Part shown: positions 1 through 46,417 of the stretch, in pieces
Numbering within the stretch: position 1 is the first letter of the stretch
Layout of the letters: every line of letters starts with the position of its first letter
Notes under the pieces: model-generated
Database searches by the model: none
The model's input: the letters and a program-made list of their open reading frames with translations, nothing else
Told to the model about the DNA's origin: nothing
Position numbers and translations under genes: made by a program
Origin: Chloroflexota bacterium
Lineage (GTDB): Bacteria; Chloroflexota; UBA5177
DNA length: 46,417 nucleotides
NCBI GenBank assembly: GCA_025966365.1
Contig: JAICWV010000010.1
Location: 1-46,417 of the forward strand
Direction of reading: 5' to 3'

Positions 1-5
1 AAATC

Positions 6-827
6 TCACTGGTCGTTGAGGGTAACCACCATGCTGGGCTGCGGGATCTCATGGTCGGCGCGAACCGGAACGATCGCCGTGCCGACCGCGAAGAACTCAA
101 TGACGTGCGAGCCCCAGCCGTGACTGCGTTCGTGGAGCTGAACGCCCACGATTCCCTCGGCCTGTGCCTGCTCGCCTTCCGCCTGCATGCGCTCCATGGC
201 CAGCTCGCGCGCATCGTACAGCGCCTGGGTGAAGTTCGGCATCTCCTGATTCTGGCCGACCTGCTTGAACCACCCCCGCAGGCCCTGATGTGCGACGTGG
301 TACACGCAGTTGCCCATGACCATCCCGACGGGCCGGTAGCCGGCGGACAGGAGCGTCCAGAAGTCCTGCCCGGAGAGATCGCTACTAAATGGCCGTCCGT
401 TCGGGGCCCGGTGTAGCTCCCCACCACGGTGCTTGACCGCCGTGCCGATAGCGATAAATTCGGCCAGATTGGCTCCCCACTCGTAGCGTCCCACCTCGAG
501 CCGCACACCGACGATCCCGTCGGCGCCCAGTTGGTCCGCCTCCTCTTCCATCCGCGTCATTGCCAGCTCTCGCGCGTGATACATCGCCTGAGTCAGGACT
601 TCCATCTCCTGATTCTGGCTCCAGTTCGACTGCTGATAGCCGATGTGATAAATGGATGTGCCGACGACCAGACCGAGGGGATCAAATCCGGCTTGCTTGA
701 CCAGCAGGAACTCGTTGACCGTCAAATCGCTGGTGAAGAAGCCGCGGTCTTCGGCGCTGCGCGCTCGCTGCAGCCTCTCCCGGCCGTGGGTTGGAACGCC
801 CTCCAGGGAAGTCGGATCGTAGCTCAT
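6..827 (-). CDS. Tandem YbjQ-type (heavy-metal-binding-like) two-domain protein
   Basis: This 273-residue protein has two YbjQ/DUF74-type units, at about residues 31-131 and 147-252. Each opens with a short strand motif (FFTSDLTVNEF in the first, FSSDLSGQDFW in the second). Each then has a G-x-x-Y-H segment, a helix with the pattern ARELAMxRM, and the hallmark GADGIVGV or AEGIVGV strand. It closes with an EF-x-AIGTAV-like strand. YbjQ domains are known as small oligomeric proteins annotated as putative heavy-metal binders; the biochemical role is unproven. The ATG at 827 is chosen because AAGGAG lies 7 nt upstream. A TTG at 857 would overlap the upstream stop by 4 bp but lacks such a site. 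It lies directly downstream of a paralogue (854-1786) and is probably co-transcribed with it. Confidence 0.8.
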   Translation of the reverse strand: MSYDPTSLEGVPTHGRERLQRARSAEDRGFFTSDLTVNEFLLVKQAGFDPLGLVVGTSIYHIGYQQSNWSQNQEMEVLTQAMYHARELAMTRMEEEADQLGADGIVGVRLEVGRYEWGANLAEFIAIGTAVKHRGGELHRAPNGRPFSSDLSGQDFWTLLSAGYRPVGMVMGNCVYHVAHQGLRGWFKQVGQNQEMPNFTQALYDARELAMERMQAEGEQAQAEGIVGVQLHERSHGWGSHVIEFFAVGTAIVPVRADHEIPQPSMVVTLNDQ

Positions 828-853
828 CTCAATACTCCTTGGGTTCGACAACC

Positions 854-1786
854 TCAACCGAGCGTGACAATCGATCGAGGTATGGGAACCTCGTGCTCTC
901 CGGAAGGCTCGGCGATCGCAGTGCCGATAACGTGAAAGGTGAAGACCAGATCGGTCCGCTTTCCTTGCGCGCCATCGATCTCGACCTCACGCTCACTTTT
1001 CTCGATGACCACGCCGACCACCCCGGCAGCGCGCATCTCTCCCGCTTGACGCCGCACACGTCCCATGACGAGGTTGCGTGCCTGATACAAGCCGGCGGTA
1101 AAGTCTCGCAACTCCTGGTTAGACTGTCCCCCGTACCACGTGTTTGCTACCTGGGTGGCCCAGCCCGCCATCACGTAATACACGCTGCTGGCGGCGACGA
1201 CACCCAGGGGTCGGAAACCGGCCCGCGCCAGTTTCCAGAAATCCTGACCGGAGAGGTTGGTAAGGACAGGCTTCCTGGCAGGTTCTCCATTGCCGGCACG
1301 AACGGCAGTACCCACGGTGTGAAACTCGATGTGGTCGGTTCCCCAGTCGTACTGGCCACGCCTCACGTGCACGCCCACAACCGCATCAGCTCCGACCAGC
1401 CTCGCCTCCTGTTCCAGCCGGCCCAGCGCCAGGACCCGGGCCCGATTCATGGCCTCCGTGATGGTCTGCAGCTCCTGCGACCCGCCGGCGCCCCAGCGCG
1501 GGCCCGACTGAAATCCCACGTGGTACATAGAACTGCCCATCACCTGGGTAATGGGCTCCAACCCAGCTTCCTTGACCAGAAGAAACTCGTTCACCGTGAG
1601 GTCACTGGTAAACATCCCGGGGTGCAGACGGGTCTCTTCCAGGCGTCGCACCGCTTGCACGGGCAGACCGCCGGCCGCCAGCGCTTCCAGGCTGGCCCGC
1701 TGGTCATGCTCCGCCGCGTCTCGACGATGCCGCGTCTCGCCGTCGCGATGATTCTCGTCTCCCGACTTACGCCCGAAAATCGGCAT
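854..1786 (-). CDS. Second tandem YbjQ-type two-domain protein
   Basis: This 310-residue paralogue of the downstream gene has an N-terminal charged stretch (residues 1-55, rich in R, H, E and D) and then two YbjQ-like units at about 59-162 and 176-292. The units share FTSDLTVNEFLLVKEAG and LTNLSGQDFWKLARAG openings and GADAVVGV / AAGVVGVV core strands. Start choice: ATG at 1786 lies 8 nt after the upstream stop; the open frame extends upstream but would overlap the preceding gene by about 90 bp. The similarity of first units and of second units between the two proteins suggests that a two-domain gene was duplicated. The role is unknown; the metal-binding name comes from the family only. Confidence 0.8.
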   Translation of the reverse strand: MPIFGRKSGDENHRDGETRHRRDAAEHDQRASLEALAAGGLPVQAVRRLEETRLHPGMFTSDLTVNEFLLVKEAGLEPITQVMGSSMYHVGFQSGPRWGAGGSQELQTITEAMNRARVLALGRLEQEARLVGADAVVGVHVRRGQYDWGTDHIEFHTVGTAVRAGNGEPARKPVLTNLSGQDFWKLARAGFRPLGVVAASSVYYVMAGWATQVANTWYGGQSNQELRDFTAGLYQARNLVMGRVRRQAGEMRAAGVVGVVIEKSEREVEIDGAQGKRTDLVFTFHVIGTAIAEPSGEHEVPIPRSIVTLG

Positions 1787-1794
1787 TGCTCGAC

Positions 1795-2178
1795 CTACAT
1801 TCCCAGCATGCGCTCGAGCGCGATCCGCGCACTTTCGCTCCGTTCTGCCTCCGCCGCCAGGTCGCGGCTCAGCAAGGTGATCCACGAATCCAACGGCAGC
1901 TCCTCGGTCTTGAGGACGATCCCCCGCACCGCGTTCGAGCGACTGGTCTGCATGCGTCCCCGATCCGCAACCAATGCGTAGCGGTTATTGTCCAGGTTGA
2001 TCTCGATCCGGCGAACTTTCTTCTCGCGCGAAAACAGTCCGCCTCCCCGCCGCTCGACGGTGACCCGACCGGGAAGCGCACTCTCAACCTTGCCGGCCAG
2101 CACCTCTACGAATGTGTTGAGATCCGACATGTCGGCGCGCAACGCCGCGGCCAGCATGTCGAAGCTACCGTCCTCCAT
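1795..2178 (-). CDS. Conserved-looking hypothetical protein, 127 aa
   Basis: I do not recognise this soluble 127-residue protein. It has an N-terminal helical segment (residues 5-35), a central beta-rich part with a basic stretch (SREKKVRRIEINLDNNRYAL) and a C-terminal helix rich in Ala, Glu and Arg (residues 95-127). No signal peptide or membrane segment is visible. An AAGGAA sequence lies about 8 nt before the ATG. It is the first gene of a three-gene minus-strand set with the two YbjQ-type genes, only 8 bp before the next start, so a shared function with them is likely but undefined. Confidence 0.65.
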   Translation of the reverse strand: MEDGSFDMLAAALRADMSDLNTFVEVLAGKVESALPGRVTVERRGGGLFSREKKVRRIEINLDNNRYALVADRGRMQTSRSNAVRGIVLKTEELPLDSWITLLSRDLAAEAERSESARIALERMLGM

Positions 2179-2249
2179 CGCCGCGTTCCTTAATGACTGC
2201 CTGCCTTGTGGCTGCCGTCCATGCTATCGCGTTTTGGCGGATTACCCCG

Positions 2250-3263
2250 TCAGACGGGAGCACCCTCGACAACACTGAAGCCCGATGCCGTGGGGACGAT
2301 GCGTGTCAGGCGAAACCCGGTGGCGGCGTAGAGCCGCTCGAAGTCATCTTCTGTCCGTTCCCGGCCCCCGAGCATCACCAGCATGTTCAGGTCGGAGTAC
2401 GTGGCTGGATCAGGTCCGTTTCCCGGGCGGATGACCCGCTCGACGACCAATAGTCTCCCACCGGGAGCAATGGCCGCACGACAGACGCGGAGAATACGGC
2501 CGGCGGCCTCGTCATCCCAGTCGTGGACGATGCTCTTCAGGAGGTAGGCGTCCGCCCCTGCTGGAACAGCGTCGAAGAAGCTTCCGGCCACGATTTCACA
2601 ACGTGAAGCGATCTCGGCACGGCCGAGGAGCGCCTGTGCCTCAGGGACAACATGCGGTTGATCAAACAGGATTCCACGGAGTCCTGAATTGGCCGATAGG
2701 ACGGCGGCCAGCAGTGCTCCCTCGCCACCTCCCACATCGACCAGGAGCTCGACACCTGAGAAGTCGTAGCTCTCGACCACCGCGTCGCCGACACCGGTGG
2801 AGAGGGCAGTCATCGCCTGGTTGAAGATCTCGTTCGCCTCCGGGTGCACCTCTCGGTACGCCCACGGGGTCATCCCATGGAGAGCCAGATAGGGCGACTC
2901 GCCGGTTTTTACAGCGTCCAGCAGATGCCCCCAGGTGTCCCAAAAGTCGGGCTCTCCCACCCGGATCGCCCAGGCTCGCAGCGAGTCGGGCACGTCGGAC
3001 CGGAGCGGCTCGGCCAGGGGGGTGAGCTGATAACCGTCGTCTGATCGACTGAACAGCCCGCTGCTTGCCAGCGCGCGCAGGAGCCGGCCGAGCGCCGATG
3101 GGTCAGCGCCGGTGGCGCGTGCCAGCTCTTCGACAGATCGGGGACCGTCATTCAGCAGATCGGCGATTCCCAGGGTCGCGGCCACATGGATAGCCTGCGA
3201 GACCTGATAGCTGTTGATCAGTCGCAGCAGGGTCTGCCATGCAGAACGTCCGTCTGTGTCCAT
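2250..3263 (-). CDS. SAM-dependent O-methyltransferase (Methyltransf_2 / hydroxyneurosporene-type)
   Basis: The 337-residue protein has the classic two-part layout of this family. An N-terminal winged-helix dimerisation domain (about residues 10-90, including SVEELARATGADPSALGRLL) is followed by a Rossmann methyltransferase domain. The SAM-binding glycine loop is DVGGGEGALL near residue 172, and the catalytic-region motif is LLKSIVHDWDDE near residue 245. Members methylate hydroxyl groups of small aromatic or polyketide-like metabolites; the substrate cannot be read here. No biosynthetic cluster surrounds it. A TATATT -10-like sequence at 3278-3283 lies close upstream, so the leader is probably short. 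The kinase gene at 3377 is transcribed divergently. Confidence 0.85.
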   Translation of the reverse strand: MDTDGRSAWQTLLRLINSYQVSQAIHVAATLGIADLLNDGPRSVEELARATGADPSALGRLLRALASSGLFSRSDDGYQLTPLAEPLRSDVPDSLRAWAIRVGEPDFWDTWGHLLDAVKTGESPYLALHGMTPWAYREVHPEANEIFNQAMTALSTGVGDAVVESYDFSGVELLVDVGGGEGALLAAVLSANSGLRGILFDQPHVVPEAQALLGRAEIASRCEIVAGSFFDAVPAGADAYLLKSIVHDWDDEAAGRILRVCRAAIAPGGRLLVVERVIRPGNGPDPATYSDLNMLVMLGGRERTEDDFERLYAATGFRLTRIVPTASGFSVVEGAPV

Positions 3264-3364
3264 TGGCGAAGCTCATCAATATACACGGATCTTTGATGTG
3301 CAGAGGCAGACCCGACCGCTCACGCTGCACAGGCCCAGCCCGTCATGCATCGCGAGCACCGGAG

Positions 3365-3370
3365 TAGTAT
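3365..3370 (+). promoter_or_regulatory. Possible -10 box of a leaderless transcript for the sugar operon
   Basis: TAGTAT ends 6 nt before the GTG start of the PfkB gene, and no Shine-Dalgarno sequence is visible between them. This spacing matches leaderless mRNAs, where transcription starts at or next to the start codon. No good -35 hexamer is present at the right distance. Confidence 0.35.
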
Positions 3371-3376
3371 TGAGAC

Positions 3377-4351
3377 GTGGCCAACCAGGCGCTGGACGGT
3401 TCGTCCCCTCGCACCTTCGATGTCTTGCTGCATGGCGATCCGTTTTGTGACCTGACCTTCAGCTTCACCGATCGAGACCAACTCCCCCCGGTCGGGCACG
3501 AGGTGTTTGCCGACGGCTTCTCCATCAATCCGGGGGGCAGCTTCAACATCTCGGCCGCCCTGACACGCCTGGGCCTCCGGGTCGGACTGAAGGCGCGACT
3601 CGGCACCGACATGTTTAGCCGGTACATCGGCGAGCGCATGGAGTCCTGCGGGCTCTCCCCTGCGCTCACCGCCTGGACCGGCGCTCCCAAACCTGTCGTC
3701 ACCGTGGGCATCTCCTTCCCGCACGACCGGCTCTTCATCAGCTACGGAACGCCGGAGGCCGAGCCGGGGGCGTCCGGGGGCGTCACCGTGGAGGAGATCG
3801 ACCGATATCAGCCACGCGTACTGTTCACGCACGGTAGCGAGGGCGTTTCCCTCTTTCGGGAGGCGCGCAGCCGGGGCATTCTGGTGGTCCTGGATACGCA
3901 CTGGGATGTCGACTATCTCCGATCCGAGTTCCTGCGAACGGTGCTGGCGGAGGTGGATGTGGCGGCACCGAACCTCCCCGAGGCACTGGAAATCACCGGA
4001 GCCGCCGACCCCGAAACCGCCCTGGACCGCCTGGCCGCGTGGTGCCCCTTTGCGGTGATCAAATTGGGGGCGGATGGATGCATCGCTGAGTCCAACGGGA
4101 CGCGGTACCGCGTCCCCGCCCTGGACATCAAAGCTGTGGAAACGACCGGCGCAGGCGACAACTTCAACGCCGGGCTGATCTACGGGATGCTCCAGGATTA
4201 TTCCGTTCAGACGGCACTTCGCTGCGCCAACGTGACTGGCGGCCTGTCTACCCTGGTTCCGGGAGGGTGCGAGGCAAATGTCAGTGCCGATATGGTGGAG
4301 CGCATGATTACAGTGCAATCCCCGGAACTTCAGGAGGCGGAGGAAGTATGA
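3377..4351 (+). CDS. PfkB/ribokinase-family carbohydrate kinase
   Basis: This 324-residue cytoplasmic kinase shows the two PfkB signatures: the glycine-rich N-terminal motif NPGGSFNISAALTRLG (near residue 53) and the C-terminal TTGAGDNFNAGL (near residue 256), whose Asp is the catalytic base. The family phosphorylates sugars such as ribose, fructose, tagatose-6-phosphate or nucleosides; the sugar here is not identifiable. It starts with GTG at 3377 and its stop overlaps the ATG of the first GH4 gene (ATGA). It therefore heads a four-gene operon and probably phosphorylates either the imported glycoside or a monosaccharide released by GH4. Confidence 0.88.
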   Translation: MANQALDGSSPRTFDVLLHGDPFCDLTFSFTDRDQLPPVGHEVFADGFSINPGGSFNISAALTRLGLRVGLKARLGTDMFSRYIGERMESCGLSPALTAWTGAPKPVVTVGISFPHDRLFISYGTPEAEPGASGGVTVEEIDRYQPRVLFTHGSEGVSLFREARSRGILVVLDTHWDVDYLRSEFLRTVLAEVDVAAPNLPEALEITGAADPETALDRLAAWCPFAVIKLGADGCIAESNGTRYRVPALDIKAVETTGAGDNFNAGLIYGMLQDYSVQTALRCANVTGGLSTLVPGGCEANVSADMVERMITVQSPELQEAEEV

Positions 4352-5724
4352 AAATCACGGTCATCGGCGGAGCCGGAGTGCGGACTCCGCTGCTCATGTC
4401 TGCGCTGGCCCGCCGGCAGACGCAGCTCGATCTGACTGAGGTCACGCTGGTTGATGTGGATGAGGCGAAGCTGGCGGTAATGGGCCCCCTTTGCCGGCAC
4501 GCCGCCAGCCGGGCCGGAGCAACCTTTGACCTGAGCTGGACCTCCGACGGGCGCGAGGCGCTGCCGGGATCGAGTGCGGTGATCACCACGGTCAGAGTCG
4601 GAGGCGAGGGTGCGCGCGTGCTCGACGAGCGGATCGCCCTGGACCGGGGTGTCCTGGGACAGGAGACCACGGGACCGGGCGGTTTTGCCATGTCACTGCG
4701 CACCATCCCCGCGGTTAGCAGCTACGCCGAGCTGATGCGACGGCTGTGCCCCGACGCCTGGCTCTTGAACTTCACCAATCCGGCCGGCCTGGTGGCCCAG
4801 GCGGTCTCGACCGGATACCCCGAACTGAAGGTCGTCGGCATCTGCGATACGCCGACCGGCATGCATCGCCGGGTCGCGGCGGCGTTCCACCGACCGCCCT
4901 CCCAGGTTCCAATCCGCTTCTTCGGCCTGAATCACCTCTCCTGGATGCCCCAGGCCCTGGTCGATGGCGAAAACGTCGTGCCTCGCATCATCGGCGATGC
5001 GAGCCTGGCTCGGGGTCTGCCGGAACTATCTCTCTTCGATCAAGACCTGTTGCGCATCGTCGGCATGCTGCCCAACGAGTACCTGTACTTCTATTACTAC
5101 CGGGAGCAGGCAGTGGACCATATCAGGGCAGCGGGGGAGACCCGCGGCGAGCAGATCCGGCGTCTGAGCGGCGACTTGATGGGTGATTTACACGAGATCG
5201 ACCCGGCAGCGCACCCGGAGAGGGCCTGGCAGCGCTACCACGCCTACCTGAATAACCGCCATGGGACATACATGGCTGCCGAGACCGCCTCTGCCGGCAT
5301 GCACGGTCAGGAGGAGCAGAAACCCGAAGAGCGCGGCGAGGAGGGAGAAGGATACGCGGGAGTGGCGCTGGACATTCTGGCATCATCGCAGGGAGAGCCG
5401 CGAGAGATCGTGGCCAATGTCCCCAACCGCGGTGCAGTCCCCGGCATGCGGGACGACGACGTGGTCGAGGTGGTCTGCCGCAGTGACGGAACCGGCCTGC
5501 ATCCGATCCCCATGGATTCGGTACCGGAGGATGCGCTCCTCCTCATGCAGCAGGTCAAGCAATATGAACGGCTGACGGTCGAAGCCCTGCGCTCCCGGTC
5601 CAGGGAGCGCGCGGTGGAGGCGCTGATGAACCACCCACTGGTGGGCTCGTATTCGCTCTCCCGCAGTCTGGTCGATGCATATCTGACTGCTCACCGGCCC
5701 TATGTCGGCGAGTGGGCCGCATAG
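4348..5724 (+). CDS. GH4 family 6-phospho-glycosidase (first copy)
   Basis: This 458-residue protein has the GH4 layout: an N-terminal Rossmann fold (MKITVIGGAG) that binds NAD+, the segment GVLGQETTGPGGF, then NFTNPAG. The metal-ligand motifs are GICDTPTG near residue 173 and FGLNHLSW near residue 192. GH4 enzymes cleave phosphorylated disaccharides by a transient oxidation at C3 of the sugar, using NAD+ and a divalent metal such as Mn2+. Most phospho-beta-glucosidases have CNxP at the Cys motif; this copy has CDTP. The ATG at 4348 is used because it overlaps the kinase stop and is preceded by GGAGGCGGAGGAAG. Confidence 0.88.
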   Translation: MKITVIGGAGVRTPLLMSALARRQTQLDLTEVTLVDVDEAKLAVMGPLCRHAASRAGATFDLSWTSDGREALPGSSAVITTVRVGGEGARVLDERIALDRGVLGQETTGPGGFAMSLRTIPAVSSYAELMRRLCPDAWLLNFTNPAGLVAQAVSTGYPELKVVGICDTPTGMHRRVAAAFHRPPSQVPIRFFGLNHLSWMPQALVDGENVVPRIIGDASLARGLPELSLFDQDLLRIVGMLPNEYLYFYYYREQAVDHIRAAGETRGEQIRRLSGDLMGDLHEIDPAAHPERAWQRYHAYLNNRHGTYMAAETASAGMHGQEEQKPEERGEEGEGYAGVALDILASSQGEPREIVANVPNRGAVPGMRDDDVVEVVCRSDGTGLHPIPMDSVPEDALLLMQQVKQYERLTVEALRSRSRERAVEALMNHPLVGSYSLSRSLVDAYLTAHRPYVGEWAA

Positions 5725-5732
5725 GTCGGCAT

Positions 5733-6740
5733 ATGCGGCATGTTCTTGGCGTCGACGGCGGAAATTCGAAGACTCTGGCTGTCGTCGGTGACGAAACCGG
5801 AGCGGTGCTGGGCGCGGCGCGCGCCGCCGGCAGCAACCACCAGTCGACAGGACTGAAAGAGGCCGTCGCCACCATGCGCGCCGCGGCCGAGGGCGCGCTG
5901 GCGCAGGCGGGACTTCAGCCGGCCGATCTGGACGTTGCGTACTACGCCCTGGCGGGAGCGGATCTCCCGGAGGACTTTGAGATGCTCCGTCCCGCTCTCC
6001 ATAACCTGGGACTCGGCACGCTGATCGGGCTCAACAATGACTCCGCCGCGTCCCTTCGCTCCGGCACCGACAACCCCAATGCCGTCGTCGTCGGCTGGGG
6101 CAGTGGCACCAACGGCATGGGCCGAAACGCTCAGGGACGGGAGATTCGTCTCCCGGCGCTTGGAGATATCTCGGGGGATTGGGGCGGGGGCGACGATCTG
6201 GCGCGGGAAGCGATCTGGCTGGTGGCCCGAGCGCACGACGGTCGGGGCCGTCCCACCCTGCTCACCCAGCTGGTCCTGTCGGCTTTGGGCGCGCCCGATG
6301 TGGATGAAATGATCAGAATGCTCTACTTCAAGCGGGTGGACCGCCGCGCTCTGCGTGCTCTCCCCCCGCTCGTGTTTGGGGCGGCGAATGCCGGCGACCC
6401 GGTGGCGCTGGACCTGGTGAAGCGAGCCGCAGCCGAAGTGGCAACCACCGCTGTGGCGTTGCTGCGTCGATTGGAGTTGATGGAGATTCCCGCGGATGTC
6501 GTCCTCGGCGGCAGCATATTCCGGGCGGAGGGCACGGTGTTGCTCGATGCAGTCAGGGACCGCTTGCTTGCCTGCGCACCGCGGGCGCGGGTCATTGTTC
6601 CTGACGTCGAGCCGGTGGTCGGGGCCTTCTTCTGCGGCCTCGACATGGCCGGAATCGCGGTGGATGGAGACGCTCGGGCGCGTGCGCGCGCCAGCTACGA
6701 CGTGGTGGCCGAACGTACGGCCATGGAGGCAAAACCATGA
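5733..6740 (+). CDS. BadF/BadG-type ATPase, N-acetylglucosamine-kinase-like sugar kinase
   Basis: The 335-residue protein belongs to the ASKHA fold. It has a phosphate-binding loop at the N terminus (LGVDGGNSKT), a middle ALAGADLP segment, NNDSAASL, then GWGSGTNGMG and GDISGDWGGG. The C-terminal adenosine motif is VLGGSIF. This pattern is typical of bacterial and eukaryotic GlcNAc kinases grouped as BadF/BadG/BcrA/BcrD. Here it lies between two GH4 genes, so phosphorylation of an amino sugar or glycoside at O6 is the likely job. The ATG at 5733 lies 8 nt after the previous stop; a GTG at 5712 would overlap that gene. Its own stop overlaps the next start by 4 bp. Confidence 0.85.
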   Translation: MRHVLGVDGGNSKTLAVVGDETGAVLGAARAAGSNHQSTGLKEAVATMRAAAEGALAQAGLQPADLDVAYYALAGADLPEDFEMLRPALHNLGLGTLIGLNNDSAASLRSGTDNPNAVVVGWGSGTNGMGRNAQGREIRLPALGDISGDWGGGDDLAREAIWLVARAHDGRGRPTLLTQLVLSALGAPDVDEMIRMLYFKRVDRRALRALPPLVFGAANAGDPVALDLVKRAAAEVATTAVALLRRLELMEIPADVVLGGSIFRAEGTVLLDAVRDRLLACAPRARVIVPDVEPVVGAFFCGLDMAGIAVDGDARARARASYDVVAERTAMEAKP

Positions 6741-8062
6741 AGAACGAGAACGGAAACGGGTCGGTGCCCTCGCAGGCATGGAAAATCTGTGTCATTGGTG
6801 CCGGGAGCACCTACACGCCGGAGCTGGTCGAGGGGCTCATCGAGCGAGATCAGGCGCTGCCGGTACGCGAGCTGGCGCTGGTGGACATAGATACCCGGCG
6901 CCTGGACAACCTGACGCAGATGGCACGTCGAATGTTCCTGGCCGCCGGGATGGATGTGGACGTGACCAGCACCACTGACCGCCGCCAGGCAATCGAGGGG
7001 GCGGACTTCGTTCTCAATCAGATCCGGGTGGGGAGCCAGGCGGCGCGTATTCGCGACGAAAAAACCGGCCGCCGACACGACGTCATCGGCCAGGAGACAA
7101 CGGGGCCAGGCGGGTTCGCCAAGGCCCTGCGGACCATTCCTGTGGCTCTTGGCATCGCGCGCGATATCCGCGAGCTGTCGCCCGACGCCTGGATGATCAA
7201 CTTCACCAATCCGGCGGGAATGGTCACCGAGTCGCTGCTGCGTTACGGCGGCGTCAACGTCATGGGCCTGTGTAACTCACCGTTCGGACTGCAGGCAGAG
7301 ATCGCGAGAGCCATGGACGTCGAGATCGAGCGCATCCGGATCGACGTCATCGGGCTCAATCACCTCTCCTGGGTGCGAGCCGTCTACCTCGACGGCCGGG
7401 ACATCACGGACGAGGTGATCGAGACCGTGGTCTCGGACACCGACAGCAGTGAATTTGACGCCGAGCTCATCGAGGCGCTCCACATGATCCCCTCCAGTTA
7501 TCTGCGATACTTCTACCATCAGCAGCAGGTCCTGGCGCGCCAGCGTGAGGGCGGCAAAACCCGCGGTGAGCAGGTCTGGGAGATCGAGCAGCAGCTCCTC
7601 GAGATGTATCGCGATCCCGAGCTCTGCTGCAAGCCGGCGCTGCTCGCCCAGCGCGGAGGTGCCCACTACTCGACCCTAGCGGTCTCTCTCGTGGCCTCCA
7701 TCGCCAATGATCTCGGGGAGATCCAGATCGTGGATTGCCGGAACGCGGGCGCGCTCCCCGATCTGCCGGAGGATGTCGCGGTCGAGATACCTGCCGTCAT
7801 CGACCGGCAGGGGGCCCATTCCATCACCGCGGGTCACATGCCGTTCAGCGTGCGAGGGCTGGTGCAACACGTGAAGGCCTACGAGGAGCTGACCATCGAA
7901 GCGGCGATCACAGGAAGCGAGCAGGCGGCACTCCTCGCGCTCACCGCCAACCCGCTGGTTCCCTCATTCGAGACGGCACGCGCGCTCTGGCACGACATAC
8001 GCTCAGAAAACGCGGACTACCTACCGCAGTTCACGGGGACGCGAGAGGGGGCTGCCGTCTGA
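6737..8062 (+). CDS. GH4 family 6-phospho-beta-glucosidase (second copy)
   Basis: The 441-residue enzyme opens with an 18-residue polar tail and then the NAD-binding motif VIGAGSTYTPELVEG, a signature of phospho-beta-glucosidases in GH4. Further motifs are GQETTGPGGF, INFTNPAG, GLCNSPFG (metal-binding Cys) and GLNHLSWV (metal-binding His), followed by SYLRYFYH. It is clearly diverged from the first copy, so the two probably differ in aglycone or sugar specificity. It is the last gene of the operon. Its final 32 bp overlap the end of the convergent ABC ATPase gene. Confidence 0.9.
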   Translation: MKNENGNGSVPSQAWKICVIGAGSTYTPELVEGLIERDQALPVRELALVDIDTRRLDNLTQMARRMFLAAGMDVDVTSTTDRRQAIEGADFVLNQIRVGSQAARIRDEKTGRRHDVIGQETTGPGGFAKALRTIPVALGIARDIRELSPDAWMINFTNPAGMVTESLLRYGGVNVMGLCNSPFGLQAEIARAMDVEIERIRIDVIGLNHLSWVRAVYLDGRDITDEVIETVVSDTDSSEFDAELIEALHMIPSSYLRYFYHQQQVLARQREGGKTRGEQVWEIEQQLLEMYRDPELCCKPALLAQRGGAHYSTLAVSLVASIANDLGEIQIVDCRNAGALPDLPEDVAVEIPAVIDRQGAHSITAGHMPFSVRGLVQHVKAYEELTIEAAITGSEQAALLALTANPLVPSFETARALWHDIRSENADYLPQFTGTREGAAV

Positions 8063-9098
8063 TCTGAATGTCCTCGGGCATCTCCGACTGAGCGACGTGG
8101 CAGGCGGCGCGGTGATGCGGACGGAGGGTCCTGAGCGGCGGCGTCACGCGGTCGCAGATCTCGACTCGATAGGGGCATCGCCAGCGGAACCGGCACCCCT
8201 CTCCCGGGTCAATCACGCGTGGGGGCTCGGTCAGATCCACTGGAGGAGCCTCCTCCGTATCCGCGTGCGGGTCGGGAACCGCCGAGAGGAGCAGCTGAGT
8301 ATACGGATGCTTGGGATGCTGCAGGACATCCTCAGTCGGCCCTTCCTCGACCACGCGGCCGGCATACATGACGAGCAGGCGATCGGCCACGTAGCGGGCG
8401 CTGGCGATGTCGTGCGTGATGTACAGGAAAGAGACACCCTCCCGGCGGCACAGGTCGGTCATCAGATTGAGCACGCCGGTCCGGATCGAGACGTCGAGCA
8501 TGGAGACCGGCTCATCGGCCAGGATCAAATCGGGGCCGCAGGCCAGCGCCTGGGCAAACCCGTATCGCTGCCTCTGGCCGCCACTGAGCTCATATGGGTA
8601 CTTGCGCAAGTACTCGTCAGCCGGTGTCAGCCCCACCAGCTGAACGATTTTCTCTGCCTCGCGCACACGGTCGCGTCTGCCCAGCTCCTGCCGGTGCAGC
8701 TTGAGCGACCGAAATATGCCGTGTGACGCCCGAAACACGGGATTGAGCGAGCTGTACGGGTCCTGAAAGACCATCTGCACGCGGCTGCGATAGCTCCGCA
8801 GATTGTGCCGCATCGATGTCAGGGACCGACCCCGGTAGATGATCTCCCCGGCGGTTGGCTTGTAGATGCCGGCCAGCAAGCGCGCCACCGTGCTCTTCCC
8901 ACTGCCGCTCTCTCCCACCAGGGCCACGATTTCCCGCGGATAGATGACGAGATCGACATCGTCAACGGCATGAAGCAGCTTGCGCGAGAACAGGCCGCCC
9001 ACCCGGAAGTGCTGGGTGAGGCCGCGAGCCTCCAGGAGCGGCTCCCCTGTTGCGGGGTCAGGGCTCCGATCGGAGAGGCTGGCTGAGGTGTCGATCAT
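8031..9098 (-). CDS. Opp/Dpp-type ABC transporter ATPase, second subunit (OppF-like)
   Basis: The 355-residue ATPase carries Walker A GESGSGKST, the signature LSGGQRQR, Walker B LILADEPVS and the oligo_HPY C-terminal extension with clustered Cys (CRFRWRCPYRVEIC). It energises import together with the OppD-like partner. It is the last gene of the five-gene importer operon. Its ATG at 9098 lies inside the end of the OppD-like gene (41-bp overlap) and is preceded by AAGGGTGATGA. Peptide-family importers in several thermophilic and soil bacteria carry cello- or manno-oligosaccharides. The neighbouring GH4 operon makes a sugar substrate more likely than peptides. Confidence 0.9.
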   Translation of the reverse strand: MIDTSASLSDRSPDPATGEPLLEARGLTQHFRVGGLFSRKLLHAVDDVDLVIYPREIVALVGESGSGKSTVARLLAGIYKPTAGEIIYRGRSLTSMRHNLRSYRSRVQMVFQDPYSSLNPVFRASHGIFRSLKLHRQELGRRDRVREAEKIVQLVGLTPADEYLRKYPYELSGGQRQRYGFAQALACGPDLILADEPVSMLDVSIRTGVLNLMTDLCRREGVSFLYITHDIASARYVADRLLVMYAGRVVEEGPTEDVLQHPKHPYTQLLLSAVPDPHADTEEAPPVDLTEPPRVIDPGEGCRFRWRCPYRVEICDRVTPPLRTLRPHHRAACHVAQSEMPEDIQIRRQPPLASP

Positions 9099-10137
9099 TC
9101 ATCACCCTTCTGTCGTAGAGGAAGCAGCGGACGAGATCCGTTCCTCGAGGAGCATACAGATCCGGTTCTTCCTGTGGGCAAACATTCATGACGTGGGGGC
9201 ACCGCGGGTGGAACCTGCAGCCGCTCGGCGGAAAGCGCAGATCGGGCGGCCGCCCCGGTATGCCCTTTAATTCCTGCTTGGGACCGTGGACCGACGGATA
9301 CGCGGCGAGCAGTCCCTGGGTGTAGGGGTGCTTCGGATCCTTGAAGATGGCCCGGGTCGTATCCAGCTCCACGATCTGACCGGCGTACATGATGGCAAGC
9401 CGGTCGGAGTACCGGCCCACCAATGCCATGTCGTGGGTGACGAAGATCACCGTGAAGCCGAACTCGCTCTGGAGCTGCTTGATCTGGACCATGAGAGACC
9501 GCTGTGCCACCACGTCGAGCGCGGAGGTCGGCTCGTCCATGATGATCAGATCGGGCGTAAAGACGAGCGCCATGGCAATCATGGCGCGCTGGCGCATCCC
9601 GCCGCTGAGCTGGTGCGGAAAACTGTCCAGGTGGACCGGATCGATGCCCACCAGTTGCAGGACGCTGGCGCCCCGGAGGCGCGCGTCGCGTCTGGAGACC
9701 CGCCCGTGAGCTTTCATGGCGTCCTTGAGCTGACCGCCGATCGTCATCACCGGGTTGAGCGCGTTCATCGCGCTCTGCATGACCACCGAGTAATCGCGCC
9801 AGCGCAGGTGCCGCAGCTGCTTCTCGCGCATGTGGATCAGATTCTGGCCCTTGAAGACCACGTCGCCGCCCACGATCTCGGCGGGCGGCTGGAGGAGCCT
9901 GGCGATGGCAAAGAGCAGCGTGGACTTTCCACACCCGGATTCTCCGACGATGCCGAGAAACTCCCCCCTTCCCACTTGCAGGCTCACACGATCGACCGCC
10001 GTCACGGCAGCCGACTCTCCCGCGTATTCGACGCTGAGATCCCTGATGTCGAGGAGGACCGGCGGGAAGCCCGGGCGATCAGTCACAGCAATGTCCGCGG
10101 CGCTCATGCTCGCGGAGGACGGATCACTTCTTTGCAC
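9058..10137 (-). CDS. Opp/Dpp-type ABC transporter ATPase, first subunit (OppD-like)
   Basis: The protein has up to 359 residues with Walker A GESGCGKST, signature LSGGMRQR, Walker B LIIMDEPTS and the oligo_HPY C-terminal domain with Cys at GCRFHPRCPHVMNVC. The GTG at 10137 overlaps the upstream permease gene by 14 bp and has GAGGAG about 12 nt upstream. An ATG at 10107 (349 residues) has no clear ribosome site but matches the usual family N terminus better, so the start is open. The protein pairs with the OppF-like subunit as the asymmetric nucleotide-binding dimer of the importer. Confidence 0.9.
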   Translation of the reverse strand: MQRSDPSSASMSAADIAVTDRPGFPPVLLDIRDLSVEYAGESAAVTAVDRVSLQVGRGEFLGIVGESGCGKSTLLFAIARLLQPPAEIVGGDVVFKGQNLIHMREKQLRHLRWRDYSVVMQSAMNALNPVMTIGGQLKDAMKAHGRVSRRDARLRGASVLQLVGIDPVHLDSFPHQLSGGMRQRAMIAMALVFTPDLIIMDEPTSALDVVAQRSLMVQIKQLQSEFGFTVIFVTHDMALVGRYSDRLAIMYAGQIVELDTTRAIFKDPKHPYTQGLLAAYPSVHGPKQELKGIPGRPPDLRFPPSGCRFHPRCPHVMNVCPQEEPDLYAPRGTDLVRCFLYDRRVMNDRHLSQPLRSEP

Positions 10138-11068
10138 GTTTTCTGCGGGCTCCTCTCAGCGACGGGTTGGCGAGCTCGTCCACGGCGTAGTTGATGAAAG
10201 CCACGGAGGCGCCCAAGAGGGCGATGCACGTGCCCGGCGCCACGATCCAGAGTGGAGAGCCGGTCATGAGCGCTTCGTTGTTCTCGCCCCAGTACAGCAT
10301 CGTGCCCCAGCTCAGATCCGACGGGTTGCCCAGTCCGATGAACTGTAACCCGGCAGCCGCCAGTATCGCGTACAACGCCGCGCCCAGGAAGATGGCCACA
10401 ATCAGGGAGACCATGTTGGGCAGGACCTCGAAGACGATGACGTAGGCGCTGTTCTCACCCCGCACCCGCGCCGACTCCAGGAATTCGCGATTGCGCAACG
10501 ACAGCGCCTGCGGACGCAGCTGCCGCGCTCCGAAGGACCAGCCCGTGATAGCGATGACGCCGATCAGCACCCACATACCGCCGCCGCGAGCATAGGCGGC
10601 GATGACGATCATCAGGGGCAGGGCGGGAATGACCAGAAAGATGTCGGTAACCGACGAGAGCAGATTGTCCGCCACTCCCCCCAGGTAGGCGGCGCTGACA
10701 CCAATCAACACTGCCAGCATGGTGGCAGCCAAACCGGCCACGATGCCGATAATCAGCGTTTCTCGACTCCCCCAGATGAGCTGCGACAGTATGTCCTGGC
10801 CCTGTGAGGTGGTGCCGAGCCAGAAGGCGTGAGATGGAGGCGCGCCGGGAGGGCCGACGGTGGCGTTCGGGTCGTAGGGGGCCAGAACGGGGGCGAACAC
10901 TGCCGTCACCACAATGGCGGCAAGAATGATGACGCCGACGAGCGCCTTGCGGTTGGAGAGGATGACGGAGCCAACCCGCGCCAGCATGCCAGGGCGTGCA
11001 GGAAGTTTCGATTGAGGGAGAACCGGAGCTACCCGAGCTTCGTCGTCAACGGCAATGTGCTGGTACAT
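10124..11068 (-). CDS. Opp/Dpp-type ABC transporter permease (OppC-like)
   Basis: This 314-residue membrane protein has an N-terminal cytoplasmic tail (about 40 residues) with the OppC_N region. About six transmembrane helices follow, the first being VGVIILAAIVVTAVFAPVLA. The periplasmic-side motif LGTTSQGQDILSQLIWGSRE and the cytoplasmic EAA loop near GENSAYVIVFEVLPN are typical of OppC/DppC. The ATG at 11068 is selected because GGAGGGAGGAG directly precedes it; the open frame runs 18 codons further upstream into the OppB gene. It forms the channel with the OppB-like protein 16 bp upstream. Confidence 0.9.
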   Translation of the reverse strand: MYQHIAVDDEARVAPVLPQSKLPARPGMLARVGSVILSNRKALVGVIILAAIVVTAVFAPVLAPYDPNATVGPPGAPPSHAFWLGTTSQGQDILSQLIWGSRETLIIGIVAGLAATMLAVLIGVSAAYLGGVADNLLSSVTDIFLVIPALPLMIVIAAYARGGGMWVLIGVIAITGWSFGARQLRPQALSLRNREFLESARVRGENSAYVIVFEVLPNMVSLIVAIFLGAALYAILAAAGLQFIGLGNPSDLSWGTMLYWGENNEALMTGSPLWIVAPGTCIALLGASVAFINYAVDELANPSLRGARRKRAKK

Positions 11069-11084
11069 GTCTCCTCCCTCCCTG

Positions 11085-12068
11085 TTACTCCCGCGACCGC
11101 GTACGCGGATCGAGAACGGCATTCACGACGTCGGCAAGCAGAATGGCGACCAGAACCGTCAGAGTGACAAACAGGAACAGGGCCTGCATCAGCGGATAGT
11201 CCTCGTTGTCGACCGCCTGGAGGAAGAGATAGCCGATCCCGGGATAGGTGAAGACCATTTCCGTCAGCAGCAGTCCGCTGACGACGAAGCCGAGTGCCAT
11301 GGCGAAGCCGGTTAGATTGGGAAGAATGGCATTGCGCCCCGCGTACAGCACCATGATGCGAAGCGGGGCGAGACCCTTGGCGCGGGCCATGCGGACATAG
11401 TCTTCGGACAGGGTTCCGATCATGTTGTTTCGCATGGTCAGAATCCAGCCGCCGATGGCGGTGATGATGATGGTGAGAGCCGGCAGCAGAGCGTGTACGG
11501 CCACCTGCTGGATAAAGGACCACGACAGGGAGATATTTGAGTTCTCATCGTAGCCAAACCCCATGGGAAGCCAGCTATGGCTGATGGAAAACACGTAAAT
11601 GCAAATCAAGCCCAGCCAGAAGTAGGGAATGGTTGAGAGCACCACGAATCCCGGCGTCAAGACGCCGTCGACGACCCCGCCACGGCGCCAGGCGACCACC
11701 ATGCCGATGAAGGTGCCGAGGACAAAGGCAATGATAGTGGTAGTCCCCGCCAGAAAGAGTGTCCAGGGAAGAGCCTGCAGCACCACCGTGCTGACCTTCG
11801 ATGGAAAAAAGGTGACTGACAGGCCGAAGTTCCCATGGATCGTGTTGTTCAGGTAATCAACGTACTGCTGCGGCAGGCTTTCGTGCGTGCGCAGCCCAAA
11901 TGCGGCCTGGAGCGCGTTGATCGCGGCAGGATTGAGACGGCCCTTGTAGCGGGCCATCAGGGCTGCCGTCGGACTGCCGGGCATCATCCGCGGCAGGATG
12001 AAGTTCAGGGTCAAGGCGGCCCAGACGGTGATGAGGAAGAACCAGAGGCGCCGAACGATGATGGTCAC
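11085..12068 (-). CDS. Opp/Dpp-type ABC transporter permease (OppB-like)
   Basis: This 327-residue permease starts with a transmembrane helix (RRLWFFLITVWAALTLNFIL) and the typical RMMPGSP motif. It shows about six helices and the EAA loop around GLAPLRIMVLYAGRNAILPN. I chose the GTG at 12068 because a longer frame from the ATG at 12125 would translate through a perfect 24-bp palindrome (12098-12121), giving an N terminus unlike the family. No strong ribosome-binding site precedes the GTG, so translation may depend on coupling or on the hairpin. Confidence 0.88.
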   Translation of the reverse strand: MTIIVRRLWFFLITVWAALTLNFILPRMMPGSPTAALMARYKGRLNPAAINALQAAFGLRTHESLPQQYVDYLNNTIHGNFGLSVTFFPSKVSTVVLQALPWTLFLAGTTTIIAFVLGTFIGMVVAWRRGGVVDGVLTPGFVVLSTIPYFWLGLICIYVFSISHSWLPMGFGYDENSNISLSWSFIQQVAVHALLPALTIIITAIGGWILTMRNNMIGTLSEDYVRMARAKGLAPLRIMVLYAGRNAILPNLTGFAMALGFVVSGLLLTEMVFTYPGIGYLFLQAVDNEDYPLMQALFLFVTLTVLVAILLADVVNAVLDPRTRSRE

Positions 12069-12097
12069 GGCACACCGCTGCTTTCTATGCGCGGTAG

Positions 12098-12121
12098 GCC
12101 GGCCGGCGATCGCCGGCCGGC
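12098..12121. repeat. Perfect 24-bp GC-rich palindrome between binding-protein and permease genes
   Basis: The sequence from 12098 to 12121 equals its own reverse complement (GCCGGCCGGCGATCGCCGGC is its first part). As RNA it would form a very stable 10-bp stem with a GAUC loop. It lies after the OppA-like stop (12181) and just before the OppB-like start. This is where many ABC operons carry a stem-loop that protects the binding-protein mRNA or attenuates read-through. There is no T-run, so it is not a simple intrinsic terminator. Confidence 0.8.
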
Positions 12122-12180
12122 ACATCCCCGTGCACTGATCTTACGTCATGACGGTACGTTTCAGATTTGGCCCGCCCCGA

Positions 12181-13887
12181 CTACTTACGGTGGACAGTCG
12201 TCAGGACAACCGCCCAGTCGGGGTAGTTGTACGGCGGAGGAGTTGCGTACGGATTGCTCGGCGTGGGCCAGCCCACGATTTGCGAGGTATCGTACTGGAA
12301 CCAGTAGATGCCTTCCAGCACCGGGATCACCGGCACCTGCAGCAGCATGACCCGCTGAATGTTCCTGATGATCTTATGCTGCCGCGATGAAGATGCGGTC
12401 TGTGAGTAGCTATTCAGCAGCCCGTCCACGTATCCGGAGCGGAAGCGCTCGAAATTGCTGGGGGCGCTCTTGCCGATCGGCGCTGTATTGGCGCTGTGGA
12501 GCATCTGGTAGTACATGTAGTACGGCGTGGGACCACCACCTGGCTGGTCGTAGGTCAACTGAAAGTGTCCCTGCTCCTCGCGGGCGGTGTGGGTGTCGCC
12601 GGAGACGTTCTCGGCACTGGCGTCGATGCCGATCGCCTTCAGGTTCTTGACAATGATCTGCACCTCTGCGACCCAGTCTGTAAATGGACCCACGTTGAGG
12701 ATGGACAGGCTGAGCTTCCGGCCCTTGTTGTCCCGGAAGATGCCATCCGAGCCTTTCTTGAAGCCGGCCGCCTGGAGCAGACTGATTGCCTTCGAGGGGT
12801 TGTATCCGTAATTGAATTTATTGGCCAATCCTCTGGCGTACCAGCCCTTGTAATTGGGAAGGATGATGGCCGTCTGGTTGGCCGGCGGCAGATACCCATA
12901 GACTCCCAGCTTGGATATCTGGCTCCGATCAAGCGCGTAAGAGATGGCCTTGCGCACGGCCAGGATGTTGGTCGGCCAGGCGGTGAGGTTCGGGTACAGC
13001 TGGACGTTGGAGGTACTCGGTGGGTACCAGATGTGGCGATTTTTGGTGTCGCGGGCGAGGTAGTACGCCTTCACATTGGGAATGAACTGCCCGCCCCAAT
13101 TGGCTTTGCCCTGCGCTAGGTAGAGGTTGCCCGGCTGATTATCCAGAAACGCGGGGTACCGCACCTCCGAGATGTACGGCTTGGGCGCATCCCAGTAATG
13201 CGGGTTCCGCATGTAGACGATGTTCTGGTTCGAGCAGCTCTTCAGCAGGAACGGCCCGCTGCCGACCGGCTTCGGGTTGTTGTACGTGACAGGATTGGCG
13301 ATCTTGGACCAGATGTGTTGCGGAAGAACGAAGGTCTGATCCGCGATGTAGTAGAAGAACGGAACCGAGGGCTTCTTGAAATTGATGACGACCTTGTTGC
13401 CGCTGGACGAGACGCTGGAGAGGACTGTCCACAGAGCGTTCAGGTCCAGGCCCTTGAACTTCTTGAGCAGGTTGTAGGTGAATGCAACATCTGCTGCCGT
13501 GAGGGGTTTGCCGTCCGACCACTTGACGCCGGTCCGAATGGTAAAGGTCAGCCGCCTGTTGCCTCTGGACCAGGAGTAGCCCGTGGCCAGCCAGGGCCGT
13601 TGATTGTTGTTCAGGGCGTTGACGTACCACAGGGGCTCGTACATGATGCCGGCCGAAAAGGCCTGACCGGCACTCCCTGCCTGCGTATAGGGATTAAAGC
13701 CGCAGGTCCAGGTGCTGCCGCTGACGTTGTCGATCGTGACCACTCCGCCCATCTTGACCTGCGACGTGGATGATGATGCGCCACTCGCCGGCCCGAATCC
13801 TGCTGCCAGGGCCAGAACCAGGGCCAGCGGGATCAAGTGCCTCCAGTGGAACCCGCGAGCTAACCGCGTGAGAAAACGACCAACCAT
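12181..13887 (-). CDS. Extracellular solute-binding protein of the Opp/Dpp-type importer (SBP_bac_5)
   Basis: The 568-residue protein has an N-terminal basic stretch and hydrophobic segment (IPLALVLALAAGFGPASG), then the mature family-5 binding domain with the landmark FTIRTGVKWSDGKPLTAADV (near residue 120). No lipobox Cys is visible, so it may be held by an uncleaved helix or released. Family 5 proteins bind peptides, nickel or oligosaccharides; the adjoining GH4/kinase operon points to an oligosaccharide or glycoside. The ATG at 13887 is preferred because AAGGAGG ends about 10 nt before it; the ATG at 13893 sits almost on that site. It is the first gene of its operon. Confidence 0.88.
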   Translation of the reverse strand: MVGRFLTRLARGFHWRHLIPLALVLALAAGFGPASGASSSTSQVKMGGVVTIDNVSGSTWTCGFNPYTQAGSAGQAFSAGIMYEPLWYVNALNNNQRPWLATGYSWSRGNRRLTFTIRTGVKWSDGKPLTAADVAFTYNLLKKFKGLDLNALWTVLSSVSSSGNKVVINFKKPSVPFFYYIADQTFVLPQHIWSKIANPVTYNNPKPVGSGPFLLKSCSNQNIVYMRNPHYWDAPKPYISEVRYPAFLDNQPGNLYLAQGKANWGGQFIPNVKAYYLARDTKNRHIWYPPSTSNVQLYPNLTAWPTNILAVRKAISYALDRSQISKLGVYGYLPPANQTAIILPNYKGWYARGLANKFNYGYNPSKAISLLQAAGFKKGSDGIFRDNKGRKLSLSILNVGPFTDWVAEVQIIVKNLKAIGIDASAENVSGDTHTAREEQGHFQLTYDQPGGGPTPYYMYYQMLHSANTAPIGKSAPSNFERFRSGYVDGLLNSYSQTASSSRQHKIIRNIQRVMLLQVPVIPVLEGIYWFQYDTSQIVGWPTPSNPYATPPPYNYPDWAVVLTTVHRK

Positions 13888-14105
13888 GTTCATCTCCTCC
13901 TTGTGTACAGTGCTGCGCTCCGGGACGGGTCACCTATGAATCGCGGCCAGTACCCTCCTTTTCTCAGTCCGCCCCGTGACGTCTTCTCGCTCCCAGGCCT
14001 GGGCGGGATAAAAAAGGACAAGAACTGTCACGGTGTTCAAGCGGTTGCCCGCTGCATCTGGCGGGCCTTCATGTCACGCATTCGAGGCGCGGTGGCCACG
14101 GCTTC
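13888..14105 (-). other. Long 5' leader of the ABC importer operon
   Basis: About 210 nt separate the predicted promoter from the binding-protein start. The stretch holds no convincing gene. On the minus strand it contains a hairpin with arms at 14047-14052 and 14061-14066 (GCCCGC/GCGGGC) and a CCCAGGCCTGGG palindrome near 13995-14006. No riboswitch class was recognised. Confidence 0.4.
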
Positions 14106-14134
14106 ACCTTAGCGCGAACATCATTGCAAGTCAA
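14106..14134 (-). promoter_or_regulatory. Sigma70-type promoter of the ABC importer operon
   Basis: On the minus strand TTGACT (14134-14129) is followed after exactly 17 nt by TAAGGT (14111-14106). It is the best promoter match upstream of the binding-protein gene and is correctly oriented. Confidence 0.6.
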
Positions 14135-14175
14135 TGGACGCCCCCGCGATACCCTGGAAAAGCAAACATAAAGGG

Positions 14176-14209
14176 GACCGGGCCGGCCTGATTTCAGGCC
14201 AGCCCGGTT
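14176..14209. terminator. Stem-loop terminator-like structure after the DUF5666 gene
   Basis: Arms 14177-14190 and 14195-14208 pair with one mismatch around an ATTT loop. It lies 39 nt beyond the stop of the minus-strand DUF5666 gene. The following U-tract is weak (CCCCTTTATG), so termination may be partial or factor-assisted. It also separates this gene from the ABC operon promoter. Confidence 0.55.
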
Positions 14210-14247
14210 CAGAGAGCTTCTGGCGCTTTTAGTCTGGAGCCGGCGGA

Positions 14248-15102
14248 TTACGGGGCTGTCTGCAGATTGACGATCGTCGCGGCGACGGTGCCGTCCGCCA
14301 ATCGTGTTCCTGTCACCGCCACCTTCTGGCCGGAAGCCAGCGTCGGGGCCGTGGCCTGAGTCTGCCCCTTGACCCGGAACTGCGTGGTAGTCCCTGTCGT
14401 CACCGTTACCGTCTGCCCATTGTTGCGGGTCAGAACGAACGAGCCCGGCCCCACGCTGGCAATGGTTCCGGAAACACGCGCCTGCTTGGGTGCCGTGCCT
14501 CCCACCACATTCTTCGCGCGCAGGGTTCCGTCAGTCAGCGTCTGCGCCTGCACCGTCAGGGTGAGCCCTGAAGGAATGGACGGCATCGTGGTCGACTTCT
14601 GCCCGTTGATGGTGAACCTTGTCGTGGATCCGGTGGGAATCGTCACCGACTGTCCGCTCTTGACGGCAATCGTCAGCGACGAGCCGTTGGTCGACGACAG
14701 TGTGCCCTTGTACTGCACAGGCAGCGGAACGGCGAAGGGCGTGACGTCGTACTGCACGGTGGACGCAGTGAAGCCGTTGATGTAGCGGCCCACGGCGTAG
14801 ATCTGATCTCCAGCCTTGTATCCTGCCGTGGTCGCGGCGGTACTTCGCGCTTTGAAATGCGTGCTGGAGGTAAAGGCGATGGTGAGATTCCCGTTGGACG
14901 GGGTCTTGACGGTGGCTCCGCTGCTGCTTGTGCTCACGACCGAGCCAAACACGATCGCTCCGCCTGCACGACTCTTCGTCTGCTGCGCAGTCGCAGTCCA
15001 GTTCTGGGCCAGCCCGGTTGCCGCAAAGGCCGTAACGGATATGCCGGTGACCAGGGCAAGCGTCGCACAGGTGCTGGCCGCGAGAGTGCTGTAGCGTTTC
15101 AT
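14248..15102 (-). CDS. Exported protein with about three DUF5666-like units
   Basis: The 284-residue protein begins with a signal peptide (STCATLALVTGISVTAFAAT). It then has three beta-rich units, each starting with a G-x-(V/L/I)-x-S strand: GSVVSTSSSGATVKT, GTLSSTNGSSLTIAV and GTIASVGPGSFVLT. Each unit continues with a G-x-T-V-T/TTxF strand and a loop ending in L-A/D-G-x-K-V. This is the DUF5666 pattern of small OB-like beta domains; its function is unknown. The ATG at 15102 is preceded by AAGGAG at 5 nt. A much larger relative with ten units lies at 34401-36773. Confidence 0.75.
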   Translation of the reverse strand: MKRYSTLAASTCATLALVTGISVTAFAATGLAQNWTATAQQTKSRAGGAIVFGSVVSTSSSGATVKTPSNGNLTIAFTSSTHFKARSTAATTAGYKAGDQIYAVGRYINGFTASTVQYDVTPFAVPLPVQYKGTLSSTNGSSLTIAVKSGQSVTIPTGSTTRFTINGQKSTTMPSIPSGLTLTVQAQTLTDGTLRAKNVVGGTAPKQARVSGTIASVGPGSFVLTRNNGQTVTVTTGTTTQFRVKGQTQATAPTLASGQKVAVTGTRLADGTVAATIVNLQTAP

Positions 15103-15205
15103 CAATGCTCCTTGCTGTGAAAATGTCAGCGCCGACCTCAAAAATGTAGAGTATCTATCTTTCCAGCCTCTTGCCCCGGTCTGAAATCTTCCTGAAACCT
15201 GCGTG

Positions 15206-16696
15206 TCAGCTGTGGGGAAGATTCCAGGTACTGGCCACGAACCAGATATAGCCGCCGACCGCCGCCAGGAGGACCGCGCTGATCCCGACCTGAAACCAGG
15301 GCGCCGCCCGGCGCAACACCGCGCGCATGCCCGGCCGCCTTTCCGACAGGGGCACAAACACCGCGACCATCCAGACGGCGCCGATGGCAATGACGGCAAG
15401 CCCGGCGAATCCGTACGCCTTCATCGGGCGGTAGCGTTGCGGCGGGGTGGTCGGACACGGGCGGGTGGAGAGGGTAAGGGGCGCAAGCGGCTTCTGATGG
15501 AGGTCGAAGGAGCTGAGCAGACTGTTGGAGGCGCGATCCACCGGGCCGGTCGGGGACAGGTGGTACAGCGTTTCCACCAGCTTGAGGATCGACCCGAAGT
15601 TGAGCGGGGTGTGATCGATCTCGTGGGGCCGCGCGTACGGCGAGATGATGATGGCCGGAACGCGCAGACCGTACTGGATGAGTGGATTCGGGCCCTTCGG
15701 CGGCACGACGTGATCGTAGAAGCCGCCAAAATCATCCCAGGTGAGGATGATGGCAGTATGTTGCCACTCGGTTCGATTGCCCATAACCGCATTGATCTGC
15801 TGCACCGTCCAGTTCTCGCCGGCGCAGACACTGAATCCGGGGTGGTCGCTGACGGTAAACGGCTGAACCAGCCAGCTGACCGTCGGCAGCTTTCCCGCCG
15901 CGGCGTCCGGAACGAACTGCGAGTAGTCCGCCATATGCGTACTCCAGTCGAGACCATTGCGGATGTGCTTGATGGCGTCGAAGGAGTTCCAGAAGTAGCC
16001 GTCGTGGCCCTGCGTCGGCGCGTAGTACGTCCAGGAGATGCGCTTCTTGTCGAGCTCGTCCCCAATGGTGCGGAAGTCGAAGCAGGGGTACGCGTAATGG
16101 ATACGTCCCTGACGTCCCTCCTCTTCCACCACCGCCGACGACGGCGAGTCGCATCCCCAGGCATTGAGCGTGCCCGACGGGCTCCCATCTACCCCGTTGT
16201 CTCGTCCGGCAATGGTGAAGAGATGGTTCGCAAAGCTGTTTCCCATGATCGTGGAGAAGAACTTGTCGTCGAGGGTGAAGTGCCGGGCGTACGCCCAGTA
16301 ATTGGGAATATCGGACTCATAGAACTGTGAGTCCGACATGTTTTGCCCGTTCTGAACCGCTCCGCCCAGCTCATCAAACCGATCCATCTTCCCGTTGTCA
16401 ATGGCCTGCCGGGCGTCCCGAATGGTGTGAGCGATATCGGTGGCAAGCCGGTCAATCTGGTGCGTCAGCGGATGCCGCGACCCGTCCAGCCAGGGATACG
16501 TCGTCGTGCCATCGGCGCCGGGAAAGCGCCCGAACATGCTGTCGAAGGTGCGATTCTCTTTGTCCATGATCACGATATGCGTGATCTTCGGGCAGGCAAC
16601 GCTCCCGCAGGGAGCGGCGGCCCAGACCACGTGTGGGCCTTTCACAAGCGCCAGTAAGGCGGACAGAAGGACGAGGCCGGCCGCGCCGTATCTCAT
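15206..16696 (-). CDS. Exported, membrane-anchored phosphoesterase (phospholipase C / AcpA family)
   Basis: The 496-residue protein has a signal peptide ([20 protein letters not shown]) and then the phosphoesterase family PF04185. Motifs are [16 protein letters not shown] (metal-binding Glu/Asn and Thr region, near residue 42), [20 protein letters not shown] (near residue 138) and [17 protein letters not shown] (near residue 310). Members hydrolyse phosphodiester or phosphomonoester bonds, for example phospholipids. After the catalytic domain, two transmembrane helices (about residues 425-447 and 465-487) would anchor it, unlike secreted phospholipases. It may serve phosphate acquisition from lipids; the substrate is not shown by the sequence. 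Confidence 0.85.
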
Positions 16697-16702
16697 ATGG
16701 AG

Positions 16703-16921
16703 TCAGGGCGTAGCAGCCACGCGCGGTCGGCGCGGAACTCCTGTCTTCCTATCCCGCCGAAGATCCTCTGACGCTTGCTTTCGGAGGGCATTCTGGTGCG
16801 CTGTGAGTGCGGGCGTGATGCGCATATGTGCCGACAGCTCCTGGTTGGTGGGATTCTGGAGTGCGTCCGCCAGCACGATCCCGTCCTGCTGGAGCGGCAC
16901 ATGCTGCACTTCCCACGTCAT
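16703..16921 (-). CDS. Possible small protein, 72 aa
   Basis: This frame ends 6 bp before the phosphoesterase ATG on the same strand. It reads as an ordinary soluble composition: hydrophilic, with Gln- and Leu-rich helices (VQHVPLQQDGIVLADALQNP) and a basic tail. No family is recognised and there is no clear ribosome-binding site. It could be real and coupled to the phosphoesterase, or a chance frame. Confidence 0.3.
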   Translation of the reverse strand: MTWEVQHVPLQQDGIVLADALQNPTNQELSAHMRITPALTAHQNALRKQASEDLRRDRKTGVPRRPRVAATP

Positions 16922-17070
16922 ACCACCATGATTACCATACAGATGAGAATACGTTGTGCCCGCCGTGTTTTCCCGGTGGGATCCCGCAACTCAAAGCCGA
17001 TAATCGCCGTGTGCCTGGGCGGCTGACGGCGTGACACCTCGTCCCCGTGGACGAGCTGTCCGAGTGCGCT

Positions 17071-17232
17071 CTACTCGAGCCGGCCATCCTCATCAAGAAG
17101 ATGCGCCCAGCAGGGAGCTTCTCCGCCCTCGCTCTCCGACTCAGCGGTCGGTGACGGCGGGACTTCGACATCCTGCTGCTCTTGCGGCGGCGGACTCTGC
17201 CTCTTTTGCTGCGGTGCGGGTTTCTCGTCCAT
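17071..17232 (-). CDS. Possible small acidic Pro/Glu-rich protein, 53 aa
   Basis: The 53-residue frame has a Pro/Gln/Glu-rich disordered stretch and a C-terminal CWAHLLDEDGRLE end. A short Cys-Trp-containing tail after a low-complexity linker is a style seen in small unannotated proteins, but I recognise no family. No good ribosome-binding site is seen. A small hairpin (17038-17055) follows the stop. Confidence 0.35.
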   Translation of the reverse strand: MDEKPAPQQKRQSPPPQEQQDVEVPPSPTAESESEGGEAPCWAHLLDEDGRLE

Positions 17233-17341
17233 GGGTCTGTATCCAGCATAGACCGCGCCACCCCCACGGTCTGGAGTAGCGGCACACATCGTGCCGGTTT
17301 GCAACCGGACGTGGGACCGGGGAATTTGAGAGGAAACGAGC

Positions 17342-18067
17342 ATGTCTAGCGAGATGTGGATAGTACTGGCGGCAGGGCTGAAGGTCCCCTGGGCGCGGGT
17401 ACCCATGTACAACACCATCATGGGACTGGCGGCGGGAACCGGCCTCGTTCTGCTGGTTTGGTTCGGAGCAGACCTCCTGCGGCGCCGCCCCATCGAGTTC
17501 GATGGCTGGGCGCTGGCTTTCGGTATCGTCGGGCTGATCCAGTTCGTCACCGGCCTGCATATGACGCTCACCTGGCCCATCGCCTTTATCGCGCCCTGGG
17601 ACGACATCTACTTTGGCGAAACGTGCCTGGCGTTCGGCACGCTGCTTCTCGCCGTCGCGTTCTATCTCTGGAGGCGCCGCCCCGAACTCGTGGATCTCGG
17701 TCCCGATGAGCTGATCGCCCGCCTCCAGGCGGTGATCCGGCCCAACACGGTCTTCGTCCTCGCGCTCGGTCTCGCCCTCTTCTGGGTCGGCATCTTCCCG
17801 CTCGCCTACCCTGTCTTCGAGGCGCCTCCGCAAGAGCCCATCTCCGGACACTTCTCCAATTTGCCGCGGCTGGAGTCGAGCCTCTTCACCGTGCTCTGGT
17901 GGGCCATAGCCCTGGGCTGCCTGCTCTTCCCGTGGGCGATACGGAGTCTCAACCGCACGCTGCTGACAGTGGTGGCACTGGCGTGGCTACTCCCCGGCAT
18001 CGGCCTCATTCTGTTTGTCGCTATGAACTTCTTTACGCACGGCGGCCTCACCTACAACACTCGCTAG
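17342..18067 (+). CDS. Multi-spanning membrane protein resembling DUF981
   Basis: The 241-residue protein has about six hydrophobic helices: near residues 20-43, 58-80, 88-108, 135-158, 183-203 and 208-230. Between helices 2 and 3 is a conserved-looking polar loop with TLTWPIAFIAPWDDIYFGET. Length and layout resemble the DUF981 family of archaeal and bacterial membrane proteins, whose function is unknown. AGGAAACG precedes the ATG, and a palindrome (17294-17308) lies upstream. It appears to be a single-gene unit. Confidence 0.7.
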   Translation: MSSEMWIVLAAGLKVPWARVPMYNTIMGLAAGTGLVLLVWFGADLLRRRPIEFDGWALAFGIVGLIQFVTGLHMTLTWPIAFIAPWDDIYFGETCLAFGTLLLAVAFYLWRRRPELVDLGPDELIARLQAVIRPNTVFVLALGLALFWVGIFPLAYPVFEAPPQEPISGHFSNLPRLESSLFTVLWWAIALGCLLFPWAIRSLNRTLLTVVALAWLLPGIGLILFVAMNFFTHGGLTYNTR

Positions 18068-18151
18068 TCGTTCTCGGCTGCGTAGCACGGGGATGGCCGC
18101 CCTGCCGGGCAGGACCGACCACGAAATTCCTGCCGCGCCGGCCTTCTCAGG

Positions 18152-18180
18152 TTGACGGGCACCGTCTAACCTGGCATCAT
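18152..18180 (+). promoter_or_regulatory. Candidate promoter of the secreted TIM-barrel-like gene
   Basis: TTGACG (18152-18157) and CATCAT (18175-18180) are separated by 17 nt. The -10 is a 4/6 match. The expected transcript start would be just upstream of the AAAAGGGGAAG ribosome site of the gene beginning at 18207. Confidence 0.35.
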
Positions 18181-18206
18181 TCCTCAAGCGTATGAAAAGG
18201 GGAAGT

Positions 18207-19745
18207 ATGGCCATGCATTCGTGGAAGCGGCGCACCATTCTCAGCTCGGTTATTGCTCTCGTCCTCCTTGGTGGCGGACGCATTCCGACCGGACAGACCG
18301 TTCGCGTGTACGCGGCGTCGGTTCCCGCCGGCCTTCCCGGCCACATTGGAATCGGCCTCTCTGCTCATCCGGACAGCACCGGTATCTACGGGTGGATGCC
18401 CAACTCCAACATTCCCTGGGACTATGCCTATCAGTACCTCTCTGGGGGCGTGAACACAGGAAGCGGCTGGGAGACATGGAACTCTAGCGGGCAGTTTGCG
18501 CTCTACTACGCGCAGGGGTCGGCCTCGGACAACTACATTCCCGTCTTCCCTTACTACGAGCTGCTCCAGAGCAATGGCAGCTGCGGCAGCTGCGGCGAAG
18601 CGCAGAAAGATCTCTCCAACCTCAACAACACCAGCCTGATGGCGAGCTACTTCCAGAACTTCACCCTGCTGATGCAGCGCCTCGGCAAAGGGACATATGG
18701 CGGAATCACCGGGTACGGCGGCACCGCCGTCGTGCAGGTAGAACCGGACCTGTCCGGCTACGCCGAGCAAGCGGTCCTCAACAACGGCAGCTGCTACGGT
18801 TACTGCACCGGCCAGGGAAACAACCCCGCGTTCCTTAAAGCGTCCGTGACCAGTTCCGGGGTGGCTGATGTTGCCGGATATCCCAACACCTATCAGGGCT
18901 TCAACTGGGCGCTGCTGCATCTCCGCGACCTGTACGCGCCCAACGTCCTCCTGGCTTTCCACGTCAGCGACTGGGCCACCGGCTACGACATCGGCAGCAA
19001 CACCGACCCCTCGCTGAACGCCGCCTCGCTGGGACAGGAGGCGGGGAGCTTCGCCGCCCAGAGCGGCATGACCGGCGTCCCCTCCGGCACCAGCACATAC
19101 GATCTCATCTTCAACGACGTGGCCGACCGTGACGCCGCCTATTACAAATACGTCTTCAATAACCCCTCGGTGTGGTGGGACCGGCTGAATGTGACGTACC
19201 CCAACTTCCACCGCTGGGAGTCGTATGTGTCCGCCATCAGCCAGACCACCGGCCGCTCGGTTATCGTCTGGCAGATTCCGGAGGGGAACCAGTACTTCGA
19301 TACCGAGAACAACACCAACGGCCACTATGAGGACAACCGTGCCGAGTACTTCTTCTCCCACATGAGCGAGCTGGCACAGTCCGGCATCATTGGCCTTCTC
19401 TTTGGAGCAGGGAATGGAGGCAGCACCGTCAACAATGACGGCATGGGAGACGGCACGACGAACCCTTCATCATTCTGTACCTCAGACGGTCTGAGTAGCG
19501 GCCAGGTCTGCAACAACCACACCAGCGCAGTCTCAGACGATGACGGAGGCTACCTGCGCATGGAGGGCCAACAGTACTATGCGGCCGGCGGCTATCCCGT
19601 CGGCGGCTCCGGAGCGACACCGACAGCCACGGCCAGCGCGACACTCTCTCCAACTGCAACAAGGACACCCACGGCCGGGCCTACCGCTACTGCGACCAGA
19701 CCGCCGGTCCCGACCGCGACCCCGCGGGCCAAGCACAAGCACTGA
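18207..19745 (+). CDS. Secreted protein, possible glycoside-hydrolase-like TIM barrel with Thr/Pro-rich tail
   Basis: The 512-residue protein has a signal peptide (LSSVIALVLLGGGRIPTGQT) and a large aromatic- and Asn/Gly-rich domain to about residue 465. A low-complexity tail of alternating Thr, Pro and Ala follows and ends in basic KHKH. Segments such as VVQVEPDLSGY, VLLAFHVSDWATGYD and SVIVWQIPEGNQYFDTENN read like successive strands of a TIM barrel with acidic residues at strand ends, as in glycosidases; no family is recognised with certainty. Cys pairs (CGSC, CYGYC, C-x10-C) suggest extracytoplasmic disulfides. ATG 18207 has AAAAGGGGAAG just upstream; ATG 18192 is inside that site. Confidence 0.6.
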   Translation: MAMHSWKRRTILSSVIALVLLGGGRIPTGQTVRVYAASVPAGLPGHIGIGLSAHPDSTGIYGWMPNSNIPWDYAYQYLSGGVNTGSGWETWNSSGQFALYYAQGSASDNYIPVFPYYELLQSNGSCGSCGEAQKDLSNLNNTSLMASYFQNFTLLMQRLGKGTYGGITGYGGTAVVQVEPDLSGYAEQAVLNNGSCYGYCTGQGNNPAFLKASVTSSGVADVAGYPNTYQGFNWALLHLRDLYAPNVLLAFHVSDWATGYDIGSNTDPSLNAASLGQEAGSFAAQSGMTGVPSGTSTYDLIFNDVADRDAAYYKYVFNNPSVWWDRLNVTYPNFHRWESYVSAISQTTGRSVIVWQIPEGNQYFDTENNTNGHYEDNRAEYFFSHMSELAQSGIIGLLFGAGNGGSTVNNDGMGDGTTNPSSFCTSDGLSSGQVCNNHTSAVSDDDGGYLRMEGQQYYAAGGYPVGGSGATPTATASATLSPTATRTPTAGPTATATRPPVPTATPRAKHKH

Positions 19746-19760
19746 GCGCCGAAGCCAGAG

Positions 19761-21371
19761 TTAGCGCCGGCCCGTTCGCTGCGGACGTTTCTCCTCGGGA
19801 ACGGCCACTTTTACCGGAACGCTTCTGCCCCGGATTCCCGAGCGGGTGAGCGCGTCGATCACACGGCCCGCATCGCGCCGGGGGACACCGACGAAGCTGA
19901 AGTTATCGTAGATATCTACCGGGCCGATGTCCTTTCCGGGGATACCTGCTCCGTTGGCGATGGCGCCGACCAGGTCGCGCGCCGAGACTCCCTGTTTCCG
20001 TCCAGCCCGGATAAAGAGCCGCTCGGCTCCGGGCTCAGGCTCGGGCTCCACATCGTCCTCCGGCAGGTCAGCTTCCTCGTCCAGCAGCAGCTTGACTGCC
20101 GCTGCGGCCACTGCACCCGCGCCGTACTGATCGGTCAGCCCGTCAAGCATCGAGGCGTAGCGCTCCAGCTCCTCGTTCTCGAGCGTGTGGCAGAGCGCAT
20201 CACGCAGCACCTGCACCCGCCGTTCGCGGATGTCGGCATTGGTCGGGATAGGAATCCGCTCCAGCTTGACCCGCGTGAGGCGCTCAATAGTCTTGAGCAG
20301 CCCCCACTCGCGCGGGGTCACGAAGGTAATAGCCGTCCCCGATTTCCCGGCGCGAGCGGTGCGGCCGATCCGGTGAACGTACGCTTCCGGGTCCAGCGGG
20401 ATGTCGTAATTGAGCACGTGGCTGACGTCCGGAATGTCCAGCCCGCGGGACGCAACTTCGGTGGCAACCAGAATGTCCGCGCGGCCGTCCCGGAACCCGG
20501 CAATAGCCCGCTCGCGCTGCGCCTGCCCCAGATCGCCGTGGATTACCTCGGCTCCATAGCCCCGGCCGACCAGCGTCTCGCCCAACTCATCCGCTTCTCG
20601 CTTGGTGCGCACGAAGATGATGGCCGACTCCGGAAGCTCCATATCCAGAATCCGTGTCAGCGCTTCCAGTTTCCCGTCTCGACCCGTCTCCACATATTCC
20701 TGCTTCACCTCTGGCACGGTGAGCCGCTCACTGGTGATAGAGATGGTAGCCGGGTCGTGCAAATACCGTTTGGCCAGCCCCCGGATACGCGGAGGTATGG
20801 TGGCCGAGAAGAGCGCGATCTGCCGGTCTTTTGGCGTCTCGTCGAGAATGAATTCAATGTCCTCGATAAAGCCCATGTCCAGCATCTGGTCGGCTTCGTC
20901 GAGCACAACCATGCGCACGGCATCAAGGTTGAGAGTTCCGCGCCGAATATGATCCATCACCCGGCCCGGCGTTCCCACTACGATCTGCACGCCACGCTTC
21001 AGTGCCCGCAGCTGGCGATCGTACGGCTGCCCACCGTAAATAGGGAGATCGCTGATGTGACGATACTTGCCGAGCTTGTGGACGGTTTCCGCGACCTGCA
21101 CCGCCAGTTCCCGTGTCGGCGCCAGCACCAGGCCCTGGACGGCCCGTTCCTCGGGATCAACGCGCTGGATCATGGGTAGGGCGAAGGCGGCCGTCTTACC
21201 GGTTCCAGTTTGCGACTGCACCAGCACATCCCGCCCTTCCAGCAGGAGTGGGATCGCCTGCCGCTGAACCGGCGTCGGCTCTTCATACCCGACCTCCTCT
21301 GCCGCGCGCACGACGTCGGGCTGGAGGCCGAGATCGGAAAAACTGCCCGTCTGTTGCTCTGTTGTCACCAT
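19761..21371 (-). CDS. DEAD-box ATP-dependent RNA helicase with DbpA-type RNA-binding domain
   Basis: The 536-residue protein shows the complete DEAD-box set. These are the Q motif (EPTPVQRQAIP), motif I SQTGTGKT, Ia PTRELAVQ, TPGRVMD, motif II DEAD (VVLDEADQMLDMGF), motif III SAT, and motif VI HRIGRTARAG. A C-terminal DbpA-like RNA-binding domain (about residues 445-520, RLFIRAGRKQGVSARDLVGA) places it in the CsdA/DeaD/CshA group. Members unwind RNA during cold adaptation, ribosome assembly and mRNA decay. It is a single gene, divergent from the secreted protein at 21579 and convergent with the one ending at 19745. Confidence 0.92.
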   Translation of the reverse strand: MVTTEQQTGSFSDLGLQPDVVRAAEEVGYEEPTPVQRQAIPLLLEGRDVLVQSQTGTGKTAAFALPMIQRVDPEERAVQGLVLAPTRELAVQVAETVHKLGKYRHISDLPIYGGQPYDRQLRALKRGVQIVVGTPGRVMDHIRRGTLNLDAVRMVVLDEADQMLDMGFIEDIEFILDETPKDRQIALFSATIPPRIRGLAKRYLHDPATISITSERLTVPEVKQEYVETGRDGKLEALTRILDMELPESAIIFVRTKREADELGETLVGRGYGAEVIHGDLGQAQRERAIAGFRDGRADILVATEVASRGLDIPDVSHVLNYDIPLDPEAYVHRIGRTARAGKSGTAITFVTPREWGLLKTIERLTRVKLERIPIPTNADIRERRVQVLRDALCHTLENEELERYASMLDGLTDQYGAGAVAAAAVKLLLDEEADLPEDDVEPEPEPGAERLFIRAGRKQGVSARDLVGAIANGAGIPGKDIGPVDIYDNFSFVGVPRRDAGRVIDALTRSGIRGRSVPVKVAVPEEKRPQRTGRR

Positions 21372-21452
21372 TGCGTTACTGATCGGTGCGCAAGTTCCGT
21401 ACCTGAACTCCGGATTTAGCGACTTTCAACCGTTCGGATTTGTCCGCTCCTC

Positions 21453-21481
21453 TTGCAATAGCCATTGAGCGGTAGTACACT
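21453..21481 (+). promoter_or_regulatory. Candidate promoter of the large secreted protein gene
   Basis: TTGCAA (21453-21458) and TACACT (21476-21481) are 17 nt apart; both are 4/6 matches. The gene starts at 21579. A second TTGACA at 21512-21517 has no matching -10. Confidence 0.35.
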
Positions 21482-21578
21482 GGCGACGGCGTGCGGGAAG
21501 CTCGTGGGGGATGCTATCGGTTGACATACCTGGTGTCATGCGCCCACCGTGCGTACATGCTCACTGGAGGTGCGTTCC

Positions 21579-23681
21579 ATGGCCAGGAGACTCGTTCGGC
21601 TTGGCGCCATCCCGATTTTGATCGGCGCGCTACTGATTCCACCGCTTGCTAGTCGGGGCGAAGCGGCCCCACCTGCCGATCGGCAAACAACACCGGACGT
21701 CAGTCAGTCTGTCGCGCATGCCGTGACTCCTGCCATGCGGAATACCCCACCTCTACGAGAGGAGCGAGGACCGTCCGAGCGCCCGCTGCATCTAATCCCT
21801 CGCGGTCAGAGCCGGAAGCAGGTTGACCCGGCGGTGCAATCCAGTGCCGGGCCCGAAGTCTCGGTCAGCGGTGGCCCCAGCTTCGCCGGCGTCGGTCAGG
21901 GCGATTACGGCTACCTTGATGACGCCGCGCCGCCCGACCCCAACCTGGCAGCCGGCGACACGCAGGTTGTGCAGTGGGTCAACGAGTCCTTTGCAGTGTT
22001 CGACAAGGCGACCGGCGCGCTCGTGTACGGCCCGACGACCGGCAATTCGCTCTGGCAATCCCTCCCCTCGAATAACGGGTGCCGGGTAAACAACGACGGC
22101 GATCCGATCGTGCAGTTCGACAAAGCTGCGCACCGATGGATCTTCACCCAGTTTTCCGTCACCAGCCCGTCGACCTATCACTACCTGCAATGCGTCGCGG
22201 TTTCGCGAACGGACGACGCGACCGGCGCGTACAACCTCTACGTGTTCGACTACGGCACCACGCAGTTTCCCGACTATCCGAAGCTTGGTATCTGGCCGGA
22301 CGCGTACTACATCTCCTACAACATCTTCAACAACGGTTCATCGTTCGCTGGGGCCAAAGTCTGTGCATTTGACCGAAGCGCCATGATCGCGGGCGCTGCC
22401 TCCGCGACACAGCAGTGTTTTCAGCTCTCGAACAGCTACGGCGGACTGCTCCCCGCGGACCTCGATGGCTCGACTCCGCCACCGACCGGCACTCCGGGCA
22501 TGTACGTCGCCTTCGACACCAACTCCCTCGATCTGTGGCAATTCCACGTCGACTGGAATAACACGGCAAACACCACCCTGACCGGGCCAACCAACATCCC
22601 GGTCGCCGCGTTCAACGCCGCCTGCGGCGGCGGGGGAACCTGCATTCCACAGCCGGGAACCACGCAGAAGCTGGACTCACTCGCTGACCGGCTCATGTAT
22701 CGCCTCGCCTACAGGAACTTTGGGAACCACGAAGCTCTGGTGGTCAACCACTCGGTCACCAGTCCGGGCGGACAGGTGGGCGTGCGGTGGTACGAGCTGC
22801 GTAACCCCACAGGCTCCAGCTTCGCCCAGGCGAGCCCAAATAATCTCCCGGTCGTGTATCAGCAGGCCACCTACGCCCCGGATTCGAGCTACCGCTGGAT
22901 GGGCAGCATCGCCATGGACCACGTCGGCGATGTCGCTCTGGGCTACAGCCTCTCCAGCACTACCGTCTACCCGTCCATCATGATTACCGGCCGCACGCCA
23001 ACCGATGCCCTGAATACCATGGAGGGCGAAACACCGGTCAAGGCGGGCGCAGGCAGCCAACGCAACAGTCTGACGCGCTGGGGAGACTACACCAGCATGA
23101 GTGTTGATCCCTCCGACGACTGTACCTTCTGGTACACGGATGAGTACCTGAAATCAAGCGGCTCCTTTAACTGGAGCACCTGGATTTACTCCTTCAAGTT
23201 CCCGTCCTGCTCGGGGACAACCGGGACGCCGTCGCCAACGTCCACCGCGACCGCCACGGCGACGTCCACGCCGACGGCCACGAATACGCCCACGGCAACG
23301 GCCACAAGTACGCCGACGGCGACAAGCACCTCCACAGCCACGTCCACCCCGACGAGTACGGCTACAGCCACTTCAACGCCGACGGCAACGTCCACGCCCT
23401 CGATCCCGGCCGCGCCCAGCAACCTCACCGCGGCATCCGCGGGCCGCTGGAAAATCAGTCTGACCTGGCACGACAACGCGAATAATGAGACCGGCTTCTA
23501 CCTGCAGCGTTCAACGAACCAGACAACCTGGAGCCAGATCGCCGCACTTGCCGCCAACACGACCTCGTACTCCGACTCCGGGCTTGGCCACAACGTGACC
23601 TACTGGTATCGGGTGGCCGCATACAACAGTGGAGGCACCTCGCCCTACTCGAATACCGCGACGGCCACGGCGAGGAAGTAG
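21579..23681 (+). CDS. Large secreted protein with propeller-like domain, Thr/Pro linker and C-terminal fibronectin type III domain
   Basis: The 700-residue protein has a signal peptide (LGAIPILIGALLIPPLASRG) and a large beta-rich domain (about residues 100-545). That domain has repeated W/Y-rich strands and segments such as DPNLAAGDTQVVQWVNESFA and DYPKLGIWPDAYYISYN. A roughly 60-residue Thr/Ala/Pro/Ser linker and a C-terminal FN3 domain (from PAAPSNLTAASAG to the end) follow. The FN3 domain shows the usual LTW, YRV and NSGG signatures. The composition suggests an extracellular binding or degradative protein; no catalytic motif is recognised. ATG 21579 follows GGAGG at 9 nt. Confidence 0.7.
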   Translation: MARRLVRLGAIPILIGALLIPPLASRGEAAPPADRQTTPDVSQSVAHAVTPAMRNTPPLREERGPSERPLHLIPRGQSRKQVDPAVQSSAGPEVSVSGGPSFAGVGQGDYGYLDDAAPPDPNLAAGDTQVVQWVNESFAVFDKATGALVYGPTTGNSLWQSLPSNNGCRVNNDGDPIVQFDKAAHRWIFTQFSVTSPSTYHYLQCVAVSRTDDATGAYNLYVFDYGTTQFPDYPKLGIWPDAYYISYNIFNNGSSFAGAKVCAFDRSAMIAGAASATQQCFQLSNSYGGLLPADLDGSTPPPTGTPGMYVAFDTNSLDLWQFHVDWNNTANTTLTGPTNIPVAAFNAACGGGGTCIPQPGTTQKLDSLADRLMYRLAYRNFGNHEALVVNHSVTSPGGQVGVRWYELRNPTGSSFAQASPNNLPVVYQQATYAPDSSYRWMGSIAMDHVGDVALGYSLSSTTVYPSIMITGRTPTDALNTMEGETPVKAGAGSQRNSLTRWGDYTSMSVDPSDDCTFWYTDEYLKSSGSFNWSTWIYSFKFPSCSGTTGTPSPTSTATATATSTPTATNTPTATATSTPTATSTSTATSTPTSTATATSTPTATSTPSIPAAPSNLTAASAGRWKISLTWHDNANNETGFYLQRSTNQTTWSQIAALAANTTSYSDSGLGHNVTYWYRVAAYNSGGTSPYSNTATATARK
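23227..23405 (+). repeat. Low-complexity Thr/Ala/Pro/Ser codon repeat in the secreted protein gene
   Basis: Short imperfect units of ACG, GCN, CCN and TCN codons (acggcgaca- and ccgacg-like words) encode the extracellular linker between the main domain and the FN3 domain. A shorter relative encodes the tail of the secreted protein ending at 19745. Such tracts can change length by slippage. Confidence 0.7.
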
Positions 23682-23709
23682 TTTACCGGAACAGCACAGT
23701 CAGGAGCGT

Positions 23710-23736
23710 GGGAGCCGGACCAATGGTCCGGCTCCC
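23710..23736. terminator. Stem-loop between convergent genes
   Basis: Perfect 12-bp arms (23710-23721 and 23725-23736) enclose an AAT loop. It sits between the ends of the secreted protein gene (23681) and acsA (23743), where it can serve both strands. T-runs are poor on either side, so efficiency is uncertain. Confidence 0.65.
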
Positions 23737-23742
23737 CGTCAT

Positions 23743-25710
23743 TTACTCCGCTGCCCCCATTTGCTCGTACTGTTCCTTGAGCTCGTTGACCACGGCTGGA
23801 TCGGCCAGCGTGGTCGTGTCACCCAGAACGCGGCCGGCTGCCACGTCGCGGAGCAGGCGGCGCATGATTTTGGCACTGCGTGTCTTGGGCAGATCAGCCG
23901 TGAAGATGATCTGCTTGGGCCGCGCGATGGCCCCGATCTTCTTGGCCACGTGCTGCTTCAGTTTCTGCCGCTCATCCTCAGTGCCCTCGATGCCGGTCTT
24001 GAGGGTCACGAAGGCGGCAATGGCCTGGCCGGTAATGACGTCCTCCGTCCCCACCACTGCTGCTTCGGCCACATCCCCGGAGTCGACCAGCGCGCTCTCG
24101 ACTTCCCACGTGCCGATGCGGTGTCCGGACACGTTGAGCACATCGTCCACGCGGCCGATGATGGCGTAGTAGCCGTTGTTCATCTGCTTGGCGCCGTCGC
24201 CGGTGAAGTAGCGGCCCGGGAACTTGCTCCAGTAGGTCTGGACGTAGCGATCCGGATCGTTGAAGATGGTCCGGAACATGGACGGCCAGGGGCGGTTCAG
24301 GCACAGGTAGCCCGCTGCCGCGCCCGGCTCAATGTCCTTCCCGTTCTCGTCCACGATCGAGGCCGAAATCCCCGGGAACGGAACGGTGGCACTGCCCGGA
24401 ATGGTCTCGGTGATCCCCGGCAGCGGCGTGATCATGATCGCGCCCGTCTCCGTCTGCCACCAGGTATCCACGATCGGCGACTTCCCGTGACCGATGTACT
24501 GGTTGTACCACATCCATGCCTCGGGATTGATCGGCTCACCGACCGTGCCCAGGACACGGAGCGACGACAGGTCATGCCTCTCCGGGTACTCGGTTCCCCA
24601 CTTCATGAAGGTGCGGATCGAGGTGGGGGCGGTGTAGAGGATGGTCACCTTGTGCCGCTGGACGATGTCCCAGAAGCGGTCCTTGTCCGGGTAGTCCGGC
24701 GCGCCCTCGTACATCAGGCAGGTGGCGCCGTTGGCCATGGGCCCGTAGACGATGTAGCTGTGGCCCGTGACCCAGCCGATGTCGGCTGTGCACCAGTAGA
24801 TGTCGTCGTCTTTCAGGTCAAACACCCACTTGGTGGTCAGCATCGTCTGCAGGAGGTAGCCCGCCGTCGTATGCACGATTCCCTTTGGCTTGCCGGTCGT
24901 GCCCGAGGTGTACAGGATGTAGAGCATGTGCTCGGAGTCGAGTTGCTCGGCGGGGCAATCCGGTGAGGCATCCTTCATCAGGTCATGCCACCACAGATCG
25001 CGTCCTTCCTGCATCTGGATCTGGGCTTTGTCTCCAGCGCGCCGCAGAACCACCACGTGCTCGATTGACGGCGTCTTCTTGACGGCCTCGTCCGCGTTCT
25101 GCTTGAGCGGAACCACGCTTCCTCGCCGGAAGCTGCCGTCCTGAGTGATGAGGACCTTGGCCTCGGCATCGTTGATGCGGTCCGAGAGCGAGTCCGGCGA
25201 AAAACCCCCGAACACCACGCTGTGCGGGCAGCCGATGCGAGCACTGGCCAGCAGGGCGATGGGCAGCTCGGGCACCATGCCCATGTAGATGGCCACGCGG
25301 TCGCCGGTCTGCAGGCCCAGGCCCTTCAACACGTTGGCGAACTTGCAAACCTCGGCGTGAAGCTCGGTGTAGGTGTAGGTCTTCTGCTCGCCGAACTCGC
25401 CTTCCCAGATGATCGCCTGTTTGGTGCCCTTGTCGGCGAGGTGCCGGTCCAGGCAGTTGTACGAGGCGTTGATCTTGCCTCCGGTGAACCACTTGGCCCA
25501 GGGAACGTCCCACTCCAGAACCGTGTCCCACTTCTGGAACCAGTCCAGACTCTCTGCGTGCTTGGCCCAGAATCCCTCGAAGTCCTTGTCGGCCTCCGCG
25601 TAGATCTGGGGGTCGTTGACACTCGCCTGCGCCGCGAAGCCCGGGGGTGGCGGGTACACGCGGTCTTCGGCCAAGAGAATGTCAAAGGAGGATTGTGCCT
25701 CCGTTGCCAT
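23743..25710 (-). CDS. acsA: Acetyl-coenzyme A synthetase
   Basis: The 655-residue enzyme converts acetate, ATP and CoA to acetyl-CoA. It is full length for the family. It has the N-terminal ACAS segment ([20 protein letters not shown]), the adenylation P-loop [11 protein letters not shown], the [12 protein letters not shown] motif, the hinge region with YFTGDGAKQ, and the C-terminal catalytic-lysine motif [14 protein letters not shown]. The acetylation-motif Gly usually before that lysine is Ala here. It is downstream of a SatP-like transporter (66-bp gap) on the same strand, which makes an acetate uptake and activation operon. Confidence 0.96.
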
Positions 25711-25776
25711 ACGCGTCTCCTTATCTGTCCCGGTCGCGAACGTCCCCGTGGCCGGGCTAAGCTGCGTCGTGCCCGA

Positions 25777-26415
25777 TTATCGCGCCAGCGGGTAGGTGGG
25801 AAGAATCGTCCGGCCGAAGGTGCTGTTGGTCACCCCGGCGAACGAGGTGTAGAAGGCGACGATCCCGGTCGCCAGGCCAAGCCAGCCTCCCACGTCGGTG
25901 AGCCCGCTGCCGGCTGCGGCGTTGTTGGCAGCGCCCAGCCAGAGGGCGATGAAGGTCAGGGTCAGGAGCAGGAAGACGACCATGACCGCTGCGTTTGTCC
26001 TGAGTGATGCCACAAACATGTAGGCGGTGAAGACCGCCCAGCAAAACAGGAACCAGACTGCTCCCTCTCCGCCGTAGAACCCGGCGCTGGGGTTGAAGGC
26101 ACCGAACACGACCATGATGGCCAGACCCATCCAGAACGCGCCAAAGGAGCTGAAGGCGGTCGCTCCGAATGTGTTCCGGTTGCGGAACTCCCACATACCG
26201 GCCAGGAGCTGGGCCAGTCCGCCGTAGAAAAGCGCCATTCCCACCCAGGCATCTACCGGCTTCGCGGGCGACCCCGCCTTTATCAGTCCCGCGTTCAGTG
26301 CGCTCAGCAGCACGGTCGTGAGCGCGAACCCGGCCAACCCAAGCGGCGCCGGGTCAGCCGCGGGCGGAGTCTCGACAGCTGTGGACGCGGCTTCGTCCCT
26401 ATCACTTACAGACAT
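25777..26415 (-). CDS. satP: GPR1/FUN34/YaaH-family acetate transporter (SatP-like)
   Basis: The 212-residue membrane protein starts with a 25-residue polar tail and the family motif APLGLAGFALTT. Six hydrophobic helices follow, including VGMALFYGGLAQLLAGMWEF and FGAFWMGLAIMVVFGA. The family transports acetate (and succinate) in bacteria, as hexameric channels or proton symporters. Its position directly before acsA supports acetate as the substrate. AAAGGAGG lies about 9 nt before the ATG. A long leader with a mini-ORF and a strong promoter (26730-26758) precede it. Confidence 0.9.
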   Translation of the reverse strand: MSVSDRDEAASTAVETPPAADPAPLGLAGFALTTVLLSALNAGLIKAGSPAKPVDAWVGMALFYGGLAQLLAGMWEFRNRNTFGATAFSSFGAFWMGLAIMVVFGAFNPSAGFYGGEGAVWFLFCWAVFTAYMFVASLRTNAAVMVVFLLLTLTFIALWLGAANNAAAGSGLTDVGGWLGLATGIVAFYTSFAGVTNSTFGRTILPTYPLAR

Positions 26416-26442
26416 TCTTCTGTCCTCCTTTGAGTCAGACAG

Positions 26443-26493
26443 CTATGAACACTCAACAAACATCAATGAGGATGCCGAGAGCAGTGTCTGCAC
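26443..26493 (-). CDS. Candidate leader peptide of the acetate operon, 16 aa
   Basis: A GTG at 26493 opens a 16-codon frame ending in TAG at 26443, 27 nt before the SatP-like start. It is preceded by AAAGGAGGTGA (26507-26497), an extended anti-16S complement that is stronger than the transporter gene's own site. The peptide reads MQTLLSASSLMFVECS. This arrangement suggests translational coupling or attenuation, or an mRNA-stabilising ribosome stand-by site. It may also be a strong site with no functional peptide. Confidence 0.4.
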   Translation of the reverse strand: MQTLLSASSLMFVECS

Positions 26494-26729
26494 CTCTCAC
26501 CTCCTTTCCTCCAGCAGCACAAACGACGACGCATGCCATGAGGCCAGGCCCCACACTGGGGAGAGGGACACGGAGCCGCTTGACGGCAGCATCCATGTCG
26601 CCGTTGCTGGGACCGTCATCTGGTCACCCGTCACCTGTCGTTCAGCTTCCAGGTGGTCTCAATACACCTGGGCTCTAGTCAGCGCGGGCTCCGGCTCATG
26701 CCGAAGTCGATGGATCACTCCCTGCGCTC
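26494..26729 (-). other. Long structured 5' leader of the acetate operon
   Basis: About 230 nt between the promoter and the mini-ORF have no convincing gene on either strand. A hairpin with 7-bp arms (26649-26655 and 26665-26671, CCAGGTG/CACCTGG) and a smaller one (26549-26561) are visible. I could not match it to a known riboswitch class. Confidence 0.45.
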
Positions 26730-26758
26730 TTTATACGCTTCAGATTCGCGATTTTCAA
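26730..26758 (-). promoter_or_regulatory. Strong sigma70-type promoter of the acetate operon
   Basis: On the minus strand TTGAAA (26758-26753) is followed after 17 nt by TATAAA (26735-26730). Both hexamers are 5/6 matches to consensus, and no other promoter of this quality lies before satP. The predicted leader is about 300 nt. Confidence 0.7.
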
Positions 26759-26797
26759 GCCCCCATTGATGTTTTGAGGGTCTGAGGGCTCAGCGAC

Positions 26798-27505
26798 CTA
26801 GACGCCACGCCCTTCAAGCGTGAACCATGGATCGAAGTAGGTCGCGAATCCGACCACTGCCTTCTCCACCTTGGGCTTGGCATCGACCACGAGACTGGAC
26901 CAGTGACCGAAGGTCATCACGTCGAAGTCCAGCCCCAGAATCCGATCCAGCGATTGCCGCCAGACCTCGAGGTCGCTCCCGATGCGCGGGTGGTGGGCTC
27001 CCCAGATGGTGTCGCCCGCGATCAGCAGCTTCTTCCCCTCGATCTCGGTCAGCAGGCAGACACTGCCCGCTGTGTGCCCCGGAGTGTGGTACACGGTCAA
27101 CTCATATCCATTGAGAGAGAAGATGTCTCCGTCCTGTAGAGGGCGATCCACGCTCACAGGCGGGAATGGATGGCCATAGAGGAAGGACGACGTGAGATCG
27201 TAGTCGCCGGTCTCCACCTGCTGCCGGTCGCCCTCGTGGAGGAGCAGCTCTGCATCGCTCTCCTTCCGAAGCGCTGCCATCCCCGACAGGTGGTCCCAGT
27301 GGCCATGCGTGCCGATGACGCGTCGGATGTCGCGCGGCTGATAGCCGAGCTCGGCGAGGTTTCGCTTCAGGGCCGGATATCCTTCCGTGCTCCCCACGTC
27401 GATCAGCGTCGGCTCATCACCCGGGATGAAGTAGGCGGTGGCATCAAAAGGATGGGTGATCTCACGACCGGATACCAGCCAGAGATCCCCTAAAAGTCGT
27501 TTCAT
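26798..27505 (-). CDS. MBL-fold metallo-hydrolase
   Basis: The 235-residue protein has the metallo-beta-lactamase fold with the metal motif THGHWDH (HxHxDH, near residue 67). Downstream ligands are VYHTPGHTAG (His), IAGDTIWG (Asp) and MTFGHWSS (His). Family members hydrolyse thioesters, lactones, phosphodiesters and other substrates with one or two zinc or iron ions; the substrate here is unknown. ATG 27505 is chosen because an extended -10 promoter (27535-27543) lies inside the upstream extension of the frame. It is divergent from the TetR gene, which may control both. Confidence 0.85.
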   Translation of the reverse strand: MKRLLGDLWLVSGREITHPFDATAYFIPGDEPTLIDVGSTEGYPALKRNLAELGYQPRDIRRVIGTHGHWDHLSGMAALRKESDAELLLHEGDRQQVETGDYDLTSSFLYGHPFPPVSVDRPLQDGDIFSLNGYELTVYHTPGHTAGSVCLLTEIEGKKLLIAGDTIWGAHHPRIGSDLEVWRQSLDRILGLDFDVMTFGHWSSLVVDAKPKVEKAVVGFATYFDPWFTLEGRGV

Positions 27506-27534
27506 TTCCCGCCCTACTATCGTCCCCGCGCGGG

Positions 27535-27543
27535 AGTATATCA
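27535..27543 (-). promoter_or_regulatory. Extended -10 promoter of the MBL-fold gene
   Basis: On the minus strand TGATATACT (27543-27535) fits the TGnTATAAT extended -10 class, with no good -35. Transcription would begin near 27528, about 23 nt before the ATG at 27505. Confidence 0.5.
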
Positions 27544-27612
27544 ACCGCCTCAACGGCAGAAGAAGCTGCCTCTCCGAGGGATGCGCCGGGGAACCCGGCG
27601 CTGCCAAGCAGC

Positions 27613-27641
27613 TTGACGCGGGACTCGCGACCCGGTAAAAT
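27613..27641 (+). promoter_or_regulatory. Sigma70-type promoter of the TetR operon
   Basis: TTGACG (27613-27618) and TAAAAT (27636-27641) are spaced by exactly 17 nt; both are 5/6 matches. The expected start is near 27648, just before the palindrome at 27657. Confidence 0.65.
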
Positions 27642-27656
27642 CCATCATATGCAGTA

Positions 27657-27671
27657 GTGAACAGTGTTCAC
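27657..27671. promoter_or_regulatory. Palindromic operator candidate for the TetR regulator
   Basis: GTGAAC-AGT-GTTCAC is a perfect inverted repeat with 6-bp arms, placed just after the predicted transcription start and 13 nt before the TetR ATG. The position suits autorepression. TetR operators are usually short palindromes of this kind. Confidence 0.55.
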
Positions 27672-27684
27672 CTTGGTGATTGGT

Positions 27685-28413
27685 ATGAAGGATCCCGCAC
27701 CGCCTATCCGCTTTCAGAAGCCGCCCTCTCTCCGCGAGCGACACCAGCAGAGCCGGCATGAGATGACCCAGGCTATCCTCACGGCCGCCCGCCTCATCAT
27801 GCAGAGGGACGGCGTCGCCGCTCTGAATCTGCACGAGATCGCGCGCATGATCGGTGTCCAGACCTCTGCCCTCTACAAGTACTTTCCGAGCAAAGCCGCG
27901 CTGTACGACGAGCTCTTTCGCCTGGGAACCCAGATGATTTACGAACGGATGGAAGCGGTGTACCGGCGGTACGAGCCAAGTTGGGAGCGGCTGTACGCGT
28001 GGGCAGCCACCCGAATGGCGTTTGCGCAGGAGAATCCTGACCTGGAGCACCTTCTCTACCACCGTGACGTCCCCGGATTCACGCCATCAGAAGAGAGCAT
28101 GGAGCTGAGCCGGAAACGGCTGCAGTCGGCGCGTGCCGCTATGGAAGAAGTCATCAATGCCGGTGTGATCGATCCCAGTGTTCCGGTGGACCGCGCCCTC
28201 GACCTCTTCCTGGCTGTGACCAGCGGGATCACCGAACAGCATATTGCCAATGAGCCGCATCTTCCGGTGGGACAGGGCCGCTTCGGCAGCCTCATTCCAG
28301 ACGCGCTTCGACTGTTCCAGGCGGCCTGGTCTCCAGCCGGAGCCATGCCACGCGACCAATCGATCCCGCAGGCCCCGAGCCAAAAAGGAGAAAACAACCA
28401 TGCAGCAGAGTGA
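27685..28413 (+). CDS. TetR-family transcriptional regulator
   Basis: The 242-residue protein has an N-terminal TetR DNA-binding domain (about residues 24-75). The helix-turn-helix is NLHEIARMIGVQTSALYKYF followed by PSKAALYDEL. The C-terminal helical ligand domain resembles TetR_C_33-type regulators. ATG 27685 is preferred to the GTG at 27664 because the latter lies within the palindromic operator candidate. The end overlaps the next gene by 14 bp, so the regulator is coupled to a maleylpyruvate-isomerase-like protein, and it may also control the divergent MBL-fold gene. The inducer is unknown. Confidence 0.9.
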   Translation: MKDPAPPIRFQKPPSLRERHQQSRHEMTQAILTAARLIMQRDGVAALNLHEIARMIGVQTSALYKYFPSKAALYDELFRLGTQMIYERMEAVYRRYEPSWERLYAWAATRMAFAQENPDLEHLLYHRDVPGFTPSEESMELSRKRLQSARAAMEEVINAGVIDPSVPVDRALDLFLAVTSGITEQHIANEPHLPVGQGRFGSLIPDALRLFQAAWSPAGAMPRDQSIPQAPSQKGENNHAAE

Positions 28414-29308
28414 GACCGCGGTCGACTCTCAGGACGCTCACGTCATCCCTCCCGTTTCGCCAGATGAAGCGGTGAGCCTGGCTTCCACCGAGCTAGCACG
28501 GTTCCTGGCGCTGCTCGAATCCCTGGCACTCCATGATTGGGAGGCGCCGACCGACTGTACCTTGTGGACGGTCCACGACGTGGTGGCACACGTGGCAGGC
28601 GCGCTGGCAGCGTATGCGGACAGGGATTTGCTGGCCGCACGGAGCGAGCCATGGCCCAGCCGGCAAACGGATGCGCCGGGCGTTACCATGGCCGTATTCA
28701 TCGCCGATGTGACGGGAATCCCCCAGACTCGCCGAGATGCTTACCGAGCTCTCGGCTTCAATCCTCTGGACGCGCTTAACCAATATCAGGTGGACGAACG
28801 CGAGCATGCGACGCCAGATGAACTCATGGACGAGCTACGGACAGCTGGTCCGGCCGGCATCGCCTGCAGACGGTCGATGCCCGATGCCGTTCGCAATGTG
28901 CAGCTGCCGATCGCCGGGGCGAGGGCTCCGGTACACTACCTTACCGACGTGATCTACCCACGTGACATGTGGATGCACCGCATGGAAATTGCACTCGCCA
29001 CCGGTCATTCCATCATCCGTACCTCGGATCATGAGGGGCGTCTCACCGCCCTGGTCATGCGCGATCTGGCTCGCCGCCTGACGCCTGACCTCGGTAGCCG
29101 GACCGCCGTCTACCGGCTCATCGGGCCCGACGGAGGCGCCTTTCGGTTTGGCGCACGTCACGCCCCGGACTGTGTCATATCCATGGACACCGTCGACTTT
29201 CATCTGCTCGCCTCCGGCCGCCGCAGTCCTCGGGAGTCATGTGCCTCCATAGAAGGCGACACCGAGTTTGGGGGGCGCCTGCTGGAACAAACAGAAGTAG
29301 GCTACTAG
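28400..29308 (+). CDS. Maleylpyruvate-isomerase-like (DinB-fold, MDMPI N-terminal) protein
   Basis: The 302-residue protein begins with the four-helix DinB/MDMPI domain (about residues 20-180). Typical signatures are LHDWEAPTDCTLWTVHDVVA and HVAGALAAYADR, with a His (VVAHVAG) in the metal-binding position, and a later DVIYPRDMWMHRMEIA segment. Relatives include mycothiol-dependent maleylpyruvate isomerase and many unassigned thiol-dependent or metal-binding enzymes. The C-terminal part (about 190-302) is a sterol-carrier-like unit. AAGGAG precedes the ATG by 9 nt inside the end of the TetR gene, so it is probably part of the TetR regulon. Confidence 0.8.
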   Translation: MQQSETAVDSQDAHVIPPVSPDEAVSLASTELARFLALLESLALHDWEAPTDCTLWTVHDVVAHVAGALAAYADRDLLAARSEPWPSRQTDAPGVTMAVFIADVTGIPQTRRDAYRALGFNPLDALNQYQVDEREHATPDELMDELRTAGPAGIACRRSMPDAVRNVQLPIAGARAPVHYLTDVIYPRDMWMHRMEIALATGHSIIRTSDHEGRLTALVMRDLARRLTPDLGSRTAVYRLIGPDGGAFRFGARHAPDCVISMDTVDFHLLASGRRSPRESCASIEGDTEFGGRLLEQTEVGY

Positions 29309-29334
29309 CCCGGCAACGATGGACTGCTCCGCCA

Positions 29335-30561
29335 TCAGGAAATGATCAGCTGCTCCGCGGCGGACTGGAACGCCGTTAGCAGCTCGGGGCCGTCCTCCCG
29401 GAGCGTGACCACGTCGCAGTGGCGCATGCCGCCGTATCCCTCGATATAGATAGAGGGCTCGACATTGAAGGTCATGCCGACCTCCAGACGGTCCGGTGAC
29501 GCCGGATGGAGTCGTGGCGGAAACTCGGCGCTGATTGCCGAGAACCCCACGTTGTGCCCCAATCCATGCGTGAAGTTCGCGCCGAAGCCATGGGCGGTGA
29601 GCACGTCGCGCGCCGCCGCGTCCACTTCGGCCGCGGCCTCTCCCGGCTGGATACGGGCCAGAGCAGCGGCCCGGGCGGCGAAAATGGCATCGTACATGGA
29701 CTGCTGCCGCTCGTCCGGCGTGCCCAGGGTGTAGGTTCGCGTGATGTCGGACCAATACCCGTCTACATACGAATTGCAGTGAATGAGGACCAGATCGCCC
29801 TCCCGCAGCTCCCGATTCCTGGTGCGGGCATAGGCGGCGCCGGCACCTGCGGAGTTGGGGCCTGACATGCACCAGGCAAAGCCTCCCGCGCGCTCCACGC
29901 CGGGACGCGCCAGTCCCTCCTCCGACAGCGGTGCCGCTACTCGCGCTGCCACCTCCGGCTCTCGCATTCCCGGGCGGATGCTCGCGCTTTCCCGGGTAAA
30001 TGCGGTTCCGGCAATCTCGCAGGCCAGGCGCACCCGGCCGGTCTCGTACGGCGTCATCACTGCCCGCGATTGTGAGAGCGCGTCCATGCCGGACTGTAGC
30101 GCGGCATCGGGTGCCGCCTCGGCCAGCACGCGGCTGAGGGCAGCGCCGTACATGAACATCGCGGCGTAGGACGCGTTTTCAAACATCGGGCCGTCCTCGT
30201 AGCCGATCCGTGCCTGTGACAGACCCAGATCCGCGAGCAGCGCCCTCAGAGGCTCCCGCGCCGCCTCCGCCGGGCTGATCAGCTGCTGGAGCGATCCGGG
30301 CCGGTATGTCCGTACCTCGCCGGCCCAGCCTCCGGCTGCCAGATCGCGCTCGTCCTCGGGCGCCAGCACCGCAACCCCGTCTCCCGTCGCCACCGCGACA
30401 GCCGTTCCCACTACCGGCCAGTACCCGCTCAGCACCAGGACATTGTCCGGCCAGGTGCATACCAGCGCATCGAGTCCGGACCCGCTTAAAGCCTGCCGCA
30501 CATAACTGATCCGCTCGCGTCCGCCTTCGTCACATCGCGTATCGCTGTTCACTGACTGCAT
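29335..30561 (-). CDS. M24-family (Xaa-Pro aminopeptidase / creatinase-like) protein with altered metal site
   Basis: The 408-residue protein has the creatinase N-terminal domain (about 15-160) and the pita-bread M24 domain (about 170-395). It keeps the second Asp (GYWSDITRTY), the His of HGLGHNVG and the Glu of NVEPSIY. The first metal Asp of the usual LIDxG motif is His here (LIHCNSY), and the last metal Glu of RIED is replaced (MRHCDVV). It may therefore be a creatinase-like or non-canonical hydrolase rather than a dinuclear metallopeptidase. It stands alone, converging on the isomerase-like gene and divergent from the ion channel. Confidence 0.82.
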   Translation of the reverse strand: MQSVNSDTRCDEGGRERISYVRQALSGSGLDALVCTWPDNVLVLSGYWPVVGTAVAVATGDGVAVLAPEDERDLAAGGWAGEVRTYRPGSLQQLISPAEAAREPLRALLADLGLSQARIGYEDGPMFENASYAAMFMYGAALSRVLAEAAPDAALQSGMDALSQSRAVMTPYETGRVRLACEIAGTAFTRESASIRPGMREPEVAARVAAPLSEEGLARPGVERAGGFAWCMSGPNSAGAGAAYARTRNRELREGDLVLIHCNSYVDGYWSDITRTYTLGTPDERQQSMYDAIFAARAAALARIQPGEAAAEVDAAARDVLTAHGFGANFTHGLGHNVGFSAISAEFPPRLHPASPDRLEVGMTFNVEPSIYIEGYGGMRHCDVVTLREDGPELLTAFQSAAEQLIIS

Positions 30562-30689
30562 CTCTCTTACTGACTAACTGTGGGCATCCCGGGCTGCGCC
30601 CCGGGCCCCGCACTCCAGTATGAACCCGTTCCCGAGGTCCGATCCCACCAGGCGCGTCGCGGCACGGGCCTTGCCCTCGGGATGGTGAG

Positions 30690-31598
30690 ATGGCTCGTGA
30701 AGTACATCAGCGCATGGTGCGGCGGGAGCGGCACCAGCTTCAGACTCGCGTCCGGAACTGGATGGAGATTCCTCTGGCGGTGCTTGCCATCGTCATGGTG
30801 GTCCTGCTCGTCATCGACCTGGCCAACCTCGTCTCTCCGGCCTGGGAAGCCCGCGTCCACAATGCCGAGACACTCATCTGGGCCGTCTTCGTGGTCGACT
30901 TTGTGATCGAGTTCGCGCTGGCACCGAGCAAGCCGCGCTACCTCCGCCGGAACTGGATCACCGCCATCTCCGTCCTGCTGCCTGCCTTCGGTGTGCTCCG
31001 GCTGGTCCGCGCTGTGCAGCTCCTGCGCGGTTTGAGCTTGCTCCGTATCCTGGCAGTGTTCAATCGTGGAACGCGTGCGCTGGGCCATGTCGCCCGCCGC
31101 GGTCAGCTCGGGTATGTGGCGGCCCTTACCACCATCGTCATCCTGATCGGCGCGGCAAGTGTCTATTACTTCGAGCAGGGTGACGCCGCGTCCTCGATCA
31201 AGACCATCGGCGATGCCCTGTGGTGGTCGGCTACCGTCGTTACCACCATCAACACCGGTCTGGAGCCGTCTACCCTGGAGGGCCGCATTATCGGGTTCTT
31301 GCTGCGCCTCTTCGCCCTCGGCGTCACCGGCTATGTGACAGCCCTGATCGCCGCCTACATCCTCGGTTTCAGGGATGAACGCGGATTGGGTAAGGAGGAT
31401 CGCACCGAGATCCGGCGTCTGCGAGAGGAGCTAGCAGAGCTGCGTGCGGTGCTTCTGTCATCCCAACCCGGGATGGCAGGCGACCTTCGCGTGGAGCACG
31501 TGCCGCGCGAAGCGGGGAATGGCAACCGGCCTGCCGGTCTCCAGGCAGCCCACGGGCAGACTGAGCTAGAGTCGGGTACGTCCCACCCGGAGAGATAG
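30690..31598 (+). CDS. Voltage-gated-type cation channel with non-canonical selectivity filter
   Basis: The 302-residue membrane protein has six hydrophobic segments: about residues 25-47, 62-82, 90-106, an S4-like helix 108-132, 142-164 and 200-228. The S4-like helix has spaced Arg residues in LRLVRAVQLLRGLSLLRIL. The pore helix WWSATVVTTI leads to TTINTGLEP (near residue 183), where potassium channels have TVGYGD. A C-terminal coiled coil (about 238-258) may hold subunits together. The filter suggests altered ion selectivity, so I call it a cation channel and not a potassium channel. It precedes an acyl-CoA ligase gene on the same strand. Confidence 0.8.
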   Translation: MAREVHQRMVRRERHQLQTRVRNWMEIPLAVLAIVMVVLLVIDLANLVSPAWEARVHNAETLIWAVFVVDFVIEFALAPSKPRYLRRNWITAISVLLPAFGVLRLVRAVQLLRGLSLLRILAVFNRGTRALGHVARRGQLGYVAALTTIVILIGAASVYYFEQGDAASSIKTIGDALWWSATVVTTINTGLEPSTLEGRIIGFLLRLFALGVTGYVTALIAAYILGFRDERGLGKEDRTEIRRLREELAELRAVLLSSQPGMAGDLRVEHVPREAGNGNRPAGLQAAHGQTELESGTSHPER

Positions 31599-31600
31599 CC

Positions 31601-31645
31601 ATGACCGATCAAGCTCCCACAGCGTTCGAGCGTGTCCGCGTCTGA
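31601..31645 (+). CDS. Possible 14-codon leader frame (or frameshifted N terminus) of the acyl-CoA ligase
   Basis: An ATG at 31601 lies 2 nt after the channel stop and is preceded by GGAGAG. It encodes MTDQAPTAFERVRV and stops at 31645, overlapping the ligase GTG (31632) in another frame. Either this is a coupling leader peptide, or a single-base change shifted the true start of the ligase. Confidence 0.35.
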   Translation: MTDQAPTAFERVRV

Positions 31646-33242
31646 AAGCGACGGCCCGCGCAGCCGCGACCTGAGCACACTCAACGCCGGAGCCTTAGTC
31701 CATCTCGCTGCCCGCGCGGCGCCCGATCAGGTTGCGCTGATCAGCGGCGACCTTGAGATGACCTACCGTGACCTCGACCGGCGGGTGGACGAAGCAGCGG
31801 CGATCTGGCAGGCCCTGGGCATTCAGAAGGGGGACCGGGTCGCGTTCATGCTTCCAAACGGCGAGGCGTTTCTGGAGGCGTGGCTGGGTCTGGCCCGAGC
31901 GGGTGGGGTGCTGGTGGCCATCAACACTCGATGGCAGGGGGATGAGATCGCCTACTTTCTGGAGTTGACCGAGCCGCGTCTCGCCGTGGTCGGCTCCCAT
32001 CTCTACGACGTGTTTCTCGGCGCGGCGGGCCGAACGGGCCTGAAGCGAATCGTGAGGATGGATCCCGGGCACAGTTTCGCGGAGGCAGTGGAGCGGTCGG
32101 ACCGCGGGCTGAAGCCCTCGGATACGCCAGATGAAGTGCAGCTAGGATCGAGTGATCCGATTAGCTTTATCAGCACGTCGGGCACCACCGGCCGGCCCAA
32201 GGCAGTGGTGCAGACCCACGGAAACTTCGTCCTGACCGGTGAGGGTTATGCCGATTGGGTCGGGCTCAAGCGGGGTGATCGCATCTACCTGTGCTTGCCG
32301 CTCTTCCACATCAATTCACAGGCATACTCGACCATGGGCGCGATCGCTGCCGGAGCCACCATTGTGATGGCAGAGCGGTTCAGCGCCTCCCGCTTCTGGC
32401 CGGACATGAACCGGTATGGCGTGAACATCTTCAACTTCGTGGGCTCGATGCTCGCCGTCCTGCTGCAACGTGAGCCGACACCGGAGGAACAGAGCCACGC
32501 TGTCCGACTCGCCTATGGAGGTCCGATTCCAGCGAGCCCGCCTCGCGCCGAAATCGAGCGGCGCTTCCACCTGACCTTGATCTCCGGTATCGGCATGAGT
32601 GAAAACACCTTCGGGCTCATCGAGTCCCGCGACGGGGAGCGGCGAGAGGGCTCCCTGGGCAAGGCACGCCAGCACCCGGATCCCCGGATCGTCAACGAGG
32701 CCCGGGTGGTGGATGACCTGGATCGACCAGCCCCGGCCGGTGAGGTCGGCGAGCTTGTCTATCGCAACCCGCTGATGATGACCGGCTACTACCGCAACTC
32801 CTCCGGAACAGCCGAGGCCATACGCGATGGCTGGCTGCACACAGGCGATCTCGTGCGCCAGGATCAGGACGGCTTTTTCTACTTTGTCGATCGCAAGAAG
32901 GACATCATCAGGGTGCGCGGAGAGAACGTTGCGCCGGCCGAGGTGGAGCGCGTCCTCGCCGGACATCCCGACGTGCTGGACGTGGCGGTGATCGGCGTTC
33001 CCTCTCAGCTGACGGAGGAGGACGTAGCTGCTTTCATCGTGCCCCACCCGGCACATAGGGTCGATGAGGAAGCCCTTGTGGAGTGGTGCCGCGCGCGTCT
33101 CGCTTCCTTCAAAGTGCCCCGCTACGTCTGGCTGTCCGACGGCCTTCCCAGGACAGAAACGCAACGGATCGAGAAACACCGACTGCGAGAGCGAGCGCGC
33201 GATCTGCTCGTCGATATGCCGGAGAAAGGAGTGCGGCGATGA
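31632..33242 (+). CDS. AMP-forming acyl-CoA ligase
   Basis: The 536-residue enzyme of the ANL superfamily has the adenylation P-loop STSGTTGRPKAV (near residue 180). Further motifs are YGGPIPASPPRAEIERRF, the hinge GDLVRQDQDGFFYFVDRKKDIIRVRGENVAP region, and a C-terminal domain. The usual A10 catalytic Lys (PRTxxGK) is Arg in LPRTETQRIEKHRL, as in crotonobetaine/carnitine-CoA-ligase-like relatives. It should activate a carboxylate to its CoA ester. Its stop overlaps the start of a citryl-CoA-lyase-like gene (ATGA), so the acid may be a citrate-like compound. The GTG start has no clear site of its own; an out-of-frame ATG at 31601 does. Confidence 0.85.
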   Translation: MSASESDGPRSRDLSTLNAGALVHLAARAAPDQVALISGDLEMTYRDLDRRVDEAAAIWQALGIQKGDRVAFMLPNGEAFLEAWLGLARAGGVLVAINTRWQGDEIAYFLELTEPRLAVVGSHLYDVFLGAAGRTGLKRIVRMDPGHSFAEAVERSDRGLKPSDTPDEVQLGSSDPISFISTSGTTGRPKAVVQTHGNFVLTGEGYADWVGLKRGDRIYLCLPLFHINSQAYSTMGAIAAGATIVMAERFSASRFWPDMNRYGVNIFNFVGSMLAVLLQREPTPEEQSHAVRLAYGGPIPASPPRAEIERRFHLTLISGIGMSENTFGLIESRDGERREGSLGKARQHPDPRIVNEARVVDDLDRPAPAGEVGELVYRNPLMMTGYYRNSSGTAEAIRDGWLHTGDLVRQDQDGFFYFVDRKKDIIRVRGENVAPAEVERVLAGHPDVLDVAVIGVPSQLTEEDVAAFIVPHPAHRVDEEALVEWCRARLASFKVPRYVWLSDGLPRTETQRIEKHRLRERARDLLVDMPEKGVRR

Positions 33243-34003
33243 CGGATTCTCCACGAAGCATGCATTCTCACCTGAGTCGCAGTAGCCGCGACCGCATCTC
33301 GATCCGCGGCGCCGACCTGACCGACGACCTCATGGGTAAGGTCAATCTTGGCGACATGGCGTTCCTCGAGCTGATGGGCCGGATTCCGGATGAGGGAGAG
33401 TCCCGCGTTTTCAATGCCATGCTGGTGGCACTGGTCGAGCACGGTATCACACCCAGCACCCTGGCGGCGCGGCTCACCTACCTGGGGGCCCCTGAAGCCT
33501 TGCAGGGAGCCGTCGCAGCAGGAGTCCTGGGCCTGGGGTCGGTATTCGTGGGCACGATCGAGGGCGCCGCCCGGATGCTGCAGGAAGCTCCTCTGGATAC
33601 GGCCGCGCATGCGCGTGACGTGGCCGCGAGCATCGTGGCCCGGCATCGAGAGGAAGGGAAGTCCATCCCCGGACTCGGTCACCCCATCCACACGCCGGTT
33701 GATCCGCGCGCAACACGGCTGTTCACACTCGCCCAAGAGGCCGGTCTCTCCGGCCGGTACGTCGACCTGATGCACCTCATCGCCGAGGAAGCGGAGCGAG
33801 CTCTGGGGCGCCGCTTGCCCATCAACGTCACCGGCGCAGTGGGCGCACTGGCCAGCGAGATGAGGATACCCTGGCGTATATGCCGGGGACTGGGACTCAT
33901 GGCACGCCCCATAGGTCTGGTTGCTCATCTCCTGGAAGAGATGCAGGAGCCCATGGCACGTCATGTCTGGGAGTGGGCGGAGGAGCAGGTCGAGGAAGGC
34001 TAA
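33239..34003 (+). CDS. Citryl-CoA lyase-like protein of the citrate synthase superfamily
   Basis: The 254-residue protein is much shorter than citrate synthase and matches the stand-alone citryl-CoA lyase type. It has LGDMAFLELMGRIPDEGESR, a glycine-rich GVLGLGSVFVGTIEGAA stretch, the catalytic His motif PGLGHPIHTPVDPR (near residue 145) and a C-terminal GLMARPIGLVAHLLEEMQEP. The position of the usual catalytic Asp (NVDG) reads NVTG. The family cleaves citryl-CoA to acetyl-CoA and oxaloacetate, or condenses related acyl-CoAs. AAGGAG lies 8 nt before the ATG, and its start overlaps the ligase stop. Confidence 0.82.
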   Translation: MTDSPRSMHSHLSRSSRDRISIRGADLTDDLMGKVNLGDMAFLELMGRIPDEGESRVFNAMLVALVEHGITPSTLAARLTYLGAPEALQGAVAAGVLGLGSVFVGTIEGAARMLQEAPLDTAAHARDVAASIVARHREEGKSIPGLGHPIHTPVDPRATRLFTLAQEAGLSGRYVDLMHLIAEEAERALGRRLPINVTGAVGALASEMRIPWRICRGLGLMARPIGLVAHLLEEMQEPMARHVWEWAEEQVEEG

Positions 34004-34007
34004 GCGC

Positions 34008-34172
34008 TCAACCCGTGACCAGCATCACCGCGATGGGTGTTACGACCAGGAAGAACGCGGCCACGATGGCAATGACGATCTTGGTGCGTATGGACAGCGG
34101 GAGCAGGATGACGACGTACCCAAGGACGGGACTGAGAAGGAATAGGACAGAGAGAACGATGATGACATTCAT
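34008..34172 (-). CDS. Small two-helix membrane protein, 54 aa
   Basis: This short frame encodes almost entirely hydrophobic residues in two helices (about 2-26 and 31-53), joined by a basic turn (SIRTK). Its stop lies 4 bp from the convergent citryl-CoA-lyase-like stop. An AGG-containing site precedes the ATG by about 8 nt. The hydrophobic pattern is too regular for a chance frame. The function is unknown; two-helix proteins of this size often regulate or stabilise membrane complexes. Confidence 0.7.
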   Translation of the reverse strand: MNVIIVLSVLFLLSPVLGYVVILLPLSIRTKIVIAIVAAFFLVVTPIAVMLVTG

Positions 34173-34197
34173 CGTTCTAACCTACGAACAAAAGAGA

Positions 34198-34228
34198 GAG
34201 GTCCCCGTCGGGGGGCGACGGGGACCTC
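34198..34228. terminator. GC-rich stem-loop upstream of the small membrane protein gene
   Basis: Twelve pairs (34198-34209 with 34217-34228) surround a seven-nt G-rich loop. On the minus strand it is followed by CTCTCTCTTTTGT, so it could act as a second terminator for the upstream DUF5666 gene. It is 25 nt before the small gene start. Confidence 0.55.
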
Positions 34229-34250
34229 CCCTCCATGAGAAGGAGCCTGG

Positions 34251-34287
34251 GAAACAAAAATCCCGATCCGCGTATTCCTGGATCGGG
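34251..34287 (-). terminator. Intrinsic terminator of the ten-unit DUF5666 gene
   Basis: On the minus strand, arms CCCGATCC (34287-34280) and GGATCGGG (34269-34262) enclose a 10-nt loop and are followed by ATTTTTGTTT. This is the best T-run terminator in the window and lies 113 nt after the stop at 34401. Confidence 0.75.
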
Positions 34288-34400
34288 TTCACCATTGGCT
34301 GCTCCCGGACGAGGTGACCATATTACAGTCCGGGCATACACCTTCCGCCTTACGCACAGCCTACCACGAAATGAGTACTCAGGCAAGAGCAGACGATCGG

Positions 34401-36773
34401 TCACTTCCCCCCGCGGATGCGCGTTGCCAGAATGACGCCGTCTCCCCTCCGGTAGCCCGTCACGTGAACGTTTGAACCGATCGCGATACTGCCGCTGACC
34501 TGCGTGTCGGGTCCGACTACTACGTAGACGGTGCTCGTCGCCGCGCTCAGGGTAATGCCGCCACTTCCAGTCGCCTGAACGATTCCATCCAGGCCCACCA
34601 GCGGACGGTGAACCTGAAGCGTGCGCGCAAGAATCGCGTCTCTCGCAGCATAACCCTGAACGGTGACGTCGTCTCCGACCACCAGGTCGGTCGGCTGCAG
34701 CGATTGGGCCCCCTGCCAGATGCTCGTACTCGCGTCCAGCCGCACTGACTGCGTGTTCGTCCCGCTCGAAACGGCGATGCCGTTCGCGGAGACGGCGGTA
34801 ATCTTTCCGCGCAGCGTAACCGACGAGAGCTGGACGACGATGGCCGCTACCGCGATGCTCCCATCTGATCGTGCGGTGCCGGTTACGTGCAGCCTGGTGC
34901 CAGAAGGCACATCCTCCATGGTCAGCGTGACCGGCGCCCGGGCATTGGAGACCTGGGTACTGTGGCTGATGTGAATCCGAAAGATCGCTCCAGCGGATGT
35001 CCGCACCGAGCGCCCCTTCACGTCCGTTACCAGCGTTCCGGTTATGTCGAGCGCGGGATGCAACACGCGAATCGAGGTGGCCCGCAGGTGAAAGCTGGCC
35101 GGAGCATACCCCTTGACCTCCAGGAAGGCGCCGATCTGCAGCGCGGCCGCCGCCAGACGACGTCCGGCATCAAGAATTTCGGGGGCGCCGCCAAGGTCGA
35201 TGGACACCACCCGCCCCGCCACTTTGACCTGGAGGGTGGGGCGCGCCATCCCCACCAGGCGTCCGTTGATTTCGCGCGCCTCCACCGAGACCTCCACCGA
35301 GGAGGCCAGCAGAGTTGCGCCTTTCATGGTGCCCCTGGCCGACGCGTGGACACCCGGAAAGATGGCCTTGGCGGGTATCGGACTTCCATGGGCAGTGGGA
35401 CGAGCACCCCGGACAATCTCGACCACGTGTCTGGCTCCAGTGGCGTCGACGATGACAAAGGATCGGCCGTGGACAGATACGACCGTGCCCCGGATCGTCT
35501 TCTGCAGCGGGGGTGGACGGATCGCCGACACCGATGTCGCGGCCAGCGTGCCGGCACGCAGGATTCCCCTTGCACGCACCCGGTCCCCAACCCTCAGCGC
35601 GCCCGGCGAGACACGCTTGCCGCCGAGCGTAATCGACCGCGCGTCCGAGAGATCCAGCCGATACAGCCGGCCGCGGGCGGTGATGATGATTACAGGCAAG
35701 ACTGCCGTGACCGTACCGGAAATTGTCCGGGGAGTACGCGAGGCTGCCAGAACATCAATGCGGGCGGCGATGTGGCGTCCACCGACCAGATGGGCACGCA
35801 CTGAGACTTCATCCCCTACCCGGAAGTCCCCCCGCCGTGCCGGACCCGACGCGATCTGATACACGGTTCCCTTCGGTGTCATGACGGTCACCAACCTCCC
35901 GCCCACCGAGATCACGATCCGGTCGGACAGGAGACGCTGCACCGTCCCATGAAGAATCTCGCTGACGAGGTGCGGGTGGGTCCGGTAAATGTGAACGCTG
36001 GTGGCGCTGAGAGACGCTCCCTGGCAGCAGGCATACACGCGAACGCGCTCGCCGGCACGCAGCGCGGAACGAGAGGTACGGGTATTCCCGAGGTAGATCA
36101 CGGCTGACGGCGGAATGTGAACCCGCTGCTGCCCGTCCGCTGTTTTTACCGTCAATTCGGTCCCGGCTATCACTGCTACCGATCCGGACAACGACACATG
36201 ACGCCGGTGAACCGCCGCGCGGTAGACGTGAATGTGCAGGGCACTCGCACCGGAGGCGCCTGGTTGGACCCGGACCAATACGCGGTCTCCCTGCCGCACA
36301 TCGGCCAACTGGCCCCTCGCCCTGCCGATGACCACAGAGGTGCCGGACCCGATTCTCACCCTCAGCAGTCCCTTGCCGGTCTGAATCGTCATCTCGCTTG
36401 CAGTCACAGACCTCACGATCCCCGAGACACTGAATGGCCTGGGCGCCGCGTGAGAGTAGATGTGAACCCAGATTGCCCGGAGCGTGCGGTGAGACTTGAA
36501 GCCATGAACGCCCACATGGTCTCCGCTCGCCAGATGTGTGCGCTTTCCCGAGTCGGTAATGGAGGTATCGGACGTCACGATCACCCGAAAGGCGCCGTGA
36601 GATGCTGTACGGAGGATGAATCCCCGAGGAGTCAGCTGAGTGACGGTCCCTCGCTGGTTCACCGGACCAGGGCTGGAGCGGGCCTGCACCGTTCCCGCAT
36701 TCGCGTACGCGGCCATATGCAGGCAGAGCAGGATCATTGTTGCCGCTTGCAGACGCCGAATCCACCCGGTCAC
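34401..36773 (-). CDS. Very large exported protein made of about ten tandem DUF5666-like units
   Basis: The 790-residue protein has a signal peptide (about residues 10-27) and then about ten consecutive units of roughly 70-80 residues. Each starts with a (I/L/V)-x-G-x-(V/I/L) strand: GTVTQLTPRG, GIVRSVTASE, GSVAVIAGTE, GTVQRLLSDR, GTVTAVLPVI, GTVVSVHGRS, GRLVGMARPT, GTLVTDVKGR, GKITAVSANG and GIVQATGSGG. Each contains a loop like (R/V)-x-G-D-x-V-x-V. This matches DUF5666, small beta-barrel units of unknown function usually found in 1-3 copies. No catalytic residues or anchor are visible. It may be an extended extracellular scaffold. It is divergent from lexA. Confidence 0.72.
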   Translation of the reverse strand: MTGWIRRLQAATMILLCLHMAAYANAGTVQARSSPGPVNQRGTVTQLTPRGFILRTASHGAFRVIVTSDTSITDSGKRTHLASGDHVGVHGFKSHRTLRAIWVHIYSHAAPRPFSVSGIVRSVTASEMTIQTGKGLLRVRIGSGTSVVIGRARGQLADVRQGDRVLVRVQPGASGASALHIHVYRAAVHRRHVSLSGSVAVIAGTELTVKTADGQQRVHIPPSAVIYLGNTRTSRSALRAGERVRVYACCQGASLSATSVHIYRTHPHLVSEILHGTVQRLLSDRIVISVGGRLVTVMTPKGTVYQIASGPARRGDFRVGDEVSVRAHLVGGRHIAARIDVLAASRTPRTISGTVTAVLPVIIITARGRLYRLDLSDARSITLGGKRVSPGALRVGDRVRARGILRAGTLAATSVSAIRPPPLQKTIRGTVVSVHGRSFVIVDATGARHVVEIVRGARPTAHGSPIPAKAIFPGVHASARGTMKGATLLASSVEVSVEAREINGRLVGMARPTLQVKVAGRVVSIDLGGAPEILDAGRRLAAAALQIGAFLEVKGYAPASFHLRATSIRVLHPALDITGTLVTDVKGRSVRTSAGAIFRIHISHSTQVSNARAPVTLTMEDVPSGTRLHVTGTARSDGSIAVAAIVVQLSSVTLRGKITAVSANGIAVSSGTNTQSVRLDASTSIWQGAQSLQPTDLVVGDDVTVQGYAARDAILARTLQVHRPLVGLDGIVQATGSGGITLSAATSTVYVVVGPDTQVSGSIAIGSNVHVTGYRRGDGVILATRIRGGK

Positions 36774-36884
36774 GGCCCACTCCGCCTCTCAGCACCTGAG
36801 GGCAGCATACTTGATCCCGCCCCAGGTTGCACAGGTCGGCACCCCTGACTCGTGTTCTAGTGCATCCGTCCTGTCCCAAAATGT

Positions 36885-36913
36885 TTGACAGACGGCGATT
36901 CCTCTGGTACGCT
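36885..36913 (+). promoter_or_regulatory. Promoter of lexA
   Basis: A perfect -35 TTGACA (36885-36890), a 17-nt spacer and a weak -10 TACGCT (36908-36913). The weak -10 lies within the palindrome at 36909-36925, which would let a bound repressor block RNA polymerase. Confidence 0.6.
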
Positions 36914-36925
36914 TGGGACAAGCGT
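36909..36925. promoter_or_regulatory. Candidate LexA operator (palindrome over the lexA -10 box)
   Basis: ACGCTTG-GGA-CAAGCGT is a perfect inverted repeat with 7-bp arms. A related half (TGTCCCAA, 36872-36879) lies upstream as the inverted copy of TTGGGACA (36913-36920). GTTCTAG occurs at both 36854-36860 and 36924-36930. It differs from the Gram-positive GAAC-N4-GTTC box. Confidence 0.5.
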
Positions 36926-36949
36926 TCTAGGCACTGGAAAGGGACTGGC

Positions 36950-37591
36950 ATGAGGAGCACAGGCGAGCGAATGCGGCAGCGCATTCTGGAGACAATCGCC
37001 GAGCTGACTGCGGAAAACAACCGGCCGCCGACCAACCGGGAGATCGGCCAGCATCTGGGGGGCAAGTCAACCGGCCATATCGACTATCATCTGCGCATCC
37101 TGCGCGAGCAGGGAAAGATTCACCACGACGCCAAAAAGAGCCGAGGCATCGCCGTCGTGGGCGCAGGCAATGGACTGGAAAGCGAGCCGGTGCCGTTCCC
37201 GGGACGACAGGTCCGCGTGGTCGGCACCATTGCGGCCGGCCGGCCCATCGAGGCGGTGCTCGATCCGGACATGCACGTGACCGTACCCGGCGTCGTGGGG
37301 GACAACCTCTTCGCGCTGCGTGTGCGCGGCACCTCGATGATCGAGGATCTGATCGACGATGGAGATATCGTCGTCTGCAGGCAGCAGAACAACGCGGATG
37401 ACGGCGACACGGTGGTGGCCCTCATTACCAGCGGCCCGTCCGAGACTGGCGAAGCGACACTCAAGCGGTTCTACCGCGAGCGAGACCGAATTCGTCTCCA
37501 GCCGCGTAACTCATCGATGCAGCCCATCTACGTCGGGCCGGACGAGGTGACTATCCAGGGCAAGGTAGTAACCGTCATCCGCGAGATGTAG
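36950..37591 (+). CDS. lexA: LexA repressor / SOS self-cleaving regulator
   Basis: The 213-residue protein has an N-terminal winged helix (residues 1-65; TNREIGQHLGGKS then HIDYHLRIL) and a C-terminal S24 peptidase-like domain. The self-cleavage bond is Ala96-Gly97 in GTIAAGRP, and the catalytic dyad is Ser129 (RGTSMIED) and Lys172 (EATLKRFYRE). RecA-stimulated cleavage would release SOS genes. ATG 36950 follows GGAAAGGG and is downstream of the promoter; a longer frame extends through the promoter and is rejected. No recA or other SOS gene is in the window. A palindrome over the -10 suggests autoregulation. Confidence 0.93.
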   Translation: MRSTGERMRQRILETIAELTAENNRPPTNREIGQHLGGKSTGHIDYHLRILREQGKIHHDAKKSRGIAVVGAGNGLESEPVPFPGRQVRVVGTIAAGRPIEAVLDPDMHVTVPGVVGDNLFALRVRGTSMIEDLIDDGDIVVCRQQNNADDGDTVVALITSGPSETGEATLKRFYRERDRIRLQPRNSSMQPIYVGPDEVTIQGKVVTVIREM

Positions 37592-37675
37592 GTTTCGAGC
37601 TCCTACGCCATACGGTAGCCGAGGGCTTCAGCCCGCAGTGCAGCGGAAGGCAGTGTACCCCTGCGGCCCTGCCGC

Positions 37676-39097
37676 TTACCGCAGCGACGAAGGCAGGATA
37701 TCCAGCTGATCGCGATACTTCGCGACGGTGCGGCGGGCCACGCTGTACCCATACTCTTTCAGCCGATTCGCGATTTCCTGGTCGGTCAACGCCGTCTCCT
37801 CGTGATCGATCATCTCCTTGATGATGTCCTTCACGCTGAGGGAGGCGGTAAAGAAGTTACTGAAGGGGATGACCTCCCCATTCAGCAGCATCACGTACTT
37901 TGCCGCCGTGGCCCGACTCACCGTGGACTCATGGATGCCCGTCTCCTCGGCCAGCATGGCCCGGGTCAGCGGCTTCAAATGCCGAACTCCGTGACGAATA
38001 AAGTCTTCCTGATGCCGGACCAGGTAGTCTGTGATCTTCTGCATGGTCTGCCGGCGCTGGTTGATGTTGGCGATGAACATCCGGGCGCGCGACACATAGT
38101 GCTGGATGTGCTCCCGGTCCTCGTCGGTGTACTGGCTCACATTGCTGCTCACCTGAGACAGAAGCTGCTGGTACATACCGTTCACTGAAAGGCCGAAGCG
38201 GCGGGACTCCACGACCTCAACTTCCAGTCCTTTCTCCCCTTCAGTGATGATGACATCGGGCATGACGTATCCCTGAACCGGCCGGGGGCCGGACCGGGTG
38301 GGGACGCTGGGATCCGAGCCCTGCGCGGGAAACGGGTTGAGCTGGGTCTTGATGAAGTCCCACGCTTCCTCTACCTCCGCGGTATCGGTGCCCATCTGCT
38401 GCGCGATCCGGTTGAACTTATGCTTGCCCAGATCTTCGAGATAGTCCTCGACCAGCCGGATCGCCAGTGGGTGCTCGGTGCCCTGTGACTCGAGATATCG
38501 AAGCTGGAGAATCATGCACTCTCGTACATCCCGAGCGCCGATGCCAGGTGGATCCAGGCTCTGCAGGAGGGTAATGACCTCCTCGACTTTCTCCGGCTCG
38601 ACATTGAACTCCGAGCACACCTCATAGGTCGAGCAGCGAAGGTATCCGTCGGCGTCCAGGCTGCCGACCAGATATTCCGCGATCGGCATATCCTGCGGGG
38701 GCAGAATCGAACCCAGGTCACGGAGCAGCCGCTCTTCCAGCGTCATCTGGGCGGCGACCAGCGTGAGCGGATCGAACTCGTCATCGCGAGATGCTGTCGG
38801 GCTATTCCAGGCCAGGTTCTCGAGATATTGCTCAGTCGGGTCTGGCAGGCTTTCCGGGGTGGTGGTGTCTTCCTTCTTCCGCGCACACCGCGAGCAGACC
38901 TCTCCCTCGATCGGCTGCCCGCACGTGGGGCAGATTACCAGGTCTACCTGATCGAGAGCCGGGTTCTCACTGATCTCGGTGGCGACTGCGTCCTGCAGCT
39001 CCTGTGAAGACATTTCCAGGATGTGATTGGCGGCGATAAGGCGGGGAGACACGCGGGTCTGCATCTCCTGCTGAACATCCTGATTCATCTCCAACAT
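37676..39097 (-). CDS. rpoN: RNA polymerase sigma-54 factor with an inserted zinc ribbon
   Basis: The 473-residue protein has sigma-54 region I (residues 4-50, LIAANHILEMSSQELQDAVA then ENPALD), a core-binding domain and a C-terminal DNA-binding part. That part has the HTH (LAEETGIHESTVSRATAAKY) and an RpoN box (ARRTVAKYRDQL, near residue 455). Region II instead carries a four-Cys ribbon, CPTCG...CSRC at Cys56, 59, 68 and 71, which is not standard. It should direct transcription from -24/-12 promoters with an AAA+ activator, none of which is encoded here. AAGGAG lies 11 nt before the ATG; it is just downstream of gyrA. Confidence 0.92.
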   Translation of the reverse strand: MLEMNQDVQQEMQTRVSPRLIAANHILEMSSQELQDAVATEISENPALDQVDLVICPTCGQPIEGEVCSRCARKKEDTTTPESLPDPTEQYLENLAWNSPTASRDDEFDPLTLVAAQMTLEERLLRDLGSILPPQDMPIAEYLVGSLDADGYLRCSTYEVCSEFNVEPEKVEEVITLLQSLDPPGIGARDVRECMILQLRYLESQGTEHPLAIRLVEDYLEDLGKHKFNRIAQQMGTDTAEVEEAWDFIKTQLNPFPAQGSDPSVPTRSGPRPVQGYVMPDVIITEGEKGLEVEVVESRRFGLSVNGMYQQLLSQVSSNVSQYTDEDREHIQHYVSRARMFIANINQRRQTMQKITDYLVRHQEDFIRHGVRHLKPLTRAMLAEETGIHESTVSRATAAKYVMLLNGEVIPFSNFFTASLSVKDIIKEMIDHEETALTDQEIANRLKEYGYSVARRTVAKYRDQLDILPSSLR

Positions 39098-39169
39098 GCT
39101 GCGTATGCTCCTTGAGGGTAGGAGGAAAGAAGGTCCCCAACAATTTCACCTTAGCAAATCGCCTTCGGG

Positions 39170-41611
39170 CTAGAGCTCGACCTCTGCGGCATCCAGTGTG
39201 GCCATCGAGGTGACGGTGTCCCCCTTGTTCAGACGCATCACGATCACCCCCTGGGTGGGCCGGGAGATCTCACGGATGCTCTTCACATCGGTCCGAGTTA
39301 CCAGACCTTCGGACGACATCATGATCACTTCCGGATCGTCTCCGTCCAGCACGCGGGAAGCCACCAGATCGCCCGTCTTTGCCGTCAGCTTGACCGCGGC
39401 AATACCCTGGCCGCCGCGTGACTGCACCCGATACTCGCGCAAGGGCGAGCGCTTGCCGTAGCCCCGCTCGGTGACGACCAGCAAGTCCGTGCTTTCCTCT
39501 GTCACCAGGTCCATTCGGATCACCGAATCGCCGTTGCGCAGCCGGATGCCGCGTACACCAGCGGCGTCTCGCCCCATGGAGCGAAGCTGTGTCTGCGGGA
39601 AGCGAATGGACATGCCTTTTCGGGTCACCAGCATGATCTGCTCGCTGCCGGAGGCGTCGGTCACCCAGGCCAGCTCGTCGCCTTCATCCAGGATGATGGC
39701 GCGCAAGCCGTTGCGCCGCACGTTCTTGAACTGATCCAGGGCTGTCCGCTTCACCGTGCCGTTGGTGGTGGCCATCACGAGAAAACCGTCCTGCTTCCCG
39801 TGTTCGGTGGTCAGAACCGCCGAGACTTTCTCATTGGGATCCAGCTGAACCAGGTTGGCAACAGGGGTCCCCTTGGCCGTCCTGGTCGCTTCAGGCACGT
39901 CATAGACGCGCAGCTGGAAGACACGGCCGCGGTTGGTGAAGAAGAGGATGTTGTCGTGGGTGTTGGTGACAAACAGGCGCTCGACGGCGTCCGCGTCGCG
40001 CGTGACCATGCCGATAATGCCCTTGCCGCCGCGGCGCTGCGGCTTGTAGGTGGTGCTTGGAATGCGCTTGATGTAGTTCTTGCGGGTCATGGTGACCACG
40101 ACTTCCTCGTCCGGCACGAGATCTTCTTCGGTAAAGTCGCCCGCTTCCTCGCGCATGATTCGCGTGCGGCGCTCGTCGCCGTACTTGTCTCGCACCGCCT
40201 TCATCTCGTCCTTGACGACTCCGTCGATCTTCCGCGGACTCGAGAGCAGATCTTCCAGACGGGAGATGGTCTTGAGAACCTGGTTGTATTCGTCGATGAT
40301 CTTCTGCTGCTCCATCGCTGCCAGGCGGGCAAGCTGAATGGCCAGAATGGCCTTGGCCTGGACCTCGGTCAGCGAGAAGAGCTTGATGAGGTTTTCCTGG
40401 GCCGCATCCTGCGTCTGGGATTGCCTGATGGCCCGAATTACTTTGTCGAGGTTATCCAGGGCGATCTTCAGCCCTTCCAGGATGTGCGCCCGCTCCCGCG
40501 CCCGTTGCAAGTCATACTCAGTACGCCTGCGAATGACCAGACGACGGTAGGCGAGGAAGTGCCGGAGGATCATGTCCAGGCTGAGGACGCGCGGCTGACC
40601 GTCTACCAACGCCAGCATATTGAGCGAGTAGTTGGTCTGCAGCGGTGTGTGCTTGAAGAGCTGGTTGAGGACAGCTTTGGGCTGGGCCTCCCGCTTGAGC
40701 TCGATGACGATGCGCATGCCCTGGCGGTCCGTCTCGTCGCGAAGATCGGCAATGCCCTGGATCTTCTTGTCGCTGACCAGGTCGGCGATCCGCTCCTGCA
40801 GCGTGGCCTTATTGACCATATACGGGATCTCAGTGAAGACGATGGACCAGCGGCCGCCGCGTCCCTCCTCCAGGTGATGGATGCCGCGGATCGTGATACG
40901 GCCATGGCCGGTTCCGTATGCCGTGTCGATTCCCTCGCGGCCTAGAATCACGCCGCCGGTGGGGAAGTCAGGACCGCGCACGAACTGCGACAGATCCGTG
41001 TTGGTCGCATCCGGATGGTCGATCATGTGCACAGCCGCGTCAATGACCTCGCGCAGATTGTGCGGCGGGATATTGGTGGCCATGCCGACGGCGATGCCGG
41101 ACGAACCGTTGATGAGCAGATTCGGCACTTTGGCCGGCAGCGTCTCCGGCTGGACCGCGCTGCCGTCATAGTTCGGATACCAGTCGACCGTGTCCTTCTC
41201 GATGTCGGCCAGAAGCTCGTCTGTCAACGCAGCCATGCGCGCCTCGGTGTAGCGCATGGCAGCAGCGGCGTCACCGTCGACGGAGCCGAAGTTGCCCTGG
41301 CCATCGACCAGCGGATAGCGCATGTTGAAGTCCTGAGCCATGCGCACCAGCGTGTCATACACCGCGGCATCCCCGTGCGGGTGGTACTTGGCGAGGACTT
41401 CACCTACCACTGCCGCGCTCTTTCGATAGCTGGATCGCGCCGTCAGGTTGATTTCGTGCATCGCCCACAGAATCCGGCGATGAACAGGCTTCAACCCATC
41501 CCGAACATCCGGGAGTGCGCGTGACATGATTACGCTCATGGCGTAATCGAGATACGATTCGCGCATCTCCTGTTCGATATTGATCGATTCTATGCGGCCG
41601 GCGTTATCCAT
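39170..41611 (-). CDS. gyrA: DNA gyrase subunit A
   Basis: The 813-residue type IIA topoisomerase subunit has the breakage-reunion domain with the active-site Tyr121 ([11 protein letters not shown]). The quinolone-determining region is [20 protein letters not shown] six-bladed C-terminal domain carries the GyrA box QRRGGKG (near residue 535), which marks gyrase rather than topoisomerase IV. With GyrB (not in the window) it introduces negative supercoils. Position Ala82 corresponds to the quinolone-binding Ser83 of E. coli. A good promoter lies at 41658-41687, and gyrA precedes rpoN by 72 bp. Confidence 0.95.
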
Positions 41612-41657
41612 TCAATAAGTACCTTTTCCTGTGCAAACGTGAGGCAAATACTGTGCA

Positions 41658-41687
41658 ATTGTACGCTTTTTCAAGCGCCTAGGTCAA
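41658..41687 (-). promoter_or_regulatory. Promoter of gyrA
   Basis: On the minus strand TTGACC (41687-41682) and TACAAT (41663-41658) are 18 nt apart, giving a leader of about 40 nt with AAAAGG before the ATG. The spacer contains a small inverted repeat (CGCTT...AAGCG). Confidence 0.65.
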
Positions 41688-41762
41688 CTGTTCCAGCCCG
41701 CTTACGGGCCAATTCTTGGCTCCGCGGCGCCGCGCACCGCTATACTTTTCGCGACGCAGTTC

Positions 41763-44312
41763 ATGGAAGACGAACTCGTACTTCTCACCTCGTATTTCAA
41801 CCTCGTTGCCGGACGCAGGCAGGACACGGCCGACACCTTTCGGGTCGACACCGATTTGCCCTCCGCGAGCTCCCCGGACGGCACTGCCGCGCTCTACATC
41901 CTGACCGAGTCGTCCACCGGCGGCCATATGGGGCCGCGTGCGCGGCGGCTGGTGGCCGACACCGTCGCCTGGGAGTATTCGAGCCACGCCGACGACCAGC
42001 CCGTGGCCAGGCTCAGGGCCGCCCTCCATGCCGCTCATGAGGGGCTGCTGCGCGAATTCGACGGACACGTGGCGGTGGGAGCATCGGTTATCGCCGTAGA
42101 GCGCGACGTCATCTATCTCGCCCAGGTAGCGCCCGCGCAGGTATACGTCATGCATGACGAGCGTCTCCATTCTCTTCCCGCCACGGCCGAGGGCAGCTCT
42201 CCGTTTGCCCGGTCGCTCGGCGCGCGAACAGAACCGACGATCTCGGTGTTCCGGGATCAAGTAGAGGCAGGGGATGTGGTGGCCCTCTGCTCGACCTGGT
42301 TCGATCGAACGGCCGATGCCGCGGATGTACGCGAGTGCTTTGCCGGCGGTACGGCCGACGACATCGCGGAAGCGCTGCTGGATCTTGCCAAGGCACACGA
42401 CGTCCTCGACGTCACCGCCATTGTGATCGAGGCGGCATCGTCGCACGAGATGGCCGCCCGCGGCGATGACGACCGGCCGGCCGGGTTCATGGAACAGATC
42501 GATGTCGCCGTCCAGGCCCTGGCCGGCGTCGGCAGAATGCTCCTGACCGAGCTGCGTCCGGCGCCCGCCATCTACCCGCCTCCGACGAACGGGTCGAGCG
42601 CCGACGCGGCCGAGGACAGTGCCTTGCCAGAGACCCACGGCGCGCATTCAATTACGAGTGAGCAGCCGCTGGTCCAGCCGCGCGCGGAACCGGAGAGCGA
42701 CTTTGAGACTGGCGAGCATCCGATGGTCACGCCCAATCTCTCCCAAACGTCGGAGCCACCCGCTGTCGACGCGGACGCGCTCGACTGGCCGCTGCCCAGC
42801 GTCGAGTCTCTTCCCAACGGACAGATTGCCGAAACCCACGGAGAGCCTCCGCTGTCCGACCAGATGACGGAAGAGATTCCTGCCATCACCGCTCCTCCTC
42901 CCCGGCGCCGTGCAAAGCGCGAGCCCGCTGCGGAGCCGGCACCTACCCCAGAGCCGGTTTCCGAGCTGGACCAGGTGAACTCGCGCCTGGGTGAAACACA
43001 GGACATGAGTGATGTGATTCCACCGGTCCAGGCATTTGAGGAAGCGGCCAGTACCGAGCCTCACCGCATCTATGCCACCAACAATAAAGACATCGACGCC
43101 GTCAATCGCCGGCCCCGCCGCTTTGGCGGCCTGAACGCTACTCCAGTCATTCGCCCTGGCCTCGACATTGACCTGCGCAAGCCGGTCTCCCGCTCCACCC
43201 CGCCTGCGCTCATCTGGGGCGGCGTGGCCGTGTTCCTCGTTCTCGCGGTGGCGGCGGTCGCTCTGTACTTCACAAGCCACCACGCGCCTCACACCAATCC
43301 CTATCCAGCTGCTGTGGCACAGGACCTCAGACGGGCCCGCACTGCGAAGTCAGCGGCGCAGCAGGACAGCTATCTCAACCAGGCAGCCAAAGACATAAAC
43401 CTGGCTGCCCAAAATGGCTCAACTGCCGCGTCCGTGGCCGCCATGCGAACGCGGCTGCGTCAGACCGGCGACACCTTGCATAACATCACCCGAATTGCCT
43501 CTCCGGTCCTGATCACCGACTTCTCCCGGTTCCCCAGTGCCGCGCCCTCGCAGATCGCCAGCGTGCCCGGCACCGTCTATGTCCTCGACCCCGGACGAAA
43601 ATCGGTCTTCTCCGTGACCGCTCAGCCCAACCAGAACCCGGCGCAGGTATCGGTTGCCGGAGACCAATACAGCGGCTTTACCTTCGGCACGCCGCAACTC
43701 CTCGCAACCAGTGGAACCACCGCCTACATCCTCGACAACAACAACGTCTTGCTCCGCGACACTGCCGGGACCACCTCCGCGACCTCCCTGGCGTCCGGCA
43801 CCCAGACCACCACCCCGAAATACACCGCCATGGACGCCACGCCCGACGGCAATGTCTTTCTCCTCGATTCCGCCGGCGACCAGGTGTGGCGATTCTCCAA
43901 CGGCGCGCCCCCACCGGCGACCTACTGGGACAGCAATCCACCTACCCTTAAGGACGCCGTCTCGTTCGCCTTCGATAGCTCGTATCTGTACATCCTCAAG
44001 TCGACCGGAGGCGTGCTCAAGTACGATCTCGCCAACGTGCCGCAACCGCACCAGTTCACCACCAATCTCAAGACTCCCCTGACGCACCCCACCATGATCT
44101 ATACCGACGCGGCACAGAAGTACGTCTGGATCGCCGACCCTGCCCACAGCCGCATCCTTCAATTGCAGAAGGACGGCACCTATGTCCGTACCTATCTCTC
44201 TGCCGGCCCAATGGACCTCTCCAGAATGAAGGGCATGACCGTCGGTCCTGCCGGTAACACTGTCTACGTGATGGCCGGCTCCAAGCTGTACGACTTCCCG
44301 GTTACTCCCTGA
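41763..44312 (+). CDS. Degenerate PP2C-like domain protein with transmembrane helix and propeller-like extracytoplasmic domain
   Basis: The 849-residue protein has a PP2C-like N-terminal domain (about residues 1-225), a charged Pro/Glu-rich linker (about 270-450) and one transmembrane helix (about 483-505, LIWGGVAVFLVLAVAAVALYF). From about 570 to the end it is beta-propeller-like, with repeated strand motifs such as TVYVLDPGRKSVFSV, NVFLLDSAGDQVWRF and KYVWIADPAHSRILQL. The phosphatase metal motifs are lost: the ADG-type motif reads TESSTGGHMG, NxGDS reads QVAPAQ, and SDG reads CSTWFD. It is probably a pseudophosphatase scaffold or sensor. Its stop overlaps the tgt start by 1 bp (TGATG). Confidence 0.7.
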   Translation: MEDELVLLTSYFNLVAGRRQDTADTFRVDTDLPSASSPDGTAALYILTESSTGGHMGPRARRLVADTVAWEYSSHADDQPVARLRAALHAAHEGLLREFDGHVAVGASVIAVERDVIYLAQVAPAQVYVMHDERLHSLPATAEGSSPFARSLGARTEPTISVFRDQVEAGDVVALCSTWFDRTADAADVRECFAGGTADDIAEALLDLAKAHDVLDVTAIVIEAASSHEMAARGDDDRPAGFMEQIDVAVQALAGVGRMLLTELRPAPAIYPPPTNGSSADAAEDSALPETHGAHSITSEQPLVQPRAEPESDFETGEHPMVTPNLSQTSEPPAVDADALDWPLPSVESLPNGQIAETHGEPPLSDQMTEEIPAITAPPPRRRAKREPAAEPAPTPEPVSELDQVNSRLGETQDMSDVIPPVQAFEEAASTEPHRIYATNNKDIDAVNRRPRRFGGLNATPVIRPGLDIDLRKPVSRSTPPALIWGGVAVFLVLAVAAVALYFTSHHAPHTNPYPAAVAQDLRRARTAKSAAQQDSYLNQAAKDINLAAQNGSTAASVAAMRTRLRQTGDTLHNITRIASPVLITDFSRFPSAAPSQIASVPGTVYVLDPGRKSVFSVTAQPNQNPAQVSVAGDQYSGFTFGTPQLLATSGTTAYILDNNNVLLRDTAGTTSATSLASGTQTTTPKYTAMDATPDGNVFLLDSAGDQVWRFSNGAPPPATYWDSNPPTLKDAVSFAFDSSYLYILKSTGGVLKYDLANVPQPHQFTTNLKTPLTHPTMIYTDAAQKYVWIADPAHSRILQLQKDGTYVRTYLSAGPMDLSRMKGMTVGPAGNTVYVMAGSKLYDFPVTP

Positions 44313-45481
44313 TGCCTTTCGGCTTTCGCGTCCTCGCCGAGGACGCGCAGACCGAGGCGCGCACCGGACAGCTGACCACGACGCATGGAGTCGTCGAGAC
44401 CCCGGTCTTCATGCCTGTGGGCACCCAGGCGACGGTCAAAACGCTGACTCCGGATGAGCTGCGGACCGCGGGAGCGCGGATTATCCTCTCCAATACCTAC
44501 CACCTCTACCTCCGGCCCGGGTCCGATCTCATCAACCGCTTGGGAGGGCTCCATCAATTCATGAATTGGGACCGCCCGATCCTGACCGACAGCGGCGGGT
44601 TTCAGGTGTTTTCGCTCAGCCACCTCCGTGCCATTGACGAAGAGGGAGTCCGTTTCCGCTCCCATATTGACGGCTCAGCCCACAACTTCACCCCGGAAAA
44701 CGTAACCAGAATTCAAGAAGAGCTGGACTCGGACATTGCCATGGTGCTGGACGAGTGCACCTCCTACCCGGTGTCGGAAGAAGAGGCACGCATTTCCATG
44801 GAACGAACGTCGCGCTGGGCAGCGCGAGCACAGGAAGTCCACCGGCGGCCCGACCAGGTGCAGTTTGGGATCGTTCAGGGTGGGATGTACCCGCACCTGC
44901 GGGAAGAGAGCGCGCGGCAGCTCAGCGCACTCGACTTCCCCGGCTACGCTGTGGGCGGGCTCTCGGTGGGCGAGCCCAAAGACATTTTCTACGCCATGAC
45001 CGCAATCTCCGCTCGCGCCCTTCCCGCGCACAAGCCGCGCTACCTCATGGGCGTGGGGGCGCCGGAAGACCTCTTTGAAGCGGTGAAGTGTGGGGTGGAC
45101 ATGTTCGACTGCGTGCTGCAGACGCGGCTGGGCAGAAACGGCGCCCTGCTGACTCGAAGTGGCCGCATCAACATCCGCAATGCCCGGTTCAGGGAAGACC
45201 CCGGTCCCCCCGATTCATGGTGCGACTGCTATACCTGCCGGCATTTCACGCTCGCCTACCTGCACCACCTGTTTCGGGCCGACGAGCTTCTCGGGCACAG
45301 GCTGGCCAGCCTGCACAATGTGCGATGGACGATCAAGCTGGTAGAGGAAATGCGCGACGCCATTCGCGCCGGGAGTTTCGCCGCGTACCACCAGTCGTTT
45401 CTTGCGGCATACACGCCGCCTGACGGCACCGTTCGTGACGAGCAGCGAGCCAGCTGGGCGGCTGCGCATACGGGGAAGTAG
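44312..45481 (+). CDS. tgt: Queuine/preQ1 tRNA-guanine transglycosylase
   Basis: The 389-residue enzyme exchanges guanine 34 in the anticodon of His, Tyr, Asn and Asp tRNAs for preQ1. It has FMPVGTQATVKTLTPDEL, the base-binding Asp in LTDSGGFQVFSL, the FGIVQGGMY and GYAVGGLSVGEP motifs, the nucleophilic Asp in VDMFDCVLQTRLGRNG, and the zinc site CDCYTCRHFTLAYLHH near the C terminus. It is full length for the bacterial family. Its ATG shares one base with the previous stop; the HAD gene follows after 3 bp. Confidence 0.96.
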   Translation: MPFGFRVLAEDAQTEARTGQLTTTHGVVETPVFMPVGTQATVKTLTPDELRTAGARIILSNTYHLYLRPGSDLINRLGGLHQFMNWDRPILTDSGGFQVFSLSHLRAIDEEGVRFRSHIDGSAHNFTPENVTRIQEELDSDIAMVLDECTSYPVSEEEARISMERTSRWAARAQEVHRRPDQVQFGIVQGGMYPHLREESARQLSALDFPGYAVGGLSVGEPKDIFYAMTAISARALPAHKPRYLMGVGAPEDLFEAVKCGVDMFDCVLQTRLGRNGALLTRSGRINIRNARFREDPGPPDSWCDCYTCRHFTLAYLHHLFRADELLGHRLASLHNVRWTIKLVEEMRDAIRAGSFAAYHQSFLAAYTPPDGTVRDEQRASWAAAHTGK

Positions 45482-45484
45482 ACC

Positions 45485-46153
45485 GTGATTGGTGGCGTTA
45501 TCTTCGACATCGACGGGACGCTGTTGGCCAGCAATGCCGCCCACGCCCACTCCTGGGTGGATGCATACTCCGACTTTGGCTACAACGTGCCGTTCTATCA
45601 GCTACGGTGGCTCATCGGCATGGGCGGAGACCGGCTGATCAAGACGCATTTTCCCGGGATGTCTAGCGGCGAGGGAATCGGAAAGGTCATCGCTCATCGG
45701 GCAGTCAACGTCTTTCTGGACCGGTACGCACCCGCGCTTCAGCCGACTCCAGGAGCGCGGACGCTGGTCGAACGCGTGCAGCGGGCCGGACTGAAGACGG
45801 TGGTCGCAACCTCAGCCAGGCAGAAAGAGCTGGAGGTACTGTTGAAGCTGGCGGGGGTGGCGGATCTGCTGACCGAGGCCACCACCGCCAGCGACGTCGC
45901 GTCCACCAAGCCGTCTCCCGAGGTGGTCGAGGCGGCACTCGAGAAAATTGGACTGCCGCCGCATGAGGCGGTGATGATCGGCGACACTCCCTACGACGTG
46001 GAGGCGGCGGCGCGGGCCGGCGTCCGCATCATCGGCGTGCGTTCCGGCGGCTGGGACGACGCGTCTCTGCAGGGTGCGGCCGCCATCTATAACGATCCGG
46101 AGGATCTCGTGCAGCACTTCGACAACTCCGTGCTGGCAGGTGGCTCGCAATGA
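45485..46153 (+). CDS. HAD-superfamily phosphatase (phosphoglycolate-phosphatase-like)
   Basis: The 222-residue protein shows the four HAD motifs: I FDIDGTLLAS (catalytic Asp pair), II VVATSARQK, III Lys in ASTKPSPEV, and IV MIGDTPYDVEAA. A helical cap sits between I and II, as in phosphoglycolate phosphatase-like and beta-phosphoglucomutase-like enzymes. The substrate is not fixed by sequence. The GTG at 45485 lies 3 bp after tgt. Its stop overlaps the dipeptidase start (ATGA). Confidence 0.9.
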   Translation: MIGGVIFDIDGTLLASNAAHAHSWVDAYSDFGYNVPFYQLRWLIGMGGDRLIKTHFPGMSSGEGIGKVIAHRAVNVFLDRYAPALQPTPGARTLVERVQRAGLKTVVATSARQKELEVLLKLAGVADLLTEATTASDVASTKPSPEVVEAALEKIGLPPHEAVMIGDTPYDVEAAARAGVRIIGVRSGGWDDASLQGAAAIYNDPEDLVQHFDNSVLAGGSQ

Positions 46154-46417
46154 CGGCGCGGATGCCTGTCTTCGACGGCCACAATGATGTTCTTCTCCGT
46201 CTGTGGGAGAAGGGGGGCTCCTTCTTCAATCGAGCCGACGAGGGACACATAGACCTGTCTCGGGCGCGCCAGGGCGGCCTGGCGGGCGGTTTCATGGCCA
46301 TGTTCGTCCCGTCGGACCGGCCACCGGACGACGGAACCGCCGATATGTCGAACCGGCCGATGCCTCCCACTCCGCCGCTCGAACACGCGCAGAGCGTGAT
46401 CCTGGACCTGATAGGAC
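46150..46417 (+). CDS. Membrane dipeptidase (peptidase M19), N-terminal part
   Basis: Only the first 89 codons are present, since the window ends at 46417. The start MPVFDGHNDVLLRLWEKGG carries the zinc-binding DGHND motif of M19 renal-dipeptidase-like enzymes. It is followed by HIDLSRARQGGLAGGFMAMF, also typical of the family. The family hydrolyses dipeptides, often with D-amino acids. It overlaps the HAD gene by 4 bp (ATGA). Confidence 0.85.
   Translation, partial: MTARMPVFDGHNDVLLRLWEKGGSFFNRADEGHIDLSRARQGGLAGGFMAMFVPSDRPPDDGTADMSNRPMPPTPPLEHAQSVILDLIG

Follow-up and report, generated by a model that had tools for sequence, protein, structure and literature searches.

Gene content and domain organization of the locus

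The window analysed here is a stretch of 46,417 nucleotides from a Chloroflexota genome (3.6 Mb, 97 % complete), and its open reading frame at 37676-39097 is a complete sigma-54 factor (RpoN), the only RpoN of that genome. In a profile search the protein scored 313 bits against TIGR02395 (cut-off 277 bits), and the Pfam domains follow each other in the order AID (PF00309, residues 6-49), CBD (PF04963, residues 113-309) and DBD (PF04552, residues 330-473). Searched against species genomes, it most closely matches three Chloroflexi contigs and one labelled Proteobacteria, the latter sharing 76 % identity with it and evidently belonging to the same group. The features of the locus are as follows.

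36827..37591, plus strand: lexA, downstream of rpoN and convergent with it (TIGR00498, 154 bits)
37676..39097, minus strand: rpoN (sigma-54), 473 residues (TIGR02395 and three Pfam domains in order)
37679..38110, minus strand: DNA-binding domain, residues 330-473 (PF04552, E-value 5e-35)
37712-37738, minus strand: RpoN box ARRTVAKYR, residues 454-462, inside the DNA-binding domain
37826..37864, minus strand: shortened linker from the HTH to the RpoN-box domain, residues 412-424 (13 residues in 94/94 Chloroflexota)
38171..38761, minus strand: core-binding domain, residues 113-309 (PF04963, E-value 5e-44)
38744..38884, minus strand: remaining acidic region II (equivalent of RII.2/RII.3) including DDEFDP, residues 72-118 (charge, conservation)
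38885..38932, minus strand: four-cysteine ribbon or knuckle CPTCGQPIEGEVCSRC, residues 56-71 (four Cys in 94/94 phylum members; DZR E-value 3e-4, below the gathering score; AF2 peptide)
38933..39097, minus strand: region I (activator-interacting) and start of the linker, residues 1-55 (PF00309 at residues 6-49, E-value 4e-10)
39170..41611, minus strand: gyrA, directly upstream of rpoN on the same strand with a gap of 72 bp (NCBIfam gyrA, 1134-1192 bits)

In the window's family, gyrA adjoins rpoN in the members sampled and lexA does so in most of them. The arrangement of gyrA-rpoN followed by convergent lexA (36827-41611) is kept within this family, and the other sampled families have no gyrA or lexA beside rpoN. 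In one close relative (G026; L009/L002) an in-frame TAG splits rpoN, which reflects either a sequencing error or decay.

Conservation of the four-cysteine ribbon in Chloroflexota

The ribbon begins straight after the end of region I (...NPALDQVDLVI) and consists of CPTCG (residues 56-60) and CSRC (residues 68-71), placing cysteines at positions 56, 59, 68 and 71, as the earlier note had described. On searching 400 genomes of the same phylum, 124 were found positive for RpoN, and from these loci together with 80 further stretches we derived 94 non-redundant representatives (less than 85 % identity, at least 430 residues), paralogues included, which fall into 33 families when the family numbers of the search tool are counted by eye on the tree. 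All four cysteines are present in 94/94 proteins with the pattern C-x2-C-x7-13-C-x1-2-C; 69 of them read C-x2-C-x8-C-x2-C, the remaining loops range from 7 to 13 residues, and the second pair is C-x-C in three. The columns of Cys56, Cys59 and Cys71 are 100 % conserved and that of Cys68 is 97 % conserved, the remainder being a register shift. Outside the ribbon, cysteine makes up 0.6 % of residues in these proteins, and most other region II columns stay below 50 % identity. In genomes with two or three RpoN, each full-length copy examined has kept the ribbon. Since the ribbon is present in close as well as distant Chloroflexota homologues, in all of those examined, the concern that it might be absent from close homologues falls away. 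On these alignments the four-cysteine ribbon is not a chance feature.

The few other constrained positions of the element are informative as well. A glycine follows the first CxxC in 84 % of the 94 proteins, and amongst the 69 with a loop of eight residues this glycine is present in 67 and a hydrophobic residue occupies knuckle position 8 in all 69. At the level of sequence, fixed cysteines combined with the glycine and the hydrophobic position are what a metal knuckle would look like.

Descriptions of sigma-54 present region II as a variable part of the protein that is not essential. As it is considered dispensable in other bacteria (PMC12316311), one might regard the ribbon as a relic that was gained once in the ancestor of the phylum and is neutral today. 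Neutrality is very improbable, because three cysteine columns are invariant and the fourth merely shifted in register across a divergence as deep as the phylum, amid neighbouring columns that have been randomised; in terms of these sequences the reading is already contradicted. This deep bacterial phylum has fixed a four-cysteine element at the start of region II, keeping it in all 94 proteins and across duplications of the gene, and because the element has never been lost, a stretch supposed to be filler in sigma-54 probably does a job in Chloroflexota.

A second clade mark lies nearer to the C-terminus. A linker of 13 alignment residues joins the HTH to the RpoN domain in 94/94 Chloroflexota proteins, as against 24-25 in most of 13 outgroups, so that in the alignment this short linker (11-12 residues fewer than in most other RpoN) is a further characteristic of the Chloroflexota protein.

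Position of the ribbon within region II

The ribbon aligns with residues ~53-68 of the RpoN of E. coli and Klebsiella, and in E. coli sigma-54 region I comprises residues 1-56 and region II residues 57-120 (PMC7057263). It spans about 16-20 residues of region II, the total length of which has a median of 67 residues in Chloroflexota as compared to 70 in E. coli. The ~45 residues behind it carry a mean net charge of -7.7 and include DDEFDP, where D109-P110 is conserved at 83-88 %. The proposal that a ribbon stands in place of region II therefore holds for the first part, approximately RII.1, however the acidic remainder and the total length have been retained. As region II is unchanged in length and the remainder is still acidic, the ribbon is best placed in the RII.1 slot.

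In the E. coli holoenzyme the downstream-DNA channel is occupied by RII.1 (PMC7057263); RII.2 limits entry of the template and RII.3 lines the path of the RNA (PMC7057263, PMC6028918). A location of the ribbon in this channel is nevertheless not assured, because the closed complex of E. coli has a mobile RII (PMC7057263).

Distribution outside the phylum and ancestry

The ribbon is absent from 12/12 RpoN in plasmid and phage records, which belong to Alpha- and Gammaproteobacteria, Bacteroidota, Bacillota, Fusobacteriota and one phage clone, and from all 23 RpoN-like open reading frames with an N-terminus from viral contigs. A query comprising region I and the ribbon detected no RpoN in plasmid records, the matches being DUF3667 proteins only. 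The view that ordinary region II lacks such motifs is borne out for these non-Chloroflexota sequences. In the tree, a single branch (SH-aLRT 99) divides the 94 proteins with the ribbon from 11 RpoN without it. The sole ribbonless RpoN attributed to Chloroflexota (L113, genome G359) was rejected as a genuine member of the phylum, as it lies on a 6-kb contig and groups with Azospirillum (alphaproteobacteria), and is a probable contaminant.

Considering its phylum-wide presence, its absence elsewhere in the sample and the single tree branch, the ribbon dates back at least to the last ancestor shared by the Chloroflexota RpoN sampled, barring transfer within the phylum. Relative to the plasmid, phage and viral-contig RpoN compared, it appears to be a mark of the sampled Chloroflexota.

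About 20 IMG/VR viral contigs (L261-L283, 7-58 kb) carry closely related ribbonless sigma-54 open reading frames of ~430 residues with region I intact. They may represent a sigma-54 family carried by viruses or, alternatively, stretches of host DNA that entered the collection.

Promoters and activators

The remainder of the sigma-54 system was surveyed in 151 relatives. Of the 52 genomes with RpoN, 49 have a PF00158 domain scoring above 190 bits, as against 0/99 of those without, by counts made by eye in which two genomes with spurious or decayed RpoN matches (G028 and G085) were entered as lacking RpoN. The window's genome encodes one clear NtrC-type activator (REC-AAA+-HTH) with the loop GSFTSA. 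This loop is largely confined to the window's family. Other genomes with a ribbon RpoN have GAFTGA/GSFTGA or AFTDA, so a changed activator loop was rejected as a general partner of the ribbon. The AAA+ relatives in genomes devoid of RpoN have no GAFTGA-type loop.

The motif TGGCAC-N5-TTGC is found at 23 sites in the window's genome against 8 for the reversed control, and its excess is 2.75-fold over the 52 genomes with RpoN (1249 vs 454) as compared to 1.16-fold over the 99 without (689 vs 594). The difference between the two groups is significant (Mann-Whitney p 3e-8), in a test that ignores shared ancestry. Four other members of the window's family show little excess (13:9, 14:8, 14:15 and 11:8). 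Altered promoter spacing from the shorter linker was also considered and is not seen, the standard N5, which is the spacing counted, being enriched. Within the RpoN box itself, RRT and KYR are invariant in 94/94 Chloroflexota proteins. Nothing in this survey supports the suggestion that a metal-bound element could affect the handling of activator or promoter. Conventional forms are seen for the RpoN box, for the -24/-12 sites and for the activators with their GAFTGA-like loops.

In the window's genome, possible sigma-54 sites lie just upstream of open reading frames that were assigned by eye as PRC-barrel-, DoxX- and other stress- or envelope-like (L191-L193, L205, L210, L212). Separately, one Chloroflexota genus (G085, G052, G117, G133) is without an intact RpoN: in G085 what is left of rpoN is interrupted by two TAA stops (L114), the PF00158 proteins of G117 and G052 have no GAFTGA loop, and G052 retains an excess of -24/-12-like sites (29 vs 4).

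Predicted fold and zinc binding

The Pfam family DZR is matched by 43 of 64 ribbon segments at E-values of 0.01 or lower, and the window's ribbon itself scores 21.4 bits, under the gathering cut-off of 27.3 bits. An AF2 model of the isolated peptide (residues 44-82, 39 residues) contains a hairpin (53-55/62-64) followed by a helix (69-79), with pLDDT of 84-89 across residues 54-73. A Foldseek search of this 39-residue model against the PDB gave no significant match (best E-value 1.6), and many of the matches are zinc fingers. The full-length AF2 model was discarded as too poor (mean pLDDT 56, ribbon blocks 36-50), since its alignment held only four sequences, all close relatives. The four-cysteine element of Chloroflexota sigma-54 is predicted with high confidence to bind zinc.

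Comparable elements are known elsewhere. DZR (PF12773), Zn_Ribbon (PF13240/PF13248) and the knuckle of ribosomal protein bL32 share CxxCG-x7-CxxC and, as far as the peptide model predicts it, the hairpin with the present element at weak sequence similarity, however the Chloroflexota element is a single half-ribbon inside a sigma factor and the window's segment falls below the Pfam gathering score. With canonical sigma-54 of E. coli and Klebsiella (PDB 9q91, 7qv9, 5ui8) the protein shares region I, the core-binding domain, the HTH and the RpoN box, and the system shares the -24/-12 sites and an AAA+ activator with a GAFTGA-type loop; it differs in having a four-cysteine ribbon as RII.1 and a linker shorter by 11-12 residues, at an identity of about 26-32 %.

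Proposed role and alternative explanations

We propose that RII.1 of Chloroflexota sigma-54 has been turned into a zinc knuckle of the C4 type with a structural role, by which RII.1 would acquire a fixed fold adjoining region I. This is the reading that we favour, at about even odds. RII.1, which connects region I to the remainder of region II, would form a folded C4 knuckle made up of a beta-hairpin and the start of a helix, in which the four cysteines would hold one Zn. Such a module would be compact and nearly neutral, with a tether of about six residues linking it to region I, and, judged from the homologous E. coli holoenzyme (PMC7057263), it may sit in or at the downstream-DNA channel. 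There it could help to set where region I lies and to maintain the closed, inhibited state, thereby affecting how stable the closed complex is, until the activator remodels region I, DNA loads and the ribbon would be displaced. A location in the channel together with a role in the closed-to-open transition falls slightly short of an even chance. A stronger version, in which the folded zinc module is a metal-held gate that the activator evicts from the downstream-DNA channel, tying initiation to the zinc or redox state, is rather unlikely; its counterpart, by analogy, would be region 1.1 of sigma-70.

The ribbon could instead be a docking surface for a partner such as an activator, a polymerase-associated protein or a protecting factor like HP0958/FlgZ. 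Zinc ribbons are frequent protein-protein modules, and in six of the RpoN-positive genomes searched rpoN and activator genes lie within ~5 kb, suggesting a dedicated pair; the activator does not, however, adjoin rpoN in most of the genomes listed. HP0958/FlgZ (DUF164), the RpoN-protecting protein of H. pylori, requires a CXXC zinc ribbon for RpoN stability (PMC3372290), so that there too a ribbon is tied to RpoN function, but it acts in trans as a separate protein whereas the Chloroflexota ribbon lies within RpoN. The Chloroflexi counts in the HP0958 paper give no strong association of DUF164 with RpoN. As the cysteines are invariant and the loops vary at all but the cysteine, glycine and one hydrophobic position, which is unlike a conserved binding face, a fold is favoured over a sequence-specific docking face, and we regard docking as a doubtful alternative.

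All-Cys knuckles are mostly structural, which speaks against a zinc or redox switch, in which the Cys4 site would lose Zn upon oxidation or metal depletion and thereby switch sigma-54 activity. Such a switch would be well served by four cysteines near region I, since refolding at this place would affect inhibition, and would fit the possible sigma-54 sites preceding genes assigned by eye as envelope- and stress-like (PRC-barrel, DoxX). Nevertheless, the ribbon is kept without exception in 33 families and in paralogues, which is unexpected for a niche-specific sensor; its constancy in all families disfavours such a sensor, and the switch is improbable.

The structural knuckle would provide a direct handle on the role of RII.1 in holding the closed complex, as the ribbon fold could be abolished through mutation of the cysteines. 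RII density is weak in the E. coli closed complex, and a stable RII.1 fold should show in cryo-EM. No description of a ribbon in sigma-54 was found in the open PMC literature, outside of which most subscription papers lie, and we found no earlier report of it; Francke et al. (2011) noted RpoN in some Chloroflexi and nothing further (PMC3162934). For the identification of Chloroflexota RpoN, the four-cysteine ribbon offers a simple marker.
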